DNA of 55,755 nt from Candidatus Aciduliprofundum sp. (GTDB lineage Archaea; Thermoplasmatota; Thermoplasmata; Thermoplasmatales; Aciduliprofundaceae). The number at the start of each line of letters is the position of its first letter. The stretch's first letter is position 1. Location of the stretch: NCBI GenBank assembly GCA_015520565.1, contig WAPW01000006.1, forward strand, positions 1 to 55,755. The letters run 5' to 3'. Positions 1-55,755 of the stretch are shown here, one piece after another. The position numbers were made by a program, and so were the translations under genes. The notes under the pieces are model-generated. The model made no database searches. It worked only from the letters and a program-made list of their open reading frames with translations, and had not been told where the DNA came from.

Positions 1-44
1 TAGGGTGAAGCCCTTTTTTAAAGGACTCTAAGAAAAGGGTTCAG

Positions 45-129
45 TGCGGGGGCTGGGATTTGAACCCAGGAACCCCTACGGGACTGGCCCCTCAAGCCAG
101 CGCCTTTGGCCAAGCTCGACAACCCCCGC
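45..129 (-). tRNA. tRNA-Leu (anticodon GAG)
   Basis: Reverse complement GCGGGGG...CTGGC-TTGAGGG-GCCAG...GGGTTCAAATCCC...CCCCCGC-A: 7-bp acceptor stem, T-loop GGTTCAAATCC, long variable arm, anticodon GAG. Confidence 0.93.
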
Positions 130-237
130 TCTCTTGGGATTATGAAAAACATATTAATTTACCTTTCGCTTGAGTATTTACATTTCATTTAGCATATTAC
201 GAGGAAAATAAATATATTACATTTTGCTTCCACGCTT

Positions 238-750
238 ATGGAACCTAGAGAGCTAGCTAAGAAGTTGGGTTACAAAATTAGATATATTCCGCACGAGAAA
301 ATTAAGGATTACATTGCATGCTATAGGGTTATGTACGAAGGCAAAGAGATATATCCACCTGCAGCTGTGCGATTAGGAATACCCTTAAACGAGATATGGC
401 TAAGCGATGCTTTCAAAGAATACGAGAAATACATACTTTTCCACGAGCTTAGAGAAATGTCTCATCGTGCTGAGGGTTATGATGTTGATAATGCGCATCT
501 CCTTGCTCTCAAGGATGAGAAAATGGAATTCGGAAATGATGAAAAATGGAGAAAGATGAAGAGAGAGATAAATGTATGCCCCATAGAAGAGTTGCTTGCA
601 ACACCTGGCATAGGTAAAAAGTTAGCTACGAGAATAATGGAAAATAGGCCTTATGAGAGTATGGAAGAGCTAAGAAGAGTAAAGGGAATCGGAGAAAAGA
701 GATTCTCAAATCTCCGAGCAAAATTCTGGTGCATTAGAGAGGAGCATTAA
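238..750 (+). CDS. Hypothetical protein: HE..E..H-containing N-terminal domain plus C-terminal ComEA-like helix-hairpin-helix
   Basis: Intact ORF; LFHELREMSHRAEGYDVDNAH motif; C-terminal 'ELLATPGIGKKLATRIMENRPYESMEELRRVKGIGEKRF' is a classic double HhH. Confidence 0.75.
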   Translation: MEPRELAKKLGYKIRYIPHEKIKDYIACYRVMYEGKEIYPPAAVRLGIPLNEIWLSDAFKEYEKYILFHELREMSHRAEGYDVDNAHLLALKDEKMEFGNDEKWRKMKREINVCPIEELLATPGIGKKLATRIMENRPYESMEELRRVKGIGEKRFSNLRAKFWCIREEH

Positions 751-1613
751 ATGGATATCACCATACCAGCATGGAGCTTGTGAAATCCCTTGCCAAAATA
801 TTTGTAAAATAGACATTCTGCTCTTAATCCTGTACAATGCCCAGTGTAAATATCCTCAACTCCAATTTTCAAAAAGCTCTCCGCAGTTTTTTCTATTCTC
901 TCATCGCTGGCATTAACCAAGTGAAAACCGCCGATAACAGCTAACACATTATTCTCAGCGCTTATCTCAATAGCACGCTTTGTCATTCCAATAATTCCCG
1001 GATGTGAGCATCCTCCAATGACAACAATACCTTCTTTTAAATTCACTAAGAGTCCTATCTCATCTTCCATATAATCTGGCACAAGTTTTCCATTTTTCTT
1101 CATAAATACCTTCGTATCTTTCATTCTTTCAAATTCTTCCCTATCCTCCTGCCTTAATTCTCCCAAAGTCCAAACTCCCGGTAAAATCTCTACGGGCTCT
1201 CTACTAAGCACCCATTTCCCTCCGTACTTTTCCACCTCTTCTCTCATATTCTCCGGAGGTCCTATGTACCTTGGTTCTTCGTCCATCGCAAATGACTCTT
1301 TGAAAATTTCGGGATGCGCATATATTTTCGCATCTTTTATCTCCTTCATAACTCCAATTATTCCTCCTGTATGGTCATAATGGCTATGAGATAAAACAAC
1401 ATTCTGCACTTTGCTCAAATCCAATCTTAATAGATGAGCATTGTTTAGTAAGGGAATATGATGGGTGCCTGTGTCAAATAAAACAAAATCTTCTCTATCT
1501 CCCCTATGGAGCTCCAAAAGGAAAGATATACCGTGCTGGGCCCAGAACCTGCTTGCATAACCTGCAAAATCCTCTGCCAGAACATAAATTTTGAGGGAAT
1601 CTACCTTTTCCAT
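747..1613 (-). CDS. Metallo-beta-lactamase fold hydrolase (dihydropterin / RFA-P synthase-like)
   Basis: SHSHYDHTGG metal-binding motif, C-terminal GGCSHPGI and GGFHL motifs typical of this MBL subgroup. Confidence 0.88.
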   Translation of the reverse strand: MEKVDSLKIYVLAEDFAGYASRFWAQHGISFLLELHRGDREDFVLFDTGTHHIPLLNNAHLLRLDLSKVQNVVLSHSHYDHTGGIIGVMKEIKDAKIYAHPEIFKESFAMDEEPRYIGPPENMREEVEKYGGKWVLSREPVEILPGVWTLGELRQEDREEFERMKDTKVFMKKNGKLVPDYMEDEIGLLVNLKEGIVVIGGCSHPGIIGMTKRAIEISAENNVLAVIGGFHLVNASDERIEKTAESFLKIGVEDIYTGHCTGLRAECLFYKYFGKGFHKLHAGMVISI

Positions 1614-1688
1614 AATGTTTTAATGGCCACATATTACTTATTACTTTCCAAGGGCGAAAAATATAAGTTTTTAAATGAATTGTAAAAT

Positions 1689-2108
1689 ATGCGCCGAGAG
1701 AGGTCTGCAGGTGCCGTTGTATTTAATACAAAAACTAAGAAGTACTTGCTTTTGCATTACCCCACTGGGCACTGGGATTTTCCAAAGGGGCATGTGGAGA
1801 AGGGCGAAAAAGATGTTGATGCTGCAAAGAGAGAAATTTTTGAAGAAACGGGGTTAGAAATAGAAATATTATTTGGATTTAATGAAATCATCAAGTACCA
1901 TTTTAAAGAGCAAGGAATATTGATTGAAAAGAAAGTTGTTTATTTTTTGGGAATAACTGAAAAAGAGGAAATAAAGCTTTCCTATGAGCATGATGGCTAT
2001 GCTTGGCTAAGCTATGAGGATGCTTTAGAAAGGCTCACCTACGATTCATCAAAAAAAGTATTGATGAAAGCGCATTTGTTCTTGCAAAATCTAGGTTATT
2101 CTTCGTAA
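1689..2108 (+). CDS. NUDIX hydrolase (Ap4A hydrolase-like)
   Basis: Nudix box GHVEKGEKDVDAAKREIFEETGLE. Confidence 0.92.
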   Translation: MRRERSAGAVVFNTKTKKYLLLHYPTGHWDFPKGHVEKGEKDVDAAKREIFEETGLEIEILFGFNEIIKYHFKEQGILIEKKVVYFLGITEKEEIKLSYEHDGYAWLSYEDALERLTYDSSKKVLMKAHLFLQNLGYSS

Positions 2109-3232
2109 ACTGTTTGACCTTCGCCAATCACATGCACAGGGTAAGAATCCAAGCTGAACAGGTCTCCGTTCCATACTACAATGGATGCAAGATAACCTTT
2201 CTTTACCTTACCAATCTTCTTCGCGCCTATGATATCCGCTGCATTGCCCGAGATTAGTGCTATGGCTTCTTCCTTACTCATTCCGAAGCGGCGGAAAAAC
2301 CTCAACTGCAAGAGCAGATTTCTCTGAAGCACTACGGGATGGTCAGTCATCACTGCAAATTTCAGCCCCGATTCAACTATGTACCTTATATTCCTCCAAC
2401 TCTCGTTCTTCAATTCCACTTTATAGGAGAAAGAATCCACGGGGCCATATATCACATCCATTTTTTTCTTTTTCACCTTCTCCCATAGCTCCAAAGAATG
2501 TACATCGCACCCATGATTTATAACAGCTCTGATTCCGAATTCATCCACAAGGTTCATTAGGGTTATTATATCATCTTCCTTATGCACATGCACCATTAGA
2601 GGCAATTTCCTATCAAGGATATCAATGAATATTTCCGTTAGGGGTTCTATTTCCTCTTTTATTTTTTTCTTTTTCTTTAAAAGCGCCTTTGTTTTCTTCG
2701 CCTTGAGCAATTCCTCGCGAAGCATTGCAACAGCACCCATCCTCGTGCTCGGCCTCGTACCCTTCCATGATGTTGTGCTCCGTGGATTGTAACCTAGGGC
2801 AGCTTTTATTCCTATATTCTCTATGAATGCATCTCCTATGTCTCGTGCAAAATTTCTTATTAGCGCAGTTCTCCCTCCTATTATGTTCCCACTTCCCGGC
2901 ATTACATGCGAGTATAAAACTCCAAATTCCACGCTCTCCCTGAATGCGGGGTCGTCCATATACACCGAGTGGATGGCATTAACGAGTGGATAAATTGCGT
3001 TCATCTCCTCATTTGTTTCATCTTCTTGATATGGCTCGCCGCTCCTCGCCATGCCTATATGACAGTGCGGGTCAACGAACCCCGGTGTGACAATCCCCTC
3101 ATCCACAACTTCAGCACCTTTTCTCTCCTTCGTGATATCCACGATTTTTTCTCCCTCAAAAAGCACATACACATCTTTCTTCACTCTTGCTCCTGTACCA
3201 TCATAAAGCAGGTTTGCCTTTATTGCTTTCAT
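2096..3232 (-). CDS. Amidohydrolase (imidazolonepropionase/dihydroorotase-like superfamily)
   Basis: MKAIKANLLYDGTG start; TPGFVDPHCHIG; VHVHKEDD; MTDHPVV. Start moved to 3232 from the longer ORF. Confidence 0.88.
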   Translation of the reverse strand: MKAIKANLLYDGTGARVKKDVYVLFEGEKIVDITKERKGAEVVDEGIVTPGFVDPHCHIGMARSGEPYQEDETNEEMNAIYPLVNAIHSVYMDDPAFRESVEFGVLYSHVMPGSGNIIGGRTALIRNFARDIGDAFIENIGIKAALGYNPRSTTSWKGTRPSTRMGAVAMLREELLKAKKTKALLKKKKKIKEEIEPLTEIFIDILDRKLPLMVHVHKEDDIITLMNLVDEFGIRAVINHGCDVHSLELWEKVKKKKMDVIYGPVDSFSYKVELKNESWRNIRYIVESGLKFAVMTDHPVVLQRNLLLQLRFFRRFGMSKEEAIALISGNAADIIGAKKIGKVKKGYLASIVVWNGDLFSLDSYPVHVIGEGQTVYEE

Positions 3233-3305
3233 AAAATTAGGATTGCATGATAATGCATTAATTTTTCGTAGGGTAATATTAAATATCTTAATGAGATTTT
3301 CAAAT

Positions 3306-3959
3306 ATGAAAGTTGCAGTAGTAACGGGCTCAAGCAGGGGAATTGGAAGAGCAATTGCAATAAAGCTTGCCAAAAATTATGCCATTCTCGTAAATTACCT
3401 CCACAACGAGGAAAAAGCCATGAAAGTTGTAGCCGCCATTGAAAACATGGGTGGTAAGGCGATGATGGTAAGGGGAGATGTAAGCAGGTATGAGGATGCT
3501 CAAAGAATTGTGGAAGAGGCAAGAAAATTGGGAGAAATAGAAGTTCTGGTGAACAACGCTGGCATTTACGATGTAAAACCATTAATTAGAACCCTTCCAA
3601 GCGAGTGGGAGAGGATATTTCAGGTAAATGTATTTGGAGTATTCAATATGATTCGTGCTGCCCTAGAGTCTATGCAAAAAGGGGTGATAGTCAACATATC
3701 TTCAATTATAGGAATTGAGCCTATGGCGAATGCAGCTCCATATTGCGCCTCTAAATCCGCAGTTATAGCCCTTACAAAATCCCTTGCTCAAGAATTATAT
3801 CCTGCTATAAAGGTAATCTGTGTGGCTCCGGGACCAACCGATACAGATATGCTTAGAAGAATTCATGGCTATATGCCAGCAGACCCACCAGAGAAGGTGG
3901 CTGATGTTGTATACAAAGCCATAAAGGATGGAAAAGCAGGGGATTGCATCAAAGTATAA
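3306..3959 (+). CDS. SDR family oxidoreductase (3-oxoacyl-ACP reductase-like)
   Basis: VTGSSRGIGRAIA, NNAG, YCASKSAV motifs; start moved to 3306. Confidence 0.9.
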   Translation: MKVAVVTGSSRGIGRAIAIKLAKNYAILVNYLHNEEKAMKVVAAIENMGGKAMMVRGDVSRYEDAQRIVEEARKLGEIEVLVNNAGIYDVKPLIRTLPSEWERIFQVNVFGVFNMIRAALESMQKGVIVNISSIIGIEPMANAAPYCASKSAVIALTKSLAQELYPAIKVICVAPGPTDTDMLRRIHGYMPADPPEKVADVVYKAIKDGKAGDCIKV

Positions 3960-4196
3960 TCATTCAAAAAGGTATTTTTCCTCCTCCTCTATATATTCCC
4001 TGTAATATGGGCACTCTTTATTTTTTCCATCACAGGTAAATATATGCAACTTCTTACAATAACCATCCCGCCAGTATGCACATACTCCCTCTGGCACCAT
4101 ATATTTTCCATAATCCTCACATTTTTCTTCTATGCACTTAAACCCCTTATACCTTCCATGGCAGATACCATCCGAGTCCATAAAAACGCATTTCAT
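3960..4196 (-). CDS. Small cysteine-rich hypothetical protein
   Basis: 78-aa ORF with many Cys residues, between an SDR gene and a tRNA gene. Confidence 0.6.
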   Translation of the reverse strand: MKCVFMDSDGICHGRYKGFKCIEEKCEDYGKYMVPEGVCAYWRDGYCKKLHIFTCDGKNKECPYYREYIEEEEKYLFE

Positions 4197-4199
4197 TAG

Positions 4200-4274
4200 C
4201 GGGCGCGGCGGGATTCGAACCCGCGACTTGCAGCTTAGGAGGCTGCCGCCATATCCTGGCTAGGCCACGCGCCC
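4200..4274 (-). tRNA. tRNA-Arg (anticodon CCT)
   Basis: Reverse complement GGGCGCG TGGCCTAGCC..GCAGC-CTCCTAA-GCTGC..GCGGGTTCGAATCCCGC CGCGCCC-G; intact cloverleaf. Confidence 0.95.
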
Positions 4275-4369
4275 CATAGTGTATTGGAATTTCCCTTATA
4301 AAAAATTCGCTTAACAGAGCAAGAGAAAATTTTTATATTTCCCTCACATTTCCCCCTTTGGTGATGTAA

Positions 4370-4576
<207 letters not shown>

Positions 4577-4615
4577 ATCAATAAAATTTATTAAATCCCT
4601 TTACTTTTCCTTTTT

Positions 4616-5191
4616 ATGTTTCTTATCGTTGAAGAGTATTTTAAAAATTTCCCGGCAAGGAAGAAGGTAGCTGAGCTTCTCGTTACTTTGGGAATTTCTG
4701 TTCGCAATTCTAAGCTGTATATTGGGGATGTTGATGTACCTGTAAACTCCATTGCGGAAGTTGCGGGCGTGAATAGAAAAATAGTGTATCATACCATAGA
4801 GTACATTGAGAAAACATACGAGCTTAGAAACATATTTGAGAGATTGGAACCAAAATTGTCCCTCTCAAAAGTAGCGCCAATTATGGGATGGGAAGTTCTT
4901 GAGATAGAGTTCAAAAAGCCAAAATACGGATGCTTAATTGAAAAGATTTTCAAAATATTGAGTGATGCATCCTGCGAAGTACGCCAAATAATTGGAGAAA
5001 GACAATTATTGGATAAGAGCAGATTAACCATTATACTTGAAAAGCCAATAAATATGGATGCAATGGGTAAGATAAGACAACTTGATGGTGTGGATACTAT
5101 AACCCTGCACACATCAGAAATGGATAAGCAGAAAATTGTGTGCAATTACTGCAAGGTAAAATATTGCCCAAGAAAAGTTTCATTTAAGTAA
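4616..5191 (+). CDS. HTH + ACT domain regulator of amino-acid metabolism (archaeal)
   Basis: N-terminal wHTH-like region (AEVAGVNRKIVYHTIEYIE), C-terminal ACT-like fold, terminal Cys pairs. Confidence 0.75.
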   Translation: MFLIVEEYFKNFPARKKVAELLVTLGISVRNSKLYIGDVDVPVNSIAEVAGVNRKIVYHTIEYIEKTYELRNIFERLEPKLSLSKVAPIMGWEVLEIEFKKPKYGCLIEKIFKILSDASCEVRQIIGERQLLDKSRLTIILEKPINMDAMGKIRQLDGVDTITLHTSEMDKQKIVCNYCKVKYCPRKVSFK

Positions 5192-6130
5192 TCCTCCAAC
5201 AATTACATCTATAGCCTCTTCTTCAGTCAATCCTCTTGCCATAAGGGTTAAAAGCTGCTTTTTATCCACACTTCCTATCGCTGCCTCATGGGTAACTTTG
5301 GCTTTTGGATTATTTGCCATCACAACTGGAGAAGCTATGGCTTCGGCATCATCCATAATTATCTCAGTGCAATCCACATGACCCCTAGAATATGCACCTA
5401 AACCAATGGTTTTACCAATCACCTCACTCTTGGCTTTATCTCTAAGTGCCATTCTAGTTTTTATCACACCGGAAGAGTGCGCACCTTCAAGGATTACGCT
5501 CTCATTTGCTTTGATTAAATCATTACCCGTAGCATATATCTTCGTCAATAGCATACTTTTTGCATACTCGCCCAAGCGAACTTCATAATCTATGTCAACA
5601 AAACCTGCACGACCACTTTTTATAACAAAGGTGCTATTATACATCCCCCCTTCTCCAACTATAGCGCGAGTTTTTGGTATCACTTTAACTCCTCCCTCTT
5701 TACCGTGAAAATGAACTTCTTCGTACTCCACCTTAGCTCCCTTACCCACCTTTACATTTGAATCCATTATATGCTCCACTTTAACCGCATTGGGAAAAAT
5801 GCAGTGTGCTATGAATTTTACCTCACTTTCCTCCTCTGCAAATATTTCTGTCCTAATGTACTGTCTTCCTTCTCTAGGTAGCATACCAAAGCAGAGATGA
5901 ACTGGATTCTTGGATTTATACCCTTTTTTTATCCTTATATGAGCATAGACCCCATCTTCTATTTTCTCTGCCTCTATTATAATTTCCTTCGTGCTATTCT
6001 TAGCTAATACTTTATTTCCATTTATAACCATTGAAGCGTAATCTTTGGAGAGAAGAGCTTTAGTATTCCCACCTGCAGATTCATAGTATTTTACTAATCT
6101 CTCATATTCATTTTTTATAAACTCATTCAT
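5180..6130 (-). CDS. SufB/SufD-type Fe-S assembly scaffold (short, SmsB-like)
   Basis: HEAAIGSVDKKQLLTLMARGLTEEEAIDVIVGG C-terminal SufBD signature; only about 316 aa; next to sufC. Confidence 0.9.
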   Translation of the reverse strand: MNEFIKNEYERLVKYYESAGGNTKALLSKDYASMVINGNKVLAKNSTKEIIIEAEKIEDGVYAHIRIKKGYKSKNPVHLCFGMLPREGRQYIRTEIFAEEESEVKFIAHCIFPNAVKVEHIMDSNVKVGKGAKVEYEEVHFHGKEGGVKVIPKTRAIVGEGGMYNSTFVIKSGRAGFVDIDYEVRLGEYAKSMLLTKIYATGNDLIKANESVILEGAHSSGVIKTRMALRDKAKSEVIGKTIGLGAYSRGHVDCTEIIMDDAEAIASPVVMANNPKAKVTHEAAIGSVDKKQLLTLMARGLTEEEAIDVIVGGLLK

Positions 6131-6134
6131 TTCA

Positions 6135-6824
6135 TCACCTCTTTAGAGGGCAGGGAGAGTATTTGAATAACCTCTTTATCTCATCCCTTTCTCCACTAGC
6201 AACTACCTTACCAGCGCATAAAATTGTTGCTCTATCAGCAATATTAATCATATCCTCACTATGAGTTATGAGCATAACGGAGGTGCCCATACTCTTCATT
6301 CTCTCTATAACTTCTGAAATCAATTTGCAAGATAGCATATCTATTCCACTGTCTGGCTCATCTAATATGGCAAGCTTGGGCTCCATTAGGAGAACGGAGG
6401 CGAGTTCAACCCTCTTTCTCTCGCCACCACTAAGATTATCACCTACCTCTTGAAACAGAATATTTCTTGGTAAACCAACCATCTTTATGACTTCTTCTAA
6501 CCTGTTTAAACTCTTATTTTTTGCGCTTACCATAAGATAATCTTTAACCGATAGCCCTTCAAATCTTGCAGGCTCTTGAAATGCGAGAGTTATACCTTTC
6601 CTAGCACGCTCCCAAACTGAGAGGTGCGTGATATCCTCTCCTTCAAATAATATTTTACCCTCACATGGATATATACCCATTATTGCCTGTGCCAAAGTTG
6701 TTTTTCCAGAACCATTAATTCCGAGGACTAGATGAATTTCTTGAGGGGCTATTTCAAAATTCACATTTTTTAAAATCTCCTTACCCTCACGCACAATCCT
6801 TAAATTCTCAATTTTAAGCATCAT
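6135..6824 (-). CDS. sufC: Fe-S assembly ATPase SufC (SmsC-like)
   Basis: Walker A GINGSGKTT, LSGGERKRVELA signature, LDEPDSGID SufC-type Walker B. Confidence 0.94.
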   Translation of the reverse strand: MMLKIENLRIVREGKEILKNVNFEIAPQEIHLVLGINGSGKTTLAQAIMGIYPCEGKILFEGEDITHLSVWERARKGITLAFQEPARFEGLSVKDYLMVSAKNKSLNRLEEVIKMVGLPRNILFQEVGDNLSGGERKRVELASVLLMEPKLAILDEPDSGIDMLSCKLISEVIERMKSMGTSVMLITHSEDMINIADRATILCAGKVVASGERDEIKRLFKYSPCPLKR

Positions 6825-6849
6825 AGGTAAATGGTTGCAACATTATAAA

Positions 6850-9271
6850 TTATTTCTTTGACTTTCTTGCAATGAATCCTGCGATTAAAGCTAAGATTAC
6901 GAGGGATGAGGATACAACTATATCTCCTTTATACTGCAAGCATGTTTTTTCCAAGTACAAAATTCTTACCACATTGCTTGGCTCGCTCTCTCCCTTGAAA
7001 TTCACGGCGGTTACATAAAATACATACTTGCCAGAGGATGGAAGCTTGTAAAGGAAGTAATGTTTCTCATAATATACTTTTCCTATCAATTTTCCATTGC
7101 AATATACCTTGTATTCTTCTATTCCTCCACCAGTATTCTTTGGAGTATCCCAAGTTAAATTTGCATACCCATCCTTAACCACTATCTTCAAATTCAAAGG
7201 AGGATCGGATATTTTTCCAGGCCTTGTGGATACGCTCTTACTCACCGGCCCTTCTCCTGCAGAATTAACGGCACTCACAACAAAAATATAAGATTGGTCA
7301 TGTTACATTCGTGTAATTATAATAGTGCTGAGTTCCTGGCACAACTGCAATTAGCTTTTTAGGTGGCTCCCATCCCGGCACAGGGGGACATGGTGGAAAA
7401 GGAGGAGGAATTACTCTATAAATCTTGTAGTACAAAATAGGTGATGCCCCTATCCTTTTCGGTTCTTTCCATGTCAAATTTATGTACCCATAGCCACCGT
7501 AAGCTGTTAGATTCAGCGGCTGCGATGGTATGCCAGGAATTGCACGGGCTACATTGCTCTTGGCACTCTCTCCGTAGGCATTTACTGCAGTTATGTAATA
7601 GCTATATTCAACCCCATTTTTCACCGAAGTATCGTTGTAATAAAGACGATTGGACGGAATGGTGGCTATTGAGACATTATTGCAATAAATTCTGTATTAT
7701 CTTAAAGGCGCTGTTCCATTCCCCACAGGCCTGAGCCAAGTTAAGTTCAAATAGCCCGTGCCTATCTCAACTCTCAACTTCCTTGGTGCAGTGGGCTCTA
7801 TGCGATAATACCTAGGCGGATACTTTAGCGGATGATAATCATATACCTTTTTGTTGTTAGAAGCTATGAGAAGGTAGGGCTTATCAATGATACCATCTCC
7901 ATTTGAATCATTCTTGGATGCCCAATCTTGCCAGTAGTTACCGTACTTACTCGTGTTCCAATGGTCTGTAGTGCATTCATCCCCTGCTTGGATATGCCAA
8001 GAACTATAAAAATCTCCACTACCATCATTATAATAAAATGAGTTATTGTAAATTAGGTTAGGTTTTCCACAACTATTTAAAATGTTACCTCTAATCCCCT
8101 AAATAATTAAAAAGCAACAGATTTTCAGTAATAACATTCCCAAAAGAGTCATGTAATGAAATTCCTATGCCATGATTATGCGTTATATTGTTGCCCCTAA
8201 TAATTGAAGAAGATACATAAAGAATATTCATACCTTCCCCTTTATTGAATGAAAATTCATTGCTTTCTATTGATATATTTGAAGAAAGAAGCGCATACAT
8301 ACCATTTCCGTTTCTCAATATATAATTTTTATTGAAAGTTAAATTTTCACTCTCCCTTACCCAGATTCCATTAACCTGAGAATAGTTCCCCACAATTTTA
8401 TTATCCTTAACTATCGTGAAATTTGAAGAGTAAAGATCAATGCCATAGATGCTCCATTTATCCATAGGCCTCTTTTCTCTTATAGATAATTTATTGCCAA
8501 CGATTTTCACATGCTCGGATATTCTTGATACTATACCACCATCTTTATACTCATAGATAGTATTGTTCTCTACACTCACATTTTTAGAATATCAAACTGC
8601 AGAAAACGCTTCTCCTTTATCAAAATAATTTTTTTCTATCTTAATTTCTTTGCTATACTTTCCAAATACTCCTACACCTACATTTGAAAATTTATTATGC
8701 TCTACAACTGCATCTTTGGAGGAATATATGTAAATGCTATTTCTATTCACACTTGAAAAATTATCAAAATAAAATTTGGTATGGGTAGAGTTGTAGAGAT
8801 AAATACCCATATATCCATTTAAAAACTCGCAATCCTTTACACTTATATTTGAAGAATTTGCCACATAGATTCCTATTTTATTACTTTGCGATGTGAAGTT
8901 CTCAATAACCGCATTGCTCACATTCTCCAATCTTATGCCTGCAGTAATCACATTCTTGGGTGGTGCATACGTATACGATACTGAAACATCTTTGATTATG
9001 AAATAAAAGTGACATTCTGAATTGATATTCCATCCATCCCTGCCGTAGGAGTGATGCCATAATTCTCAATTATGTAAGGTGCATTAGCACTTCCATTGCC
9101 TTGCCATTTCATCTTTTCCGCCATCTCCATAAATTCTGTATCGTTGTGAATTATTATTGAAGAGTAAAGTAAATTTTCATTTGGTATAGAGTTTCCACTA
9201 AGGGTAAAATTAGGTATGGATAGAAATATTAAAATGAGGATTGCCGCAACTCCAATCACTCCCCTCTTCAT
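6850..9271 (-). pseudogene. Disrupted NosD-like right-handed parallel beta-helix / fibronectin type III surface protein
   Basis: Homologous, collinear fragments (signal peptide, then NosD repeats, FN3 domains, C-terminal TM helix) read across frames, with frameshifts near 9010, 8094 and 7300 and in-frame stops at 8592-8594 (TGA) and about 7694-7696 (TAA). Confidence 0.85.
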
Positions 9272-9358
9272 TAAAAAACCAATGCATTATAAGAATAAAT
9301 AAATTTCCAAGAAAAGATTACCGATGATTATAAATCCTTAAACCTATTAGGGAGATAT

Positions 9359-9619
9359 ATGACAGATATTGAAGATTTAGTAGACGAGATTGAAGAGCTT
9401 AAAATGGAAATAGATGCACTTAAAAAAGAGGTTCATGAGATTCCCCCTCACAAGCATTGTCTAAACTGCGGAGTTGCTATTCCCCCAGACAAGACATTCT
9501 GCTCCAAAAAATGCGAAGATGAGTGGAACAATATGGTTAAAAGAAAAAAGAAGTTCACATATATATGGCTTCTATTCCTCGGGATATTAGTTATAATCCT
9601 AATGTTTACCTTCAGGTAA
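9359..9619 (+). CDS. Small coiled-coil / DUF2116-type zinc-ribbon protein with C-terminal TM helix
   Basis: CLNCGVAIPPDKTFCSKKCEDEW followed by a hydrophobic C-terminus. Confidence 0.85.
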   Translation: MTDIEDLVDEIEELKMEIDALKKEVHEIPPHKHCLNCGVAIPPDKTFCSKKCEDEWNNMVKRKKKFTYIWLLFLGILVIILMFTFR

Positions 9620-9620
9620 A

Positions 9621-10583
9621 ATGAAAAAAGTAGTAGTAGGAGGAACTTTCGAATTCCTGCATAAAGGGCATAGAGAGTTGCTAAAAAAAGCTTTTGAGCT
9701 CGGAGATTTTGTACTGATTGGCATCACAGCAGATGGATTTAAAAAAGAATGCAGTGTGGACTTTGAGAATAGAAAAAGGAAAGTTGAAGATTTCATTCGG
9801 GATTTTTCTAAGCCATATGAAATTGTAAAGATTTACGATAAGTACGGCCCTACGCTCAGAGAGGACTTTGACATAATTGTTGTTTCTCCCGAAACTTTCA
9901 AAACTGCGGAAGAGATAAATGAGTTGAGAGAAAAGAAAGGTATGAAAAAGATGGAAATTGTGAAAATACCAATATTCTACGGAGAGGATCTTTTACCCAT
10001 ATCATCCAAAAGAATTAGAGATGGAGAAATTGATGTGAATGGAAAGAGATTGAAGCCATTAAAGGTAAATGTGGGCTCAGCAAATCCCTCAAAGATAAAC
10101 GCTGTAAGGGGGGTATTTGAAAATATATTCCCCTTTGAGATTGAGATAAAAGGAATTTCCGTGGATTCAAGTGTGTCTCCTCAGCCCCTTAATGGAGAGA
10201 CAATAAAGGGTGCAATAAACAGAGCAAAAAATGCCTTACAGGATGCGGATTACAGTGTGGGTATTGAAGCAGGACTTTTTTGGAATGCGGAAATCAGAGA
10301 ATACTTTGATAAAGCGTTCTGTGCAATCTTAGACAAATACGGTAATTTTACATATGGTTATTCTGGTGGCTTTACATATCCCCCAAGGGTTATTGAAATG
10401 GTCAAAGAGGGAATGGAAGTAGGAGATGCAATGGAAATAATCTCAGGAATAAAGGATATAAAGAAAAAAATGGGAGCAATAGGATATTTGAGCAAAGGAA
10501 AAATAAAAAGGGAGGAGTTCAACGCTCAAGCTGTCCTTATGGCCATGATTCCCCGCATCAGCCACGAACTTTATTTCTCATGA
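9621..10583 (+). CDS. Fusion: archaeal phosphopantetheine adenylyltransferase + DUF84/YjjX-type inosine/xanthosine triphosphatase
   Basis: N-terminal GGTFEFLHKGHRELL nucleotidyltransferase motif; C-terminal VGSANPSKINAVR...VSPQPLNGETIKGAINRA...GIEAG motifs. Confidence 0.88.
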   Translation: MKKVVVGGTFEFLHKGHRELLKKAFELGDFVLIGITADGFKKECSVDFENRKRKVEDFIRDFSKPYEIVKIYDKYGPTLREDFDIIVVSPETFKTAEEINELREKKGMKKMEIVKIPIFYGEDLLPISSKRIRDGEIDVNGKRLKPLKVNVGSANPSKINAVRGVFENIFPFEIEIKGISVDSSVSPQPLNGETIKGAINRAKNALQDADYSVGIEAGLFWNAEIREYFDKAFCAILDKYGNFTYGYSGGFTYPPRVIEMVKEGMEVGDAMEIISGIKDIKKKMGAIGYLSKGKIKREEFNAQAVLMAMIPRISHELYFS

Positions 10584-12498
10584 GCAAGATGGCAAACAGC
10601 GCAACTATTAGTATGGGGATATAGCTAAACTCTGGTACCTCTTGATTTACCTGTGCAGTTTGCACCGAAGAGCTTCTAGAATTCCCATTGGAATCAACGA
10701 GGGTTACATAGTAATAAACTGTGCCCGTAGCATTCTGTGCAGGAATATAACCAATGTACGCTCCATTTGTGTAGTTCATCCATACTGCGTGGTACTCATC
10801 TCCAGATACATTTTTGTAATAGAGGATTGCTTGATACTCCTGCGTTGCATTTACAATAACTCTTATTGGCTGACCCACATAAGCTGTTTCATGTACCACA
10901 GAACTAATCTGAGGCAAAGAGGAATTATCTCCTAACCCATAGAGATATCCATTGTTTGAGGCAATTAGTACATAGGAATCCACAATAATGGGTGAGGAGA
11001 GTATATAATTCTCTGGCTGAGGAGTGTAATTTAGCAAGAGTGTTCCATCGGAGTTGAATACATAGAGAGTTCCATCATTGGTATTTGTAACTGCAATAAT
11101 CTTGCCAGAGGAGTATACAACACCCGCTTGGATTGGCCCGTTTAATTTCACATTCCACAATAAAGATGCTGAGGCTCCATTATCCTTTATTGCATATAGC
11201 TCTCCAGTAGAATTGCCCACATAAATTATTCCATTATGAAGCGAGGGGGAAGAGGTTGAAGCTCCTATTGAATAATCCCATATTTCATTGCCATCCATAC
11301 TCAATGCAACAAGCTTACCTCTAGTAGTAACAAAGTATATTCTTCCATTTTCAACTGCTGGAGCGCTTCTCACAGAGCTGCTGGTGGTATAATTCCAAGC
11401 ATAGGTACCATTCTCGTTTATGCATTCAATTCCGTAAGGTGGTCCCCAGTTGTAATTTGTATCTTCTATGCCTGCAATAGGCACTATTATCTTTCCTTCA
11501 TATATCGCAGGGATTCCAAAGTAATTGCTTCCCATAAGTGTAAGATTCCAAGCAATTGTGCCATTCTCTAAATATAGAGCATACAATTTTCCTGTGGAAT
11601 TCAAATTGAATGTGGCCACAAAAACCATTGGAACCTTATTAACTATATCAACTACAGGAGCAGATGTAATATCCTCTCCTATATATGCTTCCCAAGCCAA
11701 TGTTCCATTATTGGTGTAGAATGCCCTAACATACTTGTCTAATGTGCCTATAATGACATAATTTCCATAGAGAGTTGGTGAAGCTATTCCATAATAGCCA
11801 GCTGCACCTTTAGAGTTGTTCCAAATTAATTGCCCATTCATACTAAGGGCATACAAAGCATCTTCATCATCTATGAAAACCATTCCATTTCCAGCAACAG
11901 GCGTTGAGGAGAATCCCCATTGAGAGAGCCCTTTAAACTTCCATATCAAATCGGCCGCAGTTATATTGTAAAAGCCATTGGCAGTGTTATTGACATTTCC
12001 TCTTGGATTTGCCCAAACATTGTAGTGTCCGGGATATGCAAGCGCACCCTCATATGGAACCCAACTTGGATTATCGGCAGTATATACCCAAGAAATGACT
12101 TCTCCATTGTGAAGTGTGAGCGAGCTTGCACCAACATTGCTATTCTGCCATTCATAGCTTCCATTCTGCCACACCATTAAATGCCAATAATATCCTGTGC
12201 CTGACCAATCGTTCTCTTCCCATCCAATTTGATAGACATAAGCTCCATAACTTGACCAAGAATAATTTAATTGCAAATTCAATTGCTGTGCCGCTAATTC
12301 AGTTGCTTTTATAGATGTATGATTATCCTCGGGCAATATAACATTAGCACTCATAACCTGCTGATTTCCAAACTGGAATATCACTGTAACCTCCGTGCCT
12401 GCACTTGCATTCGCACTATATACAGCTGGTAGTATGGATAGAATAACAAGGGCCAAGAGCCCTAGAACAGCCATCCTAACAACTTTTCCCTTCATCAT
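10558..12498 (-). CDS. Secreted DUF4430 + PQQ-like beta-propeller protein with C-terminal PEF-type sorting/TM tail
   Basis: Signal peptide; repeated 'GxLYALxxNGxxxWN' blades; tail VPEFSYIPILIVALFAILLMRNKVRG. Confidence 0.85.
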   Translation of the reverse strand: MMKGKVVRMAVLGLLALVILSILPAVYSANASAGTEVTVIFQFGNQQVMSANVILPEDNHTSIKATELAAQQLNLQLNYSWSSYGAYVYQIGWEENDWSGTGYYWHLMVWQNGSYEWQNSNVGASSLTLHNGEVISWVYTADNPSWVPYEGALAYPGHYNVWANPRGNVNNTANGFYNITAADLIWKFKGLSQWGFSSTPVAGNGMVFIDDEDALYALSMNGQLIWNNSKGAAGYYGIASPTLYGNYVIIGTLDKYVRAFYTNNGTLAWEAYIGEDITSAPVVDIVNKVPMVFVATFNLNSTGKLYALYLENGTIAWNLTLMGSNYFGIPAIYEGKIIVPIAGIEDTNYNWGPPYGIECINENGTYAWNYTTSSSVRSAPAVENGRIYFVTTRGKLVALSMDGNEIWDYSIGASTSSPSLHNGIIYVGNSTGELYAIKDNGASASLLWNVKLNGPIQAGVVYSSGKIIAVTNTNDGTLYVFNSDGTLLLNYTPQPENYILSSPIIVDSYVLIASNNGYLYGLGDNSSLPQISSVVHETAYVGQPIRVIVNATQEYQAILYYKNVSGDEYHAVWMNYTNGAYIGYIPAQNATGTVYYYVTLVDSNGNSRSSSVQTAQVNQEVPEFSYIPILIVALFAILLMRNKVRG

Positions 12499-12641
12499 CC
12501 CACCTCAAATTTATTTTACTTTTCTCCACAAAACTTTAAAGTACTTAAACATTGCCATATAAAAAGTTCTGCAGGAATCTATAAATTAAGCTATCTTTAA
12601 AAACTAGAAAATTTAAAAATTGAAAGGGATAAATTAAAAAT

Positions 12642-12908
12642 TTAAATTAGGGTAACTTCTTCAATAACTACTCCCTGAACATTCTCTATCTTGTTAAATT
12701 CTTCTTCAATCTTATCGGCTATACCACCTTCATCTTTAACAATAACCTTCACAACGAGGGCTTTCAAGCCGAAAGCGATGGGCTGCAAATCAAACTCGGC
12801 AATCTTACCCAATGTGCCAACTCTCTTCTTTACCTCTTCCTTCATTTTCTCAAAATCCACATCTACACCTTCAGGCATGATTTTGTATGTTACCAAAACA
12901 TCTCCCAT
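12642..12908 (-). CDS. Translation elongation factor aEF-1 beta
   Basis: 88-aa protein, characteristic VLVTYKIMPEGVDVD...LGKIAEFDLQPIAFGLKAL. Confidence 0.93.
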   Translation of the reverse strand: MGDVLVTYKIMPEGVDVDFEKMKEEVKKRVGTLGKIAEFDLQPIAFGLKALVVKVIVKDEGGIADKIEEEFNKIENVQGVVIEEVTLI

Positions 12909-12917
12909 TTTATCACC

Positions 12918-13082
12918 TCAAGGTCCTTCAAACCCGCAGTTGGGGCACTTGTAAGGTATGCTCTGCTCACGGCAGCGATTACATCTTGCAATTAAGGCCC
13001 CACAATTTGGGCAGCGAAATACCACTGAGCCCTCATCAAGTCCTCTTCCGCATGATGTGCAGAATTCTATTGTCTCTTCCAT
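12918..13082 (-). CDS. Zn-ribbon RNA-binding protein associated with translation (COG2888-like), 54 aa
   Basis: Own translation: MEETIEFCTSCGRGLDEGSVVFRCPNCGALIARCNRCREQSIPYKCPNCGFEGP; absent from ORF track (<60 aa); directly upstream of aEF-1 beta. Confidence 0.9.
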   Translation of the reverse strand: MEETIEFCTSCGRGLDEGSVVFRCPNCGALIARCNRCREQSIPYKCPNCGFEGP

Positions 13083-13167
13083 ATTCTCACCTGTTAGAGG
13101 GTATTAGGGCTTCATTTAAAAAGGTTATGGATGGAAAAAATATTCTCTTATAATCCCATCCTCTCTT

Positions 13168-13758
13168 ATGAAAAATTCAATCAAATTCCTTAGATTTTTC
13201 GGGCTCATAACCCTCATAGTTTACTGGACTTTTACAATAATTTCCATATCTCAGAATCCTTGGTTTTCCGTTATGCACAATGCATTAAGCGATCTCGGCT
13301 CTAACAATGCAAATGCACCATGGCTCTACAATTACGGCTTAATCTTTTCTTTCCCACTCCTATTCATCTTCTCCATTTACTTGCTTATCATAGCAAGAAA
13401 TAAGCTGCAAATTATTGGAGGCGCGTTTATAACAATTTCTTCCATATTCCTCGCATTTATTGGAATTTTCCATAGCGGTACAAGGCCCCATGTATTTGTA
13501 TCTACATACTTCTTTTTACAATTCTTCTTTGGAATGTTCATATTTGGAATAGCAACTCCAAAGATAAGAATTGCAAGCATAATCCTCTTTGCTTTAGCTT
13601 GGAGTGGCATCGCATTTCCTTGGCCCTCCACCGCCACAATTGAAATATACGAAATATCAATAATAGGGGTATTTGTAATCTTAATTGCTTTGCTCAATCC
13701 AGAAAAATTAGTGAATAAAGAGCACTCTCCCCAAAATCCAAGGATACCATGGATGTAA
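13168..13758 (+). CDS. DUF998 multi-pass membrane protein
   Basis: Six hydrophobic segments; NALSDLGS motif. Confidence 0.8.
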   Translation: MKNSIKFLRFFGLITLIVYWTFTIISISQNPWFSVMHNALSDLGSNNANAPWLYNYGLIFSFPLLFIFSIYLLIIARNKLQIIGGAFITISSIFLAFIGIFHSGTRPHVFVSTYFFLQFFFGMFIFGIATPKIRIASIILFALAWSGIAFPWPSTATIEIYEISIIGVFVILIALLNPEKLVNKEHSPQNPRIPWM

Positions 13759-14200
13759 TTTCAATCCCTATGGCATCTAGGGAGAAGCGAACCTTTTCGG
13801 ACATAGGGCATTTTCCACTTTTTTCAAACTCGCATTCCTCGCATAGATTGCATGCTCCGGGGAATAGTGCATAAACATAGGGATGTTCCTTGAATAGCTC
13901 TTTTTCCCTCTTTAGAAGATAATTTAAAATCTTCCTCTTCTCAATTTCAAAATCTTCCATATTAATTTCAAACTTAAGCAATAATGCCCTCTTGTAGCTA
14001 TGTACCCACTCCTTCGCATCCCTCCAAGATGGCGCGTAAGGTGGGCAAGATGGTCTTTTACCATAGAAGGGGCAAGTGGTGCATTTCCAAACTGGTCTAG
14101 GAGAGACTTTTATTTCATTCGTATCAATCTCTTTCTCATATAGAACTTTCACAATGGTTATATGCTCTTCGTAAATAACCTTTTTATATGTTTTAGGCAT
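13694..14200 (-). CDS. DUF2284 predicted metal-binding protein
   Basis: CTTCPFYGKRPSCPPYAPSW and CNLCEEC...GKCPMSEKVRFSLDAIGIE. Start set to 14200. Confidence 0.85.
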   Translation of the reverse strand: MPKTYKKVIYEEHITIVKVLYEKEIDTNEIKVSPRPVWKCTTCPFYGKRPSCPPYAPSWRDAKEWVHSYKRALLLKFEINMEDFEIEKRKILNYLLKREKELFKEHPYVYALFPGACNLCEECEFEKSGKCPMSEKVRFSLDAIGIEITSMVSLDFGESALYSLIFLD

Positions 14201-14209
14201 ACCTAAATT

Positions 14210-14623
14210 ATGAAAGTGGCGGTAAGCACAAGTGATGGAAAGGAGATAACAAAAGACCATTTTGGCGAGGGGAAATTTTTCCTAATATACGAGGTAGGAG
14301 ATGGTGTAATGCTCTTGGAAAAAAGGGAGAATAACTCTCCTGAGGAAGAGCATGGTGCAAAAGAGAAGGCAAGGGGAATATCTGCAATCCTCTCAGACAT
14401 ACCTATATTCTTGGGCTATCAATTCGGGCCAAATATAATGAGGATAAAGGACAAATTCTTGCCAGTGGTAAGCAGAGAAAGAAATATAGAGAAAGCATTA
14501 GAATTGCTAAGGAGATATGAAGATGAGATAAAGAAAGAATTAAAAGCTCCGAGAGGAAGAGCGATAATTATGAATGAAGGAGGGATAAGAATTGTGGAAG
14601 TTAAAGATGCAAAAGATTTTTAA
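14210..14623 (+). CDS. NifX/NifB-type dinitrogenase iron-molybdenum cofactor biosynthesis family protein
   Basis: MKVAVSTSDGKEITKDHFGEGKFFLIYEV N-terminus typical of the NifX/NafY family. Confidence 0.8.
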   Translation: MKVAVSTSDGKEITKDHFGEGKFFLIYEVGDGVMLLEKRENNSPEEEHGAKEKARGISAILSDIPIFLGYQFGPNIMRIKDKFLPVVSRERNIEKALELLRRYEDEIKKELKAPRGRAIIMNEGGIRIVEVKDAKDF

Positions 14624-14658
14624 CATTTCCAAGCATGCCTCCCCGCAAGGTGATATAA

Positions 14659-16527
14659 ATGAATGATTTAGAATACCTCAAAAGCGTGATGGACGAGGAG
14701 CAATACAAAAAATTGGAAAAGATAGATAATCCAGAGCTCTATCATTTTCTAGCAGAGCATATAAAATTGCTTAAACCATCAAAGATTTTCGTTGCAGATG
14801 ATAGCGAAAGTGATGAGCTTTATATAAGGAACAGGGCAATAGTTTACGAGGAGGAGCGTTTGCTAAAAACTCCAGGACATACTGTGCATTACGATAACTA
14901 CTATGACCAAGCAAGGGATAAGGAGCATACTTACATCCTTACACCCCATGGAGAGAAATTACCATACTTAAACACTATGAAGAGAGATGATGGCCTCAAA
15001 GAAGTTTTAGATATTATGGATGGAATTATGAAAGGTAAAGAATTGTTCATTTTATTCTTCTCCCTCGGTCCAAAAAATTCCGAGTTTATGATACCTTCTG
15101 TACAACTCACAGATTCTGCCTATGTGGCCCACAGCGAATTTATGCTATATCGCAAGGCCTATGATGTTTTCGCCCAAAATCCAAATTTGGATTTCTTTAA
15201 ATTCGTACATTCTGAGGGAGAGTTAGATAAGAGAAAAACGAGCAAGAATCTGGATAAGAGGCGCATAATGATAGACCTTGAGGGAAATATAACTTACGCT
15301 GTAAATACTCAGTATGCAGGAAACACTATTGGGCTAAAAAAGCCAGCATTTAGATTAACCATAAATAAGGCTGTAAAGGAAGGATGGCTCAGCGAGCACA
15401 TGTTCCTCATGGGTGTCAATGGCCCAAATGGGAGGGTTACTTATTTCACTGGAGCATTTCCAAGCATGTGCGGAAAAACTTCCACTTGTATGCTCGTAGG
15501 TGAGCGCTTAGTTGGAGATGACCTATCGTTCATAAAAGACATAAATGGAGAAGCTAGAGCGGTTAATGTTGAATACGGGGTATTTGGAATTATACAGGGA
15601 GTGAATAAGGAGGATGATCCATACATATGGCAAGTATTGCATACTCCACAAGAAATAATATTCTCTAATGTCCTGGTGCACGAAGGAAAGCCATACTGGA
15701 ACGAGATGGGCGAGGATATACCCTGCAAGGGAGAGAATCACAGTGGAAAATGGTGGTGCGGAAAGAAAGATAAGGAGGGAAATGAAATTCCTCCAAGCCA
15801 TAAGAATGCAAGGTTCACCGCTCGCCTAATATACTTCCCAAATTTGGATAGAGAGGCCCTTGATGCAAAAGAAGGCGTGAAATTAAGTGGAATGATATTC
15901 GGTGGCCGCGACTCTGATACTTGGCCTCCTGTTTGCGAATCTTTCAACTGGCAGCATGGGGTAATAATAAAAGGGGCATCCATTGAATCTGAAACCACAG
16001 CAGCTACATTGGGCAAAGAAGGAGTAAGAAAATTCAACATAATGTCAATCCTTGATTTTATGTCCGTGCACCTTGGGATATACCTTGAAAATTATCTCAA
16101 ATTTGGTAAAAAGCTCAAAGCTCCACCAAAGATATTCGCAGTGAATTACTTCCTAAAGGATGAAAATGGAAATTATTTGAATAGCAAATTGGATAAGAAA
16201 GTATGGCTCAAGTGGATGGATCTGCGTGTGCACAATGAGGTAGATGCTATTGAAACACCCATTGGCTATATACCATATTACGAGGACCTTGCAAGGTTAT
16301 TCAAAGAAGTTTTCAATAGGGAATATAAGAAAGAGGACTACGAGAAGCAATTTACAATCAGAGTGCCCAATCTCTTGGCAAAAATAGAGAGAATAAGAAA
16401 GATATACAGCAACATGGACAACATACCAAAGGAGCTATATGAGGAATTGGATGCAGAAGAAAAGAGATTAAAAGAAGCACAAAAGAAATATGGAGATTTC
16501 ATCTCTCCATTCCAATTCATTTCTTAA
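14659..16527 (+). CDS. pckG: Phosphoenolpyruvate carboxykinase (GTP)
   Basis: FPSMCGKTSTCML kinase-1 motif, VGDDLSFI, FGGRDSDTWPPVCESFNWQHGV. Confidence 0.96.
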   Translation: MNDLEYLKSVMDEEQYKKLEKIDNPELYHFLAEHIKLLKPSKIFVADDSESDELYIRNRAIVYEEERLLKTPGHTVHYDNYYDQARDKEHTYILTPHGEKLPYLNTMKRDDGLKEVLDIMDGIMKGKELFILFFSLGPKNSEFMIPSVQLTDSAYVAHSEFMLYRKAYDVFAQNPNLDFFKFVHSEGELDKRKTSKNLDKRRIMIDLEGNITYAVNTQYAGNTIGLKKPAFRLTINKAVKEGWLSEHMFLMGVNGPNGRVTYFTGAFPSMCGKTSTCMLVGERLVGDDLSFIKDINGEARAVNVEYGVFGIIQGVNKEDDPYIWQVLHTPQEIIFSNVLVHEGKPYWNEMGEDIPCKGENHSGKWWCGKKDKEGNEIPPSHKNARFTARLIYFPNLDREALDAKEGVKLSGMIFGGRDSDTWPPVCESFNWQHGVIIKGASIESETTAATLGKEGVRKFNIMSILDFMSVHLGIYLENYLKFGKKLKAPPKIFAVNYFLKDENGNYLNSKLDKKVWLKWMDLRVHNEVDAIETPIGYIPYYEDLARLFKEVFNREYKKEDYEKQFTIRVPNLLAKIERIRKIYSNMDNIPKELYEELDAEEKRLKEAQKKYGDFISPFQFIS

Positions 16528-16615
16528 ATTTTTGAGCTTTCTCTAAAGTTTTTATAGATCTACCATTCTTAAATTTCTCTCTTTGATAAGTATCCGTTAT
16601 GCCCAAGAACAAGCA

Positions 16616-16921
16616 TTATTTTTCCCTCATCTCTTCAACTTCTTCCTTTCCATTTTCAAGAGCATCTTCTATTTCAACATCTAAATTCCGAAGCAATTCC
16701 ATAAACTCTCCAAAATGCTCTTTCTCCTCCTTTGCTATATCCAAGAAAACTTTGCGTACCAGCTCATCTTTTGCCAAAGAGGCAAGTTGCTCGTATAAGT
16801 TTATGGCATCTAATTCTGCAATTATGCCTATTCGTACAAGCTCTACATCTGGCTCTTCCTTAGCAAGCTCTTTCAATTTCTCAATATCAAAAGGTATTTT
16901 TGACAGCATATCAATCCCCAT
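16616..16921 (-). CDS. Small ferritin-like protein (demi-ferritin / archaeal FLP type)
   Basis: IGIIAELDAINLYEQLA..EEKEHFGEFMELL: ExxxxYxxL / ExxH metal ligands in about 100 aa. Confidence 0.85.
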   Translation of the reverse strand: MGIDMLSKIPFDIEKLKELAKEEPDVELVRIGIIAELDAINLYEQLASLAKDELVRKVFLDIAKEEKEHFGEFMELLRNLDVEIEDALENGKEEVEEMREK

Positions 16922-16979
16922 ACTTCATCAAATTACAGCATATAAAGATTTTCAAAATAAAAAAAGAAATGGGTAGAGG

Positions 16980-17621
16980 TCAGAGTGATTTGTGGCAAAG
17001 CCACCAGTCGTAGCACTCTATCTCGCCCTTCTTCTTGGCCTCCTCCCTGGCCTTTATATCCTCGGTAGTGCTTGCAGGTGGCACTATTACCCTATCTCCT
17101 ATTAGCTCATTGTTAGGCCATTTGTGGGGCAGAGCTACACCGTACTTATCGCTTGTCTGCAACGCTTTCAGAGCACGAAGTATTTCATCCCAATCCCTGC
17201 CTACTTCAGCGGGATAATACACTATTGCCCTTATTATCCCCTTAGGATCCACCATGAAAACTGCCCTAGCAGTTGCCGTTGAGCCACTTGGAATCATACC
17301 AAGCATCTCTGCAAGCTCGCCACGGTCATCTGCTATAATGGGGAACTGTATTTCCTCTCCAAGATTATCCTTGATCCACTCCATCCACTTTAGATGCGAG
17401 AACACCTGATCCACACTCAATCCAATAACTTCTGCACCTATTTCCTTGAACTTATCCAATCTCTTCTGCATGGCGTAGAACTCTGTTGTGCACACTGGTG
17501 TGAAATCCGCTGGATGTGAGAATAGAACGAACCACTTGCCTGCAAAGTGGTCTGGCAACTTCATCTTTCCATGGGTTGTGTTAACCTCTACCTCCGGAAA
17601 TTTTTCTCCTATTACTACCAT
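16980..17621 (-). CDS. Peroxiredoxin (archaeal Prx6-type AhpC/TSA)
   Basis: [17 protein letters not shown] active site; C-terminal CYDWWLC. Confidence 0.96.
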
Positions 17622-17697
17622 CTTTCATCACCTCCTTTTTTTACTATTTTTCAAGATGCAAACATTGCACCAAACCTATGAAGCTTATCAAGCTTCT

Positions 17698-18189
17698 TTA
17701 ATCAACCTCCTTTATATCTACCTCTAGAATCTCTTCCACATTACCCTTTATTGCCTTGCTCACCAAGCAATATTTATGCGTTATCTCCACAAGTTTTTCG
17801 GCCTTGCTTTTCTCTCCCCTAGCAATACTTAGTTTCACATTCAATTTCATCTTGTCAAACTTGAATCCCCTATCTGTGTCAATCCCTAGTATTGGCTTTA
17901 CTATAACCTTAAGCTCATTTATATGCACTCCTATTTTCTCATTTATAGCTGTCATTGTAGTTATGAAGCATACTGCTAAAGCCGCTGGTAAGAGCTGTTC
18001 AGGCCAAGTTACATTTGGAGGAGGATTTATTGGACTAACGGTGAGGGGGTTATCCACCTCTAGCTCCATATCATGAATTTTCGTCTTGGTTCTTCCATCT
18101 CCAATCCAAACTGATTCTGCTGCTAGGAGCTCCCCTAAAGCTTCAAAATCTATGTTTTCCAAATCTTCACCAGATTTTTTCTCATCCAT
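17698..18189 (-). CDS. OsmC family peroxidase-like protein
   Basis: PEQLLPAALAVCFITTM and C-terminal HKYCLVSKAI catalytic Cys pair. Confidence 0.92.
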   Translation of the reverse strand: MDEKKSGEDLENIDFEALGELLAAESVWIGDGRTKTKIHDMELEVDNPLTVSPINPPPNVTWPEQLLPAALAVCFITTMTAINEKIGVHINELKVIVKPILGIDTDRGFKFDKMKLNVKLSIARGEKSKAEKLVEITHKYCLVSKAIKGNVEEILEVDIKEVD

Positions 18190-18204
18190 ATTCCTACCTC
18201 CTTT

Positions 18205-18735
18205 TTATTCTATTTTTGCAAGTTTTCCAATCATTATCAGGGTAATCCCTTGGAATAGTAACTCAATGCCAACAAAGAGACCTACTAGAACAGTGGAGTT
18301 CCAATTTAGGAATACAAGCACTCCTAGAATCAAAGAAAGCACGCCTGAAATGATTGGTGTCCACCAGCCCTTGGTAGGACGAAGGGAATATGCTAGTAGG
18401 AAGGATACTACTCCTGCTATAATGAAGAAACTCCCCATCATCACTGTGAGCCCCACCAACGCATGGATTGGATATATTCCCATAAGTACGCCGATAATCA
18501 GCAGCACTATTCCAAGGGCTATTCCCCCCCATTTCCCAGCAGTGGACTTTATGCCCATTATTAGGAATGATATTCCTCCAATCACTAGCAGAGCTGCAAT
18601 GAGATAAACTACTACTCCACTGGCTATCTCTGGAAATATTATCCCCAGTATACCAAGTATGAGTAGAACTATTCCTCCATTAATATACGATTTGGGGCTG
18701 ATTACACCACCGGACTCTGCATATGCGTTGGCCAT
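18205..18735 (-). CDS. DUF308 / HdeD family membrane protein
   Basis: Six TM helices with repeated G-rich 'LLILGILGIIFPEIASG'-type units. Confidence 0.85.
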   Translation of the reverse strand: MANAYAESGGVISPKSYINGGIVLLILGILGIIFPEIASGVVVYLIAALLVIGGISFLIMGIKSTAGKWGGIALGIVLLIIGVLMGIYPIHALVGLTVMMGSFFIIAGVVSFLLAYSLRPTKGWWTPIISGVLSLILGVLVFLNWNSTVLVGLFVGIELLFQGITLIMIGKLAKIE

Positions 18736-18740
18736 CTAGT

Positions 18741-19088
18741 TCACTCCAACGCTACTTCGTTCTGCCAGAGCCCATGAATATTGCAATAACTAAGTGCCAT
18801 TAACTTGCCTTTCTTCTCACATTTAAAGTAGAACTTTGCCCTTGGCTCAGTTAGAGGATCACTGTGATTTGTAAAAGCTATGCGGCCCACCATTATAGGG
18901 AACTGTCCATCTTCTGGCTTGAAGTACAATTCAATCCACGCAATATGATGCTCCGGAGTGTTTGGATGTGGTACCTCTTTGCCAACGGCTACCTCTACCT
19001 CTATCATACTGCCATTCTTCTTGTATTCTATCACGGGTACATGCTTCTCTCCCTTCCAATCTCCACTCTTTATGGTTTCACTCAACAT
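18741..19088 (-). CDS. Superoxide reductase (neelaredoxin, 1Fe type)
   Basis: EKHVPVI, HIAWIELYF, ALSYCNIHGLW iron ligands. Confidence 0.95.
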   Translation of the reverse strand: MLSETIKSGDWKGEKHVPVIEYKKNGSMIEVEVAVGKEVPHPNTPEHHIAWIELYFKPEDGQFPIMVGRIAFTNHSDPLTEPRAKFYFKCEKKGKLMALSYCNIHGLWQNEVALE

Positions 19089-19105
19089 TTTTCATCACCT
19101 CCTTT

Positions 19106-19621
19106 TTATTCTCCTTCATTTACAAGAGGAGTGTAAGTTCTTGCCGCAAGCTCGCGATCAAGCATCAATAATCCCTGCGGATTATCACCAATCATTTTCA
19201 ATTTCTGTATGATCTCCTCATCGTTTGCCTCTTCTTCAACCTGCTCATCCACATACCATTGCAATAAATTGAATGTTGCACGATCTTTCTTCTTCTCCGC
19301 TAAATCCACAAGCTCGTTTATACACTGGGTTATGTGCCTCTCATGCTTAAGGGTCTCATCAAAGGCATGCAATGGAGAACTCCACTCATGCGGTGGTTCT
19401 TTTATTGCATATAGCTTCACTCGGCCTCCACGCTCTATAAGGTACCTATAAAATTTCATCGCATGGTCCTTTTCCTCTTGGAACTGCACATACATCCAGT
19501 TTGCAAACCCTCTCAATCCTATGTCCTCAAAATAGGCGGACATAGAGAGATACAGGTACGCAGAGTACATCTCTTCATTTATTTGCTTATTTATCGCTTC
19601 TTCTATCTCCTTATCTATCAT
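19106..19621 (-). CDS. Ferritin
   Basis: INEEMYSAYLYLSMSAYFEDIGLRGFANWMYVQFQEEKDHAMKFY. Confidence 0.96.
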   Translation of the reverse strand: MIDKEIEEAINKQINEEMYSAYLYLSMSAYFEDIGLRGFANWMYVQFQEEKDHAMKFYRYLIERGGRVKLYAIKEPPHEWSSPLHAFDETLKHERHITQCINELVDLAEKKKDRATFNLLQWYVDEQVEEEANDEEIIQKLKMIGDNPQGLLMLDRELAARTYTPLVNEGE

Positions 19622-19636
19622 TTTATCACCTCCTTC

Positions 19637-20236
19637 TTACCTCAAAATTTCATAAAATTCTTCATAGGGCATTTTTGAAATATGCCCAAGCATTTCCTTA
19701 AACGCATTTTGGAACACCTCCTTGGTGTGGGAGTCATCATGCATCTCTTTAGAATTCCAATAGGTTATTATCAAGTACTTTGTTGGTTCTATGTTCATGT
19801 CTCTTAGCTCTCCAGGCAATCCAGAACCTATAGCGGACATACCACTTACCCTTAAAAACTGAGAACCTAAAAATCCTGGAAAGGTCTTTGTGGCACTGCA
19901 AAGCTCTCTAACCCTCTTTTCAAACTCTTTCTCATGACCTGGACGCACAGAAACATAATTAACTGCGCTGATTACTTCGTTTCCTTCCCACTCATAATTT
20001 TTCAACTCCTCTGTAGGGATGATTCTTGCATCTATTCCCATCTCTTCAAGCTTTTTCTTAGCGATTTTAGATTCGTAGCCAGTATCGCAGTACAGGGCTA
20101 GTTTCTTAATCTTTGAGAATTCTTTTAAAATTTCTTTATGAAACTCTATCTCTTCCACAGGAATATTTATGGCTCTTTTTATCCTTTTTTTCAGAAATTG
20201 AGTATGACTCCTAACATCCACCAAGAGTTCCTCCAT
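19637..20236 (-). CDS. Rhodanese-like domain fused to an ABM/heme-monooxygenase-like (ferredoxin-like fold) domain
   Basis: N-terminal VDVRSHTQFLKKRIKRAINIP...LYCDTGYES; C-terminal YVSVRPGHEKEFEKRVRELCSATKTFPGFLGSQFLR...TYWNSKEMHDD. Confidence 0.85.
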   Translation of the reverse strand: MEELLVDVRSHTQFLKKRIKRAINIPVEEIEFHKEILKEFSKIKKLALYCDTGYESKIAKKKLEEMGIDARIIPTEELKNYEWEGNEVISAVNYVSVRPGHEKEFEKRVRELCSATKTFPGFLGSQFLRVSGMSAIGSGLPGELRDMNIEPTKYLIITYWNSKEMHDDSHTKEVFQNAFKEMLGHISKMPYEEFYEILR

Positions 20237-20245
20237 GCAATCACC

Positions 20246-20752
20246 TCAAAACTTCACAAATTTCTCCTTTGGCGTTCCACAAACAGGGCACTTATCAGGT
20301 GGATCATCACCCATATATGTGTACCCACACACTGGGCAAATGTAAATATCCTTCCCTTCAATATCTTCCCCCTGCTCTGCTTTTCCTTTTGCCTCACCAT
20401 ACATGGTAGCATGTATCTTCTCAGCACTCAAAGCGTAATTGAAAGAGCTTTCTGCACCCTTCTCGCCGAAGTACTTTGCAAGCTCCAAGTATGCGGGATA
20501 CATATCCTCCACTTCAAATGTCTCTCCCTCTATAGCAGTTTCAAGATTCTCGGAAGTGCTCTTCACATACCCCAAATTCCTCGCATGGTTCTTCGCATGC
20601 ACAAATTCCGCATAAGATATCGCCTTGAAGAGCCGTGCTATGTTCTTCTTTCCTTCTCTTTCGGCAACTTCGGCAAATATGCTATACTTCATATGGGCCA
20701 TGCTCTCTCCAGCAAACGCCTCTTCCAAACTCTTCTTAACCATTTTTCTCAT
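20246..20752 (-). CDS. Rubrerythrin
   Basis: Diiron four-helix domain plus C-terminal rubredoxin-like [29 protein letters not shown]. Confidence 0.96.
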
Positions 20753-20770
20753 TTTTTCACCCTTTATGAC

Positions 20771-21256
20771 TTACAGACCACTATATTCATACCAAGGAGT
20801 GTCGTAATCTTCAAACTGCTTGAGGTTCTCTAATTCCTTTGAGAGTATTTCATAATGCCCCTGCTCCATATTTGCAAGAACCTGAAGCATTTTCTTAGTT
20901 TTATCATCATCCACAAAAGATTTCATACTTTCATAGAACTCCTTAGCCGCAAGCTCTGCTTTCATTGCATCCTCTATAATTTCGCTTAATAATCTGCTTT
21001 CAGAGGCATCAACCTGTGGAAGAGGCACTGGAGATTTATCAGGAACCTTAATATCCTCATTTGGAAAATAATTTTTATAAAGGCTCTCTAAATAAGACCT
21101 ATGTTTTTTCTCCTCATTTGCAAGGAATAGTAAGCGATCTTTTAACAAAGCATTTTTTACTCTATCTGCAAGGGTTTCATAAACTTCCTTGCTCTCTATT
21201 TCACTCTTTATGGCCGCTAAAAGTACCGTCTTAAGGTCATAATTTTCCAAATTCAT
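20771..21256 (-). CDS. Rubrerythrin-like ferritin-family diiron protein (no rubredoxin domain)
   Basis: Two ExxxYxxL / EEKKH and EQGHYEIL-type motifs. Confidence 0.87.
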   Translation of the reverse strand: MNLENYDLKTVLLAAIKSEIESKEVYETLADRVKNALLKDRLLFLANEEKKHRSYLESLYKNYFPNEDIKVPDKSPVPLPQVDASESRLLSEIIEDAMKAELAAKEFYESMKSFVDDDKTKKMLQVLANMEQGHYEILSKELENLKQFEDYDTPWYEYSGL

Positions 21257-21717
21257 TTTATCACCTCCTTAAGGGTTTCAAGAACTTTCTCAACATGACC
21301 TTTTACTCTAACATTCTTCCATATTTTCACCACTTTGCCTTGGGGATCAATAAGATATGTAGTTCTTATGGTACCAAAGTATTCTCTCCCATAATTCTTC
21401 TTTTTTCCCCAAGCACTATATTTCTCCAACACCTCATGGTTTTCATCACTGAGCAGCAAGATATTTAGTTGATGCTTATTTATAAACTTTTCGTGAGATT
21501 TTGGAGAGTCCTTGCTTACACCTATAATAACTGCTCCAAGTTTTTCAAATTCATCTCGCATTTCAGTGAAATCCTTTGCTTCACGAGTGCAGCCAGAGGT
21601 GTTGTCCTTGGGATAGAAGTAAAGCACTACCCATTTCCCAAGGTAGTCATGCAAGCAATGCTCCTTACCCTCGTAATCAGGTAAGCAGAAGTCCTCTGCC
21701 ATATCACCTTCCTTCAT
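21253..21717 (-). CDS. bcp: Thioredoxin-dependent peroxiredoxin (Bcp/PrxQ)
   Basis: YFYPKDNTSGCTREAKDF active site. Confidence 0.94.
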   Translation of the reverse strand: MKEGDMAEDFCLPDYEGKEHCLHDYLGKWVVLYFYPKDNTSGCTREAKDFTEMRDEFEKLGAVIIGVSKDSPKSHEKFINKHQLNILLLSDENHEVLEKYSAWGKKKNYGREYFGTIRTTYLIDPQGKVVKIWKNVRVKGHVEKVLETLKEVIK

Positions 21718-22895
21718 TTCAGAACACCTGCTTCCCTATGGTTATCCGCAATAATTCTTGCAAGATCTTTTATCTTTTCATAATCTTCTTTTCTGGGCAA
21801 TCCCTTGATTAGCAATGGTTCCAATAACTCAACTTTCAAAGCTCCAAGATTTTCTTTTAGTATATCCACAGTTCTGCCACCCCATCCATACGAGCCCATT
21901 ATTCCTATGAACTTGGCCTTTGGCTTAAGAGCATTGGCAAGATAGGCAGCATAAACTGCATAGGGATGTGGCCCTGCAAGCATTGTGGGCGTAGCTAAAA
22001 TAATCGTTGTGACATCAACCATGTCTATTGCAATCTCTCCCAAATTGGCTGTGGTGAGATCCCTAACTTTAACTTCAACTCCTTCTTCGCCCAGGTAATC
22101 CACAAGTGCATCAACCATTTTCTTAGTGCTCCCATGCATTGAAACATAGAGAATTAGGACTTCATTCTTGGTATCAGGAGAGGTCCATTCCTTATAAGCA
22201 TCAATTATGAACGTAGGATCACTGTATGCTGGCCCATGGCTCGGTGCTATTATTTTTGGCTCTAACTCCTCTATCTTCTTAATATTCCTCGTAATAATTT
22301 GTCGGAATGGCATCATTATTTCCGCATAGTACCTCTTTGCCTCATGATAAATCCTATCGTATTGCTCTGCAAATGTGTGCGATGTAGCGGCATGAGAACC
22401 AAAGAAATCACAGGTAAATGCTATCTTATCCTCTATTAAGAATGTAGTCATCGTCTCTGGCCAATGTACCCATGGAGTCATGATGAATTTGAGCGTTTTA
22501 CCTCCAAGCTCTAATGTATCTCCTTCCTTAATTATGATGAAATCCTCGTCTTTCAGGTGCAACAAATCCTTTTCAAAGCCCATACATTTGGCATTTGTAA
22601 CAACTTTCGCTCCATATTTCTCAATGAGATAAGGTATGCTTCCAGAGTGGTCCTGCTCAGCATGGTTTGAAACAATGTAATCTATTTTATCCACTTTCAA
22701 CTCTTCCAAATTATCCAAGAGCTGCTCCAACTTCTCTGGCTCCACTGTATCTATAAGAGCTGTTTTCTTCTCTCCTTTCACAAGGTAAGCATTGTAGCTT
22801 GTGCCCTGAGGGAGAGGTACTATCTCATCAAATAGTGTTCTCTCCCAATCAATGGCACCTACATTGTAAACTCCATTGGCTATTTTCCTTATCAT
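21714..22895 (-). CDS. FprA/A-type flavodiiron protein (O2/NO reductase)
   Basis: HAEQDHSGS diiron motif in MBL domain plus C-terminal flavodoxin domain (ILYVSMHGSTKKM). Confidence 0.95.
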   Translation of the reverse strand: MIRKIANGVYNVGAIDWERTLFDEIVPLPQGTSYNAYLVKGEKKTALIDTVEPEKLEQLLDNLEELKVDKIDYIVSNHAEQDHSGSIPYLIEKYGAKVVTNAKCMGFEKDLLHLKDEDFIIIKEGDTLELGGKTLKFIMTPWVHWPETMTTFLIEDKIAFTCDFFGSHAATSHTFAEQYDRIYHEAKRYYAEIMMPFRQIITRNIKKIEELEPKIIAPSHGPAYSDPTFIIDAYKEWTSPDTKNEVLILYVSMHGSTKKMVDALVDYLGEEGVEVKVRDLTTANLGEIAIDMVDVTTIILATPTMLAGPHPYAVYAAYLANALKPKAKFIGIMGSYGWGGRTVDILKENLGALKVELLEPLLIKGLPRKEDYEKIKDLARIIADNHREAGVLK

Positions 22896-22897
22896 CT

Positions 22898-23056
22898 TTA
22901 ATCCACCTTTTCAAACATGTCCTTGGATGCTCCACAGACAGGGCATACCCAGTCCTCAGGCAATTCCTCAAATGATGTGCCTGCGGGTACTCCATTATCT
23001 GGGTCCCCAACCTCTGGGTCATATATATATCCACAAACTGTGCATCTCCACTTCAT
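22898..23056 (-). CDS. Rubredoxin, 52 aa
   Basis: Own translation: [52 protein letters not shown]; absent from ORF track; SD AAAGGAGGTGATAAAATG. Confidence 0.97.
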
Positions 23057-23069
23057 TTTATCACCTCCT

Positions 23070-23198
23070 TTAATACTCCATATATCTATGCGCGTTATTG
23101 TATGAATTCATAAAAATTGTTAGGCGGTGGTCTCTGGCTAAAGATCCAGCCTTCATAGACCCAAAAATAGATGATACGGGTGGTCCATCTTGATACAT
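23070..23198 (-). CDS. Putative 42-aa small protein, no recognised family
   Basis: [45 protein letters not shown] abuts the flavin reductase stop, SD GGAGGT just upstream, fills the gap before rubredoxin. Confidence 0.4.
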
Positions 23199-23708
23199 TT
23201 AACTACCTCCTATGTAGGTAGCGGCTTTAGGCGGAGTTTTACCCTTCACAACTTTATGATAATAATCATAAGTCATGGGCGTGCCTTCGCCAATGCTCTC
23301 TGCTTCTACAACTTCCCCAATGAATAGGGTGTGAGTGCCAACATCTATGCTATTTACTACCTTTGCTTCCAAATAGCCAATTGAATAATCTAGAACTATG
23401 GGTGCTCCTGTGATTCCAATTTTATATTTCACATTTTCAAATTTATTTATATCCCTGCCTGAGCGGAATCCGAAGAGACCAATGAATTTGAAAGGTGCTT
23501 CAGTAGATAGTATTGATACACTAAAAACGCCACTATTTTTTATGTATTCGTATGTTAAATTTTCTCTGTTTATGCTTATAGCAATCTGTGGGGGCTTTGA
23601 AGTTATCTGAAATGCCGTATTGGCTATCTGTCCATTTAATTTCCCCTCTTTAACAGAGGATATCACATACATTCCGTATGATAGATTATGCAACACTTTT
23701 CTATCCAT
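23199..23708 (-). CDS. Flavin reductase family protein (FMN-binding split barrel)
   Basis: LSYGMYVISS...GQIANTAFQITSKPPQIAISINRENLT...SVSIL. Confidence 0.92.
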   Translation of the reverse strand: MDRKVLHNLSYGMYVISSVKEGKLNGQIANTAFQITSKPPQIAISINRENLTYEYIKNSGVFSVSILSTEAPFKFIGLFGFRSGRDINKFENVKYKIGITGAPIVLDYSIGYLEAKVVNSIDVGTHTLFIGEVVEAESIGEGTPMTYDYYHKVVKGKTPPKAATYIGGS

Positions 23709-23722
23709 ATTCAGAGTAATGA

Positions 23723-23759
23723 GTTTGATATATATAAATCTTTTGTTTGATATTCAAAC
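23723..23759. promoter_or_regulatory. Candidate operator/promoter in divergent intergenic region
   Basis: GTTTGATAT at 23723-23731 and again at 23745-23753 (22 bp apart); the second is part of the perfect inverted repeat GTTTGA-TAT-TCAAAC (23745-23759), overlapping a minus-strand TATA-like TTTATATATATC. Confidence 0.5.
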
Positions 23760-23808
23760 TATTTACTATGAGAAAACTTTAATAACTATAACTTATATAG
23801 GTATTTTA

Positions 23809-24231
23809 ATGGACGATAAAGATAGAAAAATCATTGAAATTCTAAAAAATAATGCGAGAACTCCTTATACCGAAATAGCCAAAATTTTAGGAGTCACTGA
23901 AACAACTGTAAGGAAGAGAATTGCGGAGCTTGAAAAAGAAGGAGTTATAAAAAAATATACGATTGAGGTAGATCCTGAAAAATTGGGATATAAAACAGTT
24001 ACAATTCTCGGTATGGATGTTGAGCCAAAATACTTGCTCCAAGCGTCAAGAAAACTAGCGGAAATTGAGCAAACCGTATGGGTAGCAACTTCAAGCGGAG
24101 ATCATATGATTATGGCTGAAATATGGACTAAAAATGGTGAGGAGCTCTTTGATTTAATAACAGCCAAGATTGCAAAAATAAAAGGCGTGAAGGACCTATG
24201 TCCAGCAATTTTAATGGAGAGAATAAAGTAA
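23809..24231 (+). CDS. Lrp/AsnC family transcriptional regulator
   Basis: MDDKDRKIIEILKNNARTPYTEIAKILGVTETTVRKRI... plus RAM domain. Start moved to 23809. Confidence 0.93.
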   Translation: MDDKDRKIIEILKNNARTPYTEIAKILGVTETTVRKRIAELEKEGVIKKYTIEVDPEKLGYKTVTILGMDVEPKYLLQASRKLAEIEQTVWVATSSGDHMIMAEIWTKNGEELFDLITAKIAKIKGVKDLCPAILMERIK

Positions 24232-24233
24232 TA

Positions 24234-24929
24234 ATGAATATAGAACCAGATGCAGAAGGTATATTCTTAGAGCGCATAAACAGGTTTTTAGGCAAGGTTA
24301 AGTATAATGGAAAAGATATTTTGGTGCATATACACGATCCAGGCCGCTTGGAAGAGCTCCTCTATAAAGGAAATTTAGTTTTACTTAAAAAATCCAAAAA
24401 AGCAGGTAGAAAAACAAAATGGGATATTTTAGCTGCAAGATACGAAGATAAATGGATTTTAGTAAACTCAAAATATCATAGGGAGATTTCAGAGAACATA
24501 ATTGGTGAAGAAGACATATCTCCCTTTGGAAAATTAGAACTCATAAAACCAGAAGTTAAAGTTGGAGATAGTAGGATTGATTTTCTCCTTCTCAAAAATG
24601 GGAATAGAATATGGGTTGAAGTAAAGGGATGCACATTAAAAGATGGAGATTACGCACTCTTCCCAGATGCACCAACAAAGCGTGGAAAAAGGCATATTGA
24701 AGAGTTAGAAAAATTAATAAAAAATGGAGATGAGGGAGCCCTATTAATTTTGGTATTTCACAAAGATGCTAAATGCTTTAAACCAAATGAGGATAGGGAT
24801 AAAGAATTCACTAAAGCATATTTCAAAGCATTAAACAATGGGTTAAAAGTTTATCCGGTAGTTCTTGAATATGATGGAAAGAGTGTAATATTTAGAGGAT
24901 ATATACCACCATGTCAAAAAAGTTTATGA
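24234..24929 (+). CDS. sfsA: SfsA family DNA-binding/nuclease-like protein
   Basis: HIHDPGRLEELL, WVEVKGCTL, LFPDAPTKRGKRHIEEL. Confidence 0.93.
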   Translation: MNIEPDAEGIFLERINRFLGKVKYNGKDILVHIHDPGRLEELLYKGNLVLLKKSKKAGRKTKWDILAARYEDKWILVNSKYHREISENIIGEEDISPFGKLELIKPEVKVGDSRIDFLLLKNGNRIWVEVKGCTLKDGDYALFPDAPTKRGKRHIEELEKLIKNGDEGALLILVFHKDAKCFKPNEDRDKEFTKAYFKALNNGLKVYPVVLEYDGKSVIFRGYIPPCQKSL

Positions 24930-24951
24930 TGTCAAAATTATTAACCCTTTT

Positions 24952-25614
24952 ATGAAGAGAATTGGAATTGTTGGTGGAACTTCTCCTGAATCAACAGTGT
25001 ATTACTATAAAAATTTCATAGAAATTTCAAGGGAGCTCTTTCCAAAGAACTTTTATCCCGAGATGCTAATTTTTAATATAAATTTCAAAAAATTTAAAGA
25101 TCTTGAAACTTGGGAGCTGAAAGAGAAATATCTGCTAGAAAGCATAAGAGCATTGGAAAATGCTGGTGCACAAGTCATAGGCATAGCGGCAAATACACCC
25201 CATATGGTTTTTGACTCTCTAAAAATAAAAGCCAAAGCTAAGATGGTAAGTATAATAGATGCAGTTGCTCAAGAGGCAAAAAAGAGAGGGTATAAGAAGC
25301 TCCTTTTACTGGGAACAAAGACCACTATGACTTCTGGATTTTATGTAGAAAAATTAAAGAAATATGGATTTATGGTGGATGTTCCCGAGGATTACATTGA
25401 TGTAATTGATAGGATAATTTTTAATGAACTTTCCCAAGGAATATTGAAAAGTAAGAATACTCTTAAGGGAATTGTAGAAAAATACGATGTAGATGCTATA
25501 ATCCTAGGATGCACAGAGCTCCCATTGGCTTTGAAAGAGGGAGATACAAAAACTCCCCTCTTAGACACTGCCGAGATACATATGAGGAGATTAATTGAAG
25601 AGGCAATGGAATAA
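24952..25614 (+). CDS. Aspartate/glutamate racemase family protein
   Basis: IGIVGGTSPESTVYYYK; GIAANTPH; ILGCTELPLAL. Confidence 0.93.
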   Translation: MKRIGIVGGTSPESTVYYYKNFIEISRELFPKNFYPEMLIFNINFKKFKDLETWELKEKYLLESIRALENAGAQVIGIAANTPHMVFDSLKIKAKAKMVSIIDAVAQEAKKRGYKKLLLLGTKTTMTSGFYVEKLKKYGFMVDVPEDYIDVIDRIIFNELSQGILKSKNTLKGIVEKYDVDAIILGCTELPLALKEGDTKTPLLDTAEIHMRRLIEEAME

Positions 25615-26064
25615 TCAATCCTTCCATGCCTCAATTTCAAATTTTTTCATAGTTTCCCCATCAAACCAAAATTTAGCAGAAAAATTAATGTTGTTTATAA
25701 CTAATGACAACCAATAACGGTCATCCTCCCACATATCCTCGTAAGGTAGTTGATTTAAGGGAAACCACCCCGGTTTTGATTCTTCACTCTCGGTAGGCAT
25801 CCCATCTAAATTTGCACGGAATACATAAACAAGCCAATCTTCCCCTTTTACATCATAAAATTTTATTCTACCCAACATTTTTAAATTTTTCACACCTGCA
25901 TTCATCTCTTCATTGGCTTCTCTTATAGCACATTCCTCTGGAGTTTCCTCATCCCCTATTTTACCTCCAAGACCATTCCATTTTCCTGCACCATGACCCC
26001 TTTTCTTGTAATGAAGTAATATCTTCCCATTTTCTATTATGTGCACTACCACTGCTCTTATCAT
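25615..26064 (-). CDS. NUDIX hydrolase (8-oxo-dGTP diphosphatase-like)
   Basis: Nudix box GKIGDEETPEECAIREANEEM. Confidence 0.92.
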   Translation of the reverse strand: MIRAVVVHIIENGKILLHYKKRGHGAGKWNGLGGKIGDEETPEECAIREANEEMNAGVKNLKMLGRIKFYDVKGEDWLVYVFRANLDGMPTESEESKPGWFPLNQLPYEDMWEDDRYWLSLVINNINFSAKFWFDGETMKKFEIEAWKD

Positions 26065-26079
26065 TAAATATGGTATGAG

Positions 26080-26877
26080 TTAGGAAGATAAAAATCCTCC
26101 GTCCACAGCCACCATTGCACCAGTCATATATGATGAGATATCGGAAGCTAAAACCAACGCAATTCTAGCCACTTCATCGGGCTCTCCAAATCTTCCCAAA
26201 GGCAATCTGTTCTTGAAATTTATCGCCGTTTTTATCATATTAATTCTTAGCTTTACTGCTGCTTCTTTCTTTAGCTTTTTAACTCCCTTAGTTTCAATAC
26301 CTCCCGGAATTAGGGCATTTACCCTAAATCCTATTTTTCCATACTCTCTAGCCAATGCGCGGGTAAGTGCAATAACGCCCATCTTGCTAATATCATAATG
26401 TATCAAGCCAGTTGCAAAAGGTAAAATGGCCTCAATGGATGCAACATTTATTATAACCCCACCCTCTTTTTCCCTTCTCCTTATCATCTCTTGACACATC
26501 CAGAACACGGATTTCAGATTAACTTCTAAAATTTTATCTAAGAATTGTTCATCAACTTCAAGAAAATCCTTAAAAATGTATATACCTGCATTATTAACCA
26601 AGATATCCGGGGCCCTAGGAAGATTTTTCCACAAACTTATCACTTCATCTCTCTTTGATAAATCAACCCTATGCAAATTAACTTTTACTTTGTATTTCTC
26701 AAGCTCTTTCTTCTGCAGTTTAAGGCCCTCCATATCTATATCCACAAGTTCCAAATCTGCCCCCGCTTCTGCAAACCTGTGAGCTATAGCGGCACCAATT
26801 CCCGCAGCAGCGCCTGTTATAAGGGCACTCTTTCCCTTTAAGGATATTAGTTCATCTATTGTCTTAAATTCTTCCAT
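26080..26877 (-). CDS. SDR family oxidoreductase
   Basis: TGAAAGIGAAIA, NNAGIY, YDISKMGV motifs. Confidence 0.92.
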   Translation of the reverse strand: MEEFKTIDELISLKGKSALITGAAAGIGAAIAHRFAEAGADLELVDIDMEGLKLQKKELEKYKVKVNLHRVDLSKRDEVISLWKNLPRAPDILVNNAGIYIFKDFLEVDEQFLDKILEVNLKSVFWMCQEMIRRREKEGGVIINVASIEAILPFATGLIHYDISKMGVIALTRALAREYGKIGFRVNALIPGGIETKGVKKLKKEAAVKLRINMIKTAINFKNRLPLGRFGEPDEVARIALVLASDISSYMTGAMVAVDGGFLSS

Positions 26878-26985
26878 TTTATCACCAAAATATTTATCTA
26901 GAGATAATACTTAAACATTTTGAAAATAGCAAAATTTATATTAACCCTTGCTTTAATCCTCACAAAGATTTAAAAAGGTGGTTTT

Positions 26986-28080
26986 ATGAAGTCGCTGGTT
27001 AAGGAAGTGCTATCCAAGGCTGATGAAAGAGTTGGTGTTAAGCAAGAGCCAGCCATAACTAGTCCAGATGATGAAGAACTCATGTCCCTTTTACAAAAAT
27101 TAAAAACAAACATAAAAGTTGTGGGTTGTGGAGGAGCTGGAAGCAACACAATTAATCGTACTATGGAAGAGGGCATAGTTGATGTAGAGTTAATAGCTGC
27201 CAATACTGATGCTCAGCATTTACTAATTACGAAGGCAAATCGTAAAATTTTGCTTGGAAAGAGGATAACAAGGGGCCTAGGTGCAGGAGCATTACCCCAA
27301 GTGGGAGAAGAGGCAGCAAGAGAGGTTGAAGATAAAATTAGGGAAGTTCTTCAAGGTGCAGATATAGTTTTCATAACCTGCGGCTTGGGAGGAGGCACAG
27401 GCACTGGTAGCGCACCTGTGGTGGCTCAAATTGCAAAAGAATTGGGAGCTCTCACAATTGCAATATGCACATTGCCATTCACAGCAGAGGGAAGAATGAG
27501 ATTTGAAAACGCTATGTGGGGCTTGGAAAAATTAAAGCAATATGTAGATACAGTTATTACCATTCCAAATGATAAGCTATTAGACCTTGTTCCAAGATTG
27601 CCCTTGAACTTAGCATTTAAAGTTGCAGATGAAATTTTGATGCGCTCAATTAAGGGTCTTGCAGAGATGATTACCAAGCCGGGATTGGTGAATTTAGATT
27701 TCAATGATCTCAAAACCATAATGAAGGGTGGCGGAGTAGCCATGATTGGCCTCGGAGAGAGCGACTCGGAGAATAGAGCTGAGGAGGCGATAAAAGAGGC
27801 GTTGAATTCTCCATTGATAGAGGCAGATATAAGCGAGGCAAATGGGGCATTAATCAATGTGGTGGGCGGTGAGAATATGACGGTGAAGGAAGCAGAGAGC
27901 GTGGCAGAGTATGTGCAATCACAGATAAGCAAGGGAGCAAGGATGATTTGGGGCGCTTCTATAGACCCTTCATTGGGTAATACATTGAGGGTAATGGTGG
28001 TTCTCACAGGAGTAAAATCCCCATACATCCAAGGTCTTGAGGCCTTAGAAAAAACTAAGGAAGTTGATCTTATAAGGTGA
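26986..28080 (+). CDS. ftsZ: Cell division protein FtsZ
   Basis: GCGGAGSNTI, GGGTGTGSAPVVA tubulin signature. Confidence 0.97.
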   Translation: MKSLVKEVLSKADERVGVKQEPAITSPDDEELMSLLQKLKTNIKVVGCGGAGSNTINRTMEEGIVDVELIAANTDAQHLLITKANRKILLGKRITRGLGAGALPQVGEEAAREVEDKIREVLQGADIVFITCGLGGGTGTGSAPVVAQIAKELGALTIAICTLPFTAEGRMRFENAMWGLEKLKQYVDTVITIPNDKLLDLVPRLPLNLAFKVADEILMRSIKGLAEMITKPGLVNLDFNDLKTIMKGGGVAMIGLGESDSENRAEEAIKEALNSPLIEADISEANGALINVVGGENMTVKEAESVAEYVQSQISKGARMIWGASIDPSLGNTLRVMVVLTGVKSPYIQGLEALEKTKEVDLIR

Positions 28081-28085
28081 AGAAT

Positions 28086-28307
28086 ATGGGCATAATTGAA
28101 AAAAGTGAAGAGGTTCAGAAAAGCTTAGAAAATTGGAGCGCAGGGTTTGGTAGAGGCAAGTATTCAAGGATACTAAAGATGGCAAGAAAGCCCACTAGAG
28201 AAGAGTACAGCAAAGTTCTCACCATAACTGGCCTAGGCATACTATTTATTGGAGGTGTTGGGTTTACCCTCTACTTCATATTTCAAGTTTGGCTTCAAAT
28301 ACCTTGA
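28086..28307 (+). CDS. secE: Preprotein translocase SecE/Sec61-gamma
   Basis: KPTREEYSKVLTITGLGILFIGGVGFTLYFIF, between FtsZ and Spt5. Confidence 0.88.
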   Translation: MGIIEKSEEVQKSLENWSAGFGRGKYSRILKMARKPTREEYSKVLTITGLGILFIGGVGFTLYFIFQVWLQIP

Positions 28308-28310
28308 GGG

Positions 28311-29150
28311 ATGAAAATGATTGATGTTAGTTTAAATTCTGAGCTTTTTAGAATTCCAGCTGGTAGGGTAGCTGAGATTGTTATCGTTGTATCAAATAAA
28401 GGTGATAAAAAGGAGAAGATTACATTTAAGATTGCATCAGAATTGCATATGAAGCAGCCAGATTTAGAATGGAGCTTTCATATAATTGGAGCAGAAAAAG
28501 AAGATGTGCATCTCCTAGTAACCACGGAAGAAAATAAAGAGCTTGAGTACGAGCTTCAAGTGCAGCCGCACAAGAGGAAGGAAATTTATGTGAATATAAC
28601 CGCCCCAAGAGCCGCCGAAATTGGAGATTACGGAATATTCAAATTTGAAGTTATTCATTCTGAGGGTTTATGGAGCAAGGATGTAAGGATAAACATAGAA
28701 GCTGCCATTGTAGCTGTTAAAACCACAATAGGACAAGAGGTAAAAGTGGCAAGAGAAATAGGCATGAAGGCAAAAATTCATGAATGGAAGGAAATATTTT
28801 CCGTTCTTGCCCCCTATGATTTAAAGGGCTATGTATTTGTTGAAACTTCTAGACCTGACAAGGTTCTATCGCTCATAAGAGGAATAAAAGATGCAAAAGG
28901 AGTAGTTAAAGGAGAAATGCACATTGAGGAGATAAAGCATTATCTTACTCCAACTCCAAAGATACATCGCATCTCCGTAGGAGATATCGTAGAGCTTGTT
29001 GAAGGACCATTCAAAGGAGAGCATGCTAAAGTGATGCAAATTGACGAGGCAAAAAATGAAATAACGGTTGAGCTTTTTGAGGCAATGGTGCCTATACCAA
29101 TAACCGTTAAAGCAGAAGCTGTTAGGCTATTAGAAAAGGAAGGTGAGTAA
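28311..29150 (+). CDS. spt5: Transcription elongation factor Spt5/NusG with N-terminal Ig/NEW3-like extension
   Basis: NGN domain and KOW ([22 protein letters not shown]) from about aa 132; about 130 aa beta-rich N-terminal extension. Confidence 0.88.
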
Positions 29151-29151
29151 T

Positions 29152-29628
29152 ATGGGACAAGTAATAGAAGTGTTAGTTGAAGGCGGAAAAGCCACTCCGG
29201 GACCTCCCTTGGGTCCAGCTCTTGGTCCTATGGGAGTTAATGTTGCGCAAGTAGTTAAGGCTATAAATGAAAAAACGAAGGATTACGCTGGAATGCAAGT
29301 ACCTGTAAAGATTGACATAGACCCAAAAACAAAGGAATATACCATAACTGTGGGAACTCCACCCACGAGCGCACTCATAAAGAAGGAGCTAGGTATAGAG
29401 AAGGGCTCCGGAAATGCAAGAACAGACAAAGTTGGAGATTTGAGCTTAGAGCAGGTAGTTAAGATTGCAAAGATGAAGAAGGATAATTCCCTATCTTACG
29501 ATATTAAAGGTGTAGTTCTAGAAGTTTTGGGGACATGCGTCTCTATGGGAGTAACTGTGGAAGGCAAAGACCCTAGAGAGGTGCAAAAGCTTATAAAGAA
29601 TAACGAAATCACCCTACCTAACTTGTAG
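29152..29628 (+). CDS. rpl11p: 50S ribosomal protein L11
   Basis: [21 protein letters not shown]. Confidence 0.97.
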
Positions 29629-29655
29629 GAGAGCCGAGGGCTCGCTTACTACAAG
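29622..29655 (+). promoter_or_regulatory. Candidate L1-binding mRNA element: two stacked stems with asymmetric internal loop
   Basis: CTTGTAG(29622-29628)-GA-GAGCC-GAG-GGCTC-GCTTA-CTACAAG(29649-29655): perfect 7-bp and 5-bp helices; 3' arm abuts the L1 SD AAGGAGGTG. Confidence 0.6.
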
Positions 29656-29666
29656 GAGGTGTTCAA

Positions 29667-30308
29667 TTGCAAGATAATATCGTAGCTGCCGTGAAGGAGG
29701 CAATAGAAAAGTCGAAAGAGAGAAAGTTTTTAGAGAGTGTAGATTTGGCCATAAATTTAAAGGATGTTGATTTGAGCATTCCTAAGAATAGGATAAATGA
29801 GGAGGTTCTCTTACCATATGGCAGGGGCAAGAAGATAAAAATAGGGGTATTTGCTTCGGGAGAAACTGCATTAAAAGCAAAGAATTGTGCCGATTTGGTA
29901 ATTGCTCCTGAAGAGATTGATAAACTTGCGGAAGATAAGAGAAAAGCAAGGAAAATAGCAAATCAATACGATTTCTTCCTTGCAGAAGCCCCTCTCATGG
30001 GGAAGATAGGTAAGAGCTTGGGTATAATCTTGGGTCCTCGTGGAAAGATGCCAAAACCTTTGCCTCCTGGTGCGGATCCATGCCCATTGGTAGAGAGATT
30101 AAAGAAAACTGTGAGAATGCGCTCAAGAGATAAGAGGACTTTCCATGTGGCTGTGGGCACAAAGGATATGGAGCCAGAAAAAATTGCAGAGAACATAGAG
30201 GAAGTAATAAAGAGATTGGAAACAAAGCTTGAAAGAGGACTGCAGAACATAGATAGTGTGTATGTGAAAACAACTATGGGCCCTGCAGTAAAGATAAAAT
30301 TGAGGTGA
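29667..30308 (+). CDS. rpl1p: 50S ribosomal protein L1 (TTG start)
   Basis: LGPRGKMPKPLPPGAD, KTTMGPAVKIK; SD AAGGAGGTG with TTG start at 29667. Confidence 0.96.
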   Translation: MQDNIVAAVKEAIEKSKERKFLESVDLAINLKDVDLSIPKNRINEEVLLPYGRGKKIKIGVFASGETALKAKNCADLVIAPEEIDKLAEDKRKARKIANQYDFFLAEAPLMGKIGKSLGIILGPRGKMPKPLPPGADPCPLVERLKKTVRMRSRDKRTFHVAVGTKDMEPEKIAENIEEVIKRLETKLERGLQNIDSVYVKTTMGPAVKIKLR

Positions 30309-30313
30309 GTTAG

Positions 30314-31315
30314 ATGTCTCATGTTGCACCTTGGAAATATAAATTCGTGGACAAGCTTGCTAAGCTCGCAGAGGAATATCCAGTGGTGGGTATAGTTAAT
30401 ATAAACAACATTCCCGCGGCTCAAATGCAAAAGATGAGAAGAAATCTAAAAGATAAAGCCGTGTTTATTGTAGGCAAGAATAGATTGATTAAATTAGCCC
30501 TTGAAAAAGCAAATAAAAAGAATATAAAGGACCTTGCAAATTACATTGAGGGACAAACAGGTATAATTTTCACAAATATAAATGCATTTAAGCTTGAAAA
30601 ATTGATGGAAGAAACCCAGACAAAAGCCCCGGCAAAGGGTGGCGAAATTGCTCCTGAGGATATAATTGTGCATGCTGGAGAAACACCCTTCAAGCCAGGC
30701 CCTATGATTAGCGAGTTCCAAAAGGTTGGATTACCAGCTGCTGTACAAAAGGGAAAGATTGTGATAAGGAAGGATACCGTGCTAGTTAAGAAGGGAGAGG
30801 TAATAAGCAAAGATGTAGCTCAAGTTCTCACTAAGCTTGAAATTTATCCCATGACAGTTGGCTTGGATTTGAGAGCTGCCTATGAGGATGAAATGGTATT
30901 TCCCAAGGATGTTCTCCATGTGGATACAGAGAAGGTCTATGGAGATGTGCTAAATGCAATACAGTATGCTATGAATCTTAGCGTAAATGCGGCATATCCA
31001 ACCAAGCTAACGATGCCTATGCTCATAGGCAAAGCCGCAAGAGATGCAATGAATCTCGCAATAAACGGAGGCATAGTGAACAAATTCACATCAGAGCATA
31101 TACTTAGGAAGGCGTATATGGAGATGCTCTCCCTTGCCTCTGCGCTTAGCGATGGTTTAGATGATGAGTTGAAAAATTTAATATCCAATAGGCAAATCCC
31201 GCCTTCAAATGAAGAAGGCAAGAAAGAAGAAAAAGTAGAGGAAAAGAAAGAAGAGGAGGAAGAAGAAAATAAGGAAGAAGAGGCCATTTCAGGCCTTGGA
31301 GCCCTATTTGGATAA
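30314..31315 (+). CDS. rpl10p: 50S ribosomal protein L10 (archaeal P0)
   Basis: P0-like N-terminus; acidic tail ending [13 protein letters not shown]. Confidence 0.96.
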
Positions 31316-31329
31316 AAGAAAAAGGAGGT

Positions 31330-31653
31330 ATGAAAATGGAATATGTGTATAGTGCCCTGATCCTGCATTCGCTGGGAAAGGAAATAAATGAGGATGCAAT
31401 AGCAAACATAATAAAAGCTGCTGGAGCAGAGCCAGATATGGCTAGGATAAAGGCATTGGTATCTGCACTAAGCGAGATAGACATTGATGAGGCAATAAAG
31501 AACGCAGCATTTGCACCAGTAGCAGCAGCGCCTGCAGCCGCAGCACCTAGCGGAGAGAAGGAAGAAAAGAAAGAGGAAGAGAAAAAGGAAGAGGAAGAAG
31601 AGGAAAAGAAAGAAGAGGAAGCTATAGCAGGTCTCGGAGCACTCTTCGGATAA
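31330..31653 (+). CDS. rpl12p: 50S ribosomal protein L12 (P1-type)
   Basis: [22 protein letters not shown]; acidic tail ending [13 protein letters not shown]. Confidence 0.96.
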
Positions 31654-31664
31654 ACGGTGAGTAA

Positions 31665-31817
31665 ATGCATAAGATTCTCACCTATACCCTTCTTTACTTT
31701 ATACCCATAGTGCTTATAGGGTATGGGATTTGGCAGAATATACTCGCATTAATTGTAGGTATATCTTGGATGGCATCATCATTCTTGCTATTTGAAATAC
31801 CAAAACATACTGATTAA
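31665..31817 (+). CDS. Putative 50-aa membrane protein
   Basis: Own translation: MHKILTYTLLYFIPIVLIGYGIWQNILALIVGISWMASSFLLFEIPKHTD; two TM segments; absent from ORF track; GGTGAG upstream. Confidence 0.6.
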   Translation: MHKILTYTLLYFIPIVLIGYGIWQNILALIVGISWMASSFLLFEIPKHTD

Positions 31818-32269
31818 TCCAATATTTTTGAAATTTTATCTCCATAATAATGCAGATTTTTTACAGCCATACCGCTTTTTTTAGATACCATATCATTTGC
31901 ATCCATCAAGGCAATTCCCACAGCAAGAGCTTTTTTATACTTCTCATCTCTAACATAAACGGCATCTCCCTCTCTCACATTAGGGTCTGCATCCACTATA
32001 CCTGCTGCAAAAATATTGGCTCCGTTTAAAACATGCTTAACGGCACCCATATCCACGGTAACATAACTATGCTCAATGGGATGCTGGAGAAGGAGAAGCA
32101 CCGTTGGATAGCACTTTCCTTCGTAAAAGAAATAGGAAGGTAAGCCATCCACAAGAATTACATTCTGCTCATTTTCCACAATTTCGTATGTCCCTTCAAC
32201 CCATATATCCATGGCAAGATATTTTTTTATCTCTTTAATCTTCTTCTTTTTAAGATGGTACCTTTTCAC
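31814..32269 (-). CDS. PUA domain-containing protein
   Basis: VTVDMGAVKHVLNGANIFAAGIVDADPNVREGDAVYVRDE is a canonical PUA domain. Confidence 0.9.
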   Translation of the reverse strand: MKRYHLKKKKIKEIKKYLAMDIWVEGTYEIVENEQNVILVDGLPSYFFYEGKCYPTVLLLLQHPIEHSYVTVDMGAVKHVLNGANIFAAGIVDADPNVREGDAVYVRDEKYKKALAVGIALMDANDMVSKKSGMAVKNLHYYGDKISKILD

Positions 32270-34019
32270 TCATTTTCACCTCTTCCAATCTTTCTAAAGC
32301 CAATTCTGAACCCATACCCGCTGCAATTTCCAAATATTTAATTCCTTTTTTAATTTTTCCCAATGCAATATAGGATTCTCCAAGAAAGTAGTAGCTTTCC
32401 TTTGTCTTTATATCCATAAATATCTCAATAGCTTTCTCATATTTCCCATTATTCAATAGCGTTGCCCCTATGCGCATAATATATTCCCTATCATTCAAAT
32501 CAAGTGAAAATTTGGAGTTATTAATTAAGAATTCTACAAATTTTTTCTCCCTTTTAAATTTCTCTGTGTTGTATTTATTTGCAATTTTCAATGCCTCTTC
32601 ATATCTTCCAAGGGCCTCAAGTGCCAAACATTTCATATAATCTATATCCTCCGAGCTTTCTTCAATTTTCAAAATTTCTTCATATTTCCCAAGTTTGTAG
32701 AGAATATTTGCCCTTGTTAGATTATCAACGATTTCCAAAGTTTCCTTGTATTTTCCCATCTTTATGTATATCCTTGCTTTCTCCTCAGAATTCCCATATT
32801 TTAGAGCTTCTTCATAATATTTTAAGGATTCTGCATTATAGCCAAGGTATGAGTATATATCACCCAGCAATTCAAATGCTTTTATATGATTCTCAATTTT
32901 AACGGCCATCTTGAGAGACTCTATTGCCTCCTCATACCTTTCAAGCTTATAGAGCGTGTAGCCACGCCAGTACCAAGTATCTGCATACTCAGAATTCAAC
33001 TCTATTGCTCTCTCTAAAGAATCAAGAGCTTCTTCGTAATGGCCCAAAGAGGATAGGGCATGGCCCTTGGCATGCCAAGCATAATCAAATTTTGGATTGA
33101 TTTTTAAAGCTCTTTCGTGGAAGGGTATGGATTGCCTGTGCATGCCCATTTTATCCAAGGCATTACCTATGTTGTTCCATCCAATCTCATATTCTGAATT
33201 TATGCTCACCGATTTCATAAAATATGGAATAGATTCCATATATTTTCCCAGATTGTAAAGGGCATTTCCAAGATTGTTCCAAGTAACTTCGTCCCTAGCA
33301 TCAATTTGCAAGGCCTTCCAGTAATAAAAAACTGCATTGCTTAGATTTCCCAATGTGTGCTCCAAATATCCTAAATTGTACCAAGCTTCCCTATAACCCT
33401 GATTTATACTTGTTGCTCTTTCATAGCATTCCCTCGCCTTCACATAGTTTCCTAAAGAGAAATAAAGAAAACCCAAATTGTTCCAAGCTTCCTCATTTTT
33501 CTCATTTATTTCTATGGCTTCTTGATATGCTTTCAATGCCTCTTCATATTTCTCCATACCAAGATATATGTTGCCAAGAACAACCAAATATGCATCGTCC
33601 CGGTTTTTCCCTATTAGCCCCTTTATTATTTTCTCCGCATCCTTAAAATATCCACATTCTGCAAGAACTATTGAAGATAGGTACAAAAATTCATCATTAT
33701 CAAATTTTTTTAATCCTTCAAAAATTATCCTTTTCGCCTTCCTTTTCTTTCCAATCCTTGCATAGGTGCTAGCAAGGGATATATAGGCACTTTGAAATGC
33801 AGGATTCAAGGACAAAACTCTCTCGTATGCATTTATCGCCTCGCTATAATTTCTATTTTCAAAATAAGCATTTCCAAGATAGAACCAGAGCTCGTAATTC
33901 TCTGGCTCATCCTTCACTTTATTTTTAAAATAAGCGATGGCTTCATCGTAATAACCCTCAGAGATTAATTCTAAACCTCGCAGATGATTCTCAGGCACAA
34001 TACAATTAATGCTTTTCAT
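32250..34019 (-). CDS. Tetratricopeptide repeat protein (589 aa)
   Basis: Many consecutive 34-residue TPRs (e.g. EEAWNNLGFLYFSLGNYVKARECYERATSIN). Confidence 0.95.
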   Translation of the reverse strand: MKSINCIVPENHLRGLELISEGYYDEAIAYFKNKVKDEPENYELWFYLGNAYFENRNYSEAINAYERVLSLNPAFQSAYISLASTYARIGKKRKAKRIIFEGLKKFDNDEFLYLSSIVLAECGYFKDAEKIIKGLIGKNRDDAYLVVLGNIYLGMEKYEEALKAYQEAIEINEKNEEAWNNLGFLYFSLGNYVKARECYERATSINQGYREAWYNLGYLEHTLGNLSNAVFYYWKALQIDARDEVTWNNLGNALYNLGKYMESIPYFMKSVSINSEYEIGWNNIGNALDKMGMHRQSIPFHERALKINPKFDYAWHAKGHALSSLGHYEEALDSLERAIELNSEYADTWYWRGYTLYKLERYEEAIESLKMAVKIENHIKAFELLGDIYSYLGYNAESLKYYEEALKYGNSEEKARIYIKMGKYKETLEIVDNLTRANILYKLGKYEEILKIEESSEDIDYMKCLALEALGRYEEALKIANKYNTEKFKREKKFVEFLINNSKFSLDLNDREYIMRIGATLLNNGKYEKAIEIFMDIKTKESYYFLGESYIALGKIKKGIKYLEIAAGMGSELALERLEEVKMSEKVPS

Positions 34020-34353
34020 TTAATAATCTTTTCTTTACAATGAATATTATAGCTAATGCAGTCAATGTTGCAAGAAAATCAACAGTCCAATCCATTGGGT
34101 CACAGTGTCTTCCGGGCACAAAGTACTGGTGAAATTCATCAGTAGCAGCATATAGAGCAACAAAGATTAGGGTGTGATAATAATTCTTAAAGAAGAGATA
34201 GGCAGATATAGCATAGCCGAAATACAAAATAAAGTGAAATAAAGATGAATAAGGAGTTACCTGACTAGGAATATCCTTTCCCGGAGTGGCCGAGAGGGCA
34301 AAGATAAATAGAGAATAAAGAAATAGGATAATCAAATACTTACTTCTTCCCAT
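34006..34353 (-). CDS. VanZ-like family membrane protein
   Basis: DEFHQYFVPGRHCDPMDWTVDFLA motif. Confidence 0.87.
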   Translation of the reverse strand: MGRSKYLIILFLYSLFIFALSATPGKDIPSQVTPYSSLFHFILYFGYAISAYLFFKNYYHTLIFVALYAATDEFHQYFVPGRHCDPMDWTVDFLATLTALAIIFIVKKRLLNEKH

Positions 34354-35020
34354 ATTTTCTTAACCCCATCTTGTATGCCCTGCGAGTGATGTGAACTCCA
34401 ACTATGAGGAGTACATAGAGGGATACTAGAAGGAGAGAGAGCCATAAGCCCGGGCCTCTCACATATCTTCCAAAGAGAGCCGTAGGTGTATCTTTTACTG
34501 CTGAGATTAGTATTGTTTTATTACCAATGCTCAAATTTATAGTATAAATTCCTCTTGATAAATTCAATTGAATATAATAGAATGTTGCATTGTCCTTCAC
34601 TACTCCTGATACATTACCCCTCTCCACCACCCGATGCATAGTTTGGTCCATAACAGAGTAATTCAAAGATGAGTTCGTTGTTTCATTGTATCTAGTAGTT
34701 ATGTTGAACTGTGCATTCATATTTGTAGTTGAATATGGCTCTATGGTAACTTTAAAACCATCCTTTGCAAAAGTCCCTTGGGGCACATCACTAACATGAT
34801 AAGAAAATGCCAAGAAGAAGAGCATTACTCCAACAATTATTGCGATAGAACCGTATATACCTCTCTCTTTACTCTTCCAAACACCAAGGAATTTGAAAAT
34901 TAAAAATACAAATACGGGAGATATTATAGTTAAAATCCAAATATTCATTGAACCGAAAATTACAGCTACTGAGATTGCAAGCCCTATAAGGGGTTTCCCG
35001 TACTTCTTCCAATTATCCAT
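34340..35020 (-). CDS. Hypothetical membrane protein with extracytoplasmic domain
   Basis: N-terminal three TM segments, central soluble beta-rich domain, C-terminal TM. Confidence 0.65.
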   Translation of the reverse strand: MDNWKKYGKPLIGLAISVAVIFGSMNIWILTIISPVFVFLIFKFLGVWKSKERGIYGSIAIIVGVMLFFLAFSYHVSDVPQGTFAKDGFKVTIEPYSTTNMNAQFNITTRYNETTNSSLNYSVMDQTMHRVVERGNVSGVVKDNATFYYIQLNLSRGIYTINLSIGNKTILISAVKDTPTALFGRYVRGPGLWLSLLLVSLYVLLIVGVHITRRAYKMGLRKYGKK

Positions 35021-35059
35021 GGCCTTGATTAAGTATAAGTGGTATTTAAAATATCCTCT

Positions 35060-37471
35060 CTATAACCGCTTTATTCTTGATGTCCCATTTACCTTTTCCA
35101 CATGGTAAACAGTATTTGCAAGGTTCATCAGTTCTTTCTCGTGGCTCACGATTATTATCTGATCAGTATCCATCTTATCAAACACATCCTTCAATTTGTA
35201 AAGCTGGTCTTTGCTAAATCCATCGGTTGGCTCGTCAAGTATTAGCATATGAGATTCTAAATTCAAGCTTCTCTTAACCATGGTGTTTAAAGCTAATCTA
35301 TAAGCAAGGGCTATAGATGTTCTTTCACCGCCGCTTAAGGAGTATATGGGCATATCAAATCTCTGGTATCTAACAATGGGCTTGAAATCTTCATCAATCG
35401 TAGCTTCATACTCGCTCTCCCCCATAATCTCATGGAACCAATCCTCAAATAATTGCCTAAATTCTTCATTTATGGCAAGCAATCTCAATCTCTCTATATC
35501 TTCCAAGGCAGGTGCTAACTCATCCTTTAGCCATTCTCCAAACTCGGCACGCTTCTTATAAATTTTAATCTCCTCTCGGAGCTTTTCAATCAATTTCCTC
35601 TTCTTATTAATTTCATTTCTCAACTCTTCAACTCTTTTTACTTTCTCCTCCTTTGCTCTCTTTACAGAGCTCAATTTCCCTTCAATCTCCCTGTATTCTT
35701 CGCTAAGCTTGTTAAATATATCATTGCTATAATTCAAAGAGCTTAGCTCTTTGCTCTTCTCTTCCAACTCTTTCTCCATCTCCTCAATCTGAAGCTGATA
35801 ATCTTTTACCTCCTCAATTATTTTATTCTCCCTCTCCACACTCCTTTTCAGAGCATTGTACTCTTTCCAAATATTTCTCAATTTTTCAACCTCAGAATTA
35901 ATATTGCTCAATTCCTCGCTTACCTTTTTCTTCTCTTCTTCGTCAAAGCTTGGCATATTTCTCTCTTCAATTTTTATTTCCTTCTCCGCTTCTTTGCCCT
36001 CCTTTATCAAATTCTCTATATTCTTTATTCTCTCCTCAGTCGCAGATAGTTCCCTAGAATTTTCTTGCAACTCCCTTATTTTTCCCTCAAGCTCGCGCAT
36101 CTCTTTTTTTATCTTTACATCAGAAGCATTCGCCCTTTTGAGTTCTTCTTTTTTATTCTCAATCTTAGAAATTGTCTCACTAATCAATTTCTTCTTATGC
36201 TCCTCAGTGAGAGGTCTCTTACACTTGGGGCAAACTGCACCCAGAGATTTATAATCTTCAAGCTCTTTGCTAAGCTCCTCTATCTTTGTGTTTATAGCAG
36301 CAATTACTCCCCTTATCTCACTCCTCTTCTCTTCCAACTCTTTCTTCTTATTCTCCAACTCTTCAAGTTTTGCAATTTTATTTCTCAACTCATCTCTCTT
36401 TGAGTACAATTTCTCCAATTCTCCTTTTAGCTCTTCCGCCTTCTTTACCTTATCCTTCAAGACCCTTATTCGCTCTTGGGCCTTTTTGAATTTTATCTCC
36501 TTATCCATTATATCCTTGAGCTTTCTTTGCAATTCATCTCTCATTTTTTCAGCACTCTCATATCTTAGCGCTTCATTCTCCATACTCTTCATCTTTTCTT
36601 TCATAGCCCTAAGATCTTCAAGCTCCTTATTCGCTTTATTCAAATTCTCTTTGAACCCAGAAATTCTAGCTTTGAGCTTTTCAATATCTCTGCGGAGATT
36701 CTCATACCTATCCCTTAATTCTACGATCTCTTTCCATTCTTTGCTCTTTCTCGCGTACTCCTTTTCATATTGGGATATTTTCTCATTCAGCTCTTTTATC
36801 TCTTCCTCAATTTCTTTTATCTCCCTTTCTTTTTCTTCAAGCTCATTTTCTATCCTTCCAATCTCGTCCTCCTTGCTCTCAACAATTCCATACTCTGAGA
36901 CCAAATCCTTGGAAACTATTCCAATATTCTCTCTCGCAACTTTGTACTCATCAAGCCTAAATATTCTGCGAATCACATCTAATCGCTCTTCTTCCTTCTT
37001 CCCAGTGCCCTCTAAAATTACCTTCATCATCTCTTGAGGTGTGTAAATTGCATACTTTACCACAGGCAAGGATTTTCTCTTGCTTGAACCAACATCAATG
37101 CCCATTAACTTTAAAACATAGTTTCTAACATCGCTCGCTGTTAATTTCACAACCCCCTCTGGTGTCTCAACTTCCGATTCTGTATTGCTTATGCCCTTGC
37201 CCTTCGCCTCCAAAACTCTTCTTATTTTGTACTCCTTCTCACCATGCTCAAAAATTATCTCTACGAATCCCCTATTTGTGCCCTTGCGCAGTAAGCTTCT
37301 GTAAAAATCTGGAGTGGAGTTGCCAAACAGGGCAAAATCAATGGACATTAGAATTGTAGTCTTTCCACTTCCTATATCCCCCTCAAAGAGAGTTATGCCC
37401 TTTCCCAATTCTATTTCTTGATCTTCATAGCTCCTTATGTTATGGAGATGAATCTTCCGTATTATCATCAT
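35060..37471 (-). CDS. rad50: DNA double-strand break repair ATPase Rad50
   Basis: Walker A GDIGSGKTTIL, zinc hook CPKC in the coiled coil, SLSGGERTSIALAYRLAL signature, LDEPTDGF. Confidence 0.97.
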   Translation of the reverse strand: MMIIRKIHLHNIRSYEDQEIELGKGITLFEGDIGSGKTTILMSIDFALFGNSTPDFYRSLLRKGTNRGFVEIIFEHGEKEYKIRRVLEAKGKGISNTESEVETPEGVVKLTASDVRNYVLKLMGIDVGSSKRKSLPVVKYAIYTPQEMMKVILEGTGKKEEERLDVIRRIFRLDEYKVARENIGIVSKDLVSEYGIVESKEDEIGRIENELEEKEREIKEIEEEIKELNEKISQYEKEYARKSKEWKEIVELRDRYENLRRDIEKLKARISGFKENLNKANKELEDLRAMKEKMKSMENEALRYESAEKMRDELQRKLKDIMDKEIKFKKAQERIRVLKDKVKKAEELKGELEKLYSKRDELRNKIAKLEELENKKKELEEKRSEIRGVIAAINTKIEELSKELEDYKSLGAVCPKCKRPLTEEHKKKLISETISKIENKKEELKRANASDVKIKKEMRELEGKIRELQENSRELSATEERIKNIENLIKEGKEAEKEIKIEERNMPSFDEEEKKKVSEELSNINSEVEKLRNIWKEYNALKRSVERENKIIEEVKDYQLQIEEMEKELEEKSKELSSLNYSNDIFNKLSEEYREIEGKLSSVKRAKEEKVKRVEELRNEINKKRKLIEKLREEIKIYKKRAEFGEWLKDELAPALEDIERLRLLAINEEFRQLFEDWFHEIMGESEYEATIDEDFKPIVRYQRFDMPIYSLSGGERTSIALAYRLALNTMVKRSLNLESHMLILDEPTDGFSKDQLYKLKDVFDKMDTDQIIIVSHEKELMNLANTVYHVEKVNGTSRIKRL

Positions 37472-38739
37472 CCCACCCCAAAGTCAAAAAGTGTTGGAGC
37501 TCCACTTTTTCTATTTTCATCCACCTTTTTCTTCTCCTCTACTTTTTCCTCCCTCTCCTCAACTTTAACATTGTCAATTAACTCTTGCAATTTGCTTCGC
37601 AGCTCTCTTGAGAAATCATCCTTGCGCATTCCCTCGGGCTGCTTCTCTTTAAGAATATTGAATGCCCTCCTTGTCACATCAATTCCATATTTTGAAATCT
37701 TTTTAAACACCCCTTCTTCTATCTCTTCCTTGCTCTCTGCCACAACATTTATCCTTTCTCTTTCTTTGGTTGTAAGGGAGTAAGTGTTGAGAAGAACATC
37801 AATTGCCGTCTCTCTTATATTCTCCCTGATTGAATGAAAATCTATATCACCAACTTTTCCAGAACGAAGCTCTCCTTTAACTTTGAGAATAACAACTTGC
37901 CCGCTATAATCCTCCTTGGATAATTCTAAAAGCTCTTTATTCAACTCTTCCGCACTATATCCATCCGCTTTTATTACTCTTTTGTAAAATTTGCACACTT
38001 CTACTGGCACAAATCTGGGCTTGAAATCTTCAACCATGTAAAAACCACGCTCTTTCAAAATATCTAAATCGTTGTAAGTGGCACCGAATAAAGCTCCGGG
38101 ATATATCAATGGCTTCCCGTTCAGCTCGCTCTCTATCCTCTCGTGCAAATGGCCACCAGCATAGTAATCAAAGTCCTGAGGCAAGAGGGATTTGGGGAGT
38201 GCGTATCTATCTGGGATGTATGATGGTTTGAGCTCGCTTATGGTTGTATGAAAAACGAAGATTTTAGGATGCTCAATTCTCTCCAGATAATTTCTATCAA
38301 TGTGCTCAAAGTACTCAACCTCCTGAGCAGAACTCAAGCCGGAAATGCCAAGAATATTCACTCCTGTTGCATCTTTAACTGGTAGAATTCTCAATTTCCC
38401 ATCATAAACTTCATAATTCACGACCTTTTTGAAAAGGCCTGTAGAGCTCAAAACATCCAAGAGTGCGGTGGAGCCGGCGGAGAAGTCATGGGAGCCATAA
38501 ATTGCGTATATTCTTATTCCCCTATCAACCGCATTTTTTAAAATCTCAACGGCTCTTCTAACAATCTCCATATCTGGTATGGGATTGTGAAACAAATCCC
38601 CAGCAATAATTATGAAATCCACCTGCTCCTCTATACTCTTATGCACTGCAATTTCAAATGCCTTCAAATTCAATTCTTTTAACTTTGGATTCTTGCTAAA
38701 AGCGCCAAGATGCGCATCGGCAATATGTGCAAATTTCAT
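37468..38739 (-). CDS. mre11: DNA double-strand break repair nuclease Mre11
   Basis: MKFAHIADAHLG, IIAGDLFHNP, GSHDF, GGHLHER; start moved to 38739. Confidence 0.96.
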   Translation of the reverse strand: MKFAHIADAHLGAFSKNPKLKELNLKAFEIAVHKSIEEQVDFIIIAGDLFHNPIPDMEIVRRAVEILKNAVDRGIRIYAIYGSHDFSAGSTALLDVLSSTGLFKKVVNYEVYDGKLRILPVKDATGVNILGISGLSSAQEVEYFEHIDRNYLERIEHPKIFVFHTTISELKPSYIPDRYALPKSLLPQDFDYYAGGHLHERIESELNGKPLIYPGALFGATYNDLDILKERGFYMVEDFKPRFVPVEVCKFYKRVIKADGYSAEELNKELLELSKEDYSGQVVILKVKGELRSGKVGDIDFHSIRENIRETAIDVLLNTYSLTTKERERINVVAESKEEIEEGVFKKISKYGIDVTRRAFNILKEKQPEGMRKDDFSRELRSKLQELIDNVKVEEREEKVEEKKKVDENRKSGAPTLFDFGVG

Positions 38740-38806
38740 CGCCTCAAAGAAAGATTTGAGATATTTAAGAGTATCCACGAACCAATTTAGCTTTCTGGCA
38801 ATATTT

Positions 38807-39529
38807 TCAAAATTCCTGCGTTTTCAACTCGTGCATATCCGTCCACCCTAAGAGCGAGGGATGGCCGTAATATGCAGTCACTGTGAAGATGATTGTATGA
38901 GTTAGATTAAGAGAAAGAGAATCAAAAAGCTTAATCTCAATGGCAAAACTCACACCGTAGAAATCTGCATTTTTCTTATCTTTATTTACACCCACTAATT
39001 TGTGACCATATTCCCATTCATCCAACATCATGGTATCGTGACTATTTGGATATGTGCTTGGGCTCCTGTCATACCACAGATTTGCACCTCTAAATACATA
39101 AGTATCAACATAGGAGATACCTGTGTATTCATCTTCTTCCTTGCTTCCATAATCATATCTTATCACCAATTTCTGAAGTATATAATCCCCGCTCTGCCGC
39201 TCTGCATAGGCGGTGAGATTTGCCTTGATGATATCGTAACCTTCTGGATCATAGAAATAGCCTTTAAGGGTAGAATATAGATAAACATCAAAATATGCAT
39301 CTCTATTCTCAGCGCCCCCATGAAGATTCACCGAATCATTATCCTGCGCCGTGCGAATAAACACAAGGGTGCTATTCAACCTGGAAAAATCCACATCCGG
39401 TTTTTCCATCTCTTTCTCCGGTTTCCACCACTTCACCTTTGGCTGCGAGGCAAAATAGGCGCCTAAAAGAATGGCTATTACTATAATCACTCCAATTCCG
39501 ATTAGCAGAGCTTTCATTCTCTTACTCAT
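38807..39529 (-). CDS. Hypothetical membrane-anchored extracytoplasmic protein
   Basis: N-terminal TM anchor then soluble domain. Confidence 0.6.
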   Translation of the reverse strand: MSKRMKALLIGIGVIIVIAILLGAYFASQPKVKWWKPEKEMEKPDVDFSRLNSTLVFIRTAQDNDSVNLHGGAENRDAYFDVYLYSTLKGYFYDPEGYDIIKANLTAYAERQSGDYILQKLVIRYDYGSKEEDEYTGISYVDTYVFRGANLWYDRSPSTYPNSHDTMMLDEWEYGHKLVGVNKDKKNADFYGVSFAIEIKLFDSLSLNLTHTIIFTVTAYYGHPSLLGWTDMHELKTQEF

Positions 39530-39610
39530 TTCTATATGTATACTCTTCGCCCCATTTTAATTTTTAGATGCGAACGCAAAGGTTAATACCAATTTTCCCA
39601 TGCTTACACT

Positions 39611-41080
39611 ATGAGAGCACTCATTAGCGTTTCAGATAAATCAGGACTGGAAGATTTTGCAAAATTCTTAGCCCAGAAAGGATACGAAATAATCGCCACG
39701 GGAGGAACTAAAAGATTTTTGGAGGAAAGAGGAATAAGGGCAATCTCCGTGGAAGAAATAACGGGCTATCCTGAAATTTTGAATGGCAGGGTAAAGACAC
39801 TACATCCTGCAATCCATGGAGCAATTTTGGCTGAGAAGAATGAGGATTTGGATAAGTACAATCTCAAGGGCATTGATATGGTAGTTGTGAATCTTTACCC
39901 CTTTGAGAAGAATATAGGAAACGAGAGAGATATGATTGAGAATATTGACATTGGGGGCGTGGCCCTTCTAAGAGCAGCCGCCAAAAATTACAAGAGGGTG
40001 CTTGTAGTATCCTCACCTTCCCAGTACAAAGAGGTCATGGATGCAATGGAAAGAGGAGAAATAAATGAAGATTTCAGAAGAGAATATGCACTGGAGGCAT
40101 TTGCATTAACCGCCTCTTACGACAGCATAATTTACAATGCATTCTGGAACAAATTTTACGAGGGTATGCCAGAGCATTTCCTGTATCATTCAAAGAAAAA
40201 AATGGAGCTAAGATATGGGGAGAATCCGCACCAGAAGGGTGCGCTATATATGGATGGAAATGTAGAATGGGAGCAGTTGCATGGAAAAAAATTGTCCTTT
40301 AACAATCTATACGATATGGATGCCGCTTGGAACATTGTGATGGAATTTGATAGACCTGCAGTGGCCATAATAAAGCATACAAACCCATGCGGTGCAGCAT
40401 TGGGCGAAGATGTGAAAGAGGCCTATATGAAAGCTCTAAAGGGGGACCCAATATCCGCATACGGCAGCATAGTAGCTTCAAACAAAAAAGTGGATGGAGA
40501 GGCAGCAAAGGAGATGAAAAAATTGTTTATTGAAGTCCTAATTGCTCCTGATTTTACCCAAGATGCTTTAGAGATTTTAGAGAAGAAAAAGAATATAAGG
40601 ATAATAAAAGTCAAAAAATGGAAAAAAGAGGGGTGGAATTTGAGAAGAATAGATGGGGGAATCTTGGTTCAGAACTGGGACACAAAAAAATTGGATGAGG
40701 TAAAATGCGTATCTAAGAGAATGCCCAATGAGAATGAGATGCGTGATTTAATATTCGCTTGGAGCATTGTTAGGTATGTGAAAAGCAACGCAATAGTTTT
40801 TGCAAAGAATGAGGCATTGGTGGGTGTTGGCGCAGGGCAGATGAGCCGTGTAGATTCTGTAAAAATAGCAGCTATGAAGGCAGGTGATAGAGCTAAGGGT
40901 GCAGTTATGGCATCCGATGCATTCTTCCCATTCAGAGACGCAATAGATGAAGCAGCAAAGGTTGGAGTAACAGCCGTGATTCAGCCAGGGGGCTCAAAGA
41001 GGGACAAGGAGGTTATAGAGGCAATAGATGAGCACAATATGGCAATGCTATTCACAGGATTTAGAGTATTCAGGCATTGA
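39611..41080 (+). CDS. purH: Bifunctional AICAR formyltransferase/IMP cyclohydrolase PurH
   Basis: ALISVSDKSGLEDFAKFL, GGTKRFLEERGI, VVNLYPFEK, KHTNPCGAA. Confidence 0.97.
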   Translation: MRALISVSDKSGLEDFAKFLAQKGYEIIATGGTKRFLEERGIRAISVEEITGYPEILNGRVKTLHPAIHGAILAEKNEDLDKYNLKGIDMVVVNLYPFEKNIGNERDMIENIDIGGVALLRAAAKNYKRVLVVSSPSQYKEVMDAMERGEINEDFRREYALEAFALTASYDSIIYNAFWNKFYEGMPEHFLYHSKKKMELRYGENPHQKGALYMDGNVEWEQLHGKKLSFNNLYDMDAAWNIVMEFDRPAVAIIKHTNPCGAALGEDVKEAYMKALKGDPISAYGSIVASNKKVDGEAAKEMKKLFIEVLIAPDFTQDALEILEKKKNIRIIKVKKWKKEGWNLRRIDGGILVQNWDTKKLDEVKCVSKRMPNENEMRDLIFAWSIVRYVKSNAIVFAKNEALVGVGAGQMSRVDSVKIAAMKAGDRAKGAVMASDAFFPFRDAIDEAAKVGVTAVIQPGGSKRDKEVIEAIDEHNMAMLFTGFRVFRH

Positions 41081-41090
41081 GGTGACCAAT

Positions 41091-42251
41091 ATGTATTTGA
41101 CAAAAGAGGAAGAGAGAATTTTAGACGGAGAGTATGGGGAGAATTACGCAAAGATGATGAACATCCTTGTGAAGATTGGCGAAATTTACGGGGCAGATAA
41201 GCTTATACCAATAACATCCGCTCAATTATCTGGTGTATCATACAACACGATTGGTGATGCGGGCTTGCATTTCCTTAACTCCTTAAAAAATGTAAAAGTC
41301 GCAGTTAAAACAACATTAAATCCCCTAGCATTTGATGAGAGATACTTGGATGCTCTCCAAGTTGATGCTACACTATTTAAAAAACAGATGGAGATAATAA
41401 AAGCTTACAAAAATATGGGCGTTAAGACCACTGCCACTTGCACACCTTACTACTACGACAACATTCCAAAATTCGGAGAGCATATAGCTTGGGCCGAGAG
41501 CTCAGCAGTCATATATGCAAATTCAATTATAGGGGCAAGAACAAATAGAGAGGGTGCTGTAACAGCCCTAGCTTCTGCGATAATAGGCAAGACCCCAAAC
41601 TATGGACTTCATTTAGATGAAGAAAGAAAAGCAACGCACATAGTAGAATTAGATTTTCAACCAGAGGGAGAAGATTTTCCGCTAATAGGCCTGCACATAG
41701 GGAAGAAAGTTCAAGGTATACCATACCTGAAAATTAAGGGAGATAACGATGATTTCAAGCTAATGGGCGCAGCTATGGCCGCCTCTGGAAGCATAGCAAT
41801 GTACCATGTTGAGAATTTAACTCCTGAATACAAAAATGCAATCCAAGGAAATTTGGAGAGAATAGAAATAGAAAAAAATGAGATCGAAAAAATGAAAAAA
41901 AGTGTGGATGTAGAGCTGGTTGCAATAGGATGCCCTCATGTATCGCCCTCAGAGTTAAGAAAGATTGCAGAATTTGTAAAGGGAAAGAAAAAGAAGAGAG
42001 GTGTGGAATTTTGGGTTTTCGCTGCCAGAAGCGTCTGGGAAAATCACAAAGAGCTGATCAAAATAATAGAGAATTTTGGTGGTAAGGTTATGGTTGATAC
42101 CTGCGTTGTGGTTAGTAATGCGGGCAAGATATTCCACAAAATAGGAACTACATCTGGAAAAGCGGCATTCTACCTGAGCAAGGATAAATTTGGAGGAGCA
42201 GAAGTGGTTGTTAAAGATTTATATACTCTTTTACGGAGCGTGATAGAATGA
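41091..42251 (+). CDS. Aconitase X catalytic (large) subunit, probable phosphomevalonate dehydratase large subunit
   Basis: MYLTKEEERILDGEYGENYAKMMNIL...ITSAQLSGVSYNTIGDAGL; followed by DUF126 small subunit. Confidence 0.92.
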   Translation: MYLTKEEERILDGEYGENYAKMMNILVKIGEIYGADKLIPITSAQLSGVSYNTIGDAGLHFLNSLKNVKVAVKTTLNPLAFDERYLDALQVDATLFKKQMEIIKAYKNMGVKTTATCTPYYYDNIPKFGEHIAWAESSAVIYANSIIGARTNREGAVTALASAIIGKTPNYGLHLDEERKATHIVELDFQPEGEDFPLIGLHIGKKVQGIPYLKIKGDNDDFKLMGAAMAASGSIAMYHVENLTPEYKNAIQGNLERIEIEKNEIEKMKKSVDVELVAIGCPHVSPSELRKIAEFVKGKKKKRGVEFWVFAARSVWENHKELIKIIENFGGKVMVDTCVVVSNAGKIFHKIGTTSGKAAFYLSKDKFGGAEVVVKDLYTLLRSVIE

Positions 42252-42610
42252 TCTTAAAGGGAAGGAGCATAGTAGAGGGCTCTACGGAGGGAGAAGTAGT
42301 AAAATTTGATAAACCATTGGTAATTTTGAGCGATATTGACGAGAAAAAAGGGGAAATATTAGGAAGGGATATAAAGGGGAAAATCGTGGTATTTCCATGG
42401 GGTGCAGGAAGTACCGTGGGCTCATACACAATATACGGATTGAAGTATTATGGCAATTCACCAAAAGCATTCATTCTTAAAAAGGCAGAGACAATTGTTG
42501 CCGCAGGAGCAATAATAGCCAATATACCAACAGTGGACAAAATAGATATATCCAAGATAAGAGATGGAGCTCATGTAATCATTAGAAACAACGAGATTGA
42601 AATTAAATGA
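42248..42610 (+). CDS. Aconitase X swivel (DUF126, small) subunit, probable phosphomevalonate dehydratase small subunit
   Basis: GRSIVEGSTEGEVVKFDKPL...FPWGAGSTVGSYTIYGL. Confidence 0.92.
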   Translation: MILKGRSIVEGSTEGEVVKFDKPLVILSDIDEKKGEILGRDIKGKIVVFPWGAGSTVGSYTIYGLKYYGNSPKAFILKKAETIVAAGAIIANIPTVDKIDISKIRDGAHVIIRNNEIEIK

Positions 42611-45600
42611 TTATTTGACCTCTCCATCCACATACTTCATTATCTCGCCCATTTCAAAGGCCTCCAATTCTTCTATATTGAAGAACAAATAGGCCTCTTT
42701 CTCCTTTAATTTTTCTTTCATCTCGCCTATCATCTGAAGGAGCTTGTCAAGGCCATTTATAGCCAATAAGAGATCAAAGCAATCTACTATTATCAACTTT
42801 CCTCCTTTATCCAAGAATTTTAAAACACTGTCTTTTAACTTATCCAGCTCTTTTGGCTTTATTGTATTGCCAAAGGGTACATAAGAAATCCATAATGTCT
42901 CTACATTTTTAAGCTCGTATCTTTTCTTTATCTCCTCTGGGTCATCCTTTGTTATGAGCATTTTTCTCTCTTTCATTAAATCTTCTGGTATTCTATCCAT
43001 CATTTTATCAAGATCACCACGGAATAGGTATACATTTCCCTTCTTTATCCTTTTCTCTTCTATCTTCACCCTAATGGGAGCACCGCATCTTGGACAAAAA
43101 TCGTCCTCAGGAGCTAATTCTGCACCGCAGAATGGACAATACTCCTTATTTTTCTCCTTTTTAGGTTTGAAGGCAGTAGAATAAATATAATCAATAATAT
43201 CTCTAGCGAGATTAATTGGAATACCTGTAGTATCAGCTAGCTGCTCTGGATCTGCCTCCATCAAATCATATACGCTTCCATACCCCATATTAAAAAGCAG
43301 TTCTGCTCTAGCATCGTCAATACCTGGTATGCTTTTAAATGCCTTAATTACCCAACGCTTGAATAGGGGGTTTATTCCAATAGTAATTCTATATCCCATT
43401 ATGGGCCACTCAACAATGTATCCATATTCTGTATAGCTAAATTCAATATTTCTTGCCAAACATTTCTCTCTAATCTCATCATCATAGCCCCTTATCATTT
43501 TTATAGCTTCAGGATCTCCAGATATGCTCACATCAATCAGGTCATCAAAATCCATCTCAATATCCTTTCTCATAGAGTTAATTCTTCTTATAATTTCCCT
43601 TACCAATTTTATTCTCTGGGTTGTAGCATCCTGCTCACTTTGAATATAAATGTCTCCGTACTTAAATTCTATGTGCTTATAACCCTCGGGCACCTTTTTT
43701 ATGTACTTTATCATATTCGGAGTTATTTTTATGATGAAACCTTCAATTCCAAGAGTGTATCCTCCCTTCTCCATAGCATCTACTATTTCTTTCATATTTT
43801 TTCTGCGAAGTAAGAAAGCTATTTTAGGGGCCCAAGCCCTATAGGATGCGCTTATTTCTTCCATATTTGGCTCAATCTCTATTTCCATTTCATTCCATTC
43901 TTCAGTTACTTGAAATATTAGTATGTTTTCAACATTCAAAATCAACGGCTTTAAGGGTTCTATATCATCAGCATAGGGTGTTACAAACACGACTTTCTTC
44001 AAAGGTTCCCTTTTTGAAATGTGCATTTTCTCTCTATACTTTCTCAATATCCTCAAAAACTCTCTTAATATATCTATAACCTTCATTTCCTGAGTTTCCC
44101 CTACTTCTAAACTTAAATCCTCTATACCCAGCTTATTTAAATTCTCTTTGGCGAAGTTTGGCATATAAGGATAGAGCATAATGAGAGAATCTTTAATGGG
44201 CCCTAATACTAGTGGATTCTTTCTTTTTAGGGGTATATAAAAATGGGATATATCTTCCACTATATAATCATAAATAATTTGGAACATCTCGGATATTTTC
44301 CCTCCTTTACCCAATTCTCTTATTTGCAACTTTATCTGATTATTTTTCCACTCAAGCCACTCATCTATATCCTCATAGGTAGATGTTGCTCCATAAATGC
44401 TCACATATCTTACAATATTCTCAACAATATTCCTTAACTTCTGAACTTTTTTTAAATTAGATTGATTTATCTCACCCCTCCTTTGTAAGAGCAAAACTGC
44501 CCTTTTAACCTCATCAACCTCAGATGGAACTTTATGCGCTAAATAAATAGTTTTTATAAACAAGTTACGGTAATAAGCTTTTAGCACTCCTTCTAATAAA
44601 ATCTTAATGCGACTCCTTCTTTGATGTAAAAACATCAACGGAGAGGGTTCTTTAAAATTGTGAATATACGCTCCCAAAGCAGATAATTCAGGTTTTAATG
44701 CAAATCTCCTTTCCATTATGCTGCCACAAACAGGGCAATCTTTTATTTTAGAGCCATATTCTATATGACCACAATTAGGGCAATACAAAACAGGAAGTTT
44801 GTAACTACCCTCAGGTGAGGAGATATAAATTGTTTTTTTATTATCTTTCACAACCAAAGCGGGTACATACTCTTCCTTTAAAACATTCCCACATCTAGGG
44901 CATACCTTAATCGGTACCTCTCTTTCCTTAGAATATATAACTGAATATGAGGGTAATCTTCTTTTCAAAAGCCTAGCTTTTACATCGCCCCTTATTATAA
45001 ACTTGCATCTTCCTGAGCCCTTTACCACATAATTTTCAAAATCAAAATTTTCAAGCTCTTCAAAACTTACCTTCCTTATCCTATTTTTAGGCACTTCAAG
45101 CTCATTAATTAAGAAATCTTTTAGTTTGTAAGGAGCAAGCCATGTTTCACCCAGAAGCTCAACAAGAGCATATTTATCATCATAGCCCAAATACACTCCA
45201 ATGGGCTCCTCATCTTCATAAAAATCCCCAATAAAATAAATTCTCTTTCCTATTCTAACCTTAGCTATATTCTCCCTTACTACCCTTTTTATCTCCTTAA
45301 CTTGAGATTCATTATAATGCTCATCGCATTTCTCACAATAGTACATATTTATGCTCTTAACCTTTACTTTACCCTTTTCCAAGAGCTGTTTTAACAATTT
45401 ATCTATATCCCTTATAAACTCCTCACCTTCATAGATATTAGCATATGGAGCAATTTCCTTTAATTTACTTATATCGCTCTTGTTTAAAGAGTAAATTATA
45501 TAGTGAATATTGGCTGACTCATTAAAAATCTTAAAAAATTTATATATAAAATCATAATAGATAATCTCATCTAAAATAAATGGAGATAAGGCATCGTAAA

Positions 45601-45634
45601 TAGGATACGAATAAAAGTCCCGACTTTTTTCCAC
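42611..45634 (-). CDS. IleRS-derived pseudo-synthetase fused to HhH, zinc ribbon and DUF835-like domains (1007 aa)
   Basis: Segments collinear with archaeal IleRS (CEKCDEHYNESQVK ~ C..CetaLsdaEVE; YDYIVEDISHFYI ~ anticodon-binding FVvEDLSrWYI; SKREPLKKVVFV; VREIIRRINSMRKDIEMDFDD), but no HIGH or KMSKS. C-terminus has HhH, CPFCG..CPRCG ribbon and a DUF835-like domain. Confidence 0.8.
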   Translation of the reverse strand: MEKSRDFYSYPIYDALSPFILDEIIYYDFIYKFFKIFNESANIHYIIYSLNKSDISKLKEIAPYANIYEGEEFIRDIDKLLKQLLEKGKVKVKSINMYYCEKCDEHYNESQVKEIKRVVRENIAKVRIGKRIYFIGDFYEDEEPIGVYLGYDDKYALVELLGETWLAPYKLKDFLINELEVPKNRIRKVSFEELENFDFENYVVKGSGRCKFIIRGDVKARLLKRRLPSYSVIYSKEREVPIKVCPRCGNVLKEEYVPALVVKDNKKTIYISSPEGSYKLPVLYCPNCGHIEYGSKIKDCPVCGSIMERRFALKPELSALGAYIHNFKEPSPLMFLHQRRSRIKILLEGVLKAYYRNLFIKTIYLAHKVPSEVDEVKRAVLLLQRRGEINQSNLKKVQKLRNIVENIVRYVSIYGATSTYEDIDEWLEWKNNQIKLQIRELGKGGKISEMFQIIYDYIVEDISHFYIPLKRKNPLVLGPIKDSLIMLYPYMPNFAKENLNKLGIEDLSLEVGETQEMKVIDILREFLRILRKYREKMHISKREPLKKVVFVTPYADDIEPLKPLILNVENILIFQVTEEWNEMEIEIEPNMEEISASYRAWAPKIAFLLRRKNMKEIVDAMEKGGYTLGIEGFIIKITPNMIKYIKKVPEGYKHIEFKYGDIYIQSEQDATTQRIKLVREIIRRINSMRKDIEMDFDDLIDVSISGDPEAIKMIRGYDDEIREKCLARNIEFSYTEYGYIVEWPIMGYRITIGINPLFKRWVIKAFKSIPGIDDARAELLFNMGYGSVYDLMEADPEQLADTTGIPINLARDIIDYIYSTAFKPKKEKNKEYCPFCGAELAPEDDFCPRCGAPIRVKIEEKRIKKGNVYLFRGDLDKMMDRIPEDLMKERKMLITKDDPEEIKKRYELKNVETLWISYVPFGNTIKPKELDKLKDSVLKFLDKGGKLIIVDCFDLLLAINGLDKLLQMIGEMKEKLKEKEAYLFFNIEELEAFEMGEIMKYVDGEVK

Positions 45635-45717
45635 GAAAAGTATATTCTATTTCATAAATATATAATTATTGCCACCTCAAGAGATAAGGTATAAATAAAT
45701 AACTCCCATGCTACCTT

Positions 45718-47010
45718 ATGTTCCAGCACATATCCGATGTACTATCAGACGATTTCATAGGGAAAAAGGTTGCTCTACGAGGATGGATATACAGGAAGAG
45801 GAGAATGGGAAAAATAATATTTGTAGTTCTACGAGATTCTTCAGATATAATCCAATGTGTAGTGGAGAAGAAGAAAATAGGGAATGAAAAATTCAAAGAA
45901 TTGGATAAAGTGGGTGTGGAATCATCGTTGGAGATTAAAGGAGTTGTGAGAAAAGAGGAAAGAGCACCTACAGGGTATGAAGTGGATGTTAATGATATAA
46001 ATATTGTAGGTGCATCTTACCTTTTCCCCATTACGAAGGATAAAAGTGATGAATTTTTGCTAGATAACAGGCATTTATGGCTTAGAAGCAGGGAGATGAA
46101 TGCCATACTTAAAATCAGGCACACCGTATTTGGAGCCATACACGAGTTTTTCAGAGAGAATGGATATTACGAAGTTCAAGGACCTATATTCGTCACGGGA
46201 GCTGTTGAAGGCGGCTCTACATTATTTGAAGTCCCATACTTCGGAAAAAAAGCTTACTTGTCTCAAAGTGCCCAGTTCTACCTTGAAACCTTCATATTCT
46301 CATTGGAGAAAGTTTACACAATTGCGCCGAGCTTTAGGGCAGAGAAGAGTAGAACAAGGAGGCATTTGACAGAGTATTGGCATGCAGAGGGAGAGGTTGC
46401 TTGGTATCACAATGAGGATATGATGAGAAGTGAGGAAGAGCTAATAATGCACATAGTTCAAAAGGTTCTTGAAGAGAGAGAGAAAGAATTGAAATTTTTA
46501 AATAGGAATATAGAAATATTAAAAAATCTGGAAAAACCATTTATAAGGATGAAGTACCAGGAGCTCATAGAATTTGCACAGGAGAATGGAATAAATATAG
46601 AATACGGAGATGACTTAGGTGCAGATGAAGAAACTGCAATAACGAAGAAGTTTGATAAACCAATATTCGTGACACATTATCCCATAGAAATAAAGCCATT
46701 TTACCATAGACCTGATCCCAATAACCCAAGAGTTGTTCTGTGCCACGACCTTCTAGCCCCAGAGGGATACGGAGAAATAATTGGTGGAGGAGAGAGAATA
46801 TACAAATTAGATGTGCTTTTGAAGAGAATGGAAGATGAGGGTCTCGACCCAGAAGATTATTATTGGTATGTTGACTTGCGCAAGTATGGAAGCATCCCCC
46901 ATGCGGGATTTGGCTTAGGAGTTGACCGCCTTGTCTGGTGGCTTGCAGGTCTCTCTCATATAAAATATGCCATACCATATCCAAGAACAATTAGAAGAAC
47001 AAAACCATAA
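45718..47010 (+). CDS. asnS: Asparaginyl-tRNA synthetase
   Basis: OB-fold N-terminus (VALRGWIYRKRRMGKIIFVVLRDSSDIIQ), class II motifs 2 and 3 (FRAEKSRTRRHLTEYWHAEGE; GFGLGVDRLV). Confidence 0.92.
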   Translation: MFQHISDVLSDDFIGKKVALRGWIYRKRRMGKIIFVVLRDSSDIIQCVVEKKKIGNEKFKELDKVGVESSLEIKGVVRKEERAPTGYEVDVNDINIVGASYLFPITKDKSDEFLLDNRHLWLRSREMNAILKIRHTVFGAIHEFFRENGYYEVQGPIFVTGAVEGGSTLFEVPYFGKKAYLSQSAQFYLETFIFSLEKVYTIAPSFRAEKSRTRRHLTEYWHAEGEVAWYHNEDMMRSEEELIMHIVQKVLEEREKELKFLNRNIEILKNLEKPFIRMKYQELIEFAQENGINIEYGDDLGADEETAITKKFDKPIFVTHYPIEIKPFYHRPDPNNPRVVLCHDLLAPEGYGEIIGGGERIYKLDVLLKRMEDEGLDPEDYYWYVDLRKYGSIPHAGFGLGVDRLVWWLAGLSHIKYAIPYPRTIRRTKP

Positions 47011-47022
47011 AAAAGAGAAAAA

Positions 47023-48099
47023 TTAAGATTCTATTTTTTCTGCTTCTTCAATAACTTCTTTTGCCTCTTCTCCACTCTCAAGTTCTCCGGCAGCTAGTTG
47101 CTCTGCAAAGTGGCAAGCTACATAGTGCCCTGGCTCAACTTCCACAAGAGGTGGCTCCTTCACATCGCAAATACCCTTCTGTGCATAAGGGCAGCGAGGC
47201 CAGAATCTGCATCCAGGTGGAAGATTAATTGGGCTTGGTATTTCTCCCTTAATTTGCACCCTTCCATGCTTGTGGTCTGGATCTGGCACAGGAACTGCGG
47301 AAATAAGAGCTTTGGTATACGGATGCATTGGGTTAAACACAACTTCATCCGAATCGGCCATCTCTACTATTTTACCTAGATACATCACTGCCATCTTATC
47401 GGACATGTATCTAGAAACTGCTATATCGTGCGTGATGAAAAGATAAGGTATATTGTATTTGTCTCTTAAATCAAGCATTAAATTCATAACTCCAGCGCGA
47501 ATTGATACATCAAGCATTGAAACAGGCTCATCTGCCACTATGAATTTAGGCCTTAGAACTAATGCTCTAGCAATTGCAACTCTCTGCCTCTGACCTCCAC
47601 TCATCTCATGAGGATACCTATCCAAGTACTCTTCAGCAGGTCTTAATTCTGCATCTTCAAGTGCCTTAATAACCATTTCCACACGCTCATCGTAGCTCTC
47701 ACCAATTCCATGTATGAGGAGAGGCTCCATCACTGTTTTTTCTACCGTAAATCTTGGATTTAATGACTCATAAGGATCCTGGAATATCATCTGCACATTT
47801 CTTCTGTAATTTTTTAATTCTTTACCCTTCAAAGTTGCAATATCCTGACCTTCAAATAGTATATTGCCCTCCGTGGGATCTTCAAGCCTTGTAAGCAATC
47901 TTCCCGTTGTTGTCTTACCGCAGCCAGATTCTCCCACTAGACCTAATATCTCTCCACTATGAATATCAAAGCTAATTCCATCTACAGCTTTCACATAAAT
48001 TGGTTTACCCCATATCTTGAACATTCCGGTATGAAGCTCAAAGTACTTCTTAAGATTTCTCACCTTAATAATTACCTCTCTATTATCCTCATCACTCAT
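47023..48099 (-). CDS. Oligopeptide/dipeptide ABC transporter ATP-binding protein (OppF-like)
   Basis: [27 protein letters not shown]-terminal [15 protein letters not shown] Opp-type motif; start moved to 48099. Confidence 0.93.
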
Positions 48100-49153
48100 T
48101 GCTCTCACCACCGCCAAGCTCACCATACAATTCCTCTGCAAAGTGACACTTTGAATAATGTCCCGGAGCAACTTCCACCACAGGTGGCTCTTCTTCCAAG
48201 CATATATCCTTAGCGTATGGACAGCGAGGAGCAAATCTACATCCCTTTGGTGGATTAGACAAATCAGGAGGAGAACCGGGTATGGCCTTGAGCCTCTGTT
48301 TCTTTTCCTTCTTTATGCTTGGGAACGCTGCTAGAAGAGCTTCCATGTATGGATGTGCCGTCTCCTTGAAAACCTGTCTTGTTGTACCTGTCTCCACAAG
48401 ATGTCCTGCATACATCACGGCTATCTTATGAGCCATCTCTGCCACAACACTAACATCATGGGTAATGAGAATCATTGCAACTTTTTCCCTCTTCTGCAAC
48501 TTAGCCATCTCACCCAAGATTCTATCCTGAGTAACTACATCCAATGCAGTTGTAGGCTCATCCGCTATGATAAGATCTGGATTCAAGGCAAGTGCCATAG
48601 CAATCATAGCTCTCTGCTTCATACCACCGCTGTACTCATGTGGGTAATTATCAATTCTATCCACAGGTATGCCAACTAACTTGTATAACTCCTCAACTCT
48701 CTTTCTTGCCTCCTCATCAGTGACATCCTCATGAGCTTTTATTGCCTCAATTATTTGGTCTCCAACTTTGAACACAGGATTGAAAGCGTTCATAGCTCCC
48801 TGGAAAATCATGGATATCCTCTTCCATCTGTACTTTCTCATTTCTGGATGAAACTCAACAATCCTTCTATAGCCAGGGTGTTTTTTACTAGGAACTGTAC
48901 TCATCTGTATGAAATCCCTGCCATCAAATATCACCTTGCTTTTTTCCGTGTAATAGGCATTATTAGCCAATAGCTGTGTTATTCCGTAGCCAGTGGTTGT
49001 CTTACCGCAGCCAGATTCTCCCACTAGGCCCATAGTTTCTCCTTTTTCAAGCTTAAAGTTCACATCATCTACTGCATAGACCCAACCACCTTGGATTTCG
49101 TAATGTATTGAAAGATTTTTAACTTCTAATAATGTCTTCGCCATCTTAATCAC
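48092..49153 (-). CDS. Oligopeptide/dipeptide ABC transporter ATP-binding protein (OppD-like)
   Basis: [42 protein letters not shown]. Confidence 0.93.
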   Translation of the reverse strand: MIKMAKTLLEVKNLSIHYEIQGGWVYAVDDVNFKLEKGETMGLVGESGCGKTTTGYGITQLLANNAYYTEKSKVIFDGRDFIQMSTVPSKKHPGYRRIVEFHPEMRKYRWKRISMIFQGAMNAFNPVFKVGDQIIEAIKAHEDVTDEEARKRVEELYKLVGIPVDRIDNYPHEYSGGMKQRAMIAMALALNPDLIIADEPTTALDVVTQDRILGEMAKLQKREKVAMILITHDVSVVAEMAHKIAVMYAGHLVETGTTRQVFKETAHPYMEALLAAFPSIKKEKKQRLKAIPGSPPDLSNPPKGCRFAPRCPYAKDICLEEEPPVVEVAPGHYSKCHFAEELYGELGGGESNE

Positions 49154-51618
49154 CTCTTCCTCAAGCGTGGGTTAAGTATCTCATCGAAAGCCCTGCCTAT
49201 TAGATAGAATCCAGTTGATATCAATGTAATTGCAAGGCCTGGAGGCAATAGCCACCACCATGCATACATCACTGCTCCAGCAGTTTGAATACTGTAAAGC
49301 ATCTGTCCCCAAGATATTGCTTTAGGATCTCCGAGACCCAAGAAGCTAAGAGCTGCTTCTGTTAGAATAGCACCTGCAACTCCCAAAGTCATATACAGGA
49401 AAGAGTAGGGTAACACATTAGGGAATATGTGAGAGAACATTATTCTCCTATTACTTGCTCCTGCAACTCTAGCAGCATCCACGAAGGGCCTACCTCTCAA
49501 TGATAATGTTTGAGCCCTAATAACCCTAGCTATTCCTGCCCATCCAAAGGCACTAATTACCATGATTATATTCCATATACTTGGCCCTAAAATAGCAGTT
49601 AATATGAGCAATATAGGCAGAGTTGGTATTGTTAACATTATATCCACGAATCTCATAAGAACTGTATCAGTAGCTCCTCCCTTGAAGCCAGAGTAAACTC
49701 CATAAAGGGTGCCTATCATAACCGAGATGAATGCTGCTGTTATACCTACAATGAATGCAACTCTTGAACCATAAACAAGCCAAGTCCATATATCATGACC
49801 CTTATCATCGGTACCAAGGATATAAGTATTTCCACTGAAATATTTACCTGGAGGCAGTGGAAGTACATTATTACCCTTTGGATTTACAAGTCCTATAGTA
49901 TTAGTGTTACTACAGTAATACAATCCATATAAATCAAAGCTCGCAGTAGGAGAATACCTAGTACCTGAGAGAGAGCCCATGTATGTATAGAATGAAAGTT
50001 TGCCACCCTGCGGGTAGGGAAATGGCTCTAATTTCTTTGTATGATTATCGTAGTACATAAATGGGCTAACTATCATTTTTCCAGTACGTAGATAATCAGC
50101 AAAGTCCAAAACATACAACTGAAGTTCTTTGTTCTTTTCTTGAGTAACCACCAACATTTCACCGTTTTGGAGGATCATATTATTTAGAAGCACTGCCTTA
50201 TGAGGAACCTCAATAGCACCAGTTGATGTGTGGGTGAATGGCTCCATTTCAAATGTTGAGCTAGATGCACCCTTTACATATTTATAGATATAAGTTTCAT
50301 CTACGCTGCTAACATACTTTGCATTATAAACAGTAAAATTGCCTGAAGCATATGTAACCGATGGTGCTGCTGAAATAACACCATTTCCCATCTTCATTGT
50401 CCAATCATCCACAACGGCAGCATGACCAGAAGAGTCACCATTTGGTTTCATAACATAAACTACAGCTGCCCCATTTTCTTGAGATGGGAGAAATATATAA
50501 TTTTTACCAACATCTGGGGCACCTGCATAATAGCCCAGCTCCGCTGTAAGCGCAAAGTCAAATACTGTTTTCACAATATGAGGAGTTGGTGTGATAGGCA
50601 ACATACCGGGAGTTACAAAGGGCAGCGGGAATGTATGAGTATCAAACCCCTTATACACTATAGTTTCAGTTTGCAATGGCACAACTATGACATTTTGATC
50701 TTTAGATACATTCTGATTGTAAAGCTGGTCATTGTAAAATAGCAATGGCTTTTCAATTATCTTTTCAGAGTATACAGCATTTAAAACAGAGTATAAGCAA
50801 TTCTTGGCGCTGGGCATATAAGAATCATTAGAATAAGTGTAGTAGTACCAGTAAACATTCATGTGATAGTCATCTCCAACAGCAATAAACCTTGATGGAA
50901 ATACAGCAGCTCCCGGAGCATAGACTACAGGCGATGTTAAATTTCCAGAGGATGTAGTATCAACCTCAACCCATGTGGGTGTGAAATCCAAAGGCTCTAC
51001 TACCATCCTGGAATACTGAGAATTAGGCATTAAATTGAATATATCATATATCACTAAGTGATCTTGGGTTGTAAATACTATCTCGCCATCCCAATTGGGA
51101 TGTTGGCCTGGACCACTATAATGGTATTGCAAGTCAGATGTGGATGGAGCTAGAAATGCCATATGTGTCACTGTTTCCTGAGGGCCAAGTCCTGGTATAC
51201 TACTCAATTGAAGTGTGAATCGAAGGGAATTCGTGGCCCATGGCTCTAAATTAGGACTTCCAACTCTCTTTGGATCCTGAGTAAATATTCCTTGAATACT
51301 CTTGCCATGATTTATTATTATCCAACTACCACCTTCTGATGGGGCTGTAACTAGTTGGGTATAACCAATTGTTATCCCTTCCACAGGAGCGTTGGAGTTA
51401 AAGGCATAAACATAAGGTCTTAGAGAATCTATGGATGGCGCTTCAAAGTGGGGAGTATAAGGGGTAAGGAATGGAGCAAATATAGCCATTACTAAGAACA
51501 GCAGAATTATTGCAAAGCCCGTTGCTCCATACTTGCTATGAATGAACATTTTCCATCCGCGACCCCAGCTCCTTTTCATGTGCCTTCTCATTTCATCCCA
51601 TTTTGATACTTCTGCCAA
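49150..51618 (-). CDS. OppC-like ABC permease with about 540-aa extracytoplasmic insertion
   Basis: N-terminal TM then long soluble segment, then canonical ILGTDDKGHDIWTWLVYGSRVAF...EAALSFLGLG permease core. Confidence 0.92.
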   Translation of the reverse strand: MAEVSKWDEMRRHMKRSWGRGWKMFIHSKYGATGFAIILLFLVMAIFAPFLTPYTPHFEAPSIDSLRPYVYAFNSNAPVEGITIGYTQLVTAPSEGGSWIIINHGKSIQGIFTQDPKRVGSPNLEPWATNSLRFTLQLSSIPGLGPQETVTHMAFLAPSTSDLQYHYSGPGQHPNWDGEIVFTTQDHLVIYDIFNLMPNSQYSRMVVEPLDFTPTWVEVDTTSSGNLTSPVVYAPGAAVFPSRFIAVGDDYHMNVYWYYYTYSNDSYMPSAKNCLYSVLNAVYSEKIIEKPLLFYNDQLYNQNVSKDQNVIVVPLQTETIVYKGFDTHTFPLPFVTPGMLPITPTPHIVKTVFDFALTAELGYYAGAPDVGKNYIFLPSQENGAAVVYVMKPNGDSSGHAAVVDDWTMKMGNGVISAAPSVTYASGNFTVYNAKYVSSVDETYIYKYVKGASSSTFEMEPFTHTSTGAIEVPHKAVLLNNMILQNGEMLVVTQEKNKELQLYVLDFADYLRTGKMIVSPFMYYDNHTKKLEPFPYPQGGKLSFYTYMGSLSGTRYSPTASFDLYGLYYCSNTNTIGLVNPKGNNVLPLPPGKYFSGNTYILGTDDKGHDIWTWLVYGSRVAFIVGITAAFISVMIGTLYGVYSGFKGGATDTVLMRFVDIMLTIPTLPILLILTAILGPSIWNIIMVISAFGWAGIARVIRAQTLSLRGRPFVDAARVAGASNRRIMFSHIFPNVLPYSFLYMTLGVAGAILTEAALSFLGLGDPKAISWGQMLYSIQTAGAVMYAWWWLLPPGLAITLISTGFYLIGRAFDEILNPRLRKR

Positions 51619-51631
51619 TTTTTACACCTCC

Positions 51632-53068
51632 TTATTGCAACCTCACTCTAGGATCTAAGACACCATACAGAATATCTGCAATTATGTTACCTCCTATCAC
51701 CAAGAGAGAGATTATGAACAGTGTAGCACCTGCTAAGAAGTAGTCCTGAGCAAATAAAGCTTGTAGATATGTGTATCCAACACCATAGTAAGAGAATATC
51801 TGCTCCAAAATCACCGCACCACCTATAGCATAAGCCAATGCAAGAACGAAGGATGTTATGATAGGCAACTCTGCATTTCTCCTTGCGTGTTTATTTCTAA
51901 CCACTTTTTCAGGCAAACCCTTAGCTTTTGCAGTTAGAATATAATCCTCTCCCAATGTCTCAAGCATAGAAGTCCTTTGGAGAAGAATCACTCCTGCAAC
52001 CCCAAGAAGGACTATAACAGTCAAAGGAAGTATTAGATGCCATCCGTAATCTACGACAGCATAAAATGGATTCCCGGGGCATATACCGAGGGTTGCACAT
52101 GTTGAGCCAATACCTGTGTAGCCCTGACTTGCAAATCCGTTTATAGGAGTCCAGCCCAAGCTATATGAGAATATCCACAAGAATACCAAAGCAAGCCAGA
52201 AGGATGGCATATTGTAGAAGAATAAGCTAGTACCAATCACCGCTCCCTCAGCGGCACCACCTCTTCTCCAGGCTATGTAGGTACCTAATGGAATACCTAT
52301 TGCGTATGTTAGTATCGTAGCAAGACCAAACCAGAGCAATGTTCTTGGAACTCTTTGTGCAAGTATATTTGACACTGGCTGATGATATATGCTGGATATA
52401 CCAAAATTGAAAGTAAACATATCCTTTAAGAAATAAAGATATCTTTCTACCATAGGCTTATCTGTAACATAGAGAAGAGCTATCTTCATATGCGAAGATA
52501 TTGGAACATTCTTGAGAGGAATCTCTATAAGTATGTAATCATATTTCTTTGGCAATACACCAACGCTTTGTATAGACCTACCTAGCTTATCATAAACATA
52601 CCAGTGATACTTGTACTGAGGGGGTACCGGGGCAGTGGATGAATTTTGGAGATATATCTGATTCAATGGTACCTTCTCCGATGATGAAAATACATAAACT
52701 CCATACTGCACTGTTTTATTGCCATATTGATATGTTTCATTCATAGTGAAGGACAAAGCTCTCGGATTAGTATTATATTTTAGAATTGTATAATAATATG
52801 TGAACTGCTGATTTGCATTTGGTATCTCAGAAGCAGGAACTTGAGTGAAATCTTTAGCTGTAAGATGCTCTATGTATTTATCTGCTAGTCCAAAAGATAC
52901 GGCCATATTCGCTATATCTTCAGCTTTATAGTTTGGGTTTCCAAAGAACTGGTCCGTTGGATCTCCAGGCATGGCTTCAAAGAGAGCCCATATTAGACTA
53001 GTAACCACGAATATGGTAATCACAGCTTGAATAGTTCTCTTAACCAGATAAGGACCTAACCCTGCCAT
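51632..53068 (-). CDS. OppB-like ABC permease with about 140-aa extracytoplasmic insertion
   Basis: VKRTIQAVITIFVVTSLIWALFEAMPGDPTD ... ERYLYFLKDMFTFNFGISS ... permease EAA region; start moved to 53068. Confidence 0.9.
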   Translation of the reverse strand: MAGLGPYLVKRTIQAVITIFVVTSLIWALFEAMPGDPTDQFFGNPNYKAEDIANMAVSFGLADKYIEHLTAKDFTQVPASEIPNANQQFTYYYTILKYNTNPRALSFTMNETYQYGNKTVQYGVYVFSSSEKVPLNQIYLQNSSTAPVPPQYKYHWYVYDKLGRSIQSVGVLPKKYDYILIEIPLKNVPISSHMKIALLYVTDKPMVERYLYFLKDMFTFNFGISSIYHQPVSNILAQRVPRTLLWFGLATILTYAIGIPLGTYIAWRRGGAAEGAVIGTSLFFYNMPSFWLALVFLWIFSYSLGWTPINGFASQGYTGIGSTCATLGICPGNPFYAVVDYGWHLILPLTVIVLLGVAGVILLQRTSMLETLGEDYILTAKAKGLPEKVVRNKHARRNAELPIITSFVLALAYAIGGAVILEQIFSYYGVGYTYLQALFAQDYFLAGATLFIISLLVIGGNIIADILYGVLDPRVRLQ

Positions 53069-53179
53069 TATCGACCACCTACCACTTTGGCCTACAATGT
53101 TAATCATCCATTTAAACTTTACTCAACTCGCGTGAGAATATTTTTTATATAAAATTGTAATAGCGGCACTGGTGATAGG

Positions 53180-53347
53180 ATGGAAGAGATACTTTGTGAT
53201 ATAGAGTTCTTGGAGGAAAACGGCGTGTTTATGGCTAAGCTTCAAAGTCCCCTAGGTGGATTAAGAGAGTATAGAGGCATTTCCTTTGAAGAAGTACTAC
53301 ACCAAGTTATGGTTGAATTACAACAGGAGTTTGAAGGTGTACTCTAA
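53180..53347 (+). CDS. Small hypothetical protein, 55 aa
   Basis: Own translation: MEEILCDIEFLEENGVFMAKLQSPLGGLREYRGISFEEVLHQVMVELQQEFEGVL; stop overlaps next ATG (TAATG); absent from ORF track. Confidence 0.7.
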   Translation: MEEILCDIEFLEENGVFMAKLQSPLGGLREYRGISFEEVLHQVMVELQQEFEGVL

Positions 53348-53694
53348 TGTTTAATAAGAAGCAAAAAAGAGAATTCGTAGAAATAGTTGAAAAATGCGAT
53401 TCACCTTGGATATGGATAGATATAACTACAACAATGGGTCCAACAACCCTTGAGAGATTCTTCAAGGAGATTTTTAAGGGAGATTTTTTGCATCATTGGT
53501 CACCAACATTTCCAGAGGGATACCTTGAGATCAAAAATAAAAAGAATATAGTTATTCATTGGATACTAGGAGAGAAAGATGAGATAATATCCTCCTCCCC
53601 ACAGGAAGATGTGGATTTTGATAAAATTGATGATGCTTTATCATCTACAATAATACAAAATAGTGTTATAAGAATTTTTTCAGAAAAATATTAA
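53347..53694 (+). CDS. Hypothetical protein, 115 aa
   Basis: Intact ORF translationally coupled to the 55-aa ORF. Confidence 0.65.
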   Translation: MFNKKQKREFVEIVEKCDSPWIWIDITTTMGPTTLERFFKEIFKGDFLHHWSPTFPEGYLEIKNKKNIVIHWILGEKDEIISSSPQEDVDFDKIDDALSSTIIQNSVIRIFSEKY

Positions 53695-54206
53695 AATTTA
53701 AGTGTGTATTCTACACGATCTTCCCCGTAGGCCTTTTTAACTTCGTTTATTCTGCCATGCTTCTCAAATAGAGATTGCAAAACGCCCTCTATGAAAGGAT
53801 AATATTCCTTCTTTAGCTTAGATACTAAAAGCCAATAAGATTTTGTAGTTATGCTTCTGTATCCTGTATGAAATATAGGTAAATACTTGCGCATCACCAA
53901 TACGAGTGTCTCCATGGTCTTTTTAGGGGGATATTTTCCTAGAACATTTCCAAAACTTACATCAATATTCTCTCCAAAATACTTTCCCATATCTAGTAAT
54001 TCATTTTCGTCCAAAATATTCGTAGCAGCTTCAAGAACCCTAGCAAAATAATATCCTGGGTAATTCTCGTAGGGCTTAATGTCGGATTCTTTCATAAATA
54101 TCACTCTTTTCTCATTCACCATATCCTTTAGCTTATTCAAACCTTCAATTCCCTTCTTTTTCGACACATAATCTATTATAAACTTAATTGACATACCCTG
54201 CACCAT
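53691..54206 (-). CDS. Hypothetical protein, possibly HNOB/DUF2378-like helical fold
   Basis: ORF with 'DMGKYFGENIDVSFGNVLGKYPPKKTMETLVLVMRKYLPIFHTGY' pattern; family assignment tentative. Confidence 0.5.
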   Translation of the reverse strand: MVQGMSIKFIIDYVSKKKGIEGLNKLKDMVNEKRVIFMKESDIKPYENYPGYYFARVLEAATNILDENELLDMGKYFGENIDVSFGNVLGKYPPKKTMETLVLVMRKYLPIFHTGYRSITTKSYWLLVSKLKKEYYPFIEGVLQSLFEKHGRINEVKKAYGEDRVEYTLKF

Positions 54207-54312
54207 TTAAATCACCAAATATATTTTTGGATTAATGAGATTAGAAGTATTTAAATTTTTCCTAGCCCCTATTTTGGGAAACTACTTATAGGAGTATGGC
54301 TTAAAGATAACT

Positions 54313-54654
54313 ATGACAAACGATGTAGAGAGATTGTTAAAAGAGACAGAAAAAATAATGCCTTCCGAGGACATGGTTTTTGAAGTGCTAAGAGATTTTA
54401 TGAAGGATGAAATGAAGGACTACATAAAAAACAAAATGAAGGATAATCCAAAGATTGAAAAGGACATGAGAGACGCAATGATGATGTATGTAAATGCAAA
54501 AATAAAAGAGCTAGAAGCCACTACTTTATTAACAAAAGCCATTGGAGAGCTAGGCATAATCTTACTACCACCAGACATAAAGAAAGAGTTCATATCCAGC
54601 ATATATAAGACATTCCAGAAAGAAATAGAGGAACTAGTTGAAAAGACCCTCTAA
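54313..54654 (+). CDS. Hypothetical helical protein, 113 aa
   Basis: Intact ORF with charged amphipathic helices. Confidence 0.6.
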   Translation: MTNDVERLLKETEKIMPSEDMVFEVLRDFMKDEMKDYIKNKMKDNPKIEKDMRDAMMMYVNAKIKELEATTLLTKAIGELGIILLPPDIKKEFISSIYKTFQKEIEELVEKTL

Positions 54655-55208
54655 TCCAGCAACTTTACCTTACCATCCACTATCTCTATATTTACTATGG
54701 TTTTTATCCCATGCCCTATTTTTTTCTCTATTTTTTCTAAGTTCCTGTTTTTGTTTACCACTACAACTATATCGCTTATCTTCGCACCAATCTTTTTTAT
54801 TCCATCAACCACAGCTGTTATTGTACCTCCTGTGCTAAGAACATCATCCACCAAGAGCAATCTATCCGCGGGAGATATGGAGTTTATGTACAACTTTCCC
54901 TTTGAGTATCCTGTTTGCTGCTCAACCATAACCTCCCCAGGCAATCCATAGGGCCTCTTTCTTATAACAGTCATGGGCTTTGTTAATTCCATACTTAGCG
55001 CAACACCTATGGGTAGGCCCATGGCCTCTACTGCCACAATCTTATCAAAATTGTCAATATCTATTACCTTTATTATCTCATTAACAGCATCCTTGAGCAC
55101 TGCAGGGTCTATTTCAGGAATGCCATCTGTAAGGGGATGAATAAAGTAGGGATAATTACCCTTCATTATTACGGGTGCATTTTTTAGAGATTCTTTTAAA
55201 AATTTCAT
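54651..55208 (-). CDS. Hypoxanthine/adenine phosphoribosyltransferase (archaeal type)
   Basis: LLLVDDVLSTGGTITAVVDGI PRPP-binding motif; start moved to 55208. Confidence 0.92.
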   Translation of the reverse strand: MKFLKESLKNAPVIMKGNYPYFIHPLTDGIPEIDPAVLKDAVNEIIKVIDIDNFDKIVAVEAMGLPIGVALSMELTKPMTVIRKRPYGLPGEVMVEQQTGYSKGKLYINSISPADRLLLVDDVLSTGGTITAVVDGIKKIGAKISDIVVVVNKNRNLEKIEKKIGHGIKTIVNIEIVDGKVKLLD

Positions 55209-55755
55209 TTTACCAGCTCCCACTTCTCACCATTTTTCTTAACCACTTTTCTCTTAGTAAGGTCTTTGAGCACCTCTGATATTATTCCTATGCGCACATC
55301 AATTTGAAATTGCTCCTTTAAAGCATTCTTAATCTCATACTTATCCTTAGGCTCGTATAATGTCTTCGGAATGAGATTTCGCATATCTTCATAAACATTC
55401 CATGGAAATATGAACCAAGTCCACTTATCCTCAGGTACTTCATCCGAATAGTAATCAGGCACATATTTTGAGTGCGTTATATGCAATAAAGTTGCACTTC
55501 TTATCTCTGATGGATTATGCCCTTTAATATGGTCCACCGCAAGTTTCAAGCTCTGGCCTGTATCGGTTACATCATCCACCACGAGCACCTTCTTGCCATC
55601 AATGCTTATCTGCAATCCTTGGGCAAGTTTTGCCTTACCATCTGGCGTGGCTGTCAATCCCCAGTGCTCTGTTTTCACAGCATACAAATCCTTGATATTG
55701 AGATAATCTGCGATCAATCTTGCGGGCACAAGTCCTCCACGGGCAAGTCCTATAA
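55205..55755 (-). CDS. Phosphoribosyltransferase (purine/xanthine-guanine type), 5' end truncated by window edge
   Basis: VLVVDDVTDTGQSLKLAVDHI motif; the frame continues upstream to the edge (IGLARGGLVPARLIADYL), so MPARL is not the true start. Confidence 0.9.
   Translation of the reverse strand, partial: IGLARGGLVPARLIADYLNIKDLYAVKTEHWGLTATPDGKAKLAQGLQISIDGKKVLVVDDVTDTGQSLKLAVDHIKGHNPSEIRSATLLHITHSKYVPDYYSDEVPEDKWTWFIFPWNVYEDMRNLIPKTLYEPKDKYEIKNALKEQFQIDVRIGIISEVLKDLTKRKVVKKNGEKWELVK

Follow-up and report, generated by a model that had tools for sequence, protein, structure and literature searches.

A catalytically degenerate isoleucyl-tRNA synthetase in Aciduliprofundum, positional orthologue of the fused IleRS of Thermoplasmata, with a candidate non-catalytic role

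Introduction

Replacement of one aminoacyl-tRNA synthetase by another is usually taken to mean loss of the old gene. The closest analogue of the case described here appears to be LeuRS-I of the Sulfolobaceae, an archaeal class Ia synthetase paralog that exists beside a working enzyme; the review PMC9437257, drawing on Weitzel et al. 2020, describes a protein that does not charge tRNA and is reported to bind tRNA-Leu and to be critical for optimal growth. It differs from our protein in being a different enzyme and in making leucyl-adenylate, so that its active site survives, and it has a disrupted CP1 and a divergent acidic C-terminus; the same review mentions no helix-hairpin-helix (HhH), zinc-ribbon or DUF835 tail and describes no class-wide graded decay (PMC9437257). 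LeuRS2 of the Halobacteria is likewise a second synthetase of drastically reduced activity that has kept its tRNA affinity, but it still aminoacylates weakly (PMC9437257). SbzA, from altemicidin biosynthesis, is an IleRS-derived protein with a non-canonical role, but it is bacterial and a catalytic aminoacyl transferase (PMC9437257). Priestia megaterium IleRS2 (8c8v; PMC10485003) gave the best whole-length structural match to our protein, and the separate IleRS of the same genome is of the IleRS2 type, but the Priestia protein is an active enzyme with no HhH/DUF835 tail. Finally, the fused IleRSs of other Thermoplasmata, including Methanomassiliicoccales-type genomes (L049, L053, L054 and others), share the domain order and AcnX neighbours of our gene but have intact HxGT/MSKS motifs and an editing domain, are 1240-1560 aa long and are usually the sole IleRS. 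No report of a retired fused IleRS was found in the open-access papers searched.

The window analysed here is a 55,755-nt stretch of DNA from an Aciduliprofundum/DHVE2-type genome, and the gene of interest lies at 42611-45634 on its minus strand. It was placed in a survey of 300 genomes of the class Thermoplasmata, most of them MAGs, in which families and genera carry arbitrary codes (f1, f2, g20 and so on); the window gene belongs to family f1.

Results

The window protein has an IleRS fold and lacks the catalytic motifs

The 1007-aa open reading frame proposed in the initial annotation was confirmed, with GTG as its start codon; its G+C content is 34.0%, against 38.6% for the whole window. 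Its features, all on the minus strand, are as follows.

42611..45634, minus strand: degenerate ileS orthologue, 1007-aa pseudo-synthetase (Pfam, profile comparison, locus, AlphaFold, Foldseek)
45365..45634, minus strand: aa 1-90, what is left of the catalytic Rossmann (HUP) domain's first half, without HIGH (alternating strand/helix in the AlphaFold model; homology via family f3)
44885..45364, minus strand: aa 91-250, CP1/editing domain in reduced form, containing the CxxC pairs C100/C103 and C245/C248 (little or no variation in the Cys columns; 5% of the domain's invariant residues retained)
44705..44797, minus strand: aa 280-310, CP2 region with CxxC pairs C285/C288 and C300/C303 (profile alignment, Cys columns)
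44435..44704, minus strand: aa 311-400, what is left of the catalytic domain's second half, without KMSKS (alignment gapped in the KMSKS columns; 9% of the invariant residues retained)
43991..44365, minus strand: aa 424-548, Anticodon_1 domain (PF08264, E 1.5e-9)
43379..43939, minus strand: aa 566-752, DUF5915, the IleRS C-terminal domain (PF19302, E 1.9e-14; 60% of invariant residues kept)
43190..43339, minus strand: aa 766-815, helix-hairpin-helix module, HHH_5 (PF14520, E 1.3e-7; most conserved region within f1, 74% mean identity)
43073..43141, minus strand: aa 832-854, zinc ribbon, C833/C836 and C847/C850 (PF13240 and PF12773; Cys invariant in f1 and f3)
42614..43042, minus strand: aa 865-1007, DUF835, FlaH/KaiC-like RecA fold (PF05763, E 7.6e-18; AlphaFold pLDDT 93; Foldseek to FlaH/KaiC)

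The absence of HIGH and KMSKS, also noted initially, was borne out: both motifs (HIGH as HxGH or HxGT) are missing from 9/9 f1 members, in which the HIGH columns are occupied by SPFI or similar, and a Pfam scan of the 1007-aa protein gave no match to the synthetase catalytic domain PF00133 at E<=1. Its NCBIfam matches are fragments of ValRS, MetRS and IleRS models only, and it scores 14.8 bits on TIGR00392, over aa 389-472 only, below the 621-bit equivalog cut-off that we took as the criterion for a functional IleRS.

A search of the window protein against PDB sequences gave nothing convincing (RadA HhH 0.0045, IleRS 0.1), and it was the structural search that settled its identity as an IleRS. 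With the AlphaFold model (built from 33 sequences; pLDDT 85.7, pTM 0.56) as the Foldseek query, IleRS structures made up the 12 best and 19 of the 20 best PDB matches, a single ValRS standing at rank 13, and the top match, 8c8v, aligned with E 3e-38 over 1004 columns. The TM-scores are modest (0.46), which is to be expected of a multidomain protein with shifted domains and a C-terminal addition. The dominance of IleRS structures in these ranks upholds the initial description of a degenerate full-length IleRS.

Profile-profile alignment of the nine f1 sequences with intact fused IleRSs agreed, pairing aa 284-1010 with positions 482-1418 of the latter (713 columns, E 2.7e-83) through the end of DUF835. 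The first 300 residues of f1 match the intact enzymes weakly (E 0.005 in a direct N-terminal profile comparison), so family f3 was needed as a bridge: this region matches f3 with E 9e-21, and the f3 profile aligns to the intact enzymes from the first CxxC pair onward with E 7e-62. We conclude that the window protein has the fold and descent of a class Ia IleRS and, judged by the state of its motifs, is predicted to be catalytically dead.

Two details of the initial annotation needed correction. The CxxC pairs had been read as extra; this was rejected, as the four pairs C100/C103, C245/C248, C285/C288 and C300/C303 are common to intact IleRS relatives and show little or no variation among intact and dead members alike. 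The motif assignment also changes, SVIYSKEREVPIKVCPRCG corresponding to the 'HCWRC' knuckle and SYKLPVLYCPNCG being the equivalent of 'SRQRYWG.P.PVW.C.CG'.

The window gene is the positional orthologue of a fused Thermoplasmata IleRS

Across the survey, many families encode an IleRS of 1240-1560 aa with HxGT and MSKS motifs, followed by DUF5915 and varying combinations of HhH, zinc ribbon and DUF835 (type A). We call these enzymes intact because the motifs are present, their activity being predicted from sequence; those scanned scored 953-969 bits on TIGR00392. Since intact fused enzymes carry them, the HhH, zinc-ribbon and DUF835 modules belong to the ancestral enzyme, and the window protein keeps the type A order of anticodon domain, DUF5915, HhH, zinc ribbon and DUF835.

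The neighbouring genes of the window are as follows.

41028..42251, plus strand: AcnX large subunit gene, synteny marker (PF04412)
42248..42610, plus strand: AcnX small (swivel) subunit gene, convergent with the ileS orthologue and used as a synteny marker (PF01989)
45718..47010, plus strand: AsnRS gene, divergent neighbour (PF00152)

The window gene thus lies tail-to-tail with the AcnX subunit genes, and the 83 bp between its start and that of the AsnRS gene at 45718 are as first reported. The intact fused gene also has AcnX neighbours in f6, f9, f12, f16, f17, f20-23, f28 and f30-33 (in f12 and f28 only the small subunit), and in f4 genus g21 the AcnX genes stand beside a 689-aa remnant that is followed by AsnRS, as in the window; AsnRS adjoins the gene in f4 g21 and in some f3 and f10 genomes. 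Common AcnX neighbours at the intact and the dead gene indicate positional orthology. In a tree of the anticodon and DUF5915 regions, the 26 rows of a second type of IleRS (type B, below) formed one clade (SH-aLRT 99), and the window gene, with the rest of f1, fell among type A. The window gene is the orthologue, at the same locus, of the type A fused IleRS of Thermoplasmata.

The earlier view of an IleRS pseudo-paralog is right insofar as the protein is degenerate, lacks the catalytic motifs and occurs in a genome with a separate, functional-looking ileS, but the gene is a positional orthologue of the fused IleRS and not a stray paralog. The related idea of modules appended to a dead paralog was rejected on account of the fused intact relatives and the common locus: in many other Thermoplasmata, intact-looking fused IleRSs ordinarily end in HhH, zinc ribbon and DUF835.

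Further observations were made at loci of this kind. L251 (G249, f4 g21) carries AcnX-L, AcnX-S, the 689-aa ileS remnant, AsnRS and a second IleRS gene within about 10 kb. Large proteins ending in a DUF5915-like region outside any synthetase are encoded at L043:8492-10999(-), L057:9238-16134(-), L058:2134-9057(+) and L253:11926-17874(-), with CARDB matches in the two scanned with Pfam; in f20, f17 and f19 the gene next to the fused ileS on its upstream side encodes a large DUF5915-ended protein.

A second IleRS is present in the host and in related families

The genome search for a separate canonical ileS, proposed with the initial annotation, found one. The genome that holds the window has a single IleRS above the TIGR00392 cut-off, on contig C53, which scores 978 bits and contains HIGH and KMSKSK. 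It is a synthetase separate and intact for the same amino acid, as in the LeuRS-I case. Its closest PDB relative is Priestia IleRS2 (1034 bits, versus 417 for an IleRS1), and from these features the charging enzyme of the host is predicted to be this IleRS2-like protein. Type B enzymes were found in f1, f2, f3, f4, f6, f7, f10, f15, f19, f24, f27 and f29, and in a more divergent form in f13. The fused gene was not found in the genomes of f2, f4 genus g20 or f13.

This distribution bears on whether the window protein might assist the second IleRS as an accessory subunit, helping in trans with charging or proofreading by binding either the enzyme or the tRNA that it shares with it. Both genes co-occur in about ten families, and in f4 g21 they lie within about 3 kb of each other. 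However, second IleRSs work without the fused gene in f2, f4 g20 and f13, and in the window's own genome the two genes are on separate contigs, and we regard an accessory role as improbable.

As a separate observation, contigs C43 and C50 (L003, L004) of the window's genome carry two LeuRS genes that are 95.9% identical, one of them on a 3-kb contig. This pair probably reflects strain mixture in the assembly (3.95% contamination) and not duplication.

The fused gene is found in graded states of decay

In about ten families with a second IleRS, the fused gene has suffered damage. The one exception, f6, has both IleRSs intact, and a strict rule that a second IleRS means a dead type A was accordingly rejected. 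In f27, HIGH is retained and KMSKS lost; in f15, f19 and f24, KMSKS is lost and HIGH altered or partly retained; in f7, f10 and f29 both motifs are lost from proteins of 1300-1600 aa; and core-shrunk forms occur in f1 (1007 aa), f3 (~930 aa) and f4 g21 (689 aa), those of f3 and f4 g21 being without DUF835. The succession suggested by these states would be loss of KMSKS, then of HIGH, then shrinkage of the core. Sampled genomes without a second IleRS carry both motifs, except for incomplete or partial sequences (f11, f18 G015, f26). G066 (f24, 74% complete) has a dead type A gene and a partial intact A-type IleRS, with no type B detected. A first sign of harm to the fused gene is seen in f20 genus g44, where MSKS has become LSKS and DQTRGWF has become EQTDGWF.

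In AU tests a single clade of all damaged rows, f20 g44 included, was rejected (p 3e-9), and one clade of the damaged rows other than f20 g44 was compatible with the data (p 0.62). These outcomes imply at least two independent decay events; the large series may go back to a single ancient event, after which the gene decayed lineage by lineage. Many independent decays are unsupported, as the main set may be one clade, and a sign test on independent pairs had too few pairs for significance.

Two genomic contexts are worth recording. In f20 g44 (L268-L270 with L254-L256; G097, G053, G025) the second IleRS is a different one, of 982 aa, with MGVHH in the HIGH region (NNPMGVHHAWGRT); a GXHH-type altered HIGH has been described in mupirocin hyper-resistant bacterial IleRS (PMC10485003). 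At L130:3-8288(-) (G042, f15) the damaged fused ileS lies within an open frame of >2760 aa, far longer than its relatives.

Selective constraint has shifted towards the C-terminal half

Of the residues invariant in intact type A enzymes, f1 retains 8% in HUP-N, 5% in the editing domain, 9% in HUP-C, and far more beyond the catalytic core (anticodon domain 46%, DUF5915 60%); the values for type B, which is intact though distantly related, are 63%, 83%, 76%, 88% and 60%, respectively. Such losses weigh heavily against any proposal that another catalytic activity was kept or gained, be it trans-editing of Val-tRNA-Ile or the transfer of an aminoacyl group to another substrate. There are IleRS-like proteins that catalyse other transfers (SbzA, PMC9437257), but with so few editing and catalytic residues left, and with gaps at the editing and KMSKS columns, we consider this very improbable. 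The retention of anticodon residues at 46%, against 88% between two intact enzymes, suggests that the protein may now differ in its tRNA specificity.

Within f1 mean identity is 40% in the body, 62% in DUF5915 and 74% in HhH, an inversion of the intact sets, where the body is at 71-76% and HhH at 40-67% (mostly 40-45%). The dN/dS of the window gene is 0.07-0.09 from one close pair, distant pairs being saturated, and is lowest, at about 0.03, in the tail. These values indicate that the gene is under clear purifying selection. The suggestion of tRNA or RNA sensing made initially is plausible, and the inverted constraint supports it better than before.

A functionless gene on its way out would fit the failure to find the gene in f2, f4 g20 and f13, and also its faster evolution, the window-type gene being 70% identical where the C53-type enzyme of the same genome pair is 93% identical. 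Set against this are intact ORFs in 9/9 f1 genomes (the other eight 43-70% identical to the window protein), a dN/dS of about 0.08 and a confidently folded AlphaFold model, and we give this explanation almost no credence.

The same data raise the question of whether only the tail works, with HhH, zinc ribbon and DUF835 as a nucleic-acid or signalling module and the body an inert scaffold that has ceased to bind tRNA. The low dN/dS of the tail, the high HhH identity in f1 and the loss of over half of the invariant anticodon residues would be in keeping with this, as would the DUF835 model of the window copy, which matches FlaH and KaiC at E about 1e-4; among the domains of archaeal response regulators, PMC5847659 lists DUF835 as an inactive KaiC (iKaiC). 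Yet DUF5915 is kept as well as it is between two intact IleRSs, the CxxC pairs of the body are conserved, and the f3 and 689-aa f4 forms have dispensed with DUF835 while keeping DUF5915 and the zinc ribbon. A working tail on an inert body therefore seems unlikely to us, though less so than an accessory subunit.

Discussion

The explanation that we favour, to which we attach a probability of roughly 60% as a whole, is that the window gene is a retired fused ileS whose charging function has passed to a second IleRS and whose product has a tRNA-binding, non-catalytic role. The product of the ancestral Thermoplasmata ileS would have been an IleRS with DUF5915, HhH, zinc-ribbon and DUF835 domains attached. 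A second, IleRS2-like enzyme, whether acquired or ancestral, would then have taken over Ile-tRNA charging in this lineage, and the old ileS, still at its old locus, would have shed both HIGH and KMSKS, the greater part of the editing domain and some 400 residues. Purifying selection acting on the C-terminal half and the structural zinc sites would have maintained the retired gene. That the window gene derives from the ancestral fused ileS is highly probable in our judgement.

The later steps are put forward more cautiously. The dead protein would be likely still to bind tRNA, probably tRNA-Ile or a tRNA-like RNA, through its anticodon domain and DUF5915, and could serve in a non-catalytic capacity, for example as a tRNA-responsive regulator or adaptor acting through HhH, the zinc ribbon and the inactive KaiC-like DUF835. 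For a tRNA-binding, non-catalytic job of the window protein we see about an even chance. Such a job was probably already done by the fused ancestor, and it would not be universal, given the families in which the gene was not found and the lack of DUF835 in f3 and the 689-aa f4 form.

In the Thermoplasmata, a displaced ileS persists at its locus, and its intermediate states form a series: still intact although a second enzyme is present, with KMSKS lost, with both motifs lost, with the core shrunk, and with the gene gone. Since these states are preserved, they show directly in what order the parts of a synthetase are lost. They also point to a second function, so far undescribed, for the IleRS-DUF835 fusion. 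It is possible, at somewhat less than even odds, that the fused Thermoplasmata IleRS is bifunctional, combining charging with a non-catalytic signalling role in which its HhH, zinc-ribbon and DUF835 parts respond to tRNA or RNA, and that the dead synthetase has been kept for the latter over the diversification of about ten families.
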